Source: Yonghaparkia sp. Root332 (lineage in GTDB: Bacteria > Actinomycetota > Actinomycetes > Actinomycetales > Microbacteriaceae). Taken from it: a DNA stretch of 64,000 nt. How positions within the stretch are numbered: the first letter of the stretch is position 1; each line of letters begins with the position of its first letter. The DNA lies in contig NZ_LMCX01000001.1 of NCBI RefSeq assembly GCF_001425665.1, forward strand, positions 1,051,651 to 1,115,650. Direction: 5' to 3'. Position numbers and translations under genes: made by a program. Shown here one piece after another: positions 1-64,000 of this stretch. The notes under the pieces were generated by a model. It saw only the letters and a program-made list of their open reading frames with translations, was not told the DNA's origin and did no database searches.

Positions 1-189
1 GCCATCGCGGAGGATGCCGTCGCGCTGGTACGCGGGTCGCGGGTCGTCGAGCGGACCGGGCGGCCGGACGAGCCCGATGACGACACCGATGAGCACGATG
101 GCGAGCACCGCCGTCGCGGCGGCGGGGACCCACCAGCGCACGACGCGGCTGAGGTGCGCGCGGTCAGGAAGATCTGCGTCCCGGGTCAC
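1..189 (-). CDS. Partial single-pass membrane protein, N-terminal end only
   Basis: The reading frame starts at a GTG (189) and runs off the left edge, so only the first 63 residues are visible. They comprise a charged N-terminus (about 20 residues), one hydrophobic segment (about residues 24-42, rich in A, V, I and L) and a Pro/Arg/Asp-rich stretch that would lie outside the cytoplasm. A GGGGA-like ribosome site sits just upstream of the GTG. This looks like a membrane-anchored or secreted protein. No family can be named from this fragment, and the bulk of the gene is outside the window. Confidence 0.6.
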   Translation of the reverse strand, partial: MTRDADLPDRAHLSRVVRWWVPAAATAVLAIVLIGVVIGLVRPPGPLDDPRPAYQRDGILRDG

Positions 190-261
190 GTCCCCACGGT
201 AGCCCGATCGTCCTGAACGAGGCCTGTCGTCGGATCGACGCGGGACGAGGGTCGCGCAGGC

Positions 262-274
262 TAGCCTCGAGGCG
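262..274 (+). promoter_or_regulatory. Leaderless -10 element for the 275 gene
   Basis: TAGCCT (262-267) is followed by 7 bases and then the ATG at 275. This TANNNT-to-start spacing puts the predicted transcription start on the start codon. Confidence 0.5.
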
Positions 275-499
275 ATGGATGCCCCCTCGATCGCCGCCGT
301 GGTCGTGCTGCTGCTCGGCGCTCTGTTCAACGCCGTGGCCTGGCCCCGGTTCTACCCGCGGATCGCCTCCGATCCGCGATCGAGGAACGCCGCGGGGCGC
401 CGCACGGCGTTCTTCCGCGTGCACGTCGTGCTCATCGCGCTCGCGCTCGTGATCGCCGTGCTCTCCGTCATCGCGGCCGTCCTGCTGCTCGCCGGCTGA
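275..499 (+). CDS. Small two-helix membrane protein of unknown function
   Basis: This 74-residue protein has two predicted membrane helices, about residues 5-24 and 47-73, joined by a basic loop containing a run of Arg residues. The ATG at 275 sits 7 bases after a TAGCCT hexamer, which favours this start and a leaderless mRNA. I do not recognise the family. The gene is divergent from the membrane protein at the left edge and convergent with the peroxiredoxin-like gene, so it appears to be its own transcription unit. Confidence 0.6.
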   Translation: MDAPSIAAVVVLLLGALFNAVAWPRFYPRIASDPRSRNAAGRRTAFFRVHVVLIALALVIAVLSVIAAVLLLAG

Positions 500-555
500 A
501 GCGACGGTCGCGCCCAGGACCCGATCGTCTCGGAGTCCCGGGCGTCGAGCTCTCG

Positions 556-1224
556 TCAGAGCGCGTCGACGGCGGCGAGGATGTCCGGAGTCTCGGTGCG
601 CTGCGTGTAGTCGGCCTTGATGTCGACGAACGCGATGCGCCGATCGGCGTCCACCACGATCACGGAGGGGTACGGGATAGCCGGCGAGTCGTCGGCGTTG
701 CTGTCCTTCACGGCGAACCCCAGGGCGGTGTGCGCGCGCTGGGCCTCTTCGCTCGGCGCCGTGACGATGCCGAGGGCGCCTGCGAGGGCGTTGCCGGGGT
801 CGGAGACGACCGCGAACCCGAGCTCTCCGTTCTCGACGGCCGATCCGGTGCCCTCCGGCCTCTGGGGACTGATCGCGATGAGTCGCGCGCCGCGCTCCTC
901 GAGCGCCGGGGCGAGCGTCTGCTGGTAGTGCCTGAGCGTGATGTTGCAGAAGGGGCACCAGGCCCCGCGGTAGAAGACGAGAACCGCGACTCCGTCGCCG
1001 AGCAGGTCGTCGAGGTCGTGAGCAGTGCCATCGGCGTCGAGCACCGAGACTCGAGGCAGCGGGGCGCCGACGACAGCGGCCTCCGCCGGTGCCCCCGCGG
1101 CACGGAGGTCGGCCTGCTCGCCCTCGAAGACCGCGGAGAGTTCCGGTCCGATGGCGCCGCTGAAGCCCGGCAGGAACGCGGCGATCTCGTCGGCGATGGT
1201 GGAGGTCGTGGTGTCGGTGGTCAT
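556..1224 (-). CDS. Peroxiredoxin-like (AhpC/TSA) protein
   Basis: This 222-residue thioredoxin-fold protein carries WCPFC (Cys90, Cys93) after the FYRGA strand, as in the AhpC/TSA and Prx-like families that reduce peroxides or act as thiol oxidoreductases. About 50 residues precede the fold, which is longer than a bare peroxiredoxin. The IPYPSVIVVD segment is the usual cis-proline strand. AGGAG lies 6 bases before the ATG at 1224. The vicinal CxxC is more typical of Prx-like/TlpA proteins than of 2-Cys peroxiredoxins, so the exact substrate is open. It has no operon partners. Confidence 0.8.
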   Translation of the reverse strand: MTTDTTTSTIADEIAAFLPGFSGAIGPELSAVFEGEQADLRAAGAPAEAAVVGAPLPRVSVLDADGTAHDLDDLLGDGVAVLVFYRGAWCPFCNITLRHYQQTLAPALEERGARLIAISPQRPEGTGSAVENGELGFAVVSDPGNALAGALGIVTAPSEEAQRAHTALGFAVKDSNADDSPAIPYPSVIVVDADRRIAFVDIKADYTQRTETPDILAAVDAL

Positions 1225-1429
1225 GCTCGCTCCTGTCGATAGCGGTTGCGCCCCGGGCGTCGATCGGAGAGGCGGGTGGACGAGACGCTACGTGCGCTTC
1301 GGAGCGGGATCCAGGCGGGGCGTTACGCGCCGTCATCCGGCGTCACAGATCGTCATGCTGCAGGCGCTCGCGTCGCGAGGGCGGGCCTCATCATCGAGCG
1401 GCTTCGCGCCGCGCCGCTCTCGCAGCCGG

Positions 1430-1984
1430 TCAGGCGCGCTCGTACGTCACCTGCACCATGCCGTTCTCGAAGCGGCGTTCGCGCACGAGCCGCAGGTCGA
1501 GGCGGACGTCATCGGGGAGGGCGCGGATGCCGCCGCCGACGACCGCGGGGCAGATGAGCAGCTGCACGACGTCGACGAGACCGAGCCTGAAGGCCAGGGC
1601 CGCGAGAGTCGGACCCTCGATCGTCACGTCCCCGGCCGCGGAGTCGAGCGCGCGGGCGATCGACTCCGCGGTGAGCTCGCGCTCGAGCCGGGTCCGGGTG
1701 GTGACGACGCCGTCGAGGGTGCGCGAGAAGACGACCTTCTCCGCGCGCTGCCAGATTTCGGCGAACCGGACCATCTCGGGGGTGTCCGCCCATGCCGGCT
1801 CGGTCTCCCAGCCCGACATCGTCTCGTACATGCGGCGTCCGTAGAGGAAGGTGCTGACCGAGCCCATGTCGTCGTTGATCGCGGTGACGACCTCCTCGCT
1901 CGGGAAGGCCCACTCGAACCCTCCGTCGGCATCGGAGTTGTAGCCGTCGAGCGAGCAGGCGACCGAGTACACGAGGCGCGACAT
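1430..1984 (-). CDS. Dihydrofolate reductase family protein (RibD C-terminal-like)
   Basis: This 184-residue protein begins with MSRLVYSVACSLDGY and contains FLYGRRMYETM, VVFSRTL and the VVGGG turn. This is the RibD C-terminal/DHFR-like fold common in actinobacteria, which binds NADPH. The true substrate of these small proteins is usually unknown, and this is not evidently the folate enzyme. I chose ATG 1984 because it aligns with the family start and lies 6 bases after TACCGT, a leaderless arrangement. The open frame upstream of it is only the antisense of the UvrA-like gene. It is divergent from that gene with 51 bp between the starts. Confidence 0.82.
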   Translation of the reverse strand: MSRLVYSVACSLDGYNSDADGGFEWAFPSEEVVTAINDDMGSVSTFLYGRRMYETMSGWETEPAWADTPEMVRFAEIWQRAEKVVFSRTLDGVVTTRTRLERELTAESIARALDSAAGDVTIEGPTLAALAFRLGLVDVVQLLICPAVVGGGIRALPDDVRLDLRLVRERRFENGMVQVTYERA

Positions 1985-1996
1985 GGGCACACGGTA
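1985..1996 (-). promoter_or_regulatory. Leaderless -10 element for the DHFR-family gene
   Basis: On the minus strand TACCGT (1996-1991) is followed by 6 bases and the ATG at 1984. Confidence 0.45.
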
Positions 1997-2023
1997 CCCC
2001 TGCCCCGTGCCGGCGTGCAGGAC

Positions 2024-2035
2024 TACGCTCGCGCC
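2024..2035 (+). promoter_or_regulatory. Leaderless -10 element for the UvrA-like gene
   Basis: TACGCT (2024-2029) is followed by 6 bases and the ATG at 2036. This decides the start within a frame that stays open for about 1 kb upstream. Confidence 0.5.
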
Positions 2036-4408
<2,373 letters not shown>

Positions 4409-4564
4409 CGACGCGCACCGGAGACCGCGCGGCGTTCTCATTTCCGAAAGATCCGCCGTTCCTTCACGCTGTTCAGCCAGAATGAACGCCCAGAAGTGCG
4501 CTCGGCGTGGATACAGTTCGTCAACACCACCGTGCTTTACGAGCACATCGACCGAGGGAGCTGC

Positions 4565-5737
4565 ATGGACATCGCCGTCCGCCGCGAACCGATCGAGGGG
4601 GAGCGCCGCGTAGCGGCCACACCCGCCTCGACGGCGCAGTATCTGAAGAACGGGCTCACCGTCACGATCGAGCGAGGGGCCGGCGAGGCCTCAGGCTACG
4701 CCGACGCCGACTACGAGGCCGCGGGCGCGACGCTCGTCGACGCGGTCGACCTGGGCCGCGTCGAGGTCCTCGCCCACGTGCGCCCGCTCGACGCCGCGAC
4801 GATCGGAGCGCTGCCGAGCGGCGCGGTCACGGTCGGATTCGGATCGCCCGCCTCCGAGCTCGAGGGTGTCGCCGCGCTCGCCGCGCAGGGCGTCACCGCC
4901 TTCTCGCTCGAGCTCATCCCGCGCATCTCGCGCGCCCAGTCGATGGACGCCCTCACCTCTCAGTCGCTCATCGCGGGCTACCGCTGCGTGCTCGAGGCCG
5001 GCATGCGCTTCCCGCGCTTCTTCCCGCTCTACATGACCGCCGCCGGCACGATCCCGCCCGCGCGCGTGCTCGTGCTCGGTGCCGGCGTCGCGGGCCTGCA
5101 GGCCATCGCGACCGCGAAGCGCCTCGGCGCCAAGGTTTCGGCGTACGACGTGCGCTCGGCCTCCGCCGATGAGGTCCGCTCGATGGGCGGCACGTTCATC
5201 CACCTCGACCTCGACGCCGCGGCCGACGCCGCGGGCGGCTACGCCAAGGAGCTCGCCGCCGACCGCGCCGACCGCCAGCGCGAGCTGCTCGCCCCGCACG
5301 TCGCCGACGCCGACGTCATCATCACGACCGCGGCCATCCCCGGCCGGCCGGCGCCGCGCCTCATCACGGCGTCGATGCTGCAGGGCATGAAGCCCGGCTC
5401 GGTCATCGTCGACCTCGCCGCCGAGACCGGCGGCAACGTCGAGGGCGCCGTCGCGGGCGAGGATGTCCGCGTCGAGGTCCCCGGCGGGTTCGTCACGATC
5501 GTGGGCATGAAGGACGCCCCCTCGACCATGGCCTTCGACGCGAGCCGCCTGCTCGCCCAGAACATCGCCAACCTCATCGGCCTCATGACCGTCGAGGGCG
5601 CCATCGCGCCCGACTTCGACGACGAGGTCGTCGCGGGCGCCTGCCTCGCCCACGCGGGCGAGGTCCGCCACGAGCCCACGGCCGCCGCGATCGCGGCCGC
5701 CGCCACCTCCTCGACCGGAACGACGGGAGCGCACTGA
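4565..5737 (+). CDS. pntAA: NAD(P) transhydrogenase subunit alpha part 1 (NAD-binding)
   Basis: This 390-residue soluble dI subunit of proton-translocating transhydrogenase binds NAD(H) and passes hydride to NADP at the membrane complex. It shows the alanine dehydrogenase/PNT fold, an N-terminal REPIEGERRVA stretch and the Rossmann GAGVAGLQA motif near residue 172. ATG 4565 is preceded by GAGGGAG at good spacing. The frame opens at 4496 but the upstream codons look non-coding. Its TGA overlaps the next ATG by one base. This is the split (pntAA/pntAB) form usual in actinobacteria. Confidence 0.93.
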   Translation: MDIAVRREPIEGERRVAATPASTAQYLKNGLTVTIERGAGEASGYADADYEAAGATLVDAVDLGRVEVLAHVRPLDAATIGALPSGAVTVGFGSPASELEGVAALAAQGVTAFSLELIPRISRAQSMDALTSQSLIAGYRCVLEAGMRFPRFFPLYMTAAGTIPPARVLVLGAGVAGLQAIATAKRLGAKVSAYDVRSASADEVRSMGGTFIHLDLDAAADAAGGYAKELAADRADRQRELLAPHVADADVIITTAAIPGRPAPRLITASMLQGMKPGSVIVDLAAETGGNVEGAVAGEDVRVEVPGGFVTIVGMKDAPSTMAFDASRLLAQNIANLIGLMTVEGAIAPDFDDEVVAGACLAHAGEVRHEPTAAAIAAAATSSTGTTGAH

Positions 5738-6051
5738 TGGACCCCATCACCCTGCTGACCTTCTTCGTGCTCTCGGTCTTCGTCGGCTTCGAAGTCGTCT
5801 CGAAGGTCTCGAGCACCCTGCACACGCCCCTCATGTCGGGCGCCAACGCCATTCACGGCATCATCCTCGTCGGGGCGATCATCGTCGCCGGCCAGGCCGA
5901 GAACGTCGGCCTGCTGATCGTCGCGCTCATCGCCGTCCTGCTCGCGACGGTCAACCTCGTCGGCGGCTTCGTCGTCACCGACCGCATGCTCGAGATGTTC
6001 GGCGGGCGCAAGCAGCCTGCCAAGGCGACCACCGAGGAGGGCGCGCGATGA
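5737..6051 (+). CDS. pntAB: NAD(P) transhydrogenase subunit alpha part 2 (membrane)
   Basis: This 104-residue membrane subunit has three to four hydrophobic helices and the family stretch HTPLMSGANAIHGI in helix 2. It forms part of the proton channel of the transhydrogenase with PntB. It overlaps pntAA by one base and pntB by four (ATGA), so the three are translationally coupled. Confidence 0.93.
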   Translation: MDPITLLTFFVLSVFVGFEVVSKVSSTLHTPLMSGANAIHGIILVGAIIVAGQAENVGLLIVALIAVLLATVNLVGGFVVTDRMLEMFGGRKQPAKATTEEGAR

Positions 6052-7421
6052 GCATCCTCTCGATCGAAGCCACGGCGCTGCTCTACCTGATCGCCGCGGT
6101 CTGCTTCATCCTCGCCCTCAAGGGCCTCAGCTCGCCGAAGTCGGCGCGCCGCGGCAACCTCATCGGCGCCGCCGGTGCGGTCATCGCGCTCGTCACGGTG
6201 TTCCTGTCGACCGAGCTGGACAACGTCGCGCTCATCATCGCGACGATCCTCGTCGGCTCGGCGATCGCCGCCCCGATCTCGCGCCGCGTCGCCATGACGC
6301 AGATGCCGCAGCTCGTCGCGCTGTTCAACGGCGTCGGCGGCGGTGCGGCGGCGCTCGTCGCGCTGCTCGAGCTCACGCACGTCGAGGGCATCGGCGCGGT
6401 CATCGCGGTCGCCTTCACCGTGCTCGTCGGCGCGGTGTCGTTCTCAGGCTCGGTCATCACGTTCGCGAAGCTCCAGGAGCTCATGCCGACGCGGCCGATC
6501 GTCTTCCCCGGCGGCCCGGTCGTCATGGCGATCGTCGCGATCGCCTCGCTCGCCGCGGCCGTCTGGCTCGTCGTGACGAGCGACCCGACGGCGGCGTACG
6601 TGCTGCTCGCGCTCGGCCTCGCGCTCGGTGTGCTGTTCGTGCTGCCGGTCGGCGGCGCCGACGTGCCGATCGTCATCTCGCTGCTCAACGCCTTCACGGG
6701 CCTGACGGTCGCAGCGTCGGGCCTCGTGCTCGGCAACACGCTCCTGCTCGTCGCCGGCACGCTCGTCGGCGCCTCGGGCACGATCCTGACCCGTGCCATG
6801 GCCTCGGCGATGGGGCGCAGCGTCGCGGGCATCCTGTTCGGGGCCTTCAAAGGCGGTTCGACGGCGGGCTCCACGGTCGCCTCCGACCGCCCGGTGCGCT
6901 CCTCCAGCGCGGAGGACGTCGCGATCCTGCTGGGCTACGCGCAGCGCGTCATCGTCGTGCCCGGCTACGGCCTCGCGGTCGCCCAGGCGCAGCACACGAT
7001 GGCCGAGCTCGCGACGACGCTCGAGGCGAAGGGCATCGAGGTCGTCTTCGGCATCCACCCCGTCGCGGGCCGCATGCCCGGGCACATGAACGTGCTGCTC
7101 GCCGAGGCGAACGTGCCGTACGAGGTGCTGCAGGAGATGGACGAGGTCAACCCGCAGTTCAAGACGGCCGACGTCGCCCTCGTGGTCGGCGCCAACGACG
7201 TCGTGAATCCCGCGGCGAAGTCCAGCCCCGGGTCGCCGATCTACGGGATGCCCATCCTCGACGTCGCCTCGGCCCGCCAGGTCGTCTTCCTCAAGCGCTC
7301 CATGCGCCCCGGATTCGCCGGCATCGAGAACGACCTCCTGTTCGAGCCGCAGACGACCCTGCTGTTCGGCGACGCGAAGGAATCGCTCACGAAGGTGCTC
7401 GGAGCGGTGAAGGCGCTGTAG
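6048..7421 (+). CDS. pntB: NAD(P) transhydrogenase subunit beta
   Basis: This 457-residue subunit completes the enzyme that uses the proton gradient to make NADPH from NADH and NADP. The N-terminal two thirds is a string of membrane helices. The C-terminal dIII domain carries the NADP-binding GYGLAVAQAQ (about residue 305) and VVGANDVVNPAA (about 380) motifs. It starts in an ATGA overlap with pntAB. A strong hairpin 28 bp downstream probably ends the operon. Confidence 0.95.
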   Translation: MSILSIEATALLYLIAAVCFILALKGLSSPKSARRGNLIGAAGAVIALVTVFLSTELDNVALIIATILVGSAIAAPISRRVAMTQMPQLVALFNGVGGGAAALVALLELTHVEGIGAVIAVAFTVLVGAVSFSGSVITFAKLQELMPTRPIVFPGGPVVMAIVAIASLAAAVWLVVTSDPTAAYVLLALGLALGVLFVLPVGGADVPIVISLLNAFTGLTVAASGLVLGNTLLLVAGTLVGASGTILTRAMASAMGRSVAGILFGAFKGGSTAGSTVASDRPVRSSSAEDVAILLGYAQRVIVVPGYGLAVAQAQHTMAELATTLEAKGIEVVFGIHPVAGRMPGHMNVLLAEANVPYEVLQEMDEVNPQFKTADVALVVGANDVVNPAAKSSPGSPIYGMPILDVASARQVVFLKRSMRPGFAGIENDLLFEPQTTLLFGDAKESLTKVLGAVKAL

Positions 7422-7449
7422 CGCCGCATCGCACGTTCACCCGCAGACG

Positions 7450-7493
7450 GACGACGCGCGGGGCTTCCGGTGGTAGGAGCCCCGCGCGTCGTC
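7450..7493. terminator. Perfect 16-bp hairpin between convergent pntB and luxR-type gene
   Basis: Arm GACGACGCGCGGGGCT (7450-7465) pairs without mismatch with 7478-7493 across a 12-base loop. No T-run follows on either strand, as is usual in high-GC actinobacteria. It sits midway between two convergent genes and can serve both directions. Confidence 0.75.
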
Positions 7494-7506
7494 GCATCCG
7501 AGCGAG

Positions 7507-8247
7507 TCAGAGCGACGGCTGCTCGCGCGGGGCGAGGATGCCCGCGCGCTCGGCGGCCGCCACGGCCTCGCGCCGCGACTCGACCCCGAGCGCGTCGAAG
7601 ATGCGCATGATGTCATGACCGATCGTCGACGTGCCGAAGTTCATCGCGCGGGCGATCTGGCCGTTCGTGCGGCCCTGCTGCATGTGCCCGAGGATCTCGC
7701 GCTGCCGGGCGCTCAGTGGAGCGCTCCGGCGTTGGCGGTCGCGCGGCGCGACGGGGGCGGGGTCATCGCTCGAAATCGTCGCCGACACCAGATCGGCCAC
7801 GGCGCTCCAGAACACGCGGTTCTCCTCATGGCGGGGCGCGGCATCCATGAGGATCGCCATGCCGCCGATCGTGGCCCCACGGAACAGCAGCGGAGTGAGG
7901 AGCATGTGCCTGCCCCGAAGCTCGAGAGGACCGATCGCGGGGTATCTGTCGACCAGGTCATCGAGAGTCCCCTCGATGGCGACGCCGCGACGCACCGCAT
8001 CGGGTAGCGGGTAATCGTCGTCCAGCAGATAGCGGGGGCCGTCGCGCAGCGCGCCAGCAGGAAACCCGTACATCGTGCGCATGTCCAGATAGCCCTGACC
8101 GTCGACGATCCCGACCCCTGCAGCCCGAGCCTCGAAGGGTCGCAGCACTTGGAGGACGAGCGAGCACGCGAACGACGCGCGGTCGGGTCGGTTCGCGCAG
8201 ATGCGCGCCAGCTCGGCGAGGCAGTCGAGGAGGTCGCTCTCCCTCAT
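7507..8247 (-). CDS. LuxR-type helix-turn-helix transcriptional regulator
   Basis: This 246-residue protein has a C-terminal LuxR HTH of about 60 residues (LSARQREILGHMQQG onward, about 176-236), including the typical NGQIARAM and STIGHDI helices. The N-terminal 160 residues look like a GAF/PAS-type sensory domain, and there is no receiver aspartate pattern, so it probably responds to a ligand rather than a kinase. The target is unknown. It is convergent with pntB and divergent from sufS across a 250-bp gap of comparatively low GC. The ATG at 8247 lacks a clear ribosome site, so the start is moderately sure. Confidence 0.75.
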   Translation of the reverse strand: MRESDLLDCLAELARICANRPDRASFACSLVLQVLRPFEARAAGVGIVDGQGYLDMRTMYGFPAGALRDGPRYLLDDDYPLPDAVRRGVAIEGTLDDLVDRYPAIGPLELRGRHMLLTPLLFRGATIGGMAILMDAAPRHEENRVFWSAVADLVSATISSDDPAPVAPRDRQRRSAPLSARQREILGHMQQGRTNGQIARAMNFGTSTIGHDIMRIFDALGVESRREAVAAAERAGILAPREQPSL

Positions 8248-8485
8248 CGGGTCGGGAGGTGCAAGGTCGCGGGGAGGGGGGCGGGGCCGACGCAGGCGGC
8301 TCTCGTCATGGATCGTCTCTCAAGGTGTTCGGGGCGGTGCTGTCCGCCGGTGCATCCTTGTCATCCGAGCATATGGAATGTTCCGTCGGTAGGGATTGAC
8401 GAAATCGCTCGGATAGGGCATGCAGCGAACACGCTACCGACCTCGGCGGAGTCGCCCCGCGCAGCGGCTCCCCGGCGGCACGGCC

Positions 8486-8497
8486 TACCCTGGAGGG
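8486..8497 (+). promoter_or_regulatory. Leaderless -10 element for sufS
   Basis: TACCCT (8486-8491) is followed by 6 bases and GTG 8498. The GGAGGG in the spacer touches the GTG and is too close to act as a ribosome site, which favours a leaderless mRNA. Confidence 0.5.
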
Positions 8498-9820
8498 GTG
8501 CTCGCCGCCCCGCTGACCTCCGCCGAGATCGAGGGGATCCGCGCGCGGTTCCCGATCCTCCGTCGCGAGGTCAACGGGCATCCCCTCGTCTACCTCGACT
8601 CGGCGGCCACCGCGCAGAAGCCCGACTCGGTGATCGACGCCGAGAGCGACTTCCTGCGCACCTCGAACGCGGCCGTCAATCGCGGAGCGCACTCCCTCGC
8701 CGGCGAGGCCACCGAGGCGTACGAGGATGCCCGGGGCGCGATCGCGCGCTTCCTCGGCGTCGACGACGACGAGATCGTGTTCACGAGCCACGCCACCGAG
8801 GCGCTCAACCTCGTCGCGTACTCGCTCGGCACGGCGAGCATCGGCGCGTCGAGCCCGGGCCGCGGCGCCGGATCTCACCCCGGTGCGGCACCCTTCGCCC
8901 TGCGCGAGGGCGACGAGATCGTCGTCACCGAGCTCGAGCACCACGCGAACCTCATCCCGTGGCAGGAGCTCGCGGCGCGCACCGGCGCGACGCTGCGGTA
9001 CATCCCCGCGCTCGACCACGGCGGGCTCGACCCCGAGGCCGCCGCGCGCATCATCGGCGAGCGCACGCGCGTGCTCGCCGTCACCCACGTCTCGAACGTC
9101 ACGGGAGGCGTCACCCCGCTCGACCGGCTGGTGCCGCTCGCCCGCGCGGTCGGCGCGCTCGTCGTGCTCGACGCGTGCCAGTCGGCGCCGCACCTGCCCT
9201 TGCGCCCGCGCGAGCTCGACGTCGACATCGCCGTCTTCAGCGGCCACAAGCTCTACGGGCCGACCGGCATCGGCGTGCTCTACGGCCGCGCCGAGCTGCT
9301 GGACGCGCTGCCCCCGTTCCTCTACGGCGGGTCGATGATCACGACCGTCACGATGGAGCGCGCCGAGTACCTGCCCGCGCCCCACCGCTTCGAGCCGGGG
9401 ACGCCCCGGCTCTCGCAGGCCGTCGGGCTCGCCGCGGCGATCCGCTTCGTCGAGGAGGTCGGGATGGAGCGCATCGCGGCGACCGAGCACGTGCTCGCCG
9501 CGCGTCTGCTCGACGGCCTCGCCCGCGTGCCCGGCGTGCGCATCCTCGGCGCCGACAACCCCGCGCCGCGCGTCGCCCTCGCCTCGATCGTCGTCGACGG
9601 CGTGCACGCGCACGATGCGGGCCAGGTGCTCGACGACCGCGGCATCGCGGCCCGCGTCGGCCACCACTGCGCGCAGCCGCTGCACCGGCGCTTCGGCGTG
9701 AGCGCGAGCCTGCGGCTGAGCGCGGGCATCCACACGACGGAGGACGAGCTCGATCGCGCGATCGACGCAGTGGCGGGCATCCGCCCGTTCTTCGGTCTCG
9801 GCGAGGGGGCGGGAGCATGA
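8498..9820 (+). CDS. sufS: Cysteine desulfurase, SufS type
   Basis: This 440-residue PLP enzyme takes sulfur from cysteine for Fe-S cluster assembly. The PLP lysine is in SGHKLYGPTG (about Lys251) and the persulfide cysteine in GHHCAQPL (about Cys391), followed by the usual FG-S-S-R-S tail. A Gly/Ser/Pro-rich insertion (about residues 119-137) precedes EIVVTELEHHAN. I prefer GTG 8498 over the longer frame because the fold begins at once and a TACCCT element lies 6 bases upstream. It overlaps sufU by ATGA. No sufB, C or D is adjacent. Confidence 0.9.
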   Translation: MLAAPLTSAEIEGIRARFPILRREVNGHPLVYLDSAATAQKPDSVIDAESDFLRTSNAAVNRGAHSLAGEATEAYEDARGAIARFLGVDDDEIVFTSHATEALNLVAYSLGTASIGASSPGRGAGSHPGAAPFALREGDEIVVTELEHHANLIPWQELAARTGATLRYIPALDHGGLDPEAAARIIGERTRVLAVTHVSNVTGGVTPLDRLVPLARAVGALVVLDACQSAPHLPLRPRELDVDIAVFSGHKLYGPTGIGVLYGRAELLDALPPFLYGGSMITTVTMERAEYLPAPHRFEPGTPRLSQAVGLAAAIRFVEEVGMERIAATEHVLAARLLDGLARVPGVRILGADNPAPRVALASIVVDGVHAHDAGQVLDDRGIAARVGHHCAQPLHRRFGVSASLRLSAGIHTTEDELDRAIDAVAGIRPFFGLGEGAGA

Positions 9821-10287
9821 GCGGTCTCGAGCAGCTGTACCAGCAGATCATCATGGATCACGCGAAGCACCCGCACGGCACCGACCTCGCCGCGGGCGAG
9901 AAGACGAGCCACCAGCGGAACCCCGTCTGCGGCGACGAGGTGACGCTCGCCCTACGGTGGGATGCCGCGGGCGATCGCATCGCGGACGTCGCGTGGGAGG
10001 GGAGCGGGTGCTCGATCTCGCAGGCGAGCGCCTCGCTCCTGGCGACCCTCGCGGAGGAGAGCGCCGCCGAGGGCGCGGCGTGGACGCCGGAGGAGCTCAC
10101 GGCGCTCATCGCGGAGTTCCGCGAGGCGCTCCGCTCGCGCGGGGCGATCGCCCTCGACGAGGAGCGCTTCGGCGACGCGGCGGCGCTCAGCGGCGTCTCG
10201 AAGTACGTCGCGCGCGTGAAGTGCGCGATGCTCGCGTGGGTCGCGGCGGAGGACCTGCTCGTGCGGCGCGCGGGCGAGGGCCGCTAG
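9817..10287 (+). CDS. sufU: SufU zinc-dependent sulfur transfer protein
   Basis: This 156-residue IscU-like protein takes the persulfide from SufS. The three conserved cysteines are visible at Cys38 (PVCGDE), Cys65 (GSGCSIS) and Cys136 (RVKCAML), with Asp40 in ligand position. About 20 residues separate the second and third cysteine regions (ESAAEG onward), the insertion that marks SufU rather than IscU. It is coupled to sufS by a 4-base overlap. Confidence 0.92.
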   Translation: MSGLEQLYQQIIMDHAKHPHGTDLAAGEKTSHQRNPVCGDEVTLALRWDAAGDRIADVAWEGSGCSISQASASLLATLAEESAAEGAAWTPEELTALIAEFREALRSRGAIALDEERFGDAAALSGVSKYVARVKCAMLAWVAAEDLLVRRAGEGR

Positions 10288-10294
10288 GCGCGGC

Positions 10295-10738
10295 TCAGCC
10301 CTCGACGGCCTCGAGCACCCAGATCGGGATGCGCCGCTCCGTCTTCTTCTGGTACTCGGCGTAGTCGGGCCAGACGGCGCAGGCGCGCTCCCACCACAGC
10401 GCCCGCTCGGGGCCCTCGGCGAGCTCGCGGGCCCGGTAGTCGCGCTTCTCGGCCATGTCCTGCAGCTCGCACAGCGGGTGCGCGACGAGGTTGCCGTGCC
10501 AGGCGGGATGCTCGGGGGCTCCGCCCTTCGACGCGACGACGAGGTAGTCGCCCTTGTGCTCGACGCGCATGAGCGCGGTCTTGCGCAGCTTGCCGGTCGA
10601 CGCGCCGAGCGTGGTCAGGACGATGATGGGCCGGCCGCGGAGGTCGTTGCCCTCCAGGCCGTTCGTGCGCTCGTAGAGCTCCGCCTGCTCGCGGGCCCAC
10701 TCGGACGTGCTGGGTGCGTACTCTCCGGTCAGCGGCAT
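10295..10738 (-). CDS. Deazaflavin (F420)-dependent nitroreductase family protein
   Basis: This 147-residue protein contains the Ddn-family pattern of [16 protein letters not shown], the RKTALMRVE strand and a [14 protein letters not shown] loop. The family binds coenzyme F420 or related deazaflavins and reduces varied substrates. The native substrate is unknown. It ends 8 bp from the sufU stop (convergent). The ATG at 10738 lies 6 bases after TAGCCT on the minus strand, so a leaderless mRNA is likely. Confidence 0.88.
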
Positions 10739-10750
10739 GACTCGAGGCTA
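10739..10750 (-). promoter_or_regulatory. Leaderless -10 element for the deazaflavin reductase gene
   Basis: On the minus strand TAGCCT (10750-10745) precedes the ATG at 10738 with a 6-base spacer. Confidence 0.5.
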
Positions 10751-10800
10751 ACGCCGACGGACGCCTCTTGGCGTGTCGCGTGCGCGAGGCGTACTGTCGG

Positions 10801-10822
10801 CACTCGAACGTATGTTCGAGTG
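10801..10822. promoter_or_regulatory. LexA (SOS) box
   Basis: This is a 22-bp dyad with 9-bp perfect arms, CACTCGAAC and GTTCGAGTG, around GTAT. The core CGAACGTATGTTCG (10805-10818) matches the gram-positive/mycobacterial LexA consensus CGAACRNRYGTTCG at every position. A TATGTT hexamer (10811-10816) inside it could be the -10 element, so LexA binding would block the promoter of the DUF6504 gene at 10874. Confidence 0.85.
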
Positions 10823-10873
10823 ATCCCATCAGTCGCGCGGGCCGGAGCGCACGAGCCGATGAAGGAGGCAGCC

Positions 10874-11212
10874 GTGCCGGCTCCTGCTCCCACCCCGTCA
10901 CCCGCCGTGCTCCCCGCCGAGCGCGCCGCCGCTCTCGAGCCCGCCGTCGTCTGGAGCGACGCCGATGGCCGCCCGATCCGCCTGATCTGGCAGGGCTCCC
11001 GGTGGCGCGTCACCGATCGCCCCACGGTCATCACCGAGCCGGTCGCGTGGTGGCGCCGCCTCGATCCGGATGCCCTCGCTCTCGATCGGGCGCCGCGCGA
11101 GTGCACCGGCTGGCGCCTGCAGGCCACGGCCGACGACGGGCGCAGCTGCATCCTCGACCTCCGCGACGGCGGAGACCCCTCGCGCTGGCTCGTCGTGAAG
11201 GTCTACGAGTGA
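10874..11212 (+). CDS. DUF6504-like protein under LexA control
   Basis: This 112-residue protein has a Trp/Arg-rich core with IRLIWQGSRWRVTDRP, an AWWRRLD segment and a C-terminal WLVVKVYE strand. It resembles DUF6504 proteins, which in actinobacteria are often found with SOS mutagenesis genes (imuB/dnaE2). I chose GTG 10874 because AAGGAGG (10862-10868) lies 5 bases upstream. The ATG at 10859 has no good site. The LexA box 50 bp upstream makes DNA-damage induction likely. No polymerase genes lie nearby, so it stands alone here and its function is unknown. Confidence 0.7.
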   Translation: MPAPAPTPSPAVLPAERAAALEPAVVWSDADGRPIRLIWQGSRWRVTDRPTVITEPVAWWRRLDPDALALDRAPRECTGWRLQATADDGRSCILDLRDGGDPSRWLVVKVYE

Positions 11213-11262
11213 GACGGCGCCCGTAGCGGCCCGACCGTCGGGCCCCGGCCATCCCGGTCCGA

Positions 11263-11274
11263 CATAATCGGGCC
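11263..11274 (+). promoter_or_regulatory. Leaderless -10 element for the alpha/beta hydrolase gene
   Basis: CATAAT (11263-11268), close to TATAAT, is followed by 6 bases and the ATG at 11275. Confidence 0.5.
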
Positions 11275-12102
11275 ATGGCACCCCGGCCGTGGCGCGGCGC
11301 TCCGCTTCTCGCGGTCACGAACGACTCCGGGAGCGGCCCGGTCGTCGTCATGATCCACGGCATCGCGTCCTCCTCGGTCACCTTCCATCACCTCGTGCCG
11401 CTCCTGGAGCCGCACTTCCGCGTCATCACCCTCGACATCCTCGGCTTCGGCGCCTCGCCCGCGCCGGAGGGAGCGACGTACACGCTCGAGGAGCACGAGC
11501 GCTCGCTGCACGCGACGCTCCGATCGCTCGGGCTCCGGCGCGACGTCATCCTCGTCGGGCACTCGCTCGGCGGGCTCATCGCCGCGCGCTACGCCGCGAC
11601 GCACCGCAGGGTGCTCTCGCGCCTCGTGCTCGTGGGGTCGCCGATCTACCTGCCTCCGGCGCTCATCGGCGACCCGGTCGATCGGGCGAGCATGGGCGCC
11701 TACTTCTCCGTCTACGAGTTCCTGCGCTCCAACCCGCGCTTCACGACGCGCACGGCGGCGGCGCTCGCCGCGATCGCGCCCATCAAGAACGTCCTCGAGC
11801 TCACCGAGACGAACTGGACGCCGTTCATGCTCTCGCTGCAGAACGCGATCGAGTCGCAGACGACCCTCGCCGATCTCGCGCGCGTGAGCGTCCCGATCGA
11901 CCTCGTCTACGGCGCGCTCGATCCGTTCCTCGCGCCGAGCGGCATCGGGATCGTCGAGCAGCTGCGCCACGTGACCGCCCACCGCGTCTCGGGCGTCGCG
12001 CACATCCTCCGCCCCCGACTCGCGCAGGCGGTCGCGCGCGTGCTCGACTCGTCGCGGCCGGTGAGCCCGGCGGCGACTCGGACGCCCGTCGATCCGGGCT
12101 AG
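11275..12102 (+). CDS. Alpha/beta-fold hydrolase
   Basis: This 275-residue protein has the oxyanion HGIASSS motif near residue 28, the nucleophile elbow GHSLGG (Ser97), an acid at Asp216 (YGALDPF) and a C-terminal His243 (GVAHIL), so the triad is complete. A cap of about 70 residues lies between strands 6 and 7. The family covers esterases, lipases and related hydrolases, and the substrate cannot be told. Its TAG overlaps the TAG of the convergent mtlR gene in a CTAG (12099-12102). Confidence 0.88.
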   Translation: MAPRPWRGAPLLAVTNDSGSGPVVVMIHGIASSSVTFHHLVPLLEPHFRVITLDILGFGASPAPEGATYTLEEHERSLHATLRSLGLRRDVILVGHSLGGLIAARYAATHRRVLSRLVLVGSPIYLPPALIGDPVDRASMGAYFSVYEFLRSNPRFTTRTAAALAAIAPIKNVLELTETNWTPFMLSLQNAIESQTTLADLARVSVPIDLVYGALDPFLAPSGIGIVEQLRHVTAHRVSGVAHILRPRLAQAVARVLDSSRPVSPAATRTPVDPG

Positions 12103-14015
12103 CGGCGTTCGATGAGCTGCGCGAGCTCGCCGATGAAGCTCGCGAAGTCGCCGCCCGCGCGCACGAGCTCGCCGACCTCGCGGCGCGAGGCGAACACGTC
12201 GACGAACTGATCGAACAGGGGCTGGAAGCGCGCCCTGCCCTCGGGGCTGAACGCGATGAGAGCCACGACCGAGACCCGGGCATCCCCCCACGCGACGGGG
12301 GTGGGGCACAGCGCGAGGGCGATCGCGGTGCGCGCGGCCGAGAGCCCCATGGCGTGGGGCATCGCGAGGGTCTCGCTGAACGCGGTCGACGACATCCGCT
12401 CGCGCTCGAGGGCGCCCTCGACGTAGCGATCGTCGACGATGCCCGCGGCGACGAGCGATGCCCCGAGCCCGCGGATGATCGACTCGGGGTCGTCGCCCGG
12501 GGGCTCGGCGAAGAAGAGCTCGGCGTCGAAGTACTCGAGCAGCTCGTCGGTGATGCGCTGGCGGCGGCGCTGCCGGCGCACGCGCCAGATCGCCTGGCGG
12601 ATCGCGTCGATGTCGTCGTCGGTGAGGAAGGGCTGCACGACGACGACGCCCTCGCGCAGCGCGGGGGAGGGGATGGTCGAGATCACGAGGTCGCTCGTGA
12701 GCTCGCGCGGGTCGACGTCGGTGCGCGTGACGACGAACTCGATCGACAGGTCGGCGCCCAGCTCGCGCTCGATGCGGCTGCGCAGGATCGCGTGCAGGTC
12801 GTAGTAGCTCGGGCAGATGATCGTCCCGGTCACGCGCTCCTCGCGGCGGGCGACGCGCTCGAGGTGCGAGCCGAGGTGCAGGGCGATGTACGAGATCTCG
12901 TCGTCGTCGACGGTGATACCGCGCTCGCGCTGCACGATCGAGGCGATGAAGACGGCGATGTCGAAGATGAGCGGGTACGAGCTCTTGATCGAGCGCGCGA
13001 GCGGATTCCGCGAGCGGGCGTCCTCGCGAGCGCGCGTCACGAGGTTCCCGAGGTGCAGCGCGAGGCGGGCGATGAAGGCGTCGTCGCGGAAGTCGACGAG
13101 GTACTCCTCGGCCACGAGGTCGACGATGCGGCGCACGGTGCCGAGGTCGGCCTCGTCGACGTGCGGCGCGCCCTCCGACCCGGCGCCGGGCGCGATGACG
13201 CGCGTCGTGAGCAGTCGTGCGAGGTACTCGACGTCGGCCTCGGTGACCGCGACGTCGAAGTGGTCGGGGATGAGCCGGTGCAGGGTCGCGTTGATGGGGG
13301 CGGCGCGGTTCGCGGCCGTCGGGGCCGTCGCGGTCGGCGGCAGGTGACGCTCGCGCCGCGCGCGCTCGACCGCGATCGCGACGTGCAGGATGACGGCGTC
13401 GATGCCGTACTCGTTGATGAAGAAGCCGTCCGCGTCGAGCGCCTGGATCAGCTCGGTCTTGAACGCCCCGAGCCCGCCCACGCCGAACTCGCTCTCGATC
13501 GCGTCGAGCTCGAGCACGCCCTGCGCGCTCTCGCTCTGCAGGAGGCGGCTGAGCAGGCGGCGGCTCGCGGCCTCCGACCCGGCGAGCGCGATCGTGCTGC
13601 CGCGTCGGGTGAGGGATGCCCCGCTCTCCTCCGCGAGCGCCCTCACCTTGCGCAGGTCGGCCTCGAGGGTCGAGTCGCTCACGTAGAGGCTCTCGGCGAG
13701 CTCGTAGGCGTCGAGTCCCTCGTCGGCGTCCGTCAGGCGGCGGACGAGGTGGTGCACGCGCGCCTGCGGGGTCTCGGCGGCGCTGCCCCGACCGCGGCCC
13801 GCGGCGAGGAACTCGGCGTAGGCCTCGCGGTTCAGTCGATAGCCGGCGGTCGACGCGGTCACGATGACGAGCGGGTGCGCGGCGGTCTTCGCGGCGGCGA
13901 CGTAGCTGCGCACCGACCGCGTCGTCACGCCGAGCCGCTCGGCGAGCTCGGTGGCGGTCACCCAGTCGTCGGCGTGCAGCAGGAGCTCGAGCATCCGCTC
14001 GTACTTGTCGGCCAT
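12099..14015 (-). CDS. mtlR: PTS-regulated transcriptional activator of mannitol genes (MtlR type)
   Basis: This 638-residue protein has an N-terminal HTH (ELAERLGVTTRSVRSYV), two PRD domains (about residues 185-260 and 290-395), an EIIB-like domain with Cys401 in IICPSYYD, and an EIIA domain with His554 in MPHAMG. Such activators are switched by phosphorylation from HPr and EII enzymes. It is divergent from the PTS genes, with 161 bp between starts, and is the likely activator of the mannitol operon. I chose ATG 14015 because the HTH begins there. The frame stays open upstream without homology. Confidence 0.9.
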   Translation of the reverse strand: MADKYERMLELLLHADDWVTATELAERLGVTTRSVRSYVAAAKTAAHPLVIVTASTAGYRLNREAYAEFLAAGRGRGSAAETPQARVHHLVRRLTDADEGLDAYELAESLYVSDSTLEADLRKVRALAEESGASLTRRGSTIALAGSEAASRRLLSRLLQSESAQGVLELDAIESEFGVGGLGAFKTELIQALDADGFFINEYGIDAVILHVAIAVERARRERHLPPTATAPTAANRAAPINATLHRLIPDHFDVAVTEADVEYLARLLTTRVIAPGAGSEGAPHVDEADLGTVRRIVDLVAEEYLVDFRDDAFIARLALHLGNLVTRAREDARSRNPLARSIKSSYPLIFDIAVFIASIVQRERGITVDDDEISYIALHLGSHLERVARREERVTGTIICPSYYDLHAILRSRIERELGADLSIEFVVTRTDVDPRELTSDLVISTIPSPALREGVVVVQPFLTDDDIDAIRQAIWRVRRQRRRQRITDELLEYFDAELFFAEPPGDDPESIIRGLGASLVAAGIVDDRYVEGALERERMSSTAFSETLAMPHAMGLSAARTAIALALCPTPVAWGDARVSVVALIAFSPEGRARFQPLFDQFVDVFASRREVGELVRAGGDFASFIGELAQLIERR

Positions 14016-14176
14016 GTCCGGCTCACTGTAGACCAGCCCGTCGCGCGGGCCGACGGTCGCAGCGGCGCGGATGCCCGGCGCGCCTTCCGCAGGGGTGGGA
14101 AGGAAGTCTGCTGGAGCCGCGGGCGGCCCGCGGGCGAGCATGAGTACGTTCCGCACACGATCGCGAGGAGGCGCTC
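14016..14176. promoter_or_regulatory. Divergent control region between mtlR and the mannitol PTS operon
   Basis: On the minus strand TACAGT lies 9 bases before the mtlR start. On the plus strand TACGTT (about 14152) precedes a short leader with GAGGAGG 6 bases before the ATG at 14177. An activator site for MtlR is expected here, but I cannot point to a clear dyad. Confidence 0.45.
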
Positions 14177-14527
14177 ATGACCCGCACGGTCGCCGTCGTC
14201 TGCGGTTCGGGCGTCTCGAGCACCTTCCTCGCCCGCGGGCTCCGCGGCGCGATCGCCGAGCGCTCGCTCGACTGGCGCGTCGAGCCGCTCTCGGTCGACG
14301 AGCTCGCCGACCGCGCGGACGACCTCGATCTCGTGATCGTCGGGCAGCACCTCGCCGCCGGCGTCGACGCGGTCACCTCGGCGCTCGACGGTCGCGCACC
14401 GTCCGTCGTTCTCGACGCCCCGGGCACCGGGCCCGACGCCGTCGCGTCGGCCCTCGCGCACCTGACCGCCGCCCCCTCCGCAGCCTCGTCCACCACCGCC
14501 CCCTCCGAAGGAGAGCACCATGGCTGA
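14177..14527 (+). CDS. Stand-alone PTS IIB-like protein
   Basis: This 116-residue protein begins like lactose/cellobiose-type IIB domains, with the phosphocysteine motif VVCGSGVSSTF (Cys9). No IIA or IIC of that type is nearby. The C-terminal 20 residues are Ala/Ser/Thr-rich and low in complexity. As the first gene of the mannitol operon, overlapping the HPr gene by 8 bases, it may accept phosphate from the adjacent PTS proteins or serve a regulatory role towards MtlR. That role is inference. A GAGGAGG site sets the start. Confidence 0.75.
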   Translation: MTRTVAVVCGSGVSSTFLARGLRGAIAERSLDWRVEPLSVDELADRADDLDLVIVGQHLAAGVDAVTSALDGRAPSVVLDAPGTGPDAVASALAHLTAAPSAASSTTAPSEGEHHG

Positions 14528-14783
14528 CCGCACCCTCGTCGTCGCATCCGCCCACGGGCTCCACGCCCGCCCCGCCGCGCTGTTCGTGAGGTCGGTCACC
14601 GAGTCGGGCTGCGCGGTGCAGCTGCGGAAGGGCGAGCGCAGCGTCAACGCCGCGAGCATCCTCGGCGTCGTCTCGCTCGGCATCGAGCACGGTGACGAGG
14701 TGACTCTGACCGTCACGGGCGACGACGACGAGCGCGTGCTCGCCGAGCTCACCTCCTTCCTCGAGCAGGACCACGACGCGTGA
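14520..14783 (+). CDS. ptsH: Phosphocarrier protein HPr
   Basis: This 87-residue protein carries phosphate from enzyme I to the sugar-specific EIIA. The active site His15 is in GLHARPAA. Ser46 (NAASIL) is present at the position used by HPr kinase in Firmicutes. The GAAGGAG site lies within the end of the preceding gene. It overlaps ptsI by GTGA, so EI and HPr are coupled. Confidence 0.95.
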   Translation: MADRTLVVASAHGLHARPAALFVRSVTESGCAVQLRKGERSVNAASILGVVSLGIEHGDEVTLTVTGDDDERVLAELTSFLEQDHDA

Positions 14784-16474
14784 GCGGCACCTCGACCCGC
14801 CCGGCCCTCATGCGCGGCATCGGAATCGGTCGCGGCACCGCCGTCGGCCCCGTGCTGCGCATGCCCGACCCCGTGCCCGAGCCGAGCGACCGGCCGAGCA
14901 CCCTCGCGCCGGCGGAGGAGCAGGCGCGCGCGGCCCAGGCGCTCGCGGCGACGGCTTCCCACCTGCGCGAGCGCGGTCAGGCCGCGGGCGGCACCGCCGC
15001 CGAGGTGCTCGACGCCCTCGCCATGATGGCGGAGGACCCCGCGCTCGCCGCCGACGTGCAGCACCGCACGGAGGACGGCGCGACCGCGGAGTTCGCGATC
15101 CACGCCGCGATGACGACCTTCCGCGAGCTCCTCGCGGGGATGGGCGGCTATCTCGGCGAGCGGGCCGGCGACCTCGATGACGTCGCGCGCCGCGCGATCG
15201 CCCGCCTGCAGGGGCTGCCGGCACCGGGCATCCCCGAATCGGCGACTCCGTTCGTGCTCGTCGCGCGCGACCTCGCCCCCGCCGACACGGCGACCCTCGA
15301 CCTCGACCGCGTGCTCGCGCTCATCACGACCGACGGCGGCCCGACCTCGCACACGGCGATCCTCGCCCGCGAGAAGGGCATCACGGCGATCGTCGGCGCC
15401 TCCGACGCGGCCGGGCTCGTCGACGGCGACCTCGTGCTCGTCGACGCCGAGAACGGCACGGTGGAGCTCGACCCCGCGCAGGAGCGCATCGACCTCGCCC
15501 GCCAGCGCACCGCCACGCTGCAGGCTATCCGCGCCGCGAGCAGCGGCCCCGGGCGCCTCGCCGACGGCCGGGCCGTGCCGCTGCTCGCCAACATCGGCTC
15601 GCCCGAGTCGGCGCGCGAGGCGGCCGCCCGCGGCGCCGAGGGCGTCGGGCTCTTCCGCACCGAGGTGCTCTTCCTGGGCGCCGAGACGGCGCCGAGCGTC
15701 GACGAGCAGGCGGCGACCTACCGGGATGTCTTCGCGCAGTTCCCGGGGCAGAAGGTCGTCGTGCGCGTGCTCGACGCCGGCGCCGACAAGCCGCTCGCCT
15801 TCCTCACCGACCAGGGGGAGGAGAACCCCGCGCTCGGCCGCCGCGGGCTGCGCGCGCTCGCCGCGCACGAGGAGGTGCTGCGCGATCAGCTCACGGCTCT
15901 CGCGACGGCCGCCGCCTCGAGCGAGGCGCATGTCCAGGTCATGGCGCCGATGGTGTCGACCGCGGCCGAGGCGAAGTACTTCCGCGACCTGGCCCATGAG
16001 CTCGGCATCGCCGTCGCGGGCGTCATGGTCGAGGTGCCGTCGTGCGCGATCATGGCCGACCACGTCGCGGCGAACGCCGACTTCCTGTCGATCGGCACGA
16101 ACGACCTGACGCAGTACGTCTTCGCCGCCGACCGCCTGCTCGGCACGGTGTCGGCTTTCCAGGACCCGTGGCACCCGGCGGTCCTCCGGCTCATCGAGCA
16201 GGTCGGCCGCGCGGGCGCCGAGCACGACGTGCCCGTCGGCATCTGCGGCGAGGCCGCCGCCGACCCGCGGCTCGCCCTCGTGCTCGTCGGACTCGGTGCG
16301 ACGAGCCTGTCGATGTCGTCGACGTCGATCGCCGACGTGCGGGCCGAGCTCGCGCTGCGCACGTTCGACGAGGCGACCGAGCTCGCCGCCCTCGCTCTCG
16401 GCGCCGACAGCGCCGAGTCGGCCCGCGCCGCGGTCGCCGACCGCATCGCGTCCTGGCCCCCGCCCGCCATCTGA
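14780..16474 (+). CDS. ptsI: PTS enzyme I (phosphoenolpyruvate-protein phosphotransferase)
   Basis: This 564-residue protein autophosphorylates from PEP and passes phosphate to HPr. The phosphohistidine is in GGPTSHTAIL (about His191). The TIM-barrel PEP site shows FRTEVLF, SIGTNDLTQY and the catalytic Cys489 in GICGEAAAD. The length is normal. It starts with GTG in the GTGA overlap with ptsH. Having EI and HPr inside the mannitol operon implies they are made when mannitol is used. Confidence 0.95.
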   Translation: MSGTSTRPALMRGIGIGRGTAVGPVLRMPDPVPEPSDRPSTLAPAEEQARAAQALAATASHLRERGQAAGGTAAEVLDALAMMAEDPALAADVQHRTEDGATAEFAIHAAMTTFRELLAGMGGYLGERAGDLDDVARRAIARLQGLPAPGIPESATPFVLVARDLAPADTATLDLDRVLALITTDGGPTSHTAILAREKGITAIVGASDAAGLVDGDLVLVDAENGTVELDPAQERIDLARQRTATLQAIRAASSGPGRLADGRAVPLLANIGSPESAREAAARGAEGVGLFRTEVLFLGAETAPSVDEQAATYRDVFAQFPGQKVVVRVLDAGADKPLAFLTDQGEENPALGRRGLRALAAHEEVLRDQLTALATAAASSEAHVQVMAPMVSTAAEAKYFRDLAHELGIAVAGVMVEVPSCAIMADHVAANADFLSIGTNDLTQYVFAADRLLGTVSAFQDPWHPAVLRLIEQVGRAGAEHDVPVGICGEAAADPRLALVLVGLGATSLSMSSTSIADVRAELALRTFDEATELAALALGADSAESARAAVADRIASWPPPAI

Positions 16475-16564
16475 CCCGCACCCCGGCATCCACCGCACCA
16501 CCCGGCAATCGCACACCTGCACTCCGAAAACACCCCGAACCCCAGAAAACAAGGAGCGACACCC

Positions 16565-18037
16565 ATGACGACGACGTCAGCCCCTCCCGCCAGCTCCGCA
16601 CGCGTGCGCGTGCAGCGCTTCGGCACCTTCCTGAGCGGCATGATCATGCCCAACATCGCGGCCTTCATCGCGTGGGGCTTCATCACGGCCTTCTTCATCC
16701 CGACCGGCTGGACTCCCAACGCCGACCTCGAGAAGCTCGTCGGCCCGATGATCGTCTACCTGCTCCCGCTGCTCATCGCGAACACCGGCGGCCGCATGGT
16801 CTACGGCACGCGCGGCGGCGTCGTGGCCTCGATCGCGACGATGGGCGTCATCGTCGGCACGAGCGTGCCGATGTTCCTCGGCGCGATGATCGTCGGCCCG
16901 CTCGCGGCGTGGCTCATGAAGAAGGTCGACGCGCTGTGGGCCGGCAAGATCCGCGCCGGCTTCGAGATGCTCGTCGACAACTTCTCCGCCGGAATCCTCG
17001 GCTTCGGCCTCGCGATCCTCGCGTTCTTCGGCCTCTCGCCCGTGTTCACGGTCGTGAGCGACGCCCTCGGCGCCGGCGCGAAGTTCCTCACCGAGACGGG
17101 CCTGCTGCCGCTCGCGAGCCTCGTGATCGAGCCGGGCAAGGTGCTCTTCCTCAACAACGCCATCAACCAGGGCGTGCTGACCCCGCTCGGCATCGAGCAG
17201 GCCGCTGAGCAGGGCAAGTCGATCCTGTTCCTCCTGGAGGCCAACCCCGGCCCGGGCCTCGGCCTGCTGCTCGCGTTCGCCGTCTTCGGCGTGGGCATCG
17301 CGCGCGCCACCGCGCCCGGCGCGATCATCATCCAGTTCCTCGGCGGCATCCACGAGATCTACTTCCCGTACGTGCTCATGAAGCCGATCCTCATCGTCGC
17401 CATGATCGGCGGCGGCATGACCGGCATCGCGACGAACCTGATCTTCCAGTCGGGTCTGCGCGCTCCCGCCTCGCCCGGCTCGATCTTCGCGGTGCTCCTG
17501 CAGACGGCGAACGACAGCTACCTCGGGGTCATCCTCTCGGTCGTGCTCTCCGCGACGGTCTCCTTCCTCATCGCCGGCGTCATCCTCCGCGCGAGCCGCA
17601 AGAAGGACATGGCCTCGCTCGAGGCGGGTGCCGACGGGTTCACCGGCGCCGTCTCGCAGAACGCGGCCAACAAGGGCGGCGACTCGAAGGTCGCGGGCCT
17701 CCTGGGCCAGGAGGCGGCGACGGCGACGGCCACGCGCATCCAGAACATCGTGTTCGCGTGCGACGCCGGAATGGGGTCGAGCGCGATGGGTGCGACCGTC
17801 CTGCGCAAGAAGCTCAAGGACGCGGGCATCGAGGGGGTCACGGTCACCAACCAGGCGATCACCAACCTCACCGACGAGGCCGACCTCGTGATCACGCACC
17901 AGGACCTCACGGCCAGGGCCCACGAGCAGGCTCCGCACGCGCAGCACGTCTCGGTCGAGAACTTCATGGCGAGCCCGCAGTACGACGTCGTGGTCGGACT
18001 CCTGACGTCGCAGCAGTCGCCGCGGCAGCAGGGCTAG
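16565..18037 (+). CDS. mtlA: PTS mannitol transporter EIICB
   Basis: This 490-residue protein has an N-terminal membrane IIC domain (about residues 1-345) with the conserved GGIHEIYFPY segment, followed by a linker and a IIB domain with phosphocysteine Cys399 in FACDAGMGSS. It imports mannitol and delivers mannitol-1-phosphate. The IIA domain is encoded separately as mtlF. AAGGAG lies before the ATG at 16565, 90 bp after ptsI. The operon order and domain layout match mannitol systems of gram-positive bacteria. Confidence 0.94.
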   Translation: MTTTSAPPASSARVRVQRFGTFLSGMIMPNIAAFIAWGFITAFFIPTGWTPNADLEKLVGPMIVYLLPLLIANTGGRMVYGTRGGVVASIATMGVIVGTSVPMFLGAMIVGPLAAWLMKKVDALWAGKIRAGFEMLVDNFSAGILGFGLAILAFFGLSPVFTVVSDALGAGAKFLTETGLLPLASLVIEPGKVLFLNNAINQGVLTPLGIEQAAEQGKSILFLLEANPGPGLGLLLAFAVFGVGIARATAPGAIIIQFLGGIHEIYFPYVLMKPILIVAMIGGGMTGIATNLIFQSGLRAPASPGSIFAVLLQTANDSYLGVILSVVLSATVSFLIAGVILRASRKKDMASLEAGADGFTGAVSQNAANKGGDSKVAGLLGQEAATATATRIQNIVFACDAGMGSSAMGATVLRKKLKDAGIEGVTVTNQAITNLTDEADLVITHQDLTARAHEQAPHAQHVSVENFMASPQYDVVVGLLTSQQSPRQQG

Positions 18038-18049
18038 TCTCTGCCGCAA

Positions 18050-18083
18050 CCCGGGGGCGGTCGTCCAGGCGGCCGCCCCCGGG
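18050..18083 (+). terminator. Perfect 11-bp GC hairpin between mtlA and mtlF
   Basis: Arm CCCGGGGGCGG (18050-18060) pairs with 18073-18083 across 12 bases, 13 bp after the mtlA stop. As it lies inside the operon it may be a partial terminator or an mRNA-stabilising stem rather than an operon end. Confidence 0.55.
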
Positions 18084-18141
18084 CCCCCGCACTCCGGCGC
18101 CCGTCCCCGCGCGCCGACTCCCAGGAAGGACCGGCGACCCC

Positions 18142-18591
18142 ATGACCGCCACCGTGCTCACCACCGACCGCATCGTCCTCGACGGCACCGCGCGCACGCG
18201 CGACGAGGCCATCGCCGAGGGCGCCCGCCTGCTCGAGGCCGCCGGGGCCGTCACGAGCGAGTACCACGCCGCGATGCTCGCGCGCGAGGAGCTCACCTCC
18301 ACCTTCATGGGCAACCACCTCGCCATCCCGCACGGCACGAACGACGCGAAGGACGCGATCAAGGCGTCGGCGATGACGATCGTCCGCTACGCCGAGCCCA
18401 TCGACTGGGACGGCGACCCCGTGCGCGTCGTCGCTGCGATCGCCGGCAAGAACGGCGAGCACATGAGCGTGCTCTCGGCCCTCGCCCTCGTCTTCAGCGA
18501 CGAGGAGGCCGTCGAGCGGTTGCTCGTCGCGCCCGACGCCGAGACCGTCCTCGCGATGCTCGGCGACGTCAACGACGCCGTCGCGGAGTGA
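18142..18591 (+). CDS. mtlF: PTS mannitol EIIA
   Basis: This 149-residue EIIA accepts phosphate from HPr at His64 (AIPHGTND) and gives it to the IIB domain of MtlA. The NHLAIPHG motif is typical of mannitol/fructose EIIA. AGGAAGGA (18123-18130) lies upstream of the ATG at 18142. It is followed 7 bp later by mtlD. Confidence 0.94.
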   Translation: MTATVLTTDRIVLDGTARTRDEAIAEGARLLEAAGAVTSEYHAAMLAREELTSTFMGNHLAIPHGTNDAKDAIKASAMTIVRYAEPIDWDGDPVRVVAAIAGKNGEHMSVLSALALVFSDEEAVERLLVAPDAETVLAMLGDVNDAVAE

Positions 18592-18598
18592 CGGCGCG

Positions 18599-19762
18599 AT
18601 GACCGCCGTCCACTTCGGCGCCGGCAACATCGGCCGCGGGTTCATCGGCCTGCTCCTCCACGACGCCGGCCACGAGCTCGTCTTCGTCGACGTCAACGCA
18701 CCGCTCATCGCCGCGATCGCGGCCGCCGATTCGTACCGGGTGATCGAGATCGGAGGCGAGGAGCGCATCCGCACCGTCACCGGCTTCACCGGCATCGACT
18801 CGTCCGCCGACCCGGACGGCGCGGCGGCGGCCGTCGCCTCGGCCGACGTCGTGACGACGGCCGTGGGCCCGAGCATCCTGCGCTTCATCGCGCCCGTCAT
18901 CGCCGCCGGGCTGCGCGCCCGCCCCGCAGGCCGCGCCCCTCTGCCGATCATGGCGTGCGAGAACGCGCTCGGAGCCACCGACCTGCTGCGCGCCCACCTC
19001 GCCGAGCTGCTCGTCGACGACCCGTCCGTGCTCGACCGCGCGGTCTTCGCGAACACGGCCGTCGATCGCATCGTCCCGATCCAGGAGCCCGAGGCGGGTC
19101 GTGAGCTGGATGTCCGCGTCGAGCCGTTCTGCGAGTGGGCGATCGAGGCGGGCCCGTTCGCCGACTCGCCCCCCGTCATCCCGGGCGCCCACCTCGTCGA
19201 CGACCTCGCCCCCTACATCGAGCGGAAGCTCTTCACCGTCAACACCGGGCACGCGGCGACCGCGTACCTGGGGCGGCTCGCCGGCGCCACCACGGTCGAC
19301 GAGGCCATCGGGATGCCGGCGGTGCGCTCCGGTGTCGAGGCGGCGCTGCGCGAGACGTCGCGGCTGCTCGTCGCGCGACACGGCTTCCCGGTCGAGGTGC
19401 AGGACGCGTACCGCGAGACCGCCCTGTCGCGCTTCGCGAACCCGGCACTGCACGACGGCGTCGAGCGCGTCGGGCGGCAACCGCTGCGCAAGCTCTCGCG
19501 GCACGAGCGGCTGATCGAGCCGGCCGCGGCGCTCGCCGAGCAGGGGGTCGAGCCGGTCGGACTGCTCGCGGTGATCGCGGCCGCGCTGCGGTTCCGCGTC
19601 CCGGACGACCCCGAGAGCGTCGAGCTGCAGGAGCGGCTGGGGTCGGAGAGCCCGTCGGCCGAGCTCGTGGAGTCGGTCACGGGGGTCGAGCCGGGGCATC
19701 CGCTGTTCGCGGCGCTGGAGGCGGCTGTTGCGGGGGCGCGGGTGGACGGCGTCGGGGCGTAG
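18599..19762 (+). CDS. mtlD: Mannitol-1-phosphate 5-dehydrogenase
   Basis: This 387-residue enzyme oxidises mannitol-1-phosphate to fructose-6-phosphate with NAD, completing the pathway. The N-terminal Rossmann motif FGAGNIGRGF is at residues 6-15, and the catalytic-domain segment KLFTVNTGHAA is conserved. It lies 7 bp after mtlF and ends the operon. No strong hairpin follows at once. Confidence 0.94.
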   Translation: MTAVHFGAGNIGRGFIGLLLHDAGHELVFVDVNAPLIAAIAAADSYRVIEIGGEERIRTVTGFTGIDSSADPDGAAAAVASADVVTTAVGPSILRFIAPVIAAGLRARPAGRAPLPIMACENALGATDLLRAHLAELLVDDPSVLDRAVFANTAVDRIVPIQEPEAGRELDVRVEPFCEWAIEAGPFADSPPVIPGAHLVDDLAPYIERKLFTVNTGHAATAYLGRLAGATTVDEAIGMPAVRSGVEAALRETSRLLVARHGFPVEVQDAYRETALSRFANPALHDGVERVGRQPLRKLSRHERLIEPAAALAEQGVEPVGLLAVIAAALRFRVPDDPESVELQERLGSESPSAELVESVTGVEPGHPLFAALEAAVAGARVDGVGA

Positions 19763-20002
19763 GGCGCGCTGTCGGGGGCGTCCTGGTGGCCGCCTTCGTC
19801 CTGCCGCCCTCGCCCTGCCGCCCTCGTCCTGGCCGTCCTCGCTGCCGTCGCCGCCCTCGCGTCGCACGTGCTCCTTGGTCGCACAGCGGCCCCCGGTTCG
19901 CCGCTCGTCCACATTTGCCCAGGTCAGGGGGCGTTCCCCATCGATTCGGCGCTGAAGCTCGGCGACGTTCGAATGTCGGCGGTGGGGTGTTGAGTGGGAT
20001 GC
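19763..20002. other. 240-bp gap with C-rich imperfect repeats
   Basis: Positions about 19790-19860 hold pyrimidine-rich imperfect repeats of a CTGCCGCCCTCG-like unit. The last 80 bases are less biased and contain an imperfect dyad, CGACGTTCGAATGTCG (19964-19979), upstream of the HNH gene. I see no gene in it. Confidence 0.5.
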
Positions 20003-21391
20003 ATGACGAGCCCGATCGAACCGCCCGCACCGGGGGAGAGTCCTTGCAACTCCGACCTGCGTCGCGCGTTCGACGAACTCATCGCCGCTGCAGAATTCGA
20101 CGAGCTCACGGCGGAGATCAGCGTTACTCTCGCATCGTCGCGAACGGATGCCCTGCTCGAGGCGCTCGTCGAGTGCGAGGTGCGCGCGTCCCGCATCGCC
20201 GCGCGCCGGCTCGAGCTCGTGCACGAGCTGCGGGTCGAGCAGGAGCGCGTCGAGAAGGAGCGGGCTGAACGGGAGCACGGGGCCCCGGTGTCGACCGGCG
20301 CGAACTGGGATCCCGGCGTCATCGCTCGACGGAGCGCGTCGGCGGAGCTCGCGTGCGCACTGCGCATCACCTCCCGCACGGCGGACTCGCTTCTTGCTCG
20401 GGCGGCGACGCTCATCACGACGCTGCCGGTCACGATGGAGGCGCTGCGGGACGGGCGGGTCGCGTTCGCGCATGCCGCCGTCATCGCGGATGCCGCTGAC
20501 GCTCTTCCTGTTGATTCGCGCGCCGAGTTCGAGTTGGCGATCCTGCCGAGCGCGGAAGCGCAGAACCCTTCCCGGCTGACGTCACGTGCGCGCATCCTCC
20601 GCGAGCGGATGCACCCCGAGTCCATCGCCGCGCGCAAGGCGGAGGCGATGGCGGCGCGAGATGTCTTCGTGGACCCTGTAGCCGACGGCATGGCGTGGCT
20701 GAGCGCGCTCCTGCCCGCCGAGAAGGCCTACGGCGCTTATCGGCGGCTCACGCGAATCGCCGAGTCGCTCGAGGACGAGCACGACCTCGGCGTCGGCGCG
20801 CCGGCCCGTTCCGGCATCGAGCGCCGGACGCTCGGCAACCGTCGCGCCGACGTGCTCGCCGACCTGCTCATCGCCGGAGAGATCGACGCGGGCGGTCTCG
20901 GCGTCGGCGTGCGGGCCGAGGTGCACGTGACGGTACCGGTTCTGACGCTGCTCGGGCAGAGCGGCGGTGCGCCCGCGACCCTCGAGGGCTACGGCCCGAT
21001 CGACGATGACACCGCTCGCCGGCTCTCTGCGACGGCCCCGAGCTTCACGCGACTGCTGACCCACCCCGAGACCGGCGTCGTCCTCTCGGTCGGGCGCGAT
21101 CGGTACCGGGTCCCTGCCGACCTCCAGACCTGGCTGCGGGTGCGCGACGGCACCTGCCGCTTCCCGGGCTGCGCGCGCAGCGCCGCCCGCTGCGACCTCG
21201 ACCACACGCGCGACTGGCAGCACGGCGGCACGACGAGCCACGACAACCTCGCCCACCTGTGTCGACAGCACCACCGGCTCAAGCACCAGACCGGCTGGAC
21301 CGTGGCTCAGGAGCACGGGGGAGTGCTGCGGTGGCGTGCGCCGTCGGGCCGCTCCTACGCGTCGGAGCCGGCGCTCGCGCTCACCGGCTGA
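20003..21391 (+). CDS. DUF222/13E12-type protein with HNH endonuclease domain
   Basis: This 462-residue protein is of the family that occurs in many copies in actinobacterial genomes. The N-terminal DUF222 region is largely helical. The C-terminal HNH domain (about residues 378-425) shows CRFPGC, DLDHTRDW and LAHLCRQHHRLKH, so the zinc and catalytic histidines are present. Its biological role is not settled. ATG 20003 is used here, with GTG 19994 as an alternative. Codon use is slightly less GC-biased than in the neighbours. Its 3' end overlaps the convergent DUF4349 gene by 37 bp. Confidence 0.85.
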   Translation: MTSPIEPPAPGESPCNSDLRRAFDELIAAAEFDELTAEISVTLASSRTDALLEALVECEVRASRIAARRLELVHELRVEQERVEKERAEREHGAPVSTGANWDPGVIARRSASAELACALRITSRTADSLLARAATLITTLPVTMEALRDGRVAFAHAAVIADAADALPVDSRAEFELAILPSAEAQNPSRLTSRARILRERMHPESIAARKAEAMAARDVFVDPVADGMAWLSALLPAEKAYGAYRRLTRIAESLEDEHDLGVGAPARSGIERRTLGNRRADVLADLLIAGEIDAGGLGVGVRAEVHVTVPVLTLLGQSGGAPATLEGYGPIDDDTARRLSATAPSFTRLLTHPETGVVLSVGRDRYRVPADLQTWLRVRDGTCRFPGCARSAARCDLDHTRDWQHGGTTSHDNLAHLCRQHHRLKHQTGWTVAQEHGGVLRWRAPSGRSYASEPALALTG

Positions 21392-22470
21392 GCGTCGCTC
21401 GTCGCCTTCGACCGCCGCGTCCATGCGCGCCGCAGGATCGCCCACGCGACGAGCGCGAGCACCCCGAGCGCGATGAGCCACGGCAGGAGCACGCCCGCGA
21501 CGACGAGGGCGCCGCCGAGGAAGGCGAGCAGGGCATCCCACCCGGTGGCCAGCCCCGACCAGAACGAGTCGGGCTCGTCGACGGGCGCGACGTCCTCCGA
21601 CCCGAGCGTGAGCGTGATCGTCGAGAGCGACACCTGGTCCTCGTAATAGCGTTCCTGCGCCTGCAGGCTCTCGAGCTCCGCCTGCCGGTCGCTGATCGCC
21701 GACTCGAGGGCGATGAGATCGTCCAGGTCCGCGGCCGCATCCTGCAGGGCCAGCAGGCGCGCGACCGACGACTCGAGCGCCGAGATGCGCGCCGTCAGGT
21801 CGCGCCGCTCGAACGTCACGTCGTCGCTCGAGAGTACGAGCTCCTCGCGCTCGCCGAGCGCCTCCAGTTCGTCGAGGGTCTCCATCAGCCGCGTGCTCGG
21901 GATGCGCAGCTCCAGAACCGCGCCGCCGCCGTTCCCGAACGAGTAGTAGCCGCTGTACCCGCCGTACTCGTCGACCGAGTAGTCGGGCGCGAACTCAGTG
22001 CCGCCGCCCGACGAGGTGCCGTCGCCGCTCCCAGCGTCGCGCGGGGCGGACTCCCGCCGCCCATCCACCCGGCCGCCCGCGCGCTCGACGATGCGCGCCG
22101 CCTCGTCCGCCGCCTCGAGCGGATCCTCGACCGTCACGTAGAGCGACCCCGTGATGACGAGCTCGCGATCCTCCGAGGGAGCATCGCCGCCACCCGACTC
22201 CTCGCCGCCCAGGTCGCCGCCGTCCTGGACCGGAGCCTCGCCGACGACGCCGGGCTCGCCGCCCGCGCCGCTCGACTCGTCGCGCGCGCCGATCGCCCCG
22301 CATCCGGCGAGGAGCGGCGCGACCACGACGGCGAGAGCCGCGAGCGACAGCGCCGCGCGGCCGCGTCGTCGGAGGCGCGACCGGTGGTCGGCCGTCGGCC
22401 CGGATCGAGCCGCGACTCCCGCCCCGCGCATCGTCCCGACCGGGTCTCCCGCCGCATCCTGGGTGCTCAT
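21355..22470 (-). CDS. DUF4349 membrane-anchored lipoprotein
   Basis: This 371-residue protein has a long basic N-terminus, a signal segment and the lipobox LLAGC (Cys57). An acidic Gly/Glu-rich linker is followed by the DUF4349 domain (LVITGSLYVTVEDP onward), a coiled coil (about residues 215-285) and a C-terminal membrane helix ending in RRAWTRR. The family is found in many bacteria and its function is unclear. The ATG at 22470 follows TACCGT by 7 bases. The sequence beyond it in the same frame is not conserved-looking. Confidence 0.8.
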   Translation of the reverse strand: MSTQDAAGDPVGTMRGAGVAARSGPTADHRSRLRRRGRAALSLAALAVVVAPLLAGCGAIGARDESSGAGGEPGVVGEAPVQDGGDLGGEESGGGDAPSEDRELVITGSLYVTVEDPLEAADEAARIVERAGGRVDGRRESAPRDAGSGDGTSSGGGTEFAPDYSVDEYGGYSGYYSFGNGGGAVLELRIPSTRLMETLDELEALGEREELVLSSDDVTFERRDLTARISALESSVARLLALQDAAADLDDLIALESAISDRQAELESLQAQERYYEDQVSLSTITLTLGSEDVAPVDEPDSFWSGLATGWDALLAFLGGALVVAGVLLPWLIALGVLALVAWAILRRAWTRRSKATSDAQPVSASAGSDA

Positions 22471-22483
22471 GCGGCTGACGGTA
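22471..22483 (-). promoter_or_regulatory. Leaderless -10 element for the DUF4349 gene
   Basis: On the minus strand TACCGT (22483-22478) precedes the ATG at 22470 with a 7-base spacer. Confidence 0.45.
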
Positions 22484-22716
22484 GACCCGGCCCGCTCGCC
22501 CGCACCAGGGTCCGAAGACCGGTGCAACGCGATCGTGACCTGGGCGTGATCCGAGAGTGATCTGAGCGTCGGCCTCGAACGGCTCGAGGGCCCTCGACGC
22601 CCCGCTACGGTCGACTCAGCGCGGTGGGGATGCGCACCGGATCGGCCTGATGGACGGCGGTCCGAGCATCCGTCGCCGCTCTGACAGCCTGCGCGCTCAG
22701 GGGTGGACGCGAGGGA

Positions 22717-22744
22717 CGAGGGGGCCGAGAGATCGGCCCCCTCG
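22717..22744 (+). terminator. 12-bp hairpin with GAGA tetraloop
   Basis: Arm CGAGGGGGCCGA (22717-22728) pairs perfectly with 22733-22744 across GAGA, a stable GNRA loop. Neither flanking gene is transcribed into it, so it would terminate a short transcript beginning near 22618, if one exists. Confidence 0.55.
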
Positions 22745-22783
22745 CTGCGTCTGCGGCTGTCCCCGGCTGTCCCCCGCCCTGCG

Positions 22784-22795
22784 TAGGCTGGCCTC
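22784..22795 (+). promoter_or_regulatory. Leaderless -10 element for the aldo/keto reductase gene
   Basis: TAGGCT (22784-22789) is followed by 6 bases and the ATG at 22796. Confidence 0.5.
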
Positions 22796-23782
22796 ATGCG
22801 CACTTCGATCCTCGGCCGCACCGGTGCGACCGTCTCCTCCATCGGCCTCGGAACCTGGCAGCTCGGCGCCGACTGGGGCGACGTCAGCGAGTCGGATGCC
22901 CGGGCCGTCCTCGACGCCGCCGTCGAATCCGGCGTCACCGTCTTCGACACCGCCGACGTGTACGGCGACGGGCGCAGCGAGCAGCTCATCGGCCGCTACC
23001 TGCACGATCGCCCCGAGCTCGACGTCTTCGTCGCGACCAAGATGGGCCGCCGCCTGCCGCAGGAGCCCGAGAACTACTCCGCCGAGAACTTCGACGCCTG
23101 GACGCGCCGCAGCCTCGACAACCTCGGCGTCGAGACGCTCGACCTCGTGCAGCTGCACTGCCCGCCGACCGCCGTGTACGGCATCGACCGCGTCTTCGAC
23201 GACCTCGACGCCCTCGTCGAGCAGGGGCGGATGCGCCACTACGGCGTGAGCGTCGAGCGCGTCGACGAGGCCCTCGCCGCGATCGCGCGCCCGAACGTCG
23301 CGAGCGTGCAGATCATCGTCAACGCCTTCCGGCTCAAGCCGCTCGACGAAGTCCTGCCCGCCGCGCAGGCCGCCGGCGTCGGCATCATCGCGCGCGTCCC
23401 GCTCGCCTCGGGCCTGCTGAGCGGCCGGTACACGCGCGACACGACCTTCGCCGCCGACGACCACCGCACCTACAACCGCCAGGGCGAGGCCTTCGACGTC
23501 GGCGAGACCTTCTCGGGCGTCGACTACGCGACGGGCGTCGAGGCCGCGCAGCGGTTCTCCGCGCTCGCCGCCGAGCACGACCTCGCGCCCGCGACGGCCG
23601 CGCTCGCCTGGCTCGCGCAGCTGCCGGGCGTCTCGACCGTCATCCCCGGAGCCCGCAGCCCCGAGCAGGCGCGCGCGAACGCCGCCGCCGGCGAGGTCGC
23701 CGACCTGCCGCCGAGCTTCCACGAGAGCGTCGTCGCGCTCTACGACGAGTACTTCCGCGCGACCATCCACGAGCGCTGGTGA
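22796..23782 (+). CDS. Aldo/keto reductase
   Basis: This 328-residue NAD(P)H-dependent TIM-barrel reductase shows FDTADVYGDG (catalytic Tyr), ATKMGRR (Lys), LVQLHCPP (His) and a C-terminal STVIPGARSPEQ cofactor-binding segment. It resembles the general-stress AKR11/YhdN type. The substrate is unknown. It overlaps the following MFS gene by GTGA, so the two are probably co-transcribed. Confidence 0.9.
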   Translation: MRTSILGRTGATVSSIGLGTWQLGADWGDVSESDARAVLDAAVESGVTVFDTADVYGDGRSEQLIGRYLHDRPELDVFVATKMGRRLPQEPENYSAENFDAWTRRSLDNLGVETLDLVQLHCPPTAVYGIDRVFDDLDALVEQGRMRHYGVSVERVDEALAAIARPNVASVQIIVNAFRLKPLDEVLPAAQAAGVGIIARVPLASGLLSGRYTRDTTFAADDHRTYNRQGEAFDVGETFSGVDYATGVEAAQRFSALAAEHDLAPATAALAWLAQLPGVSTVIPGARSPEQARANAAAGEVADLPPSFHESVVALYDEYFRATIHERW

Positions 23783-25134
23783 CGGCGGCGGCCGGGCCGG
23801 CCGCGGGCGAGGAGAGCGGCGGAGGGCGACCGGCACGGTCGGGCCTCGGCCGCACCTTCGGCACGGTCTTCACCGCGAACCTCGCGTCGAGCCTCGGCGA
23901 CGGCATCGCCCGCACCGTCTCGCCGCTCCTGGCGGCGCGGCTCACCGACGACGCACTGCTGATCGCCGGGATCGCGGCGGTCGCGATGCTCCCGTGGCTG
24001 TTCTTCGCGCTGCCGGCGGGCATCCTCGTCGATCGGATGGATCGTCGACGCGCCCTCGCCCTCGCGGCCGGAGTGCGCACGGCCCTCGCGGTCGGGCTCG
24101 TGGTGCTCGTCGCGACGGACGCGCTCACGATCTGGTGGCTGTACCTCGTGATCTTCGTCTACGGCGCGTGCGAGACCCTCTACGACGGGGCGATCCGCGC
24201 TGTCGTGCCGAGCATCGTGCCGAAGGCGAAGCTGCCGCGTGCGAACGCCCGCATCGAGGGCGCCGAGCTCGTCGTGCAGAACTTCGCAGCGGCCCCGCTC
24301 ACCTCGGTGCTCTTCGCCGTCGCCGTGCTCATCCCCGTCGGCGGGCTCGTCGCGGCGTTCGGGCTCGCCGCCCTCCTCGCCGCCTTCCTGCCCGCGGTCG
24401 CGTCGGGCAGGCAGTTCCACGCGCCGAAGGACGAGGCGGCGGTCCCCTTCCGCCGGCAGCTGGCCGACGGCTGGCGGTTCATCATCGGCAACCGGATGCT
24501 CCGCACCCTGTGGTTCTTCTCCATCGGCACGGCCATCCTGTTCTCGGCGGCCTCGGCCACGCTCGTGCTGTTCGTCCTCGACACGCTCGCCGTGCCGGAG
24601 GCGGCGTTCGGCGGGTTCCTTCTCGCGGGCGCGATCGGCGGTCTGCTCGGCTCGGTCGTCGCCTCGCGCCTGCAGGCGCGCTTCGGCCTGGGCCGCGTCA
24701 TGGCGGCCATGAACCTGCTGTGCGGCGTCACGACGCTCCTCATCGGCGTGTGGCCGCAGCCGATCTGGGTGGTCGTGATGTTCGCGATCGGCTCGGGCGC
24801 GGTCACGATCTGGAACATCCTGATGATGTCGTTCCGGCAGGCGATCATCCCCGGTCGCCTCCTCGGCCGCGTGCACGGAACCTGGCGCACCCTCCTGTGG
24901 GGCTCGATGCCGCTCGGCTCGCTGCTCGGCGGCGGGCTCGCACTGCTCGGCCTGGCCGTGCCGTGGATCGTCGGCGGCGCCGCCCTCACCGTCCTCGCCC
25001 TCGTCTTCTACCGCTTCCTCACGACGCTGCCCGACCCCGAGACGATCGACAACGGCGACGAGCCGCCCGCCGAGACCGGGGCGATCGGCACGCTCCCGCC
25101 GGGCGAGCCGCCGGGCGTGCCCGCGGCCGACTGA
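23779..25134 (+). CDS. MFS transporter (EntS-like exporter family)
   Basis: This 451-residue protein has about 12 membrane helices and the MFS loop LVDRMDRRRAL between helices 2 and 3. The arrangement resembles MFS_3/enterobactin-exporter-type proteins. It starts with GTG overlapping the stop of the aldo/keto reductase gene and is followed 32 bp later by a siderophore-interacting protein, which suggests a role in siderophore traffic. That role rests on neighbourhood only. Confidence 0.82.
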   Translation: MTAAAGPAAGEESGGGRPARSGLGRTFGTVFTANLASSLGDGIARTVSPLLAARLTDDALLIAGIAAVAMLPWLFFALPAGILVDRMDRRRALALAAGVRTALAVGLVVLVATDALTIWWLYLVIFVYGACETLYDGAIRAVVPSIVPKAKLPRANARIEGAELVVQNFAAAPLTSVLFAVAVLIPVGGLVAAFGLAALLAAFLPAVASGRQFHAPKDEAAVPFRRQLADGWRFIIGNRMLRTLWFFSIGTAILFSAASATLVLFVLDTLAVPEAAFGGFLLAGAIGGLLGSVVASRLQARFGLGRVMAAMNLLCGVTTLLIGVWPQPIWVVVMFAIGSGAVTIWNILMMSFRQAIIPGRLLGRVHGTWRTLLWGSMPLGSLLGGGLALLGLAVPWIVGGAALTVLALVFYRFLTTLPDPETIDNGDEPPAETGAIGTLPPGEPPGVPAAD

Positions 25135-25166
25135 CCCGCGGCGCGACCGTCTGCGAGCATGAGCCC

Positions 25167-25970
25167 ATGCCGTTCACGCTGACCCGCCACCCGTTCCCGC
25201 CGCGCCGGCGGCAGGTGCGCCTCGCCGCGCGCACCGACCTCGTGCCGCGGGCCGCCGACGGCGCCGGGTTCATCCGCATCCGCCTGCAGAGCGGGGTGCC
25301 GCTCGACGGTTTCACGTCTCCGGGAGCGGGCGACCATCTGCGGGTGTTCGTGCCCGAGGCCCCCGAGTGGGCGAGCGTCGCGGTCGACGATGCCGGGCAT
25401 CCGACCGCGCCGTCGCGCACCGAGACGATCGTCGCGTTCGACGCCGAGGCCGGCTGGGTCGACCTCGACATCCTCGTGCACGCCGCCGACGAGACGGGCG
25501 ACGCGGGGCTCATCGGCCCGTGGGCCGCCCGCGCACCGCTCGGCTCGCCCGCGATGCTCGCCGACCCGAAGGGCTCGGTCGTCCTCGGCGGCGCCCCGGT
25601 CGCGTTCGTCCTCGCGGGCGACGACTCCGCGATCCCCGCCCTCCGCCGCTATCTCGGGATGTTCGGCGCCGGCACCCCCGGCCTCGTGCTGCTCGAGACC
25701 GCGTTCGACCCCGCGGCCCTCGGAGTCGCGGTCGGCCCGGGCGTCGAGCTGCGCGTGCTTGCCCCCGACCCCGCGCGCCCGAGCGCTGCACTCGCGGCTG
25801 AGCTCGCCGCGCTCGCGGGGGAGCCGCCGCCCGCAGCCTCCCCCGACGTCTTCATCTTCGCGTGCGGCGAGCAGTCGCTGCTGGCCCCGGCGCGGGCGCT
25901 CCTCGCGGCCTGGGGCATCGATGTCGAGCACGCGGTCGCGAAGGGCTACTGGAAGCGGCGCGCGGACTGA
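25167..25970 (+). CDS. Siderophore-interacting protein (ferric-siderophore reductase)
   Basis: This 267-residue FAD-binding protein of the SIP/ViuB family reduces ferric siderophores with NAD(P)H in the cytoplasm. The flavin-binding barrel is followed by GPWAARAPLG, FVLAGDDSAIPA and the characteristic C-terminal KGYWKRR. ATG 25167 is chosen inside a much longer open frame because the family begins here. The sequence upstream is the antisense-like +2 frame of the MFS gene. Confidence 0.9.
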   Translation: MPFTLTRHPFPPRRRQVRLAARTDLVPRAADGAGFIRIRLQSGVPLDGFTSPGAGDHLRVFVPEAPEWASVAVDDAGHPTAPSRTETIVAFDAEAGWVDLDILVHAADETGDAGLIGPWAARAPLGSPAMLADPKGSVVLGGAPVAFVLAGDDSAIPALRRYLGMFGAGTPGLVLLETAFDPAALGVAVGPGVELRVLAPDPARPSAALAAELAALAGEPPPAASPDVFIFACGEQSLLAPARALLAAWGIDVEHAVAKGYWKRRAD

Positions 25971-26005
25971 GGCGCGTGGCGCCGCGGCCGGCAGGCGGGT
26001 CCTGC

Positions 26006-26863
26006 TCAGTCCAGGTCGTCCGGGTGCCGCCCCGTGCGCGCGCCGGTCTCGAGCGTCGCGATCTCGGCCATCTCCTCGACCGTCAGCTCCCATCCGAACA
26101 GGGCGGAGTTCTCCTCCACGCGTCGCAGCGACGTCGACTTCGGGATCACTACGAGCCCCTGCTGAACGTGCCAGCGCAGCGCGACCTGCGCGGCTGAGCG
26201 GCCGTGCCGCTCGCCGATGGCCGACAGCACCGCGAGATCGCGCGAGCCCTCGGCGAGCATCTGACCGCGCGCGAGGGGGCTCCAGCTCTCCGTCACGATG
26301 CCGAAAGCCGCGTTCGCCTGCCGCACCGCCGTCTGCGGAAGATGCGGGTGCAGCTCGACCTGGTTGACCACCGGCACGACCCCGGTCTCGTCGACGAGGC
26401 GCTGCACGTGGTGCGGCTCGAAGTTGCTCACCCCGATGGAGCGCACGCGGCCCTCGTCGCGCAGCGCGATCATGGCGCGCCACGCGTCGACGTAGCGGTC
26501 CTGCGTCGGCGCGGGCCAGTGGATGAGGTAGAGGTCGAGAGTCTCGAGCCCCAGCAGCGCCATGCTCGCGTCGAACGCGCGGCGCGTCTCGTCGAGCCCG
26601 TGCGCGTCGTTCCAGACCTTCGTCGTGACGAACACCTCCTCGCGCGGCAGTCCGCTGGCACGGATGCCCTCGCCGACGCCGCGCTCGTTCAGGTACAGCG
26701 CCGCGGTGTCGACGTGCCGGTACCCCCGGCGCAGCGCGCCGGCGACGAGGTCGGCCGTCTGCGGCTCGGGCACCTTGTAGACGCCGAGCCCGAGCTGCGG
26801 GATGGCGGCGCCGTCGTGGAGGCGGATGGTCGGGCCGATCGCGGGGAGGATGCTGTCGGTCAT
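26006..26863 (-). CDS. Aldo/keto reductase, 2,5-diketo-D-gluconate reductase type
   Basis: This 285-residue AKR5-type reductase shows the GYRHVDTAALY (Tyr), FVTTKVW (Lys) and LIHWPAP (His) motifs, a VNQVELHP strand and a C-terminal IPKSTSLRR cofactor site. It probably reduces small carbonyl compounds with NADPH. It is convergent with the siderophore-interacting protein gene and divergent from the FMN reductase gene. A second, similar gene lies at 47262. Confidence 0.9.
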   Translation of the reverse strand: MTDSILPAIGPTIRLHDGAAIPQLGLGVYKVPEPQTADLVAGALRRGYRHVDTAALYLNERGVGEGIRASGLPREEVFVTTKVWNDAHGLDETRRAFDASMALLGLETLDLYLIHWPAPTQDRYVDAWRAMIALRDEGRVRSIGVSNFEPHHVQRLVDETGVVPVVNQVELHPHLPQTAVRQANAAFGIVTESWSPLARGQMLAEGSRDLAVLSAIGERHGRSAAQVALRWHVQQGLVVIPKSTSLRRVEENSALFGWELTVEEMAEIATLETGARTGRHPDDLD

Positions 26864-26970
26864 CGCTCCAGTATCGTCGCCGACCCTGGATCTCCGCGTC
26901 GGCAGTGCGCGCGGTGGGAGTCGGCTGGACGCGCGGAATGGACGCGCGGTCCATGCGGTTGCATGGAGAC

Positions 26971-27555
26971 ATGACCCGCATCATGATCATCGTCGGCAGT
27001 GTCCGCCCCGGCCGAGTCGGCCTCTCCGTCGCGGAGTGGGTCCGCGATCGCGTCCAGGAGACCGTCCAACGCGACAGGCACGGGGGAGGGGACGCGGCAT
27101 CCATCGACCTGGTCGATCTCGCCGAGCTGAACCTGCCGTTCCTCGACGAGCCGCACCATCCGGTGAAGAAGCAGTACACGAAGCCGCATACCGTCGCGTG
27201 GAGCGAGCGGGTCTCGGCCGCCGACGCGATCGTGCTCGTGTCCCCGGAGTACAACCACTCGTACAGCCCGGCGCTGAAGAACGCGATCGACTTCCTCTTC
27301 ACCGAGTGGGCGCACAAGCCCGTCGCGGTCGTCAGCTACGGCGGCGCCTCGGCCGGCACGCGCGGCGTCGCGGCTCTCGACCCGGTGCTCTCGACGGTGG
27401 GGCTCGTGAAGATCGCCGCGAACCCGGAGATCAACTTCATCGGCTCGAAGATGGTCGACGGCGTCTTCCAGGGCGACGACAAGCTCGCCGGCACGGTCGC
27501 CGCGATGACGACGCAGCTGATCGAGACCGCCGAGGCGCTGACGCCGCTGCGCTGA
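26971..27555 (+). CDS. NADPH-dependent FMN reductase family protein
   Basis: This 194-residue flavodoxin-like protein has the phosphate loop IVGSVRPGR at residues 7-15 and the flavin-binding SPEYNHSYSPALKNAID stretch. It fits the quinone/azo/chromate reductase-type family. ATG 26971 follows TTGCAT by 6 bases. The substrate is unknown. Confidence 0.88.
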   Translation: MTRIMIIVGSVRPGRVGLSVAEWVRDRVQETVQRDRHGGGDAASIDLVDLAELNLPFLDEPHHPVKKQYTKPHTVAWSERVSAADAIVLVSPEYNHSYSPALKNAIDFLFTEWAHKPVAVVSYGGASAGTRGVAALDPVLSTVGLVKIAANPEINFIGSKMVDGVFQGDDKLAGTVAAMTTQLIETAEALTPLR

Positions 27556-27581
27556 GCCGCCTGCTCAGCCGCCCTGCCTGC

Positions 27582-28790
27582 TCAGCTGACGGGAAGGCGC
27601 ACGGGCTCGGTGTCGGGCAGCGGGCTCGCGTCGCGCCCCCGCAGGTCGGGGTGGGCGCGCCGGAAGACGATCGCGATGAGCATGCCCGCGAACGCGAACG
27701 CGGCGCCCGCGGCGAATCCGCCGCTCGCGCCGAACCCGTCGATGAGGAAGCCCGCGGCGGCCGAGCCGAGCGCGGCGCCGATGAGCTGGCCGGTGCCGAC
27801 CCACCCGTAGGCCTCGGCGGTGTCGCTGAACCGCACGCTCGCCGAGACGATCGCGAACATGACCGCGAGCGCGGGGGCGATGCCGGCGCCGGCGATGAGC
27901 AGCGTGATCGCGAGCCCCCAGAAGTCGAGGAAGAACATCGCCGCGGCGCCGCCGACGAACACGACGGCCATGCGCCGCGCGAGCGCCCATGGGCCGATGG
28001 GCACCTGGCCGAAGCCGAGGCCGCCGGCGAGCGAGCCGATCGCCCAGATGGCGAGGATGACGCCCGCCTCGACACCCTCCTTGCCGAAGTTCGCGACGAC
28101 CGCGGCCTCGATCGCGGCGCACGAGGCGACGAGAAGGAAGCCGACGACCGTGGCGAGCAGCACGGGCGGGCGCGCGAGGACCGCGCCGAACGAGCGCTTC
28201 GACCGGGGGATCCGCACGCGGCCGAGCTCGGGGGAGGCGAGGAACCAGACGCCGCCTCCGAGGAGGAACGCGCCCGCGAGGGCGATCGCGGCGACGGTCG
28301 AGACCTGGGTCGCGACGAAGGTCGTCATGACGGGGCCGGCGATCCAGATGATCTCCTGGGCGGAGGCGTCGATCGCGAAGAGCGGGGTGAGCTGGCGCGA
28401 GTTCACCATCTTCGGGTAGATCGTGCGCACGGCCGGCTGGATCGGCGGGTAGGCGAGGCCGCCCACGAGCCCGACGAGCATGTAGCCCCAGAGCTCCATC
28501 GGCACGAAGGCGATCGCGGCCATGCTGGACGCGCACACCGCGATGGTCAGGGCGATCACGGGGCGCATGCCCCACACTCCCATCCAGCGGCTCGTCAGCG
28601 GGCCGGCGACGGCCTGCCCGACGCTCGTCGCGGCGAGCACGAGCCCCGCGGCGCCGTACGAGCCGAAGATGCCCTCGACGTGGATCAGGTACGCGAGCGA
28701 GAGCATCCCGCTGGGGAACCGCGCGGTGAGCTGCGCCGCGATGATGCGGGCGACCCCCCGGGTTCTCAACAGGTCGCCGTATCCGCTCAC
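27582..28790 (-). CDS. MFS transporter
   Basis: This 402-residue protein has 12 hydrophobic helices and an MFS-like LTSRWMGVWGMRP loop after helix 2. The cargo is unknown. I chose GTG 28790 because it lies 8 bases after TAGGCT and the protein begins directly with a short amphipathic stretch before helix 1. The frame extends 26 codons further without family likeness. It is convergent with the FMN reductase gene. Confidence 0.78.
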   Translation of the reverse strand: MSGYGDLLRTRGVARIIAAQLTARFPSGMLSLAYLIHVEGIFGSYGAAGLVLAATSVGQAVAGPLTSRWMGVWGMRPVIALTIAVCASSMAAIAFVPMELWGYMLVGLVGGLAYPPIQPAVRTIYPKMVNSRQLTPLFAIDASAQEIIWIAGPVMTTFVATQVSTVAAIALAGAFLLGGGVWFLASPELGRVRIPRSKRSFGAVLARPPVLLATVVGFLLVASCAAIEAAVVANFGKEGVEAGVILAIWAIGSLAGGLGFGQVPIGPWALARRMAVVFVGGAAAMFFLDFWGLAITLLIAGAGIAPALAVMFAIVSASVRFSDTAEAYGWVGTGQLIGAALGSAAAGFLIDGFGASGGFAAGAAFAFAGMLIAIVFRRAHPDLRGRDASPLPDTEPVRLPVS

Positions 28791-28898
28791 GAGAGCCCAG
28801 CCTAGGGGAGCCCGACGACACTGTCGGAGGGCCGGGGGAGGCGCGAGGATCCGCCGGTCTGCGTCCATCCGCCGGGGTGTCGGCGGTTACCCCCAGAC

Positions 28899-28926
28899 TG
28901 TGGATAAGGCGGCGGACTTATGCACA
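28899..28926. promoter_or_regulatory. Inverted pair of DnaA boxes upstream of nrdA
   Basis: TGTGGATAA (28899-28907) is a perfect TTATCCACA on the minus strand. TTATGCACA (28918-28926) matches TTATNCACA on the plus strand. TGTGGACGA (28929-28937) is a weaker third. DnaA control of nrd promoters is known in E. coli. Confidence 0.65.
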
Positions 28927-28943
28927 GCTGTGGACGACACGCC

Positions 28944-28989
28944 CACTACATGTGGGGTGTGCGCATTGTCAGTGCCCCGATATATAGTG
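28944..28989. promoter_or_regulatory. Paired NrdR boxes
   Basis: CACTACATGTGGGG (28944-28957) and CCCGATATATAGTG (28976-28989) match 10 and 12 of 14 positions of CACTATATATAGTG. They start 32 bp apart, close to three helical turns, as NrdR sites usually do. The second overlaps the likely -10 element. Confidence 0.75.
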
Positions 28990-29128
28990 GCGGAACCGCC
29001 GGACCGGAGCATCGCTCGGTGGCCCCCGATCGGGGGTCGGAGCCCTCGCCGACAGGCGATAACCACGCCGATTCGGGCGAGAGAGAACCGCAGAGCCGCG
29101 CCGCTGGCGCGAAGAGGAGAAGAGCCAC

Positions 29129-31603
29129 GTGAGCAGCATCACGGTCGTCAAGCGCGACGGGACCCGCGAGCCCTACGACGCCAACAAGATCAACCTGGCG
29201 ATCGAGAGCGCCGCCGAGGGCCTCGACCCCAGCATCACGTGGGTCACCCAGATCGCGAGCGAGCTCGAGCTCACGCTCTTCGACGGCATCACGACGCAGC
29301 AGCTCGACGAGGCCGTCATCCAGGTCGCCCTGCAGAACATCAAGGACGACCCGGCGTTCGACATCGTCGCCGCGCGACTCCTCCTCAAGACCATCTACAA
29401 GCGCGTGCTCGGCGACTACTCCTCCGCCGACGAGCTGCGCGGCCTGCACCGGGAGCACTTCGCCGCCTACGTCCGCCGCGGCGTCGACGAGGTCCTCCTC
29501 GACTCGCGCTTCACCGAGCTCTTCGACCTCGAGAAGCTCGCCGCGGCCCTCGAGCCCGCGAACGACGAGCTGCTGAAGTACATCGGCGTCGTCACGCTCA
29601 ACAACCGCTACGGCATCAAGGCCCGCAACGGCGAGCCGCTCGAGGTCCCGCAGTACTTCTGGATGCGCGTCGCCATGGGCCTGTCGCTCAACGAGGCCGA
29701 CCCGACGAGCCACGCCATCGCCTTCTACTCGAAGATGTCGACGCTCGAGTACCTCGCCGCCGGCTCGACCCTCGTCAACGCCGGCACGAGCTACCCGCAG
29801 CTGTCGAACTGCTTCGTCATGGAGATGCAGGACGACATCGAGCACATCGCCAAGAGCGTGCGCGACGTCATGTGGCTCACGAAGGGCACCGGCGGTATCG
29901 GCCTCTCGGTCACGAAGCTCCGCGCCCAGGGCTCGCCCATCCGCTCCAACAACACGACCTCGACCGGGCCGATCCCCTTCATGCACACGATCGACTCGGT
30001 GCTGCGCGCGGTCAGCCGCGGCGGCAAGAAGTTCGGCGCCCTGTGCTTCTACATGGAGAACTGGCACATGGACTTCCCTGAGTTCCTGGACCTCCGCCAG
30101 AACTCCGGCGACCCTTACCGCCGCACCCGCACGGCCAACACCGCCGTCTGGATCAGCGACGAGTTCATGAAGCGCGTGCAGAACGACGAGGACTGGTACC
30201 TCTTCGACCCGCTCGAGGTCAGCGACCTCAACGAGCTCTACGGCAAGGCCTTCTCCGCCCGGTACGCCGAGTACGTGGCGATGGCCGAGCGCGGCGAGCT
30301 GAAGATGTTCAAGAAGCTCGGGGCGCGCGAGCAGTTCAAGCAGATCCTCATCTCGCTGCAGTCCACGAGCCACCCGTGGCTCACGTGGAAGGACACGATC
30401 AACAACCGGGCGATCAACAACAACACCGGCACGATCCACCTCTCCAACCTCTGCACCGAGATCTGCCTCCCGCAGGACCGCGACAACATCTCCGTCTGCA
30501 ATCTCGCCTCGATCAACCTCTCGCGTCACGTCGAGAACGGCGTCGTCGACTTCGCGAAGATCGCTGAGAGCGCCCGCCTCGCCGTCCGCCAGCTCGACAA
30601 CCTCATCGACATCACCGTCTCGAGCGTCGACGAGGCCGACTTCGCCAACCAGCAGAACCGCGCGATCGGCCTCGGCGTCATGGGGTTCACCGACGTCGTC
30701 GAGAAGCTCGGCTTCTCGTACGACTCGGAGGAGGCCTTCGACCTCATCGACGAGATCATGGAGCACGTCTCGTACGCCGCGATCGACGAGTCGACCGAGC
30801 TCGCGAAGGAGCGCGGCTCGTACGCGAACTTCGAGGGCTCGCGCTGGTCGCAGGGCCTCGTGCCCCTCGACACGATCGACCTCACCGAGGCCGACCGCGG
30901 ACTCGAGGTGCAGGTCAACCGCACGAGCCGTCTCGATTGGGACGCGCTGCGGGCGAAGGTCAGGGGCGGGATGCGCAACGCGACCCTCATGGCCATCGCG
31001 CCCACGGCATCCATTGGCCTCGTCGCCGGCACGACGCCGGGCCTCGACCCCCAGTTCTCGCAGATCTTCAGCCGCTCGACGAGCTCGGGCAAGTTCCTCG
31101 AGGTGAACCGCAACCTCGTGGCGACGCTGCAGGAGCACGGCCTGTGGGAGCGCGTCCGCGAGGACATCCTCCGCAGCCAGGGCGACATCCAGGGCATCGC
31201 GCTCATCCCCGACGAGATCAAGGCGACGTACAAGACGAGCTTCCAGCTCTCGCCGTACGCCTTCCTCGAGGTCGCGGCGCGCGCCCAGAAGTGGATCGAC
31301 CAGGCCATCAGCCGCAACATGTACCTCGAGACGCGCGACGTCGACGAGATGGTCGACATCTACTCGGCCGCGTGGAAGAAGGGCGTGAAGACGACCTACT
31401 ACCTGCACATGAAGCCGCGCCACACCGCTGAGCAGTCGACGGTCAAGGTCAACAAGGCCGAGACGATCAACGCCGGCGGCGGCGCGCCCAAGAAGGGCTT
31501 CGGCGCGGCCGGCGGCTCCGCTGCGCCGGCGGCCGAGCCCGCCGCGGCGGCCCCCGCGCGCAAGGGCTTCGGCTTCGGCGGCGTCGCGAAGGGCGGCGAG
31601 TGA
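29129..31603 (+). CDS. nrdA: Ribonucleoside-diphosphate reductase subunit alpha
   Basis: This 824-residue class I catalytic subunit reduces ribonucleoside diphosphates. An ATP-cone (about residues 1-95) gives overall activity control. The active-site cysteines are Cys228 and Cys457 (redox pair) and Cys442 (thiyl radical, in SNLCTEIC). The radical-transfer tyrosines are Tyr757 and Tyr758. After these the chain is an Ala/Gly/Pro/Lys-rich tail with no cysteine, so the usual C-terminal reducing CxxC is missing. That motif appears instead in the overlapping small ORF at 31603. GAGGAGA precedes the GTG at 29129. Confidence 0.93.
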   Translation: MSSITVVKRDGTREPYDANKINLAIESAAEGLDPSITWVTQIASELELTLFDGITTQQLDEAVIQVALQNIKDDPAFDIVAARLLLKTIYKRVLGDYSSADELRGLHREHFAAYVRRGVDEVLLDSRFTELFDLEKLAAALEPANDELLKYIGVVTLNNRYGIKARNGEPLEVPQYFWMRVAMGLSLNEADPTSHAIAFYSKMSTLEYLAAGSTLVNAGTSYPQLSNCFVMEMQDDIEHIAKSVRDVMWLTKGTGGIGLSVTKLRAQGSPIRSNNTTSTGPIPFMHTIDSVLRAVSRGGKKFGALCFYMENWHMDFPEFLDLRQNSGDPYRRTRTANTAVWISDEFMKRVQNDEDWYLFDPLEVSDLNELYGKAFSARYAEYVAMAERGELKMFKKLGAREQFKQILISLQSTSHPWLTWKDTINNRAINNNTGTIHLSNLCTEICLPQDRDNISVCNLASINLSRHVENGVVDFAKIAESARLAVRQLDNLIDITVSSVDEADFANQQNRAIGLGVMGFTDVVEKLGFSYDSEEAFDLIDEIMEHVSYAAIDESTELAKERGSYANFEGSRWSQGLVPLDTIDLTEADRGLEVQVNRTSRLDWDALRAKVRGGMRNATLMAIAPTASIGLVAGTTPGLDPQFSQIFSRSTSSGKFLEVNRNLVATLQEHGLWERVREDILRSQGDIQGIALIPDEIKATYKTSFQLSPYAFLEVAARAQKWIDQAISRNMYLETRDVDEMVDIYSAAWKKGVKTTYYLHMKPRHTAEQSTVKVNKAETINAGGGAPKKGFGAAGGSAAPAAEPAAAAPARKGFGFGGVAKGGE

Positions 31604-31695
31604 TGGACCCCCGCGACTCCACCGTCGACACCGTCGGCGGCTACTACGTCCCGACCGATCCGATGGACGACCTGCACTGCGAGAGCTGCCAGTAG
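31603..31695 (+). CDS. 30-residue ORF with C-terminal CxxC, between nrdA and nrdB
   Basis: The ATG overlaps the nrdA stop by one base (TGATG), so translation would be coupled by re-initiation. The peptide begins MDPRDSTVDTVGGYY and ends DDLHCESCQ. CxxC near the end is what class I NrdA proteins carry as the swinging tail that re-reduces the active site, and this NrdA has none. Its frame is -1 to nrdA and is also open across the end of nrdA. It may be a separate reducing peptide, a tail joined by frameshifting, or the result of an indel. It is followed by nrdB after 75 bp. Confidence 0.6.
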   Translation: MDPRDSTVDTVGGYYVPTDPMDDLHCESCQ

Positions 31696-31770
31696 GCGCA
31701 GCGCTCGCACGACCGCTCCACCCATCCACCCCACACTTCCCCTCCTCCCGAACAGAAAGAACGACAGATC

Positions 31771-32754
31771 ATGGGAATTCTCGGCACCGGCATCCAAGAG
31801 GGCCTGCTGCTCAAGCCCGTCACGTACAAGTGGGCGATGGATCTCTACGACCAGGCCGTCGCCAACACCTGGTTCCCCAACGAGGTGCAGCTCGGCGAGG
31901 ACATCGCCGACTTCAAGAAGATGACGGACGAGGAGCGCCACGCGATCACGTTCCTCATGAGCTACTTCAACCCGAACGAGCTGCTCGTCAACAAGGCGCT
32001 CGCGTTCGGCGTCTACCCCTACGTCAAGGCTCCCGAGGCGCACCTCTACCTCGCGAAGCAGATGTGGGAGGAGGCCAACCACTGCATGAGCTTCGAGTAC
32101 GTGCTCGAGACCTTCCCGATCGACCGCGCCGCGGCCTACGACAGCCACATCGACGTGCCGTCGATGGCGCGCAAGGAGGAGTTCGAGGTCAAGTTCATCC
32201 GCCGCATGACGGAGGACACGCTCGACATCACGACGACCGAGGGCAAGCAGGACTTCATCCGCAACCTCGTCGCGTACAACGTGATCCTCGAGGGCATCTG
32301 GTTCTACTCGGGCTTCATGGTCGCCCTGTCGTTCCGCCAGCGGAACCTGCTGCGCAACTTCGGCTCGCTCGTCGACTGGATCGTGCGCGACGAGAGCCTG
32401 CACCTGAAGTTCGGCATCAACCTCATCCTCACGGTGCTGGAGGAGAACCCCGACCTGCAGACGCCGGAGTTCGCCGCCGAGATCAAGCAGATGATCCTCG
32501 ACGCCGTCGAGATGGAGTCGGCGTACAACCACGACCTGCTTCCCAACGGCATCCTCGGCCTCAACGCCAACTACATCAACCAGTACGTCAAGTACCTGGC
32601 CGACCGCCGCCTCGAGGAGCTCGGCTTCGAGCCCGAGTACAACGTGTCGAACCCGGCGAAGTGGATGGCGACGGCGAACGACACCCTGCAGCTCGTCAAC
32701 TTCTTCGAGTCGACGAACACGTCGTACGAGGTCAACGCGAAGACCTCGGCCTAG
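31771..32754 (+). CDS. nrdB: Ribonucleoside-diphosphate reductase subunit beta, class Ic-like
   Basis: This 327-residue ferritin-fold radical subunit has putative metal ligands Glu70, Glu101, His104, Glu174, Glu208 and His211. The spacings (31 between the first two, 34 between Glu174 and Glu208) equal those of Chlamydia R2. The position of the radical tyrosine (His + 4) is Phe108, and the first ligand is Glu rather than Asp. Both are marks of the class Ic Mn/Fe enzyme, which needs no tyrosyl radical. A C-terminal Tyr (NTSYEVN) could relay to NrdA. AGAAAGAACGA precedes the ATG. Confidence 0.92.
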   Translation: MGILGTGIQEGLLLKPVTYKWAMDLYDQAVANTWFPNEVQLGEDIADFKKMTDEERHAITFLMSYFNPNELLVNKALAFGVYPYVKAPEAHLYLAKQMWEEANHCMSFEYVLETFPIDRAAAYDSHIDVPSMARKEEFEVKFIRRMTEDTLDITTTEGKQDFIRNLVAYNVILEGIWFYSGFMVALSFRQRNLLRNFGSLVDWIVRDESLHLKFGINLILTVLEENPDLQTPEFAAEIKQMILDAVEMESAYNHDLLPNGILGLNANYINQYVKYLADRRLEELGFEPEYNVSNPAKWMATANDTLQLVNFFESTNTSYEVNAKTSA

Positions 32755-32765
32755 CTGTTCCCGAC

Positions 32766-34529
32766 GTGCGGCCCGTGCTCCCGGCAGACCTCCTCTTCAT
32801 CGGAGGGGTCGTCTACCGGGGCGCGGGCCGCTCCGTCGTTCCCGAGCCCCTCGAGGTCGCGGTGCTCGACGGCTGCATCGCGGCGGTCGACGCCGACCTG
32901 AGCGCCTGGCGCGGGCTGGCGACCGACGTGGTCGATCTGGCGGGCGGGATGCTCCACGCCGGGTTCGTCGACGCCCACATCCACCCCATCCAGGGCGGCC
33001 TCGAGCGGCTCGCGTGCGACCTGAGCGAGGGCTCGACGCGCGAGGAGTACCTCGAGCTCATCGCCGCCTACGCGCAGCTCAACCCGCCGAGGGGATGCGA
33101 CGCCTCCCGCTCCTGGATCACCGGGGGCGGCTGGGCGATGAGCGCCTTCCCCGGCGGCACACCGACCGCCGCCGAGCTCGACGCGGTCGAGCCGATCCGG
33201 CCGGTGCTCCTCTACAACCGCGATCACCACGGCGCGTGGGCCAACTCGGCGGCGCTCGCTCTCGCGGGCATCACCGCCGAGACGCCCGACCCGGCCGACG
33301 GGCGCATCGAGCGGCTGCCCGACGGATCGCCCTCGGGGACCCTGCACGAGGGTGCGGCGAAGCTCGTCGCCGACCTCGCGCCGACGCCGAGCCCGGACGA
33401 CGTGCACGCGGCGCTGCTGGAGGCGCAGCGGTACGCGCTCAGCGTCGGCATCACCGGCTGGCAGGATGCGATCGTCGGCGACTACTTCGGCTCGGCCGAC
33501 ACCGCGCAGGTGTATCGGCGTGCGCTCGCCGACGGCCGACTGCTCGTCGACGTCACCGGCGCGCTCTGGTGGGACCGCGATCGCGGCGTCGAGCAGGTGC
33601 CCGAGCTCGTCGCCCGTCGCGATGCGCTCGCCGCCGACCTCGGCCCGCACGCGCGCTTCCGCCTCCCCGCGGTGAAGATCATGGCCGACGGCGTCGTCGA
33701 GAACGGCACGGCGTCCATGCTCGAGCCGTACCTCGGGCCGCTCGGCGAGACCGAGCACCCGCGCGGCATCGCGTTCGTGGGCGGACGGGAGCTGATCGAC
33801 GCGATCGTCGCCCTCGACGCCGCCGGGTTCAGCGCGCACGTGCATGTCATCGGCGACCGCGCCGCGCGCGACGCTCTCGACGGCTTCGAGGCGGCGCGCA
33901 CCGCGAACGGCTGGGCCGAGCGCGATCCGGCGGATGCCCGGCGCCACCACCTCGCCCACCTCCAGTTCGTCCACCCCGACGACGTCGCCCGCTTCGCCGC
34001 GCTCGGCGTGACCGCCAACATGCAGGCCCTCTGGGCCTGCTACGAGCCGCAGATGCGCGAGCTCACCGTCCCGTTCGTGGGGGAGGCGCGCGCCGCGACG
34101 CAGTACCCCTTCGCGAGCATCCTGCGCTCGTCGGGTGCCCGCGGCGGCATGCATTCCGACACCGGCATGGATGCTCGCCCGGTGCTGTGCGCCGGCTCCG
34201 ACTGGCCCGTCTCGACCCCCGACCCGTGGCAGGCGATCCACGTCGCGGTGAACCGGCGCCTGCCGGAGGACGACCCGGAGTTCGACCCGGAGGCGCTGCT
34301 CCCGCACGAGGCGCTCACGCTCGCCGAGGCTCTCGACGCGTACACCGCGGGCTCGGCGTGGATCACCGGGCGCGGGCCGGGCGACGCCGAGGTCGCGGGC
34401 GTCATCGCGGTGGGCGCGATCGCGGACCTCGCCGCGACGGACCGCGACCCGTTCGCGGGGGAGGCGACGGGTATCCACGCCGCCCGTACCGTCGGCACGT
34501 GGATCGCGGGCCGCCGCGTCTTCGGCTGA
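32766..34529 (+). CDS. Amidohydrolase family protein (YtcJ-like)
   Basis: This 587-residue protein of the amidohydrolase_3 group has the metal-binding DAHIHP motif near residue 75, a HVHVIGDRA segment near 360 and a C-terminal GSDWPVSTPDPW. It probably hydrolyses an amide or similar bond, and the substrate is unknown. The start is uncertain. GTG 32766 begins 12 bp after the nrdB stop, and GTG 32775 is nearly as good. It may be read through from the nrd operon. Confidence 0.8.
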   Translation: MRPVLPADLLFIGGVVYRGAGRSVVPEPLEVAVLDGCIAAVDADLSAWRGLATDVVDLAGGMLHAGFVDAHIHPIQGGLERLACDLSEGSTREEYLELIAAYAQLNPPRGCDASRSWITGGGWAMSAFPGGTPTAAELDAVEPIRPVLLYNRDHHGAWANSAALALAGITAETPDPADGRIERLPDGSPSGTLHEGAAKLVADLAPTPSPDDVHAALLEAQRYALSVGITGWQDAIVGDYFGSADTAQVYRRALADGRLLVDVTGALWWDRDRGVEQVPELVARRDALAADLGPHARFRLPAVKIMADGVVENGTASMLEPYLGPLGETEHPRGIAFVGGRELIDAIVALDAAGFSAHVHVIGDRAARDALDGFEAARTANGWAERDPADARRHHLAHLQFVHPDDVARFAALGVTANMQALWACYEPQMRELTVPFVGEARAATQYPFASILRSSGARGGMHSDTGMDARPVLCAGSDWPVSTPDPWQAIHVAVNRRLPEDDPEFDPEALLPHEALTLAEALDAYTAGSAWITGRGPGDAEVAGVIAVGAIADLAATDRDPFAGEATGIHAARTVGTWIAGRRVFG

Positions 34530-34754
34530 GCGCCGGGTTCTGCCGCTCCGTAATCGGTCATCCCGTAACCGGGGGCTCAAGTCAATCCTGCGCTCCCGGC
34601 GTTGGCGTGGCGTCCTCCGTGCCCTCCGGAGTGCAGTACTGTCATCGCAAGCTCGGATGCCCCTCTAATTCGAATCGCTTTCATCGCGATCCGGCGGGGC
34701 GCGACGGTCGACCACTGCGTGCTGCTTCCTCCCCCGGATCGATCGGACCTGCCC
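34530..34754. other. Upstream region of the surface protein gene
   Basis: This 225-bp stretch has local AT-richer patches (CTAATTCGAATCGC near 34664) and a perfect 8-bp palindrome ATTCGAAT. The reading frame of the next gene stays open here, but codon use looks non-coding. No promoter can be fixed. Confidence 0.4.
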
Positions 34755-36443
34755 ATGGGCTTCCTCACTGCACGTGCACCCCGTCGAGAGACTCCCATCG
34801 GCGCGCGACGACCTCGCGTCGCGACGCAGGCCGTCTCATCGGTCGCGGTAGTCGCTCTCGGGCTCGGTGCGGCCCTCGCGGTCGTTCCCGCGATCGGCGC
34901 GAGCGCGGCGGTGCCCGCCGACTGCCGGCTCGATCTCTCGACCGGAGCGCCGGTCGCCGTCTGCGACTTCACGACCAGCGCGAGCTTCACGGTGCCGTCG
35001 GGGGTGACGCAGCTCACCGTCGTCGCGAGCGGCGCGGCCGGCGCGATGAACTGGATCATGCCCGGCGGCGCAGGGGCCACCGTCACCGCCCTCGTGCCCG
35101 TCATCGAGGGCGAGCAGCTCACCGTCACGGTCGGGGCCAATGGCGGCGCGCCCGGTGGCGGCGGCGCGTCCGACGTGCGGACCGGCGTCGACTTGACGAC
35201 CGCGCTCGTCGTGGGCGCGGGCGGCGGCGCCGGGGGCTACGCCGGTGCCGGAGGGCTCGGCGGGGCGGCCGGGGTGCCGGACGGCTCGGCGCCGTGCGCG
35301 CCGGGTGCTGCCGGAACGAACGCCTCGACGAACCCGACGCGAGGCGGCAGCGGCACGGGCGGCGGCGGCGCGACCTGCAGCGCCGGCGGCGCGGCCGGAG
35401 TGTCGAACGCCGGTGCAGGCCTGCTCGGCATCGGCGGTGCGGGCGGCGTCGGCGGTAACGGCGGAGGCGGCGGCGGGGCGGGCTACTACGGCGGTGGCGG
35501 CGGCGGCGCATGGACGGGCAGCGGTGCGAGCAACGGCGGCGGTGGCGGTGGAGGCTCGAGCTATCTCGCCGACGGCGTGACATTCGTGAGCGGCGCCGCG
35601 AACGCGTCCACGACCGCATCCGTCAGCATCAGCTACGCGGTGCCGATCGCCAGCATCGCGATCAGCCCCGCCACGAGCGTCGTCACGTTCCCCGCGGCCG
35701 CCACCTTCGCCGTCGAGGGTTTCGATCGCGATGGCGACTCGCTCGGGGACCTGACCGCGATCGCGAGCTTCTCGATCACGAGTGCTGGCGGCTGCACGGG
35801 CTCCAAGTGCGGCGGGCCGGTGGGGGTGCACACGGTCACCGCGACGGTCGGCGACCTCACGGCGCAGGCTGCGCTCACCGTCGACCCGGCCGAGGTCACG
35901 CCTCCGGTTGATCCGGTTGATCCGGTTGACCCGGTGGACCCGGTGGACCCGGTCGAGCCGGTCGACCCGGTCGACCCTGTTGATCCTGTTGACCCCGTCG
36001 AGCCCGTGGAGCCCGTCGACCCGTCGGTTCCGATGGAACCCGAATCGCCCACTCCTGATCCGCCCACCGCGGTGGACACGTCGGCGACCAGTATCGAGCC
36101 CGGCGGCACGATCACCGTGAACGCGTCCGGCTTCCTCCCGGGCGAGCGGCTCCAGGTCTGGCTCAATTCGACTCCCGTGCTGCTTGCGACCGGCGTCGCC
36201 GAATTGGACGGGACCTTCGCGACCACAGTGAGGATCCCGGCGGGGACGGAGGCCGGTGCGCACCGCATCGAGGTGCGCGGCGCCGCCTCGGGCTCGGTCT
36301 TCACGGGGGTGACAATCCTGCCCGCGCTGGCCGCGACCGGCTCGGCCGGCGTCGACCCGCTCATCCGCACGGCGCTGCTCGTGCTGACGCTCGGGGCTCT
36401 GCTCCTCACGGCGCGACGCCGCGAGCTTCTCTCGCAGCCTTGA
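34755..36443 (+). CDS. Glycine-rich cell-wall surface protein with LAATG sorting signal
   Basis: This 562-residue secreted protein has a signal peptide (about residues 1-50, hydrophobic core SVAVVALGLGAALAVVP ending near ASA). A glycine-rich domain (about 65-300) begins with FTVPSGVTQLTV, the usual opening of Gly-rich surface domains. An Ig-like stretch is followed by 13 Pro-Val-Asp/Glu repeats (about 384-422), a second beta domain, and a sorting signal LAATG (525-529) with a hydrophobic helix and RRR. LAxTG is the class E sortase motif of high-GC gram-positives. ATG 34755 is chosen for the signal peptide. Confidence 0.82.
   Translation: MGFLTARAPRRETPIGARRPRVATQAVSSVAVVALGLGAALAVVPAIGASAAVPADCRLDLSTGAPVAVCDFTTSASFTVPSGVTQLTVVASGAAGAMNWIMPGGAGATVTALVPVIEGEQLTVTVGANGGAPGGGGASDVRTGVDLTTALVVGAGGGAGGYAGAGGLGGAAGVPDGSAPCAPGAAGTNASTNPTRGGSGTGGGGATCSAGGAAGVSNAGAGLLGIGGAGGVGGNGGGGGGAGYYGGGGGGAWTGSGASNGGGGGGGSSYLADGVTFVSGAANASTTASVSISYAVPIASIAISPATSVVTFPAAATFAVEGFDRDGDSLGDLTAIASFSITSAGGCTGSKCGGPVGVHTVTATVGDLTAQAALTVDPAEVTPPVDPVDPVDPVDPVDPVEPVDPVDPVDPVDPVEPVEPVDPSVPMEPESPTPDPPTAVDTSATSIEPGGTITVNASGFLPGERLQVWLNSTPVLLATGVAELDGTFATTVRIPAGTEAGAHRIEVRGAASGSVFTGVTILPALAATGSAGVDPLIRTALLVLTLGALLLTARRRELLSQP
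35904..36020 (+). repeat. 13 tandem 9-bp units coding Pro-Val-Asp/Glu
   Basis: The unit is CCGGTTGAC with synonymous variation (GTT/GTG/GTC, GAT/GAC/GAG). It forms a rigid spacer in the surface protein. Near-identical 9-mers make it prone to length change by slippage. Confidence 0.9.
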
Positions 36444-36478
36444 CGGGGCGCCCCCTCACGGGGTGATTCAATCGAGCC

Positions 36479-37459
36479 ATGAAGCCTCCCGCCGACCGCA
36501 TCACGCTGCAGTTCTTCGCCGAGCCGATGGACTCGGCCGTCGGCGGGAAGACGGTCGCCGCGGGCAGCGTGCTGGAGTGGATCGACAAGGCCGGCTACGC
36601 CTGCGCCGTCGGATGGAGCGCGTCATACTGCGTGACCGCCTACGTCGGCAACGTGCACTTCACCCGCTCGATCGCCCCGGGCGACCTCGTGCAGGCGCAC
36701 GCCCGCATCGTGCACACCGGTCGCACCAGCATGCAGGTGCTCGTCGTCATCGAGTCGGCGAGCCCGCGCACGCGCGAGTTCTCGATCGCGACGCACTGCA
36801 TCCTCGTCTTCGTCGCGGTGGACGCGAACGGCTCGACGACGACCGTGCCGGAGTGGCGACCGCGCACGGACGAGGATCGTGAGCTGAGGGCGAGCGCCGA
36901 GCAGCGGATCCTCGTGCGACGGGAGATCCGCGAGGCGATGCTCGCTCAGGTCTACTCGGACGCGGGGACAGCGCCGCGAACGGTGTTCCGCTTCCTGTCC
37001 GCGCCGTCGGTCGCGAACTGGGGCGGGAAGGCGCACGGCGGCACGGTGATGCGCTGGATCGACGAGGCCGCCTTCGCGTGCGCGGCCGGCTGGTCGAGCG
37101 AGCACGCCGTCGCCGTGTACTCCGGCGGCATCCAGTTCGCCAGCCCCATCGGCATCGGCGACCTCGTCGAGGTCGAGGCGCGACTGATCCACACGGGGCG
37201 GCGATCGATGCACATCGCCGTGCACGTGCGGGCGGGGAGCCCGACGCGCCCGCACGAGCTCCCTCTCACCACGACGTGCATGACGGTGTTCGTCGACCGC
37301 GGCGACAGCGGACGTGCGCTTACGATCGCCCCGCTGCCGCTCGAGTCGGAGGAGGACCGCCGCCTCGACCGGCACGCCCTCGAGCTGGTCGAGCTGCGCA
37401 AGAAGCCCGCACCGATCCCTCCGAGCGCACTGTCCGTCGCACCAGTCGCGAGCCGATAG
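36479..37459 (+). CDS. Double-hotdog acyl-CoA thioesterase
   Basis: This 326-residue protein has two hotdog domains (about residues 5-130 and 165-290). Each begins with a strand and the EWIDKAGY or RWIDEAAF catalytic helix with its acidic residue, and has a matching VxAxARIVHTGRTSM-like strand. It probably hydrolyses acyl-CoA thioesters in the cytoplasm. The tandem arrangement is usual for this group. It has no operon partners. The ATG at 36479 follows TTCAAT by 6 bases. Confidence 0.87.
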   Translation: MKPPADRITLQFFAEPMDSAVGGKTVAAGSVLEWIDKAGYACAVGWSASYCVTAYVGNVHFTRSIAPGDLVQAHARIVHTGRTSMQVLVVIESASPRTREFSIATHCILVFVAVDANGSTTTVPEWRPRTDEDRELRASAEQRILVRREIREAMLAQVYSDAGTAPRTVFRFLSAPSVANWGGKAHGGTVMRWIDEAAFACAAGWSSEHAVAVYSGGIQFASPIGIGDLVEVEARLIHTGRRSMHIAVHVRAGSPTRPHELPLTTTCMTVFVDRGDSGRALTIAPLPLESEEDRRLDRHALELVELRKKPAPIPPSALSVAPVASR

Positions 37460-37470
37460 GCGGCGAGAGA

Positions 37471-38228
37471 TCAGAGGGCGGCGAATCGTCCGCCGTGCGG
37501 GGCCGCGTAACCGAGCGGTACCCCGTCCAGGGCGAGTACGAAGTCGCCATCCTTGGCCACAGGCTTGCTCGGGAGCCGGGCGGCGACATCGGGGAGCGCC
37601 AGGACCCCTTCGAGGCTCACGCGTCGCGCGTCACGTCGTGAGATGACGGATTCCGCGGCCGCCCGCGCCGACTCATCGAGGTACGCGAACACTGCGCTGT
37701 GCATGATCACCACTGTCGAGTCAGACGGGGCTCTCGCGACGAGGGCGGGAAGCTCGGTCACGAGGTCGCCGTGAAAGATGGCTGGCGGGTCTTCGCGAAG
37801 CACGTCGACCGCGCGACGGAATCGATCCCGTCTCGCGGCGTGCTCCGGCCAGATCAGCGTCTCCATCCAGGAGCGCTCGTCAGCGTCTGAGAGATCGACC
37901 GGATTCAGATCAAGGCCCGCACGCCAGACAATGTCCGGCATCCGCGCAGGGGCCTCTGTGCCTTCGACGGCACACTCGATCACCAGCGAACCGTCATCGG
38001 CAGGTCCGAGCGTGCGTGTCGTCCGTCCGTGGGTGAATCGATAGCCGTAGCGATCCGGAATCAGGCGCCACCCGGGTTCGGCTGCCGGTTCCCGTCAGGC
38101 CGAGCGCGAATCAGCGGAAGCCGAGAGTCCGACTCTGAGACAGCCACAGCCCACGCCTCGTAGATGTCACTGGAACCGCGGGCTTCGATCTCCGCCCAGC
38201 GGCGATACCCCTCGGCGATTCGATTCAC
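37471..38228 (-). pseudogene. Broken DUF2332 gene
   Basis: Two pieces of one DUF2332 protein lie in different frames. The first (38228-38061, GTG start) encodes the N-terminal GYRRWAEIEARGSSDIYE to NRQPN segment, then stops after 55 residues. The second, continuing in another frame, gives RLIPDRYGYRF, VWRAGLDLNPVDL and IWPEH through to 37471. About 60-70 codons that normally join them are missing, so a deletion with frame change has inactivated the gene. The remaining downstream part alone (170 codons from GTG 37983) lacks the N-terminal half. It lies 20 bp after the hrpA stop. Confidence 0.75.
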
Positions 38229-38247
38229 GGCGCAGACCGCAGCAGCG

Positions 38248-41200
38248 CTACCCGCCGAGCGCCTTGCGGATGCGCTGCACCGAGATCGGCCCGTGCGCGC
38301 CGAGCGGCTGCGCGAAGAGCGAGATGCGGAGCTCCTCGAGCATCCACCGGGCGGTCACGAGGTCGGGTCGCGCGTCGGGCGGCAGCGGCAGCGAGCCGCC
38401 CGCGCGGGTGAAGAGCGTCGTCGCCTCCTGCTGCTCGGTCATGCGCTGGCGGTCGCGGCCGACGTCGTCGGCGAGGCGCTCCACGCGGTGGGTGATGCCG
38501 CGCACGTAGACGGCGAGGCGCGGCAGGCGATCGAGGCCCGTGCGTGAGAGGAAGCCGTCGAACACGAGGTGGTTCAGGTGCTCGCGCGCGTCGGCGAGCG
38601 GCGCCATGAGCGACATCGACGAGGCGCGCCCGATCGCGACGTCGGCCTCGCGTGCCGCGGCGAGCACGGAGACGCACGTCGCCACGATCCGGAACAGGCG
38701 GTCGGGGAGTCCGGCATTGACGCGATCGCGGAGGGCCTCGAAGGACGCGCGATCCCAGGGGATGCCGCCCGCCGCATCCATCTCGGCCTCGACGACGGCG
38801 CGCAGCGCGTCGTCGATGAGCGCCGCGGTCGACCGGTACGGTGAGGCGGCGAGGGTGAGCTTCTCGGGCGTCGTGAGGTGCTCCTGCACGTACGACAGCG
38901 GAGAGGGCACGCCGAGCTGCACGAGTCTGCGGACGCCGCCGCGGTGGGCGCGCTCCTGGTCGGCGGCGGTCGCGAAGAGCTTCAGGGCGACGCTCGAGCC
39001 CTCGTCGACGAGGGCGGGGTAGGCGCGGATGGTCGTCTCGCCGCGCCGCGAGTCGAGCGCGCGCGGGAGGGTGCCGGCGGGCGCGCCCGAGCCGGCGCCG
39101 ATCGAGTCGTCCCACGCCGTGATGCCGCCGCGCTCGATCGGACTGCGTGTCGCGGCGGTTGCGACGCGGGCGACCGAGTCGCGCGTGCGCTCCTTGAGCT
39201 TGGCCTGCAGAGCGGTGAGGTCGGTGCCGCGCGCGAGGCGCGACCCGCGCTCGTCGACGACCGCATAGCCCATGCGCAGGTGGGCGGGCAGGCGCTCGAG
39301 GTCGAAGTCGTCGGGCTCGACGGGCGTGAACGTCTGCCGCCGGATCTCACGCGCGAGGAACTCCGTGATCGACAGCTCGCGCAGATCGGCGCCCTCGGGA
39401 ACCGCGGCGAGCAGCTTCGCGGCCCAGTCGGCGGCGGGCACGACGCTGCGGCGGATCGCCTTCGGCAGCGTCTTGAGCAGCGCCGTCACGAGCTCGAGGC
39501 GCAGCCCGGGCACGAGCCAGTCGAATCCCGCGGTGTCGAGGCGCGGCAGCAGCGGCAGCGGCACGGTGACGGTGACTCCGTCGTCGGCGGTGCCGGGGTC
39601 GAAGCGGTATCCGACACTCAGGGTCTGGTCGCCGAGCGTGAGCCGAGTCGGGTACGCGTCGTCGTCGACCGCGATCTCGTCGGCCTCGACGAGATCGTCG
39701 CGCGTAAGGGTCAGCAGGTCGGGATGCTCGCGCCGGGCATCCCGCCACCACTTCTCGAAGCGGCGCACGTCGGTGACGTCCGCGGGGATTCGCGCGTCGA
39801 AGAAGTCGACGATGCGCTCGTCGTCGAGCAGGATGTCGCGGCGGCGCGTGCGCTCCTCGAGCTGCTCGAGCTCCCGGCGGGTGCGCTGGTTGTCGCGCAG
39901 GAAGGCGGTGAGGCGCTTGTCGATGCGCGAGACATCCCAGTCGCCCTCGACGAGGGCGTGCCGGATGAACAGCTCGCGCGCCTGCGCCGGGTCGATGCGG
40001 GCGAGCTGCGCGCGGCGCCGCGGGATGATCGGCACGCCGTAGAGCGTCACCTTCTCGTCGGCGACCGCGGCGCCCTGCCGCTTCTCCCACCGCGGCGCGC
40101 TGTACTGGCGCTTGGCGAGATCGCCGGCGATCGGCTCGGCCCACGCGGGGTCGATCGCCGCGATCGTGCGCGCGAAGAGGCGACTCGTCTCGACGAGCTC
40201 GGCGGCCATGATCGCGGCGGGCTGCTTCTTCGCGAGCCCCGAGCCGGGGAAGAGGACGAAGCGGCGCTGGCGGGCGCCGAGGTAGTCGCGCTTCTCGGCG
40301 TCGCGGATTCCGAGATGGCTGAGAAGGCCCGCGAGCAGCGAGCGGTGGATGGCGTCGCCGTCGGCGCCGCTCTCGGCCGGGCGGCGAGCCTCCTCCTTGG
40401 TGAGCAGCCGCAGCTGCTGGCCCTGGCGGGTGAGCTGGCGGTAGACGTCCTGCCACTCTCTGATTCGGAGGTAGTTGAGGAACTCGGCGCGCACCTCCTT
40501 GCGGAACTGGTTGCCGCTGAGCTCGGACTGGCGCTGCTGGAGGTGGTTCCAGAGGTTGAGCAGGCTGATGAAGTCGCTGTTCGGGTCGCGGAATCGCGCG
40601 TGCAGCTGGTCGGCGCGCTCGCGCTTCTCGGCCGGTCGCTCGCGCGGATCCTGGATCGACAGCCCGGCGACGATCGCCATGACCTCGCGCACGACGCCGT
40701 GCTTCCTGGCCTCGAGCACCATGCGGCCGTAGCGGGGGTCGAGCGGCAGCTGGGCGAGGTCGCGGCCGAGCTGGGTGATGCGGTTCTCGCCATTCGCCGG
40801 CACGATCGCGCCGAGCTCGAGCAGCAGGTCGAGGCCGTCCTTGATGCCGCGCTTGTCGGGCGGCTGCAGGAAGGGGAAGCGCTCGATGTCGCCGAGCCCG
40901 AGCGAGATCATCTGCAGGATGACCGCGGCGAGGTTCGTGCGGAGGATCTCGGGGTCGGTGTACTCGGGACGCTTCGTGTAGTCGAGCTCGGAGTACAGCC
41001 GGATCGCGATGCCGTCGCTCGTGCGCCCCGAACGGCCCGAGCGCTGGTTGGCGCTCGCCTGCGAGATTGGCTCGATGGGCAGCCGCTGCACCTTCGCGCG
41101 GGCCGAGTAGCGGCTGATGCGGGCCGTTCCGGTGTCGACGACGTAGCGGATGCCCGGCACGGTGAGGCTCGTCTCGGCGACGTTGGTCGCCAGAACGATG

Positions 41201-42219
41201 CGGCGACGGATGCCCGCGGGCGCCCGCTCGAACACCCGGTGCTGCTCGGCCGCGCTGAGCCGACCGTAGAGCGGCAGGACCTCGGTGCCTGCGCCGCGCG
41301 GAGCTTGGCGGGCCAGGTGGCCGCGCAGGGCATCCGTCGCGTCACGGATCTCGTTCTCGCCGCTGAAGAACACGAGCACGTCGCCGTCGCCGCTGCCTTC
41401 GCGCGCGAGCTCGTCGACCGCGGCGATGACGCCGTCGATCATGTCGATGGCCTCGCCGGGGGTCGACGGGCCGTCGGCCTCGTCATCGTCGGGGTCGGGG
41501 TCGGTCAGACTGTCGGTGTCGACGCCGTCCGGGACGAGCGGCCGATACCGCACCTCGACCGGGAACGTGCGCCCGCTGACCTCGATGATGGGGGCGGGCG
41601 TGCCGTCGGCGGCGGCGAAGTGGGCGGCGAAGCTCTCGGGGTCGATCGTCGCGGAGGTGATGATGACTTTGAGCTCGGGGCGGCGGGGGAGGAGCTGCTT
41701 GAGGTAGCCGAGCAGGAAGTCGATGGTGAGGCTGCGCTCGTGGGCCTCGTCGATGATGATCGCGTCGTAGTTCCTGAGCTCGCGGTCTCCGCGGAGGGCG
41801 GCGAGCAGGATGCCGTCGGTCATGAGGGTGACGCGCGTGGTCTTGCCGACCTGGTCGGTGAAGCGCACCTTGTAGCCGACGAGCCCGCCGAGCTCGGTGC
41901 CGAGCTCTTCGGCGACGCGCTCGGCGATCGTGCGGGCGGCGATGCGGCGCGGCTGCGTGTGGGCGATGCGCTCCCGGCCGAGCTCGAGCAGGATCTTCGG
42001 CAGCTGCGTCGTCTTGCCCGACCCGGTCTCGCCTGCGACGATGACGACCTGGTTCGCGGCGATCGCTGCGGCGATGTCGTCGCGTCGCTGACTGACCGGC
42101 AGGTCCTCGGGGTAGGTGATGCGCAGGGGGGCGGCGCTCGCCGGAGAGGTGGCGGCGCGGTCCGCGGTCGCCGACGGCGCCGACGAGTCGGCCGGCGTGG
42201 TCTCGGGCTGCGCGGTCAT
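38248..42219 (-). CDS. hrpA: ATP-dependent RNA helicase HrpA
   Basis: This 1323-residue DEAH-box helicase has Walker A GETGSGKTTQLP (about residue 62), the DEAH motif in IIIDEAHERS, SAT (ITSATIDPE) and the motif VI QRSGRSGR. A long C-terminal extension is typical of bacterial HrpA. It remodels RNA or ribosomes. In E. coli it helps rescue stalled or collided ribosomes. On the minus strand TAGACT lies 9 bases before the ATG with GGAGGG between. Confidence 0.95.
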   Translation of the reverse strand: MTAQPETTPADSSAPSATADRAATSPASAAPLRITYPEDLPVSQRRDDIAAAIAANQVVIVAGETGSGKTTQLPKILLELGRERIAHTQPRRIAARTIAERVAEELGTELGGLVGYKVRFTDQVGKTTRVTLMTDGILLAALRGDRELRNYDAIIIDEAHERSLTIDFLLGYLKQLLPRRPELKVIITSATIDPESFAAHFAAADGTPAPIIEVSGRTFPVEVRYRPLVPDGVDTDSLTDPDPDDDEADGPSTPGEAIDMIDGVIAAVDELAREGSGDGDVLVFFSGENEIRDATDALRGHLARQAPRGAGTEVLPLYGRLSAAEQHRVFERAPAGIRRRIVLATNVAETSLTVPGIRYVVDTGTARISRYSARAKVQRLPIEPISQASANQRSGRSGRTSDGIAIRLYSELDYTKRPEYTDPEILRTNLAAVILQMISLGLGDIERFPFLQPPDKRGIKDGLDLLLELGAIVPANGENRITQLGRDLAQLPLDPRYGRMVLEARKHGVVREVMAIVAGLSIQDPRERPAEKRERADQLHARFRDPNSDFISLLNLWNHLQQRQSELSGNQFRKEVRAEFLNYLRIREWQDVYRQLTRQGQQLRLLTKEEARRPAESGADGDAIHRSLLAGLLSHLGIRDAEKRDYLGARQRRFVLFPGSGLAKKQPAAIMAAELVETSRLFARTIAAIDPAWAEPIAGDLAKRQYSAPRWEKRQGAAVADEKVTLYGVPIIPRRRAQLARIDPAQARELFIRHALVEGDWDVSRIDKRLTAFLRDNQRTRRELEQLEERTRRRDILLDDERIVDFFDARIPADVTDVRRFEKWWRDARREHPDLLTLTRDDLVEADEIAVDDDAYPTRLTLGDQTLSVGYRFDPGTADDGVTVTVPLPLLPRLDTAGFDWLVPGLRLELVTALLKTLPKAIRRSVVPAADWAAKLLAAVPEGADLRELSITEFLAREIRRQTFTPVEPDDFDLERLPAHLRMGYAVVDERGSRLARGTDLTALQAKLKERTRDSVARVATAATRSPIERGGITAWDDSIGAGSGAPAGTLPRALDSRRGETTIRAYPALVDEGSSVALKLFATAADQERAHRGGVRRLVQLGVPSPLSYVQEHLTTPEKLTLAASPYRSTAALIDDALRAVVEAEMDAAGGIPWDRASFEALRDRVNAGLPDRLFRIVATCVSVLAAAREADVAIGRASSMSLMAPLADAREHLNHLVFDGFLSRTGLDRLPRLAVYVRGITHRVERLADDVGRDRQRMTEQQEATTLFTRAGGSLPLPPDARPDLVTARWMLEELRISLFAQPLGAHGPISVQRIRKALGG

Positions 42220-42529
42220 GAGCCCTCCAGTCTAGATTCCCGCACCTGCGGCCTCGCCCGCCCGCTCAGCCCGCTCAGCCCGCTCAGCCCGCTCAGCCCG
42301 CCCCTCCCGCCCCGCCCGCCCAGCCCGCCCCGCTCGCCGGCCCGCCGGACCGCCGGCCGAGCCGGCCCGCGGCCACGCCGACCGACTGCGGTTTCTGTTT
42401 CGCCAGTGTGCCTGTCGCGGCACGTGCCGCGCTTGGCCGTAGTCGTCCACAACCGGGAGGGGCCCGGCGCACTCGACTGATCCGACGCAGGCGCCCCGCG
42501 GCATGTGCCGCGGCGGGCACACTCGCGAA
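42220..42529. other. 310-bp divergent region between hrpA and the ArsR-type gene
   Basis: It contains the hrpA start signals, four perfect tandem copies of a 9-mer (42261-42296) grading into C-rich sequence, and most of a 41-bp inverted repeat whose right arm reaches the ArsR-type start codon. No gene is seen. Confidence 0.6.
42261..42296. repeat. Four tandem copies of CCCGCTCAG
   Basis: Four exact 9-bp units are followed by decayed C-rich variants to about 42330. They are non-coding and probably arose by slippage. Confidence 0.85.
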
Positions 42530-42538
42530 ATGGAAACT
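42391..42538. repeat. 41-bp imperfect inverted repeat upstream of the ArsR-type gene
   Basis: Arms 42391-42431 and 42498-42538 match at 34 of 41 positions in opposite orientation, 66 bp apart. Each arm contains the palindrome CGCGGCAYGTGCCGCG (42416-42431 and 42497-42512), then GGCACACT and GCGAAA. The right arm includes a CACACT hexamer 6 bases before the ATG at 42530. These are likely regulatory sites. Confidence 0.75.
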
Positions 42539-42937
42539 CTCTTCCTGCTGGCGCACCCGCTGCGGTGGCGCCTCATCGAGATCCTCGCGAGCGGCGAGCA
42601 CAGCGCCGGGCAGCTCGCCGACGCGGTGCAGTCGATGCGGGGCGTCGGACGCGAGGCGGTCTCCAAGCACCTCGGCCGCCTCCGCCGAGCGGGCCTCGTC
42701 GAGATCCGCATCGACATGAACAACCGCATCTACCGGCTCAGCCCTCGCGTCATCGGGGCCCTCGACGGTCTCGTCGCCCACCTGATCCAGTTACGAGCGG
42801 CGACCGAGTACGACGACCTCGACCTGGACGGCGGCGACCGCGACATCGGCTGGGAGCCGCCGCCGACGTTCGACACCGAGGAAGACGTCGCGCGCTGCTG
42901 GTGTATACGACGGGGCCTCTATCTGCAGAATCGCTAG
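42530..42937 (+). CDS. ArsR-type winged-helix transcriptional regulator
   Basis: This 135-residue protein has a winged HTH spanning about residues 3-75: LLAHPLRWRLIEIL, SAGQLADAV, AVSKHLGRLRRAGLVEI and a wing with NRIYRL. The C-terminal 50 residues are acidic with one CWC pair (ARCWCIRRG), a possible metal or redox site. It probably represses its own gene through the inverted repeat at its start. ATG 42530 is preferred over the GTG at 42503 because the HTH begins directly. Confidence 0.82.
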   Translation: METLFLLAHPLRWRLIEILASGEHSAGQLADAVQSMRGVGREAVSKHLGRLRRAGLVEIRIDMNNRIYRLSPRVIGALDGLVAHLIQLRAATEYDDLDLDGGDRDIGWEPPPTFDTEEDVARCWCIRRGLYLQNR

Positions 42938-42943
42938 CGCCCG

Positions 42944-42971
42944 ATGCCCTCAATGTATACATTGAGGGCAT
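42944..42971. promoter_or_regulatory. Perfect 28-bp palindromic operator overlapping the GntR start codon
   Basis: Half-site ATGCCCTCAATGTA (42944-42957) is mirrored exactly in 42958-42971. It covers a TACATT hexamer (42958-42963) that lies 6 bases before the ATG at 42970. The regulator bound here would cover the -10 element, the start site and the start codon of a leaderless mRNA. Confidence 0.8.
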
Positions 42972-43692
42972 GGCGATGGATGCGGCGGTGAAGCGGGCGA
43001 GCGCCCTCACCTCCGCCGACCGCGCGTTCGAGACGCTGCGCACGCAGATCGTCGAGGGTGAGCTCGCGCCCGGCGCCCCGCTCGCCGAGGTCGAGCAGGC
43101 GACGCGCCTCGGCGTGAGCCGCACGCCCGTGCGCGAGGCATTCGCCCGGCTCATCGCCGCCGGGCTCGCGACCGAGCGCGGGCCGCGCTCCCTCGTCGTC
43201 TCCGACATCGACGCGGCCGACGTCGCCGCGCTCTTCGACCTCCGCCGCGCGCTCGACGAGCAGGCCGCCCGCCTCGCCGCCGCCCGCGCGTCCGCCGACC
43301 CGCACACCGCGGCTGCCTTCGCCAACCTCGCCGACCGGTTCCGCGCCGTCACCCCATCGACCCTCGCCGACGACGATCCCCAGCGCCACGGCTACTACGC
43401 CCTCGTCGCCGAGTTCGACGCCGCTCTCGACGACGCGCTCAGCCGCAGCCCCTACCTCGCGGCCGCGATCGCGAGCACGCGCGTCCACCTCGCGCGCGTG
43501 CGGCGCCTCGCCCGCGACGATGACGCCCGCCTCGCGGCCAGCGCCGCCGAGCACGGCGCCATCGCCCGCGCGATCGCCGACGCGGACGGCGAGCGCGCCG
43601 CCGCCGCCACCCGGCTGCACCTGCACGAGGCTCTCACGAGCATCCACCGCCACCTGCCGCCCGGCGCCGGCCAGAACCAGGAGACACCATGA
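42970..43692 (+). CDS. GntR family regulator of the prp operon
   Basis: This 240-residue regulator has an N-terminal winged helix ([34 protein letters not shown]) and a C-terminal all-helical FadR/FCD-type ligand domain with several His residues ([25 protein letters not shown]), which may bind a metal and an acid. It overlaps prpD by ATGA, so it is the first gene of the methylcitrate operon. The perfect palindrome at its start is the likely autoregulatory operator. An inducer such as 2-methylcitrate is inference. Confidence 0.85.
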
Positions 43693-45200
43693 CGACCGTC
43701 CACACCGTCCGCACCTACAAGAGCAGCGAGCCCCTGAGCGCAGAGAACCAGCTCGCCGGCAAGCTCGCGGCGCTCGCCGCCGAGCAGGACCGCCCGCTCG
43801 ACGACCGCGCCGTCGACATGGTCATCAACCGCATCATCGACAACGCTGCCGTCGCTACCGCGAGCATCGGCCGCGCCCCCGTCGTCAGCGCGCGCGGCCA
43901 GGCCGAGGCGCACCCGTACAGCCCCGGCGCGACCGTCTTCGGGCTGACCCAGCAGCAGCGCGTCAGCCCCGAGTGGGCCGCCTGGGCCAACGGTGTCGCC
44001 GTGCGCGAGCTCGACTACCACGACACCTTCCTCGCCGCGGACTACTCGCACCCGGGCGACAACATCCCGCCGATCCTGGCCGTCGCGCAGCACACCGGCC
44101 AGAACGGCGCACAGCTCCTCAAGGGCCTGCTCACCGGCTACGAGATCCAGATCGACCTCGTCCGCGCGATCTGCCTGCACGAGCACAAGATCGACCATGT
44201 CGCCCACCTCGGCCCGAGCGCCGCCGCCGGCATCGGAACGCTTCTCCAACTCGACCAGAGCACGATCTTCCAGGCCATCGGCCAGGCCCTCCACACGACG
44301 ACCGCCACGCGCCAGTCGCGCAAGGGCGAGATCTCGACCTGGAAGGCGCACGCCCCCGCCTTCGCCGGCAAGATGGCCGTCGAGGCCGTCGACCGGGCCA
44401 TGCGCGGCCAGACGAGCCCGAGCCCCATCTACGAGGGCGAGGACGGCTTCATCGCGTGGCTGCTGAGCGGCCCGGATGCCCGGTACGAGGTCCCGCTGCC
44501 GGACAGCGGCGAGCCGCTCACGGGCATCCTCGACAGCTATACGAAGGAGCACTCGGCCGAGTACCAGGCGCAGGCGTGGATCGACCTCGCGCGACGCCTC
44601 GGCACCGAGCGCCCCGAGCTGCGCGACCCCGCGAACATCGCGAGGATCGTGCTGCACACGAGCCACCACACGCACTACGTCATCGGCTCGGGCGCCAACG
44701 ACCCGCAGAAGTACGACCCCACCGCGAGCCGCGAGACGCTCGACCACTCGATCCCGTACATCGTCGCCGTCGCGCTGCAGGACGGCCGCTGGCACCACGT
44801 CGACTCGTACGCCCCCGAGCGTGCCGCCCGCGCCGACACCGTCGCGCTGTGGCAGAAGATCACGACGACCGAAGACGCCGAGTGGACCCGCCGCTACCAC
44901 TCGCTCGACCTGAGCGAGAAGGCGTTCGGCGGTCGCATCGAGATCGAGCTGACCAACGGCGAGAAGGTGATCGACGAGATCGCCGTCGCTGACGCCCACC
45001 CGCTCGGCGCTCGGCCCTTCGGCCGCGCCGAGTACGAGCACAAGCTGCGCATCCTCGCCGACGGCGTGCTGGCCGACGAGGAGGTCGACCGCTTCCTCGC
45101 CCTCGCCGCTCGCCTGCCCGGCCTGAGCGCCGACGAGCTCGGCGGCCTCACCGTCACGCCGATCAGCCCGGTGCCCGCCGCCCCGAAGGGACTCTTCTGA
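43689..45200 (+). CDS. prpD: 2-methylcitrate dehydratase
   Basis: This 503-residue MmgE/PrpD-family protein dehydrates 2-methylcitrate in propionyl-CoA breakdown. Family features include the N-terminal [15 protein letters not shown] helix, [29 protein letters not shown] and the C-terminal [13 protein letters not shown] segment. The length is normal. It is coupled to the regulator upstream and to prpB downstream by overlapping start and stop codons. Confidence 0.94.
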
Positions 45201-46096
45201 TGCTCTCCACGACGACGACACCCAGTCAGCGCCGCCAGGCCTTCCGGGCGGGGCTGCGGAGCGACCGCCTGCAGGTCTTCCCCGGCGCGTTCACGCCGCT
45301 GAGCATCCGCCTCATTCAGGAGAAGGGCTTCGACGGCGCTTACATCTCGGGAGCCGTCATGGCCGCCGAGCTCGGCCTGCCCGACATCGGCCTCACGACG
45401 CTCACCGAGGTCGCGCAGCGCGCGCACCAGATCAGCCGCATGAGCGACCTGCCGACGCTCGTCGACGCCGACACCGGCTTCGGCGAGCCGATGAACGTCG
45501 CTCGCACGGTGCACGAGCTCGAGGACGCGGGCGTCGCGGGCCTGCACCTCGAGGACCAGGTCAACCCGAAGCGCTGCGGTCACCTCGACGGCAAGGCGGT
45601 CGTGGATGCCGACACGGCGATCAAGCGCATCCGTGCGGCCGTCGACGCCCGCCGCGATCGCGACCTCGTGATCATGGCGCGAACCGACATCCGCGGGGTG
45701 GAGGGCATGGACGCCGCGATCGACCGCGCGAAGGCCCTGCAGGACGCGGGCGCCGACGCGATCTTCCCCGAGGCGATGAGCACGCTCGAAGAGTTCGAGC
45801 AGATGCGCAAGGCGGTGAGCGTGCCGATCCTCGCCAACATGACCGAGTTCGGGAAGAGCCAGCTGTTCACGCACGCCCAGCTCGCCGACGTCGGCGTCAA
45901 CATGGTGATCCACCCCGTGTCGCTCCTGCGCATCGCATTCGGAGCCATCGAGCGCGGGCTCGACACCCTGCTCACGACCGGCACTCTCGACGGCGAGGTC
46001 GCGGGCATGCAGACTCGGGGCAGGCTCTACGAGCTGCTCGACTACGAGGCCTACAACGCCTTCGACGACAGCATCTTCACGTACACCGGCCACTGA
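45200..46096 (+). CDS. prpB: 2-methylisocitrate lyase
   Basis: This 298-residue isocitrate lyase-superfamily enzyme splits 2-methylisocitrate into pyruvate and succinate. The catalytic loop PKRCGHLDG (Cys126) and the metal-binding DADTGFGE (about 89-96) are intact. The start overlaps the prpD stop by one base, and prpC follows 23 bp later. Confidence 0.95.
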   Translation: MLSTTTTPSQRRQAFRAGLRSDRLQVFPGAFTPLSIRLIQEKGFDGAYISGAVMAAELGLPDIGLTTLTEVAQRAHQISRMSDLPTLVDADTGFGEPMNVARTVHELEDAGVAGLHLEDQVNPKRCGHLDGKAVVDADTAIKRIRAAVDARRDRDLVIMARTDIRGVEGMDAAIDRAKALQDAGADAIFPEAMSTLEEFEQMRKAVSVPILANMTEFGKSQLFTHAQLADVGVNMVIHPVSLLRIAFGAIERGLDTLLTTGTLDGEVAGMQTRGRLYELLDYEAYNAFDDSIFTYTGH

Positions 46097-46119
46097 CCCC
46101 GCACCCCCAAGGAGCCACC

Positions 46120-47247
46120 ATGACCGAAGACATCCGCAAGGGCCTCGCCGGCGTCGTCGTCGACCGCACCGCCGTGAGCAAGGTGAACCCCGACACCAAC
46201 TCGCTGCTGTACCGCGGCTACCCCGTGCAGGAGCTCGCTGCGAACTGCACCTTCGAGGAGGTCGCGTACCTGCTCTGGCACGGCGAGCTGCCGACGGATG
46301 CCCAGCTCGCCGAGTTCGAGACCCTCGAGCGGGCGCACCGACGCCTGAACCCCACGGTGAAGGACGCGATCGACGCCCTGCCGCTCTCGGCCCACCCCAT
46401 GGACGTCGTGCGCACGGCCGTGAGCGTCATCGGCGCCCTCGACGAGACGCTCACGACCGACCGGACGTGGATCGATCTCGACCTCACCCTCGAGCGGAGC
46501 ATCCGCCTCTTCGCCCAGCTGCCCGCGATCGTCGCCTACGCGCAGCGCCGCCTGCGCGACGAGCACCTCGTCGAGCCCCGCGACGACCTCGGCTACTCGG
46601 CGAACTTCCTGCATATGACCTTCGGCGAGGTGCCCGAGAAGGTCGTCGTCGACGCGTTCGACGTGTCGATGATCCTGTACGCCGAGCACTCGTTCAACGC
46701 CTCGACCTTCACCGCGCGCGTCATCACCTCGACGCTCAGCGACGTCTACTCGGCGGTCGTCGGCGCGATCGGCGCGCTCAAGGGTCCGCTGCACGGCGGC
46801 GCCAACGAGGCCGTGCAGCACACCTTCGACGAGGTCGGCTCGGCCGACGGCGCGCGCGAGTGGCTCGCGACGGCGCTCGCCGAGAAGCGCAAGATCATGG
46901 GCTTCGGCCACCGCGTGTACAAGAACGGCGACTCCCGCGTGCCGACGATGAGGGCCGCGCTCGAGACCCTCGTCGCGCACTACGACCGGCCCGAGGTGCT
47001 CGACCTGTACGACGCCCTCGAGACCGCGATGGTCGAGGCGAAGAACATCAAGCCGAACCTCGACTACCCGTCGGGCCCCGCCTACAACCTGATGGGCTTC
47101 GACACGACGATGTTCACGCCGCTGTTCATCGCCGCGCGCGTCACCGGCTGGACGGCCCACGTGCGCGAGCAGCTCGCCTCGAACGCGCTCATCCGTCCGC
47201 TGAGCGCGTACAACGGCCCCGACGAGCGGCACCTCACGGTTTCGTGA
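46120..47247 (+). CDS. prpC: 2-methylcitrate synthase
   Basis: This 375-residue citrate synthase-family enzyme condenses propionyl-CoA with oxaloacetate. The catalytic histidines are in LHGGANEAV and GFGHRVYKNGD, and the short N-terminus with LLYRGYPVQEL fits methylcitrate synthase. AAGGAG precedes the ATG. The gene order regulator-prpD-prpB-prpC is like that of Corynebacterium, apart from the regulator type. Confidence 0.93.
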   Translation: MTEDIRKGLAGVVVDRTAVSKVNPDTNSLLYRGYPVQELAANCTFEEVAYLLWHGELPTDAQLAEFETLERAHRRLNPTVKDAIDALPLSAHPMDVVRTAVSVIGALDETLTTDRTWIDLDLTLERSIRLFAQLPAIVAYAQRRLRDEHLVEPRDDLGYSANFLHMTFGEVPEKVVVDAFDVSMILYAEHSFNASTFTARVITSTLSDVYSAVVGAIGALKGPLHGGANEAVQHTFDEVGSADGAREWLATALAEKRKIMGFGHRVYKNGDSRVPTMRAALETLVAHYDRPEVLDLYDALETAMVEAKNIKPNLDYPSGPAYNLMGFDTTMFTPLFIAARVTGWTAHVREQLASNALIRPLSAYNGPDERHLTVS

Positions 47248-47261
47248 GTCAGCATGGGGCA

Positions 47262-48104
47262 ATGACTTCTGCGATTCCCACCCCCCACCTGACGCTCAAC
47301 GACGGCCGCACGATCCCGCAGCTCGGGCTCGGAGTCTTCCTCGTCGACCCCGCCGAGGCCGAGCGCATCGTCTCCGACGCGCTCGAGGTCGGCTACCGTC
47401 ACATCGACACGGCGATGATCTACAAGAACGAGGAGGGCGTCGGTCGCGCGGTCGCCAAGTCCGGCATCCCGCGCGAGGAGCTCTTCATCACCACCAAGCT
47501 CTGGAACAGCGACCAGGGCACCGACTCGGCCCGCGCCGCGCTCGACACCTCGCTCGAGAAGCTCGGGCTCGACTACGTCGACCTCTACCTGATCCACTGG
47601 CCGGCGCCGAAGTACGGCAAGCACGTCGAGTCGTGGCAGACGCTCGTCGAGCTGCGCGAGAGCGGCAAGGCGCGGTCGATCGGCGTCTCGAACTTCATGC
47701 AGACGCACCTCGACGACCTCGCGCAGGTCTCCGACGTCGTGCCCGTCGTCAACCAGGTCGAGCTGCACCCCGCCTTCCAGCAGCGCGAGCTGCGCGCCTT
47801 CCAGGAGCCCCGCGGGACCCTCACCGAGGCCTGGGGCCCGCTCGGCCAGGGCAAGTACGAGCTCGCCGAGCTGCCGGGTCTCGCCGAGATCGCCGCGCGT
47901 CACGGCAAGAGCGTGCAGCAGGTCGCGATCCGCTGGCACCTGCAGGAGGGCATCATCGTCTTCCCGAAGACCACGAAGCGCGAGCGCATGATCGAGAACG
48001 CCGATGTTTTCGACTTCGAGCTCTCGGCCGACGAGATGGCGACGATCGCCTCCGCCGACCGCGACCAGCGCGTCGGCGCCCACCCCCTCAACACCGACTT
48101 CTAG
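47262..48104 (+). CDS. Aldo/keto reductase, 2,5-diketo-D-gluconate reductase type
   Basis: This 280-residue AKR5-type enzyme has GYRHIDTAMIYKNE (Tyr), FITTKLWN (Lys), LIHWPAPK (His) and VFPKTTKRERM at the cofactor site. It is related to the protein at 26006. It lies 14 bp after prpC but has CAGCAT 6 bases before its ATG, so it may have its own leaderless promoter. A link to propionate metabolism is not evident. Confidence 0.9.
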   Translation: MTSAIPTPHLTLNDGRTIPQLGLGVFLVDPAEAERIVSDALEVGYRHIDTAMIYKNEEGVGRAVAKSGIPREELFITTKLWNSDQGTDSARAALDTSLEKLGLDYVDLYLIHWPAPKYGKHVESWQTLVELRESGKARSIGVSNFMQTHLDDLAQVSDVVPVVNQVELHPAFQQRELRAFQEPRGTLTEAWGPLGQGKYELAELPGLAEIAARHGKSVQQVAIRWHLQEGIIVFPKTTKRERMIENADVFDFELSADEMATIASADRDQRVGAHPLNTDF

Positions 48105-48134
48105 GGGCGGGGCGGATGCCCGGCTCGCGCTGAG

Positions 48135-49019
48135 CTAGAGCACGAGCTCGGTGCGCTCGCCGAGCGGCGTCGCCGCGAGGAGCGCGCCGCCCGCGGGAGA
48201 CTCGAGCCCGGCGAACTCCCGCTCGAGGGCGTCGCGACCCTCGCTGAAGTGCGTCCACTGGTCCACGTGCAGCCCCACGACTCGACGGGCGGCGAGCGCG
48301 AGGGCGGCGGCGCGCGCGTCCGCCGCGGTGAGGGTGAGGGCCGCATCGATCGCGGGGACGCGCGCCGCGCCCGCGAACAGGATCGCGGCATCCACCGCAC
48401 CGTGGCGAGCGGCGATCGCGCGCACGACGTCGACCGACGAGTTGTCGCCCGACACGTAGATCGTCGGCTCGCCCGGAGCGGTGAGCACGAAGCCGATGAC
48501 GGGGCCGAGCTCATCGGCGACCTCGAGCGGCCCGTGCTGCGCCGCGACGGCGATCACGCGCGCGCCGGCCGGGGCGTGCTCGGCGACCGCGTCGCCGACG
48601 AGCGCCGCGCTGTCGAGGGCGAGCGACTCGTCCTCGTCGAGTCCGATGACGGTCGCCGTGCCCTCACCGGCCTCGCAGCGGGCGGCGAGCTCGCTCGCGC
48701 CCTCGGAGGTCGTGATGACGAGCGGCAGCCCGAGCGAGACGGCGCGGCCGGCCACGTCGAGGTTGTCCTCGTGGTGATGGTGCGAGACGAGCGCGACGTC
48801 GATGCGGCCGAGGTCGGCGGCGGCGACGGCGGGCGGGTCGGTCTTCGTGAGGTCGTTGGGTCCGGGGCCGTAGACGGTCGGCGGGTCGAACGTCGGGTCG
48901 AGCAGCAGGCGCAGACCCGCCCACTCGAGCAGGGCGGTGGGCCCGCCGACGACGGTGACGGCGACCGGCGAGGCCGGGTGGAGGCTGGGAGACGCGGGGG
49001 AGTCGGAGGGGAGGCTCAT
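48135..49019 (-). CDS. MBL-fold metallo-hydrolase (UlaG-like)
   Basis: This 294-residue beta-lactamase-fold protein begins [15 protein letters not shown], with a LLLDPTFD strand. The metal motif is [11 protein letters not shown] (His80-His83, Glu84, Asp85), a variant of HxHxDH in which the last His is missing. A later VSGDNSSVD and GLHVDQWTH give further ligands. The substrate is unknown. The ATG at 49019 lies 7 bases after TACATT on the minus strand. It is divergent from yyaL with only 12 bp between starts. Confidence 0.83.
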
Positions 49020-49032
49020 AGGCTCGAATGTA
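49019..49032. promoter_or_regulatory. Nested divergent leaderless promoters
   Basis: Plus strand: TAGGCT (49019-49024), 7 bases, ATG 49032. Minus strand: TACATT (49032-49027), 7 bases, ATG 49019. Each -10 hexamer begins on the first base of the other gene's start codon, and both -35 regions must lie in coding sequence. Confidence 0.65.
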
Positions 49033-50924
49033 TGGCAGTCAGACTCGAGAACGCCGTCAGCCCGTACCTCCAGTCGCACGCCGACAACCCCGTCGACTGG
49101 TGGCCGTGGGGCGAGGAGGCCTTCGCCGAGGCCGCGCGCCGCGACGTGCCCGTGATGATCTCGATCGGCTACGCGACGTGCCACTGGTGCCACGTCATGG
49201 CGCGCGAGACGTTCTCCGACCCCGAGGTGGGCGCGTGGCTCGCCGAGAGGGTCGTCAGCATCAAGGTCGATCGGGAGGAGCATCCCGACGTCGACGCCGC
49301 GTACATGACCGCGGCGAGCGCGTTCAGCGACCAGCTCGGCTGGCCCCTCACCGTGTTCGCGACCCCGCAGGGGCGCGTGTTCTACGCCGCGACGTACCTG
49401 CCTCCGCAGCCCATCTCGGGGGTGCCGTCCTTCCGGCAGGTGGTCGACGCGGTTCTCGAGGCGTGGACGAGCCGCCGCGAGGAGGTGCTGCAGAGCGCCG
49501 ACGGGCTGCGCGACGCGATCACCGCCGCGAGCCGCCGCGACCCCGGCGCGCTGCCGAACGCCGACGCTTTCGCCGAGATCGTCGCCGAGCTCGCGGGCTT
49601 CGAGGACCAGCTGCACGGCGGCTTCGGAGGCGCGCCCAAGTTCCCGGTCGCGCCCGCGCTGCTGTTCCTGCAGGCGCGCGGCTCCGCCGGTGATGCGGAT
49701 GCCGATGCCCTCGCCGCGCGCACGCTGCAGCGCATCGCCGCGAGCGACCTGCGCGACCCCGTCGAGGGCGGCTTCTTCCGCTACGCCACCCGGCGCGACT
49801 GGAGCGAGCCCCACTACGAGCGCATGCTCAACGACAACGCCCTGCTGCTCGAGGTCGCCGCGCGCGCCGGGGCGCGGGAGACCGCGGCCGGGGTCGTGGG
49901 GTTCCTCCGCGAGATCTTGCGCGTCTCCGGCGGCCTCGCCTCGGGGCAGGACAGCGAGAGCCTCATCGACGGAGAGCGGAGCGAGGGCGGGTACTACGCG
50001 CTGCCGGCCGCGGCCCGCGCGGAGCATCCGCCGCCCGCTCTCGACGCGAAGGTGCTCACCGGCTGGAACGGCCTCGCGATCGGCGCGCTCGCCGTCGCCT
50101 CGCGGCTGCTCGACGAGCCCGAGTGGGCGGCGTTCGCGGCCGGGCTCGCCGACGAGCTGGTCGCCGCGCACCTGACCCGCGTCGACGACGGCAGTGATGA
50201 CGACGGGGCGCCGCGACTGCTGCGCGCGAGCCGCGACGGGCGCCCGTCGACCGCCCGCGCGGCGCTCGAGGACTACGGCGACCTCGCCGTCGGCCTGCTC
50301 GAGCTCGCGATCACGACGGGCGAGCATCGCTACGCGACCGTGGCGCGCGAGCTCGTCGACGCGTGCCTCGTCGCCGGCGACCGCGAGGCCGTCGCGTCCG
50401 GGCGGCCGATCACCGCCGCGGTGCCCGGCGGCGGCGACCCCGTGCTCGCGGCGCAGGGCCTCGCGGCGGGGGAGGATCCGAACGAGGGCTCGGCCCCGAG
50501 CGGCGAGGCGGCGATCGCGCGCGCGGCCTTCCTGCTGCACCAGCTCACCGCTGAGCCGCGCTACCGGTTCTCCGCCGACGCGCTCGTCGCCGCGCTCGCC
50601 CCCCTCGCGCGGCAGCGGCCGATGGCGTTCGGGGCGACCCTCGCCGTCGCGTCGGCGCTCGCGGCGCCCGCCCGGCAGCTCGTCGTCGTGCGACCCGATG
50701 GCGCCGCGCCCGGAGAGCTCGAGGCGCGCGCCCGCGGGCCGCAGCGGGAGGGGACGCTCGCCATCGCCCTCACGGCGTCCGCGGCGTCGGCCTGGGCGGG
50801 CGCGGGATTCGCGCTGCTCGACGACCGGCAGCCGCAGGGGTCGGCGAGCACCGCGTTCGCGTGCACCGACTTCGTGTGCCGGCTGCCGGTCGCGAGCGTC
50901 GCCGAGCTCGACGCCGACGGCTGA
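49032..50924 (+). CDS. yyaL: Thioredoxin-domain protein of the YyaL/DUF255 family
   Basis: This 630-residue protein has an N-terminal thioredoxin-like domain with [13 protein letters not shown] and ATCHWCHVM (Cys50, Cys53), followed by a long (alpha/alpha) barrel region. The family is widespread (human SSP411) and its biochemical role is unclear. It is somewhat shorter than many members. ATG 49032 follows a TAGGCT element. No AGGAGG is possible because the gap to the divergent start is only 12 bp. Confidence 0.88.
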
Positions 50925-50976
50925 CAGGGGGAGGGGCGTCCGCCCTCGAGGTATTGTCACCCTGAGTCGATGGGTC

Positions 50977-50989
50977 TAGCATCGCGCTC
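50977..50989 (+). promoter_or_regulatory. Leaderless -10 element for the large lipoprotein gene
   Basis: TAGCAT (50977-50982) is followed by 7 bases and GTG 50990. Confidence 0.5.
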
Positions 50990-52744
50990 GTGCGCATGCT
51001 CGCGTCGGCTCTCGCGATCGCGATGGTCGGCGCCCTCGTCGGCTGCGGCCCGACGGGGCCGATCGAGGCGGTCGAGATCATCGAGCTCGACGTGGCGCCC
51101 GTCGCGGTGCCCGACGCGGCACCACCGCTGCCCGACGACCCGGGCGGCATCTACTTCGCCACGGCGGAGCCGCTCGGCGACTACATCGCCCTCACCGGCG
51201 AGACGGTCGATGTCGCCGGGCTGCTCGAGGCCGAGCGTCTCGCCGGTGAGGAGCTGCGCGCCGCACTCGACGAGCCCGACCCCGACGCGCAGCCCGAGGC
51301 CGGGGCAGCGACCGGGAGCCCTCCGGGAGTCGCGCTCTTCGATCCGAGCCTGACGGCGGCGGACGCCCGGCCCGCCGCTACCGCGCAGCTCGCCTTCGTG
51401 GGGCCGCTGCTTCGCTCACCCACCGAGTCCGGCGGAGCGGGCGAGTCGCTCGTGGTCGGCATGCTCAGCTCGGGCCTGCTGGTGCCCGCCATGCAGGGCG
51501 CGTGGTGGGCGAGAGACCTGCAGATCGGCCAGTCGAGCGGGCGCATCGGCGACGCGCAGACCGCCGCCGCACGCAGCAGCGGTGAGACGGAGGTGCGTCG
51601 CGTCGGCGCGAATGAGCTGTCGGTCGCGATCCAGCAGGAGTCGACGTCCGCCAACGGCGTCACGACGCGCAACCGACTCACGCAGGAGGGGAAGGTCTGC
51701 CCGAGCGATGACGGTGAGTTCGACTTCACCGTGAAGCTCGATCGCGAGGTGACCGGCCCCGGGGGCGACACGGTGCGGGAGGAGCTCACCGTGCGCGTCA
51801 CGGGGCGGCTCGGTGAGGACGGCTATCCCGAGTCCATGGCCATCGACGCCACCCAGGCGACCCGGGAGGCGCCCGCGGGCAAGCAGCCGATCTACGTCGA
51901 GACGCGGCAGACGCTGCCGGAGGCGAACATCCTCAACGTCGTCCTGGTCAGCCAGCAGCCGGCGCAGCTCGTCCGCTCCTCGAGCGGTGCGACGAGTGCC
52001 GACGTTCGTCGAATCGCCAGTCGCGCGGCCGCACGCCTCGGTGCGCTGTCGTGGGGTTCGGCACTGGGCTCCGTGACGGGGATGTGGAACAACGGCTGCG
52101 TCGGCATCGAGGCGACGGGTCCGAAGACGGCGCCGCCCCGGTCCGGCACCGAGATCCCGGTCGTCGTGCGCTCGAAGCTCTCGGCTGAGGAGTTCAGCTC
52201 CTCCGTCACGGCCGCGCTCACCGGCAGTGACTCGGTGTCACCCGATTCGTTCCGATCGACGAGCTCGGTCACGTTCGTGGCGGGCGAGGCGGGCACGCAG
52301 GGCACGATCCTCTTCCGGGCGGCGTCACGTCGCGGCGTTGCGACGAAGGAGATCACGATCTCGACCGGCGGCCGCGCGTACTTCGTCGAGGGCACGAACG
52401 GCGACGTGTACGCCTCGGGCGTGATCTGCGACCTCTCGAGCGGTCGCTCGTTCGATCTGGTCGGCACCGGCACTGTGACGACGTTCTCGCCGAACGATGA
52501 TCGCAGCGGCACCTTCCGGTACGTCGACGACGGCACCTACGGGCAGGGCCTGATCGAGCTGGATGCGCGCGGCACGTACACGATCGCCCTCGAGCCCGAC
52601 GGGCTCACGGGCCGCCTCACGACCGACGGCACGGGCACGACCGCCTACGAGACGCCGCTCGGCCGACAGGAGTTCGAGTTCCCGGCGAACCTCACCTTCA
52701 CGATGACAGCGGTGGAGGGAACGCCCGACGCGTGCGCCGGATGA
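50990..52744 (+). CDS. Large secreted lipoprotein of unknown function
   Basis: This 584-residue protein has a short signal peptide and a lipobox (ALVGC, Cys19), so it should be anchored to the outer face of the membrane. An acidic Pro/Ala-rich stretch follows, then mostly beta-like sequence with few cysteines (CPSDDG, NNGCVG, VICDLS, DACAG), which may form disulfides outside the cell. I do not recognise a family. GTG 50990 is chosen for the signal peptide and the TAGCAT element 7 bases upstream. An in-frame ATG two codons later is also possible. Confidence 0.72.
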   Translation: MRMLASALAIAMVGALVGCGPTGPIEAVEIIELDVAPVAVPDAAPPLPDDPGGIYFATAEPLGDYIALTGETVDVAGLLEAERLAGEELRAALDEPDPDAQPEAGAATGSPPGVALFDPSLTAADARPAATAQLAFVGPLLRSPTESGGAGESLVVGMLSSGLLVPAMQGAWWARDLQIGQSSGRIGDAQTAAARSSGETEVRRVGANELSVAIQQESTSANGVTTRNRLTQEGKVCPSDDGEFDFTVKLDREVTGPGGDTVREELTVRVTGRLGEDGYPESMAIDATQATREAPAGKQPIYVETRQTLPEANILNVVLVSQQPAQLVRSSSGATSADVRRIASRAAARLGALSWGSALGSVTGMWNNGCVGIEATGPKTAPPRSGTEIPVVVRSKLSAEEFSSSVTAALTGSDSVSPDSFRSTSSVTFVAGEAGTQGTILFRAASRRGVATKEITISTGGRAYFVEGTNGDVYASGVICDLSSGRSFDLVGTGTVTTFSPNDDRSGTFRYVDDGTYGQGLIELDARGTYTIALEPDGLTGRLTTDGTGTTAYETPLGRQEFEFPANLTFTMTAVEGTPDACAG

Positions 52745-52798
52745 GGCGTCGACCGCGAGGTCAGGGTGCGGTCGGCGGCGAGGGCTCGACCGCCGGGC

Positions 52799-53056
52799 TC
52801 AGCGCACCTGCTTCTTCGCGCTGATGACTCCCGTGTCGAAGCCCATGAGGTGCAGGCCGCCGTGGAAGCGCGCGTGCTCGACCGTGATGCAGCGGTCCAT
52901 GACGACCGTGAGCCCGCGCTTCTCGGCGTCGATCGCGGCCTCCTCGTTCCCGACGCCCAGCGGCACCCAGATGGTCGAGGCGCCCGCGGCGACGACGTCG
53001 TCGACGACGGAGGGGATGTCGCTCGCCCTGCGGAACACGTCCCCGATGTCGGGCAC
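52799..53056 (-). pseudogene. Truncated copy of the CoA-binding protein gene
   Basis: Eighty-five codons match the C-terminal part of the intact gene at 53711 with a few changes (for example VPLGVGNEE for VQLGIWNEE), but the N-terminal Rossmann half is absent. It forms one arm of a 259-bp direct repeat. GTG 53056 could start translation, but a protein without the nucleotide-binding half is unlikely to work. Confidence 0.7.
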
Positions 53057-53057
53057 C
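52799..53057. repeat. Direct repeat, left copy (259 bp)
   Basis: It is gap-free at an offset of 912 bp against 53711-53969, with about ten differences. The two copies flank the DUF2231 gene. Confidence 0.9.
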
Positions 53058-53101
53058 CGCTCACGGGGTCGCGCGGAGCGGCGCCCGTGCGCGTCGTGCG
53101 C

Positions 53102-53641
53102 TCAGCCGCCCAGTCGCGACATCCACACCGACTCCGCGCCCGAGTGCCCGACGAGGATCGTGTACCAGACGGTGTAGATCATCCAGCCGGCCGCGATCAC
53201 GGAGACGACGATGCGCGCGATCGCGAGTGCGCGCACGGGGGTCGCGCCGCGCCGCGCGGCCCGGGCCATCAGGTGGCTGATGACCGCCCACACGATGCCG
53301 AGCAGCAGGGCGATGCCCGCGATCACGGGAAGCTTCTCGCCGAGCTCCGCATGGACCTCGGGCTCGCCGACGCGCTCGGACAGCGCCTCACCCGACTCGG
53401 AGGCGACCCACGCCGACACCGCGCCGACCGCGAGAGCGCCGACGACGCTCCAGCGCACGGCCGCGTGGACCCGCGGGAACGCCATGGCCACGATGAGGCC
53501 GAGGGCGGCGACGGGGAGCGCGATGACGGCGAGGTGCACCACGAGGGGGTGCACCGGCAGGCCGCCGATCAGATCGAAGACGCCTCCGCCCTCTGTGGGG
53601 CGAGCGAGCGGGGCGGCGGCGAGGGCGGCGAGAGCGGTCAT
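53102..53641 (-). CDS. DUF2231 membrane protein
   Basis: This 179-residue protein has four hydrophobic segments. The first carries the family motif GGLPVHPLVVHLAVIALPVA, and the last is VVSVIAAGWMIYTVWY. The function of DUF2231 is not known. Some members are found near redox or heme proteins. ATG 53641 is chosen over a longer start at 53689 because TAAGAT lies 7 bases upstream. It sits between the truncated and full copies of the CoA-binding gene. Confidence 0.8.
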   Translation of the reverse strand: MTALAALAAAPLARPTEGGGVFDLIGGLPVHPLVVHLAVIALPVAALGLIVAMAFPRVHAAVRWSVVGALAVGAVSAWVASESGEALSERVGEPEVHAELGEKLPVIAGIALLLGIVWAVISHLMARAARRGATPVRALAIARIVVSVIAAGWMIYTVWYTILVGHSGAESVWMSRLGG

Positions 53642-53654
53642 GGCCGTGATCTTA
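53642..53654 (-). promoter_or_regulatory. Leaderless -10 element for the DUF2231 gene
   Basis: On the minus strand TAAGAT (53654-53649) precedes the ATG at 53641 with a 7-base spacer. Confidence 0.5.
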
Positions 53655-53710
53655 GGGGTCGCGTCGATGCGGCGCGCCTGCGCCGCCACCGGACCCGCCG
53701 ACGATCGGCG

Positions 53711-53969
53711 TCAGCGCACCTGCTTCTTCGCGCTGATGACTCCCGTGTCGAAGCCCATGAGGTGCAGGCCGCCGTGGAAGCGCGCGTGCTCGACCTTGAT
53801 GCAGCGGTCCATGACGACCGTGAGCCCGCGCTTCTCGGCGTCGATCGCGGCCTCCTCGTTCCAGATGCCCAGCTGCACCCAGATGGTCGAGGCGCCCGCC
53901 GCGATGACGTCGTCGACGACGGAGGGGATGTCGCTCGCCTTCCGGAACACGTCGACGATGTCGGGCACC
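53711..53969. repeat. Direct repeat, right copy (259 bp)
   Basis: It covers the C-terminal part of the intact CoA-binding gene. Its partner is at 52799-53057. Confidence 0.9.
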
Positions 53970-54328
53970 TCGGGCAGCGACGCCAGGTCGGGGTAGGCGG
54001 GCCGGCCCAGGATCTCGGTCGCGTTCGGGTTCACGAAGTACACGCGGTAGTCGCTCGACTGCTGCAGGTAGGTGCCGACGAAGTACGAGCTGCGGGCCGG
54101 GTTCGGCGAGGCTCCGACGATCGCGACGCTCCTGGCCCGGCGCAGGATGCCCAGCCGCTCCTTCGCGGACGGGCCCACCCAGGTCCGCTGCGACTTCAGC
54201 AGCTTCGCGAGCGGCGAGCTCGCCGGGATCGCGCAGGTGAGGCCGTTCGCGAGGGTGACGGTCTCGGTGCTGTCCGTCGCCGTCGCCGTCGGCGTCGCGC
54301 CCCCGGCATCCGTCGTCGTCTCGCTCAT
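53711..54328 (-). CDS. CoA-binding domain protein (YccU-like)
   Basis: This 205-residue protein has a Rossmann-type CoA_binding domain: VAIVGASPNPARSS near residue 70, YFVNPN, PDIVDVF, TIWVQLGIWNEEA and VVMDRCIKVEHAR. An extra Thr/Ala-rich N-terminus of about 60 residues precedes it. The family may bind CoA and its role is unclear. It starts one base after the metY stop, so it is in an operon with it. Its last 259 bp recur 912 bp away. Confidence 0.87.
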   Translation of the reverse strand: MSETTTDAGGATPTATATDSTETVTLANGLTCAIPASSPLAKLLKSQRTWVGPSAKERLGILRRARSVAIVGASPNPARSSYFVGTYLQQSSDYRVYFVNPNATEILGRPAYPDLASLPEVPDIVDVFRKASDIPSVVDDVIAAGASTIWVQLGIWNEEAAIDAEKRGLTVVMDRCIKVEHARFHGGLHLMGFDTGVISAKKQVR

Positions 54329-54329
54329 G

Positions 54330-55625
54330 TCACACCGCCTTCTGCGCCGCGTCGAGCGCCTGATCGAGGTCGTAGATGATGTCGTCCACGTCCTCGATGC
54401 CGACCGAGAGGCGCACGAGGCCGGGGCCGATGCCCGAGGCGTGCAGCTGCTGCTCGGTGAGCTGCGCGTGCGTCGTCGAGCCGGGGTGGATGATGAGCGT
54501 CTTCGCGTCGCCGATGTTGGCGAGGTGGCTCGCGAGCTGCACGTTCTCGATGAGCGCCTCGCCCGCGGCGCGACCGCCCGCGACGTCGAACGAGAAGACC
54601 GAGCTCGGCCCGATCGGCAGGTACTTCGCCGCGCGGTCGTGGTGGCGGTGCGAGGGCAGCCCGGCCCAGCGCACCTGCTCGATGCGCGGGTCGGCCTCGA
54701 GCCACTCGGCGACGCGGCGCGCGTTGTCGACGTGCGCCTGCATCCGGTACGGCAGGGTCTCGACGCCCTGGGCGAGCAGGAAGGCGGAGTGCGGCGCGAG
54801 CGCCGGCCCGATGTCGCGCAGCTGCTCGGCGCGCAGGCGCGTCAGGAAGGCGTACTCGCCGAAGTTGCCGTACCAGGTGAGCCCGCCGTAGTGCGGCACC
54901 GTCTCCTCGAACAGCGGGAAGTTGTGGTTCGACCAGTCGAAGCGGCCCGACTCGACGACGACGCCGCCGAGGGTCGTGCCGTGCCCGCCGAGGAACTTCG
55001 TCGCCGAGTGCACGACGACGTCGGCTCCCCACTCGATCGGGCGGCACAGGTACGGCGTCGCGACGGTCGAGTCGATGATGAGGGGCAGGTCGGCGGCGTG
55101 GGCGACGTCGGCGAGCCCGGCGATGTCGGCGATGTCGCCGCTGGGGTTCGCGATCGTCTCGGCGAACACGAGCTTCGTGCGCCCCGGGATGATCGCGGCG
55201 GCGTAGTCGGCCGGGTCGTCGCTCGCGATGAAGGTCGTCTCGACGCCGAAGCGGCGCAGCGTGACGTCGAGCTGCGTGATCGATCCGCCGTAGAGGTTGG
55301 CGCTCGCGACGATGTGGTCGCCGGCGCCGGCGAGGGATGCGAAGGTCACGAACTGCGCGGAGAGCCCGCTGGAGGTCGCCACGGCCCCCAATCCCCCCTC
55401 GAGGCTCGCGATGCGCTCCTCGAAGCTCGCCACGGTCGGGTTGGCGAGGCGGCTGTAGATGTTGCCGTACTTCTGCAGCGCGAAGCGCGCGGCGGCGTCC
55501 TGGGCGTCGTCGAAGACGAACGCGCTCGACTGGTAGATCGGCAGGGCGCGAGCGCCGGTCGCCGAGTCGGGGACGTTGCCCGCGTGGAGCGCGCGCGTGC
55601 GGAAGCCATAGTCGCGGTCGGCCAT
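54330..55625 (-). CDS. metY: O-acetylhomoserine sulfhydrylase
   Basis: This 431-residue PLP enzyme of the Cys/Met metabolism family makes homocysteine from O-acetylhomoserine and sulfide. It shows the YSRLANPTVASFEERIASLEG-type N-terminus, SANLYGGSITQ, and the PLP lysine Lys210 in VVHSATKFLGG. The length fits MetY rather than the shorter MetB. ATG 55625 lies 6 bases after TAGCCT on the minus strand, so no leader riboswitch is expected. The CoA-binding gene follows after one base. Confidence 0.92.
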   Translation of the reverse strand: MADRDYGFRTRALHAGNVPDSATGARALPIYQSSAFVFDDAQDAAARFALQKYGNIYSRLANPTVASFEERIASLEGGLGAVATSSGLSAQFVTFASLAGAGDHIVASANLYGGSITQLDVTLRRFGVETTFIASDDPADYAAAIIPGRTKLVFAETIANPSGDIADIAGLADVAHAADLPLIIDSTVATPYLCRPIEWGADVVVHSATKFLGGHGTTLGGVVVESGRFDWSNHNFPLFEETVPHYGGLTWYGNFGEYAFLTRLRAEQLRDIGPALAPHSAFLLAQGVETLPYRMQAHVDNARRVAEWLEADPRIEQVRWAGLPSHRHHDRAAKYLPIGPSSVFSFDVAGGRAAGEALIENVQLASHLANIGDAKTLIIHPGSTTHAQLTEQQLHASGIGPGLVRLSVGIEDVDDIIYDLDQALDAAQKAV

Positions 55626-55637
55626 GGAGTCAGGCTA
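55626..55637 (-). promoter_or_regulatory. Leaderless -10 element for metY
   Basis: On the minus strand TAGCCT (55637-55632) precedes the ATG at 55625 with a 6-base spacer. Confidence 0.5.
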
Positions 55638-55701
55638 CGTCGCGGCGGGGTGCGGCGGCGGTCGGCGGCGTCACAATCCGTAGCGTGCGCGGGGCGGGTT
55701 C

Positions 55702-55765
55702 GGCGGTGCTCGATCGGCGATCCCCACCGCGATCGAGCACCGCCCGGGCGGATCGACTCCGCCCG
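55702..55765 (-). terminator. Two adjacent perfect hairpins
   Basis: Arms 55702-55716 and 55730-55744 pair over 15 bp (GGCGGTGCTCGATCG) with a 13-base loop. Next to it 55745-55752 pairs with 55758-55765 over 8 bp (CGGGCGGA). They could end transcripts from the mannosyltransferase gene or a short RNA starting near 55917. Confidence 0.55.
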
Positions 55766-55989
55766 CCCCCGAACGCGAGCTCCCCACCGCCCCGCACCCT
55801 CGGGGCAGGCAGGCAGGATCGCGTCACATCGTGGCCCCCGCGCACGGCGCGAGGAGGGGATCGCCGCTGAGGCGTCGACGCGGGGTGGGCGTCTGCCAGG
55901 TTCTGCGGCGGGTGGGTACAGACAACCTAACCCCCGAACGGGTCACACGGAAGACGGTGTCGCGAAAAGGATCCTCGGGTGTCGGAAGC

Positions 55990-57624
55990 TCAGATCCAGC
56001 CCGGCAGCCAGTAGTGCAGGCGCAGGAAGTCGAGCGGCACGGGCGAGCCCGTCCACAGCGGCAGGAAGAAGACGCTGAGCGCGACGGCGGCGACCACGAG
56101 CGAGGCCACGACCGCGATGCCGAGCCGGCGTCGGGGCGCCGGATCGGCGGGCCCGCCGAGCACCGCACGCAGCACCGCCACGAGCGCGAGCGCGAGGAAC
56201 GGCGTCAGCACGACCGTGTAGAAGAAGAACATCGTGCGCTCCGGGTAGAGCAGCCACGGCAGCCAGCCCGCCGCCACCCCGGTCAGGATTACGGCGAGGG
56301 CCCACGGGGAGCCGAACGGCGCGATCGCGGCGCGGGCGCCGGTTCCGCGCGCCGCCGCGACGGCCGCCAGGAGGCATCCGATCACCAGCACGATCACGGC
56401 CGCGACCGACGCCCACCACAGCAGCGGATTCGGAATTCCCGTGATCGCGACGGCCGTGCCGTCGCCCTGATCGACGTAGTGCATGTAGGTGGGGCGCAGT
56501 AGCAGCGGCCAGCCGAGCGCGGGCGCCTCGTACGCGTGCGGGCTCGACTCGCCCACGTGATACCCGTACACGGACGCCTGGTAGTGCCACAGGTTCTGCA
56601 CCGCGTCGGGCACCCAGGCGAGGATGCCCGACCATCGCTCGCCGCCCGACGCGATCCACTGCCGGTCGTAACCGTCGCTCGACAGGAACCAGCCCGTCCA
56701 CGTCACCAGATGCGCGGCGAGCGCCGCGGGCAGGACGAGCAGCGCGCTCGCCGGAGCCTGCCGCAGGAGCGTGCCCGAGGCCCACAGCGCGACGCCCGCG
56801 CTGCGGCGGTCGAGGGCGTCGGCGGCGACGGTGAGCACGGCGAACGCGGCGAGCAGGTAGAGGGCGCTCCACTTGATCGAGACGGCGATGCCGAACGCGA
56901 CGCCGGCCGCGATGAGCCAGGGCCGCCCCCACAGCACGGGCCCCCAGTCGGTCGCACGCCCCTCGAATCGTCGTCGGGCGAGCCACTCTCGCAGCCGATG
57001 ATGGCTCCCGCGCCGGTCGAGGATCACGAAGAGCACCGCGATGAGCACGACGAGCGTCAGCAGCCCGTCGAGCAGCGCGACGCGGCTCATGACGATCGCG
57101 TTGCCGTCGATCGCGACGAACCCCCCGGCGAGGCTCGCGAGCCCCACCGACCGCCACAGCCGGAACGCGATGAGCATGACGATCCCGACGACCGCGACGC
57201 CCGCGAGCGCCGTCGCGATGCGCCAGCCGACGGGCGAGTCGGGCCCGAGCGCGGCGAGGCCGAGCGCGATGATCCACTTGCCGAGCGGCGGGTGCGCGAC
57301 GAACGCCGCCTCCGGGCCCACCGCGCCGGGCTCGCCCGCCGCGAAGGCCTCGTTCGCGCCCTCCGGCCAGCGGCCCTCGTAGCCGAGCTGCAGCAGGCTC
57401 AGCGCATCCTTCACGTAGTAGGTCTCGTCGAACACGAGCGTCCGCGGCTCGTCGAGCCCGATCAGGCGCGTGGCGGCCGCGACGCCGAGCACGAGCGTCG
57501 GTGCGGCGATGCGCACCGCGCGGCGGGCGGCGGGGGATGCCGCGGCCCAGCGCTCGTCGAGGCGCGAGCCGGGCATCCCGCCACCGACCCCCGAGGGTGC
57601 GGTCGTGGGTTCGGCTCGCGTCAC
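55990..57624 (-). CDS. pmt: Dolichyl-phosphate-mannose-type protein O-mannosyltransferase
   Basis: This 544-residue GT39 membrane enzyme transfers mannose from polyprenyl-phosphate-mannose to exported proteins. The catalytic acidic pair is in LVFDETYYVKDA (Asp66, Glu67), with HPPLGKWII about 45 residues later and about ten membrane helices. The C-terminal WLPGW helix end is family-typical. GTG 57624 follows TAGCAT by 6 bases. It is divergent from rsmI, a pairing common in actinobacteria. Confidence 0.92.
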   Translation of the reverse strand: MTRAEPTTAPSGVGGGMPGSRLDERWAAASPAARRAVRIAAPTLVLGVAAATRLIGLDEPRTLVFDETYYVKDALSLLQLGYEGRWPEGANEAFAAGEPGAVGPEAAFVAHPPLGKWIIALGLAALGPDSPVGWRIATALAGVAVVGIVMLIAFRLWRSVGLASLAGGFVAIDGNAIVMSRVALLDGLLTLVVLIAVLFVILDRRGSHHRLREWLARRRFEGRATDWGPVLWGRPWLIAAGVAFGIAVSIKWSALYLLAAFAVLTVAADALDRRSAGVALWASGTLLRQAPASALLVLPAALAAHLVTWTGWFLSSDGYDRQWIASGGERWSGILAWVPDAVQNLWHYQASVYGYHVGESSPHAYEAPALGWPLLLRPTYMHYVDQGDGTAVAITGIPNPLLWWASVAAVIVLVIGCLLAAVAAARGTGARAAIAPFGSPWALAVILTGVAAGWLPWLLYPERTMFFFYTVVLTPFLALALVAVLRAVLGGPADPAPRRRLGIAVVASLVVAAVALSVFFLPLWTGSPVPLDFLRLHYWLPGWI

Positions 57625-57636
57625 GCGCTCATGCTA
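57625..57636 (-). promoter_or_regulatory. Leaderless -10 element for the mannosyltransferase gene
   Basis: On the minus strand TAGCAT (57636-57631) precedes GTG 57624 with a 6-base spacer. Confidence 0.5.
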
Positions 57637-57707
57637 GCCGCGCCCGCCCCGGGCAGGACCCCGCCCGCTCCGGGCCGCCCCGGGCGCTCGAGTGGGAGGA
57701 TGACCGG

Positions 57708-58523
57708 ATGATCGTGCTCGCCGCCACCCCCATCGGCAACCTCGGCGACGCGTCGCGGCGGCTCATCGAGACCCTCGAGGCGGCCGAGCTCGTCGTCGCG
57801 GAGGACACCCGCACGACGGCCCACCTGCTGCGCGCCCTCGGCATCGAGAACCGGCCGCAGCTGCTCGCCCTGCACGAGCACAACGAGCGCGCGCGCTCCG
57901 CCGAGCTCGTCGAGCGGGCCCGCGACACCGACGTCGTCGTGCTCACCGACGCGGGCATGCCCGGCATCAGCGACCCCGGCTACGTGCTCGTCGAGACCGC
58001 GATCGCAGCCGGGGTCGGTGTCACCGCCCTGCCTGGGCCGAGCGCCGTACTCATGGCGCTCGTGCTGAGCGGGCTGCCGACCGACCGGTTCGCGTTCGAG
58101 GGGTTCCTGCCGCGCAAGGGGCGGGCCGGGTCGCTCGCGGCGCTCGCCGCCGAGCAGCGCACCCTCATCTTCTTCGAGGCGCCCCACCGCATCGGAGCGG
58201 CGCTCGCCGACCTGCGCGACGCCTTCGGAGCCGACCGCCGCGCCGCCGTCTGCCGCGAGCTCACCAAGAGGTTCGAGGAGGTCGCACGCGGCACCCTCGC
58301 CGAGCTCGCCGACCGCTACGCCGACGGAGCCCGCGGCGAGATCGTCGTCGTCGTCGAGGGCGCGCCCGCGCGGTCGGGCGACCTGCCCGGCGCGGTGGCG
58401 GAGGTCGTCGCGCGTGCGGCGGCTGGCGAGCGGCTGAAGGATGCGGCGTCGGCCGTCGCCGCCGCCACCGGGCTCGGCACGCGCGAGCTCTACGAGGCCG
58501 CGCTGGCGGCCCGGCGCGGGTAG
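57708..58523 (+). CDS. rsmI: 16S rRNA (cytidine(1402)-2'-O)-methyltransferase
   Basis: This 271-residue SAM-dependent methyltransferase of the tetrapyrrole-methylase fold shows LAATPIGNLGD at the start, VVAEDTRTT, LTDAGMPGISDPG, ALPGPSAV and FFEAPHR, all typical of RsmI. It modifies C1402 in the ribosomal decoding site. ATG 57708 is preceded by GGGAGGATG and begins directly with the conserved strand. Confidence 0.95.
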   Translation: MIVLAATPIGNLGDASRRLIETLEAAELVVAEDTRTTAHLLRALGIENRPQLLALHEHNERARSAELVERARDTDVVVLTDAGMPGISDPGYVLVETAIAAGVGVTALPGPSAVLMALVLSGLPTDRFAFEGFLPRKGRAGSLAALAAEQRTLIFFEAPHRIGAALADLRDAFGADRRAAVCRELTKRFEEVARGTLAELADRYADGARGEIVVVVEGAPARSGDLPGAVAEVVARAAAGERLKDAASAVAAATGLGTRELYEAALAARRG

Positions 58524-58570
58524 GCGCGGGCGCGCGGCTTCCGCGCCGCGCGCCCGGGCCCGCCGCCCCC

Positions 58571-58640
58571 GAGCTGTCCCGTCCCCGCCGCCCCCGCGTT
58601 GTCCCGCCCCCGCCGCCCCCGCGCTGTCCCGCACCGACCC
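58571..58640. repeat. 25-bp tandem repeat, nearly three copies
   Basis: Copies at 58571-58595, 58596-58620 and a partial third from 58621 share a G(A/C)G(C/T)TGTCCCG core followed by a C-rich CCGCCGCCCCC tail. It is non-coding, just after rsmI. Confidence 0.8.
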
Positions 58641-58719
58641 CTCTGACAATGCGTCAGTTTGATGACGATGCGCCACATTGATCCCGCGCATTCTCACCAA
58701 TCCGGCGCATCGTTGGGTC

Positions 58720-58755
58720 GCACGGCTCGCACGGCTCGCACGGCTCGCACGGGCC
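58720..58755. repeat. 9-bp tandem repeat GCACGGCTC
   Basis: There are three exact copies (58720-58746) and a variant fourth, just downstream of the lipoprotein stop on the minus strand. It is non-coding. Confidence 0.85.
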
Positions 58756-58772
58756 GCGCCCGCGCCTCGCGC

Positions 58773-59267
58773 TTACCCGCAGTCGTCGAGCAGCACGAGG
58801 CGCACGGGCGCGATCGTCTCGCGCTCGTCCGTCGTGATGACGACGCCGTTCACGCGGCCCTCGGCGGCGCCCGTGCGCTCGACCTCGATGCCGACGAACG
58901 CGGCGGCGCCCGGCTCGATGCTCGCGTCGGCGAGGTCGACGCCGTCGAACCCACCGCGCCCCTCCGACTCGAACAGCACGGGCGTCGCCCGCGCCTCCGG
59001 GTCGATCGCGATGAACCGGTCGACGACCGCGACGCCTTCGGCCTCGGCGAGCTCGACCCCGGTGATCTCGAGCGGCTCGCCGGCCGAGTTGGTCACTCCG
59101 AGGGCGAGGGTGCCGCGATCGCCGACCAGGCACCCGCTCAGCTCGGCGTTCTGGTCAGGAGGCGGGCCCGAGCATCCGCCCAGCACCGCGACGGTCGCGA
59201 TGACCGCGCCGACGGCGATCGCGCGGGATGCCCGTGGCCGGGCCGGGCGGGTCGGGTCGCGTCTCAC
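58773..59267 (-). CDS. Small secreted lipoprotein of unknown function
   Basis: This 164-residue protein has an Arg-rich N-terminus, a hydrophobic signal segment and a lipobox VLGGC (about Cys31). The mature part is acidic and beta-rich with a second and third Cys (LSGCLVGD and the C-terminal DDCG) that could pair. No family is recognised. GTG 59267 lies 7 bases after TAGCGT on the minus strand. It lies 41 bp downstream of the ABC transporter operon with its own promoter. Confidence 0.7.
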   Translation of the reverse strand: MRRDPTRPARPRASRAIAVGAVIATVAVLGGCSGPPPDQNAELSGCLVGDRGTLALGVTNSAGEPLEITGVELAEAEGVAVVDRFIAIDPEARATPVLFESEGRGGFDGVDLADASIEPGAAAFVGIEVERTGAAEGRVNGVVITTDERETIAPVRLVLLDDCG

Positions 59268-59280
59268 GCTCAGAACGCTA
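59268..59280 (-). promoter_or_regulatory. Leaderless -10 element for the small lipoprotein gene
   Basis: On the minus strand TAGCGT (59280-59275) precedes GTG 59267 with a 7-base spacer. Confidence 0.45.
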
Positions 59281-59308
59281 CGCGACCCCGCTCGCCCCGA
59301 CCGTCGGC

Positions 59309-60190
59309 TCAGCCCTTGAGCCCGGTGTGCGCGAGCCCCTCGACGAACTGCCGCTGCGCGACGATGAAGACGAGCAGCACGGGCACCGCGGTCATGGTCG
59401 CCGCCGCGAGCTGCACGTTCCAGAGCGCTCCGCCGTAGGCGTCGGTGAATCGCGTGAGCGCGACGGGGAGCGTGAACAGTTCGGTCGACTGCAGATACAC
59501 GGTCGGCTCGAGGTACAGGTTCCATACGTGGAGGAACGAGAAGATCGCGACGGCCGCGAGGGCGGGCCGAGCGAGCGGCATGGCGATCCGCCACCAGATG
59601 GAGAACCGGTTGAGCCCGTCGAGGCGCGCTGCCTCCTCGAGCTCGACCGGCAGCGAGAGGAAGAACTGGCGCATGATGAACGTCGTCAGCACGCTCGGTG
59701 CGCCGAAAGTCGACACGAGGATGATCGGCCAGTGCGTGTCGATCAGCCCGAGGCCGTTGAACATCTGGAACAGCGGGACGATCGTCACCTCGGCGGGGAT
59801 CAGCAGCCCGACGAGCACGACGAGGAAGATCGCGTTGGCCCCCGGGAACTGGATGCGCGCGAACGCGTACCCGGCGAGCGACGACACGAGCATCGTGCCG
59901 ATCGTGACGACGATCGCGATGTAGGCCGAGTTCCAGTACTGCTGGGCGAACGGCTGAAGTGCGAACACGTCGAGGAAGGGCTGGATCGTCGGGTTCTCCG
60001 GCACGAGCGTCGGCGGGAAGGCGAAGATCTCGGTGATCGGCTTGAAGCTCGAGGTGATCATCCACCAGGTCGGGAAGACGAAGGGCACGGCGAGCACGGT
60101 CATGGTCGCGTAGAACGCGAGATACGACAGGGTGCGGCGACGCGAGCGGCGGGAGGCGCGGCTCACGTCGGGGGCCGTCTCAGTTCTCAT
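59309..60190 (-). CDS. Carbohydrate ABC transporter permease (MalG-like)
   Basis: This 293-residue inner-membrane permease has six hydrophobic segments and the EAA loop LEEAARLDGLNRFSIWWRI near residue 185, which contacts the ATPase. It overlaps the upstream permease gene by 11 bp. No ATPase gene is in the operon, so a shared MsiK-like ATPase is likely, as is common for actinobacterial sugar systems. Confidence 0.92.
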   Translation of the reverse strand: MRTETAPDVSRASRRSRRRTLSYLAFYATMTVLAVPFVFPTWWMITSSFKPITEIFAFPPTLVPENPTIQPFLDVFALQPFAQQYWNSAYIAIVVTIGTMLVSSLAGYAFARIQFPGANAIFLVVLVGLLIPAEVTIVPLFQMFNGLGLIDTHWPIILVSTFGAPSVLTTFIMRQFFLSLPVELEEAARLDGLNRFSIWWRIAMPLARPALAAVAIFSFLHVWNLYLEPTVYLQSTELFTLPVALTRFTDAYGGALWNVQLAAATMTAVPVLLVFIVAQRQFVEGLAHTGLKG

Positions 60191-61133
60191 GGAAGACCCA
60201 CTTCCGGCGCAGCATCCACTGCACGATCGTCAGGACGAGCACGATGAGGAACAGCAGGATGGCGAGGACGGAGCCGTAGCCGAACTTGCCGAACTGGAAC
60301 GCCTGCTGGAAGAGGTAGTAGACGAGCACGGTCGTCGAGGTGCCCGGCCCGCCCTGGGTGAGCACGGCGATCTGCGCGAACACCTGCAGCGAGCCGACGA
60401 TCGTGATGATGACGGTGAGCAGGATCGTCGGCGAGATCATCGGGAAGGTGATGCGCCAGAAGATCGTGGACGGGCGGGCACCGTCGACGCGAGCGGCCTC
60501 GAAGAGCTCGTGAGGCACGCCCTGCAGCGCGGCCAGGAACAGCACCATGTTCAGGCCGACGTTCTTGAACACCTGCACGATGACGACGCTGGCCATGGCC
60601 GTCGGTCCCTCGCGGAGCCAGTTCGGGCCCTCGATGCCGATCGTGGCGAGCATCCCGTTGATGCCTCCGTCGGCCTGCAGCAGGAAGCCCCAGACGATCG
60701 TCCAGGCGACGAGCGAGACGACGACGGGGGAGAAGAACACCGTCCGGAAGAATCCGACCCCGCGCATCCGCCGGTTGAGGAGGAGGGCGAGTACGAGGGC
60801 GAGCGTGAGATTCGCGATGACGAGCGCGATCGAGAAGATCGTCGTGGCCTGGAGCACGCCACCGAGCTGCGGGTCGGTGAACAGGCGCTCGAAATTCTCG
60901 GTGCCGACGAAGCGGAAGGTGCCCGCGAGCACGTTCCACTCGTGGGCGCTGTAGTAGGCGATGAGGCCGAGCGGCACGAGCACGAAGGCGACGATGCCGA
61001 GCGCCTGCGGGGCGATGAAGAGGTAGCCGACGAGCGCATCCTGCCGGCGATGCCGGTGGGGCCGCCGCCGGGGCGCGCCCCCGGGCCGGGCCGGAGCCCG
61101 GCTCGGGAGCGCGCGAACAGCGGTGAGGGTCAC
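60180..61133 (-). CDS. Carbohydrate ABC transporter permease (MalF/UgpA-like)
   Basis: This 317-residue permease has a basic N-terminus, six helices and the EAA loop FEAARVDGARPSTIFWRITFP. It pairs with the downstream MalG-like protein. GTG 61133 starts 2 bp after the stop of the binding-protein gene and is the only start close to the family beginning. The much longer upstream frame is a shadow of that gene. Confidence 0.9.
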   Translation of the reverse strand: MTLTAVRALPSRAPARPGGAPRRRPHRHRRQDALVGYLFIAPQALGIVAFVLVPLGLIAYYSAHEWNVLAGTFRFVGTENFERLFTDPQLGGVLQATTIFSIALVIANLTLALVLALLLNRRMRGVGFFRTVFFSPVVVSLVAWTIVWGFLLQADGGINGMLATIGIEGPNWLREGPTAMASVVIVQVFKNVGLNMVLFLAALQGVPHELFEAARVDGARPSTIFWRITFPMISPTILLTVIITIVGSLQVFAQIAVLTQGGPGTSTTVLVYYLFQQAFQFGKFGYGSVLAILLFLIVLVLTIVQWMLRRKWVFHEN

Positions 61134-61135
61134 GG

Positions 61136-62425
61136 TCAGCCCTGGATGAGCGGCTGCATCGCGTCGCACACCGACGTCAGAACCGCGGGGATGTCCGCGT
61201 CCGGCGTCCAGAGCGCGTCGAGCTGGGCGCGCACCGCCTGCTGGATCTCGGCGGAGCCCTCGATCGTCGGGCGAGTGACACCCGTTGCGATGCCGTCGAC
61301 GACGACCGCGTCGAGCTGCTCGGCGCTCAGCAGGGGGTTGGTCTGCGCGAGCGTCTCGCCGGTGAGCAGCGACGCCCGCGGCGGCGGGAAGTACTGCGCG
61401 AGCTGGCGCGAGTTCTCCGGGTTGGTGAAGAACGCGAGGAAGTCGGCTGCGGCTTGCGCGTTGGGGCTGTCGGCGATGACGCCGATGCCCGCCTGCCCGA
61501 AGACCGAGTACTCGCCCGCGGGGCCCGCCGGCAGCGGGTGGAGCTCCCACTCGAACCCGGCTTCGCCGAGCAGCGCGGCCCGCGAGATCTGGGTCACCGT
61601 GTAGGCGACCTCGCCGGCGAAGAAGTCGGCGGTCGTGCCGGGGCCGGGCATCGCGCCGGTCTCGAACGCGGCCTCGTGCAGGAATTCGAACGCGTCGACC
61701 ATCTCGTCGGAGTCCATCGTGCACTCGGTGCGCTCGTCGTTCCAGGGCTGCGCGCCCCAGCCGTTCCAGACCGTCGAGAGGAGATCCCACTGCTGGTACT
61801 CGAAGTCGCGGACGATGAAGCCGGCCTTGCCCGTCGCGGCCTTCACGGCGGCGCCGTTCGCGGCGACCTCCTCCCAGTTCCAGTCGCCGGCGGCGACCTG
61901 CTCGCTCGCGCTCGGCACGCCCGCCTCGGCGAGAAGGGTCGTGTTCGAGAAGATCGCCATGGGCGAGGTCGAGAACGGGTAGGCGTAGAGGCCCTCTCCG
62001 TCGCGCCACAGCCCGGTCGCCGAGTCGGTGAGGTCGTCGTAGTCGAAGCCCTCCGCCTCCTCGAAGGTCGGGGCGAGGTCGAGCAGGGCGCCGCTGCCGA
62101 CGAAGTCGAGCGCGGCGTTCTCGAGCACCCACGCGAGGTCCGGGGCGTTGCCGCCCGCGATCTGCGTCGTGATGGTCGTGGTGTAGTCCTCGAACGGCAG
62201 TGGGTCGAAGGTGATCGACGTGACGTTCTCGTTCTCGGCCATGTAGGCCTCGGCGATGGAGTCGAAGAGGGCCAGGTGGTCCTCGTTGGCCGTCCAGACC
62301 GTCATGCGCAGGTCGACCGGGCCTTCCGGCTCGACGGCCGTGGGCTCGGCCGCGGCGCACGCGGCGAGCGTCATCGCCGACGCGGCCAGCACGCCGGTGA
62401 TGGTCAGCATCTTCGCTGATCTCAT
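61136..62425 (-). CDS. Carbohydrate ABC transporter substrate-binding lipoprotein
   Basis: This 429-residue protein of the extracellular binding protein family 1 has a signal peptide with lipobox TLAAC (about Cys23), then VDLRMTVWTANE and the typical two-lobe sequence with GQAGIGVIADSPNAQAA and FTNPENSRQ. AGAGGAGC lies 6 bases before the ATG at 62425. It starts 20 bp after the oxidoreductase gene. The sugar is unknown. Confidence 0.92.
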   Translation of the reverse strand: MRSAKMLTITGVLAASAMTLAACAAAEPTAVEPEGPVDLRMTVWTANEDHLALFDSIAEAYMAENENVTSITFDPLPFEDYTTTITTQIAGGNAPDLAWVLENAALDFVGSGALLDLAPTFEEAEGFDYDDLTDSATGLWRDGEGLYAYPFSTSPMAIFSNTTLLAEAGVPSASEQVAAGDWNWEEVAANGAAVKAATGKAGFIVRDFEYQQWDLLSTVWNGWGAQPWNDERTECTMDSDEMVDAFEFLHEAAFETGAMPGPGTTADFFAGEVAYTVTQISRAALLGEAGFEWELHPLPAGPAGEYSVFGQAGIGVIADSPNAQAAADFLAFFTNPENSRQLAQYFPPPRASLLTGETLAQTNPLLSAEQLDAVVVDGIATGVTRPTIEGSAEIQQAVRAQLDALWTPDADIPAVLTSVCDAMQPLIQG

Positions 62426-62444
62426 GAGTTGCTCCTCTTGGGTG

Positions 62445-64000
62445 TCAGTAGCCCTCGACGTCGGGCCAGTGCAGCTCGACGCCGGAGCGGTGGAGAAGGG
62501 ATTGGAACTCCTCGAGCAGTCGAGGAGTGGAGCGGACCGCGCGGGGATCCACCGCACGGTCCAGGCAGAAGGCCGCTAGCCAGCCCGCCGCCTCGCCGAT
62601 GCTCCACTCCACCGGATGGAGTCGGAAGGCTCCATTGGTGATGTGAGTCGTACCGACGTTCTTTCCCGCGGCGAGCAGATTCCGGGTCCGAACCGGAATG
62701 AGCGCACCGAGGGGGATCTCGAACGGCGCCGAAGCGACGTCGATGTAGTTGTCCCCTCCCGTGGAGGGGTGCAGGTCGATGCGGTACATGCCGACACCGA
62801 CCGAGTCGGAGAATCGCGCGGGGCGGCCGTGGCCCCTGATCGCGATCGAGAGATCCTGCTCGCGGACCGTCACCTGGGCGCGGATGCGACGCGATTCGCG
62901 GATGTACGCCGCTTGCGCGAATCCGTCATCGGTTCCGGTCACGTCGCCGCGCAGGCGGAGGCCCGGCCATCCCGTGCCGCCATCCGGGCGCGGGGCCTCG
63001 GTCTGCAGCCAGTAGAACATCGACAGCGACTGGCGCCTGGCGCCCTCGAAGTGCCGCTCGGCGTCGGGGTTGTCGATGACGGTGCCGCCGAGGTAGTCGA
63101 TCATCGGCCAGTTCACGAGCACGATGTCGCTCGGGTAGAGGCCGCCGGTGAATTGCGCCCGCGCGGCGATGCGGCGGAAGGTCCAGAGCTCGCGGTCACC
63201 GCCGCTCGCCCGCTGGTCGGCGATCATGCCGTCCGGGTCGTCGTGCTGGTTCGGCGTGAAGGTGCGCGTGACTTGCTCGAGCGTCCGCGGGTCGGGCCCG
63301 GTGAGGGAGAGCATCGGCGCGCCCCAGAACTCGGGCTGGAGCGATCGCCAGTGGTCGTAGTCGTGCGGTCGATCGATCGTCCGGTCGCCGTCGACGTGGT
63401 CGACGACGAAGCACCAGCTGATGGCCTGCTGGTTGTCGGGCTGCGCCTCGGAGGGTGCGCTCGGCTCGCCCGTCTCGGCGCTCGATTCGAACCCGGTCAC
63501 GTACTCGGTGCCCGTGAGCGGCAGCAGGTCGCCGAGCTCCGTGGCGTCGAGGATGTACGCGGCCTCGATCTCGATGCGATCACCCGTCGACAGGTGCTCG
63601 AGCGTTACCGATCGCACATCGTCGCCGTCGGTGGCAGCCTCGATCGGCCGGTACGGCTGCAGGACGGTGAGCCGGTCGGACGAGCGCCACGGGGCGAGCA
63701 GCTCGTCGATGACGGCGGCGCCGACGCGCGGCTCGGCGCAGAGGCGGCTCACGAGCCCGGCGCCGGGGTTGAGGGCGAGATCGGCGCGAGCCCGCGCGGT
63801 GAGCGGATAGTTGCGGCGGTAGTAGTCGCGGATTCCCTCGCGCAGTCGGCGATAGGTCGCGCTCACGCCGAACTGCTCGACCCACGTGTGCTCGTCCATG
63901 GGGACGGCCTGGCTCGTGAGCTGGCCGCCGAGCCACGCAAACTCCTCGGTGAGCACGACGCTCCGGCCGGCGCTCGCCGCGGCGAGCGCGGCGGCGACGC
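62445..64000 (-). CDS. FAD-dependent oxidoreductase, partial (start outside window)
   Basis: At least 518 codons run to a stop at 62445, and the N-terminal Rossmann glycines lie beyond the right edge. The visible part begins with AALAAASAGRSVVLTEE (helix and strand 2 of an FAD fold). It then has EFAWLGGQLTSQ, ILDATELGDLLPL and the C-terminal LLAAGKNVGTTHITNGAFRLHP, which fit the FAD_oxidored (PF12831) family often linked to sugar gene clusters. It is the first visible gene of the ABC operon, so it may act on the imported sugar or its acid. Confidence 0.85.
   Translation of the reverse strand, partial: VAAALAAASAGRSVVLTEEFAWLGGQLTSQAVPMDEHTWVEQFGVSATYRRLREGIRDYYRRNYPLTARARADLALNPGAGLVSRLCAEPRVGAAVIDELLAPWRSSDRLTVLQPYRPIEAATDGDDVRSVTLEHLSTGDRIEIEAAYILDATELGDLLPLTGTEYVTGFESSAETGEPSAPSEAQPDNQQAISWCFVVDHVDGDRTIDRPHDYDHWRSLQPEFWGAPMLSLTGPDPRTLEQVTRTFTPNQHDDPDGMIADQRASGGDRELWTFRRIAARAQFTGGLYPSDIVLVNWPMIDYLGGTVIDNPDAERHFEGARRQSLSMFYWLQTEAPRPDGGTGWPGLRLRGDVTGTDDGFAQAAYIRESRRIRAQVTVREQDLSIAIRGHGRPARFSDSVGVGMYRIDLHPSTGGDNYIDVASAPFEIPLGALIPVRTRNLLAAGKNVGTTHITNGAFRLHPVEWSIGEAAGWLAAFCLDRAVDPRAVRSTPRLLEEFQSLLHRSGVELHWPDVEGY

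Follow-up and report, generated by a model that had tools for sequence, protein, structure and literature searches.

Ribonucleotide reductase (RNR) is an essential enzyme. In class I, the catalytic subunit normally carries the reducing tail on its own chain. Each turnover of a class I RNR oxidises the active-site dithiol, which is re-reduced by a C-terminal cysteine pair that redoxins recharge (PMC5704485). CXXC is present in 1737 of 2022 class I sequences (PMC9531940). Several RNRs with rearranged chains have been described. In the split class II enzyme NrdJa/NrdJb of Pseudomonas aeruginosa, the barrel and the reducing cysteine pair are located on separate chains, and dithiol exchange has been assigned to NrdJb (PMC4520616). 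In phage Aeh1, the homing endonuclease gene mobE is inserted in a functionally critical region of NrdA, leaving an active class I enzyme in two polypeptides (PMC2988022). An RNR in pieces has been mentioned in Nostoc (PMC5987646), and in Facklamia ignava a glutaredoxin is fused to NrdB (PMC6187632).

The locus described here lies in a stretch of 64,000 nucleotides (the window) from Yonghaparkia sp. Root332. Comparison of its sequence with relatives, phages and plasmids points to a class I RNR whose reducing CxxC tail has been split off and works as a trans-acting micropeptide, a reading to which a probability of about 0.88 is assigned.

The nrdA gene and the short reading frame behind it

The nrdA gene occupies positions 29129-31603 of the plus strand, starts with GTG, and encodes a class I catalytic subunit of 824 residues. 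The class I model NF005101 (PRK06539; cut-off 988) matches the protein with 1627.6 bits, and the chain comprises the ATP cone, the all-alpha domain, and the barrel (PF03477, PF00317, PF02867). Class II (NrdJ) models remain below cut-off on this chain, and nrdB is found downstream (31771-32754, plus strand), encoding a radical-generating subunit of 327 residues with Phe at the position usually held by the radical Tyr. The nearest named relative is Microcella alkalica, also of the Microbacteriaceae, with an NrdA identity of 97%. The source genome (2.63 Mb, 99.99% complete) contains a single NrdA-like RNR match.

The cysteines of this NrdA are residues 228, 306, 442, 446, and 457 only. Residues 228, 442, and 457 align with cysteines of the solved structure closest in sequence (5im3, an NrdA) and are presumably the active-site cysteines; residues 757 and 758 form the C-terminal Tyr pair. 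The first-pass annotation had claimed that no cysteine follows this pair, which proved correct. As the last cysteine, at position 457, precedes the pair, no residue after it could be used as the usual CxxC, and the same-chain C-terminal motif expected of a class I catalytic subunit is absent. An AlphaFold model of the chain, built with 25 aligned sequences, reached a mean pLDDT of 47 and was too poor to use.

The stop codon of nrdA (TGA, 31601-31603) donates its A to the ATG at 31603-31605 of a second reading frame, giving the sequence TGATG (31601-31605, plus strand), a layout of translational coupling. This tail peptide ORF (31603-31695, plus strand) comprises 30 codons and a stop in the -1 frame relative to nrdA, as the earlier annotation had described, and encodes the 30-residue peptide MDPRDSTVDTVGGYYVPTDPMDDLHCESCQ. 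It ends in DDLHCESCQ, with cysteine codons at 31678-31680 and 31687-31689. No Pfam or NCBIfam domain matches the peptide. The PHROG family phrog_23645, of unknown function and 56 positions long, matches residues 2-29 weakly (E 1.8e-4). In all 24 congeners, the window peptide found a match, with a best E of 3.3e-7 or lower in each.

Close to its end, NrdA carries the motif RKGFGFGG (31559-31582, plus strand). The pattern [KR][KR]GF[GA] is conserved in the family and occurs within the last 35 residues of 107 of the 109 NrdA chains surveyed below, and could possibly serve as an anchor or docking site for the tail peptide. Because it is also found in one relative with a fused tail, the motif is no proof of such a role.

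Tail peptides in the Microbacteriaceae and fused tails outside the family

Members of the Microbacteriaceae are soil and water bacteria. A survey of 249 genomes from 85 genera of the family was conducted with a tail profile and an NrdA C-terminal query. The profile matched 114 genomes and the NrdA query 111; two weak matches (G130 and G191) were set aside, leaving 109 genomes from 41 genera, or 42 if the genus with those weak matches only is counted. The tail peptide is present in 109 of 109 NrdA-bearing genomes versus 5 of 140 others (Fisher p 2e-65, a value that ignores phylogeny, the genomes not being independent events). At E <= 0.05, two or more tail matches, and up to six, were counted in 99 of the 109. 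Class Ib NrdE was found above cut-off in 131 of the 249 genomes, and among the 130 of these that were compared only G205 combines it with this NrdA. Of the five tail-positive genomes without this NrdA, two have NrdE and gave weak tail matches (G159 and G178). The other three, the assemblies G139, G151, and G209, gave neither NrdA nor NrdE and are 85, 77, and 94% complete.

The first-pass annotation had named relatives with a cysteine pair at another place in the NrdA tail as evidence against its reading. Within the family none were encountered: at 108 of the 109 survey loci the Tyr pair is followed by no cysteine, the exception (L184) being a frame that continues beyond the usual end and includes one cysteine. 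The same absence was found in all 80 loci of a named set that partly overlaps the survey, 78 of which have an adjacent tail. In the survey itself a tail ORF adjoins nrdA at 102 loci, 97 recognised by the first peptide pattern and five divergent. Tails occur in all three frames relative to nrdA; within the 97, to which frame and start counts refer, 83 lie in the -1 frame, eight in frame beyond a stop, and six in the +1 frame; in 75 of them the nrdA stop shares bases with the first ATG or GTG listed for the tail. One of the remaining seven loci stops at a contig edge. The other six (G054, G092, G161, G175, G214, and G261) have no adjacent tail: nrdB follows nrdA and the tail is present elsewhere in the genome, so that it can be supplied there only in trans. 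The single tail match of G054, a genome of 0.9 Mb, is located about 35 kb from nrdA.

These data bear on the three accounts that the first-pass annotation had offered for the coupled frame, namely a separate peptide made by re-initiation, a tail joined by frameshifting, and a gene split by an indel. Comparative sequence data support the first well but not the other two. Under the second account, a programmed -1 frameshift at the nrdA stop would yield a full NrdA with its tail, and the separate ORF would be only apparent. The prevalence of the -1 frame agrees with this idea. However, it fails because tails are found in all three frames, slippery heptamers occur in frame in the last 30 nucleotides of only 6 of 109 nrdA genes, and six genomes have no adjacent tail at all. 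The start codons placed at the nrdA stop, the ribosome sites of the free-standing copies described below, and the promoter-like site of the one in the source genome also argue against it, and frameshifting is considered extremely unlikely. A one-base change would be the simplest local reading of a -1-frame ORF, and an indel, a pseudogene, or an assembly error might accordingly have split one gene in the source genome. But the same separation extends across 41 genera, with start codons placed at the stop, and the tail is matched in every congener; this account is refuted by the comparative data and its probability is practically negligible.

The ORF end had also been said to resemble an NrdA tail, and relatives outside the Microbacteriaceae bear this out. 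Orthologous NrdA proteins were matched with at least 328 bits at 20 loci in the order's other families, and in 20 of 20 the tail is fused to the chain, always ending in CP-x-DP-(M/Q)-xx-L-x-C-(E/D)-(S/A)-CQ. Examples are ...CPVDPMERLQCESCQ, ...CPVDPQERLQCEACQ, and VVGGVACPVDPMEALQCESCQ. The fused tails mostly follow a low-complexity linker. More distant NrdA loci show a fused CxxC end in eight of nine cases, the ninth running off its contig. The free-standing peptide was not seen outside the source genome in 396 genomes from across the phylum, few of which are Microbacteriaceae. Four genomes of this set gave matches: the source genome, G746 with a fused NrdA tail, and G798 and G808 with chance partial matches to what we take to be succinate dehydrogenase iron-sulfur subunits. 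As judged from these sequences, the likeliest history is one fission in the ancestor of the NrdA-bearing Microbacteriaceae.

Free-standing genes and copies on phages and plasmids

The source genome encodes two tail peptides. The second, the 27-residue MDNDNETVGGYAVPVDPMDMLQCESCQ, is encoded by a free-standing gene (L032) at positions 315286-315366 of contig C1 of the source genome (G000), on the minus strand and among unrelated neighbours. It did not match phrog_23645. An AGGAGG precedes its ATG, and its promoter is sigma-70-like (10 of 12 positions), with the -10 element TATAGT inside the second of two NrdR-box-like sites and the other box upstream. A terminator scan found no site at this gene; a GC-rich inverted repeat is visible there by eye. 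A second RNR was tried as the owner of the free-standing tail and rejected: besides the single NrdA-like match, the class Ib NrdE model gave one match in the genome (E 2.5e-64), within the range of below-cut-off matches.

Paired NrdR-box-like sites also precede nrdA, at 28943-28958 (CCACTACATGTGGGGT) and 28975-28990 (CCCCGATATATAGTGG) on the plus strand, their starts 32 nucleotides apart. A scan of the source genome for the double pattern, with zero to three mismatches and the nrdA-site spacer only, gave one match. An nrdR gene is present in this genome. Among the loci retrieved, 58 non-redundant free-standing copies of the main type were collected by peptide pattern, and all 58 have paired NrdR-box-like sites within 200 nucleotides, with starts 33 nucleotides apart in 51. 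First-order shuffles reached the score of the pair in 1 of 1160 cases (0.09%); scoring used an assumed 16-bp NrdR consensus, and related promoters are not independent of each other. The spacer between the 16-bp boxes is 17 bp at the 33-nucleotide distance of the free-standing genes and 16 bp at nrdA. Natural spacers of 15-16 bp have been reported in three species, and spacers of 14-17 bp were bound by every NrdR tested in that work (PMC12051234). Two boxes at a permitted spacing together with nrdR, the signature of an NrdR regulon, are found for nrdA and for all 58 main-type copies, and NrdR is predicted to bind there and may repress these genes. No convincing pair was detected at three divergent extra copies of the genus (L037, L039, and L040), which fall outside the pattern of the 58. 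A GGAGG lies within 20 nucleotides of the ATG in 53 of the 58. For the free-standing peptides pN/pS is 0.24, a value biased by their selection through a peptide pattern and given no weight here.

It could be supposed that only the copy next to nrdA serves RNR and that free-standing and phage copies are unrelated to it, acting for instance as a redox signal or a metal-binding peptide. The unrelated neighbours of the free-standing gene in the source genome and the three divergent copies without NrdR-like pairs are in line with this. Against it stand the paired boxes at every main-type copy, the identity of the free-standing core with that of the adjacent copies, and the six genomes whose only tails found are away from nrdA. 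In addition, among the 130 NrdE genomes tails are confined to the two weak cases and to G205, which has both enzymes. An unrelated role is therefore rated as very unlikely.

The peptide is also carried by mobile elements. Four distinct phages were matched at E 0.02 to 0.2; as these values are weak, the assignment relies on the motif, on the fact that it closes a short ORF, and on the host. The Clavibacter phages CN1A and CMP1 and the Pontimonas phage phiPsal1 have tails of 22-30 residues in unannotated ORFs, and the Pseudanabaena phage Pan2 has a related 26-residue ORF overlapping an annotated hypothetical gene. Nineteen plasmid records from Clavibacter, Leifsonia, and Gryllotalpicola, three of them inspected individually, contain the peptide; one 33-residue copy, on a Leifsonia plasmid, bears the annotation RNR subunit beta. 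In IMG/VR, 203 stretches of viral contigs encode the peptide. The motif was present in all 80 loci fetched, which include a few near-duplicates. A start codon (ATG or GTG) lies 20 to 57 codons ahead of the stop in 79 of them; none was found at L341. No RNR large-subunit domain was detected in the seven phage and plasmid records searched, nor in 30 viral records searched, some of them fragments. One phage contig of 58.9 kb encodes an NrdB with 81% identity to that of the window over 324 residues, followed by the tail. Another viral record matches, without a difference over 5,852 bases, the region of a Microcella genome that contains L037, which indicates that a prophage carries this copy. In G151, a poor assembly (6% contamination), the tail forms one protein with an NrdH-like domain (below the NF007657 cut-off, E 1.4e-9) that lacks the CxxC expected of it. 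In both G164 and G151, the tail ends proteins of the phage family phrog_1178.

A proposed trans-acting reductant and its counterparts

In every surveyed genome with an NrdA that has lost the cysteine pair, the tail is separately encoded, so the peptide would most likely work in trans. NrdA would have been severed within its disordered linker in an ancestor of the NrdA-bearing Microbacteriaceae, turning the last residues of the chain (Y-x-VP-x-DPMD-x-L-x-C-x-x-C-Q) into a micropeptide of about 20 to 40 residues. One copy would usually have been retained behind nrdA, translated by coupling to its stop. A further copy elsewhere has a strong ribosome site to itself, and paired NrdR-box-like sites overlap its promoter. 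With each turnover, the dithiol of the peptide would pass its electrons to the active-site disulfide of NrdA, and thioredoxin, glutaredoxin, or an NrdH-like redoxin would recharge the oxidised peptide, as happens with the tethered tail elsewhere in class I. An untethered peptide would have to reach a sufficient concentration, which would explain the multiple copies, the strong signals, and the NrdR control, as well as the phages and plasmids that carry the peptide without an RNR large subunit. Carried by these elements, it would make the host enzyme produce more dNTPs. The sequences themselves show that the tail is separate and co-occurs with this NrdA, that relatives have it fused, that regulatory sites are matched, and that viruses carry copies; translation of the peptide, its binding to NrdA, its part in electron transfer, and a benefit to phages are what we infer.

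Alternatively, the peptide might bind NrdA as a regulator, competing for or inhibiting redoxin access, while the active site receives its electrons straight from redoxins. Some turnover is obtained with DTT alone in other RNRs lacking their C-terminal cysteines (PMC4520616), and the NrdR-box-like sites at the main free-standing genes would suit a regulator as well. Nevertheless, all 20 relatives outside the family carry such a tail in cis, both cysteines are retained in 12 of 12 selected peptides, and an inhibitor of dNTP synthesis would presumably hardly help a phage. A purely regulatory peptide appears quite unlikely. Even as a reductant, the peptide need not be indispensable, since RNR active sites can take electrons directly from non-physiological thiols (PMC4520616).

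A more far-reaching proposal has slightly better than an even chance. The peptide would be a diffusible micro-redoxin, an electron carrier of about 20-40 residues and among the smallest such carriers encoded by genes, whose dose sets dNTP supply; NrdR would control it independently of the enzyme. For phages and plasmids it would be a minimal auxiliary gene, accelerating the RNR of the host with no large subunit of their own being supplied. If the trans-acting tail is real, this step of the reaction would become directly titratable, as the peptide could be bound, mutated, or dosed with the enzyme untouched, and a regulated, possibly rate-limiting role of the tail would be indicated. Detached tails could be the reason why some class I sequences in large surveys have no CxxC. 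Genes as short as those of the tail are easily overlooked in annotation. Among the auxiliary metabolic genes of phages, the peptide may be one of the smallest. The split is of wide occurrence: it is kept by 41 genera, and one genome that has it, of 0.9 Mb, holds its only copy at a distance from nrdA.

No paper listed in searches of open PubMed Central appears to describe a class I RNR with its tail as a separate peptide. Judging from sequence, the nearest precedent would be NrdJa/NrdJb, which shares with the present enzyme the placement of barrel and reducing cysteine pair on separate chains. It differs in being a B12-dependent class II enzyme, whereas the window enzyme is class I without a class II barrel, and in the folded zinc-finger domain of its second chain, which the 30-residue peptide lacks; multiple copies, NrdR boxes, and phage carriage are not mentioned for NrdJb in the available text of that report (PMC4520616). 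Like the Aeh1 enzyme, the present one is a class I NrdA in two polypeptides, but there is no endonuclease at the break, where the genes overlap in TGATG, and only the flexible tail has been detached (PMC2988022). The likeness to the split RNR of Nostoc, known by mention only, is that of an enzyme in pieces, class and break point aside (PMC5987646). The glutaredoxin-NrdB fusion of Facklamia ignava likewise rewires the electron supply of RNR, but there a reductase has been added in cis (PMC6187632). Compared with the C-terminal tail of ordinary class I enzymes, the motif is the same and the redox role presumably so, while in these bacteria it is encoded by separate genes, usually in several copies.

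Tail sequence and the NrdA C-terminus

Fused and detached tails mostly differ in the residue that stands before PxDP. In the orthologous NrdA proteins from outside the Microbacteriaceae, whose tails are fused, an additional cysteine lies immediately N-terminal to this motif, e.g., CPVDPM (20/20, L189-L208), whereas the detached tail peptides examined mostly carry valine at that position (VPVDPM). An ORF of the phage Pan2 has the cysteine, as in fused tails. Within the family, the final 35 residues of NrdA contain [KR][KR]GF[GA] at 107 of 109 loci (L079-L187), and this motif is kept even though the linker preceding it is variable and of low complexity. Split NrdA was found in 109 of the 249 sampled family genomes and class Ib NrdE above the cut-off in about half of the sample (131/249); G205 has both.

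Tails in other contexts

Tail peptides are also encoded on phage and plasmid DNA. A phage contig has nrdB with a tail peptide close behind (L348, 2940-4072), and no RNR large-subunit domain was found in the whole 58.9-kb record. A Leifsonia plasmid encodes a tail of 33 residues (L301, 4983-5084; WP_223361114.1), and the annotation of this peptide reads ribonucleotide-diphosphate reductase subunit beta.

Other tails are joined to different proteins. In two loci, the tail forms the C-terminus of a phrog_1178-like small phage protein of unknown function (L409, 1498-1779, and L417, 1498-1776, both on the minus strand). In the low-quality assembly G151, it is joined to an NrdH-like redoxin domain that has lost its own CxxC (L410, 1267-1563).

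Microcella genomes contain divergent extra tail copies (L037, L039, and L040), the first of them carried by a prophage. No convincing NrdR-like pairs, i.e., two NrdR-box-like sites upstream of the gene, were found at these three copies.

The radical site of NrdB

The radical-generating subunit of the window, NrdB (31771-32754), has phenylalanine at the position of the radical tyrosine of most class I subunits. Its closest solved structure by sequence is 1syy, the class Ic R2 of Chlamydia. Together, the phenylalanine and this sequence relationship suggest a Tyr-free, possibly Mn/Fe-type RNR.
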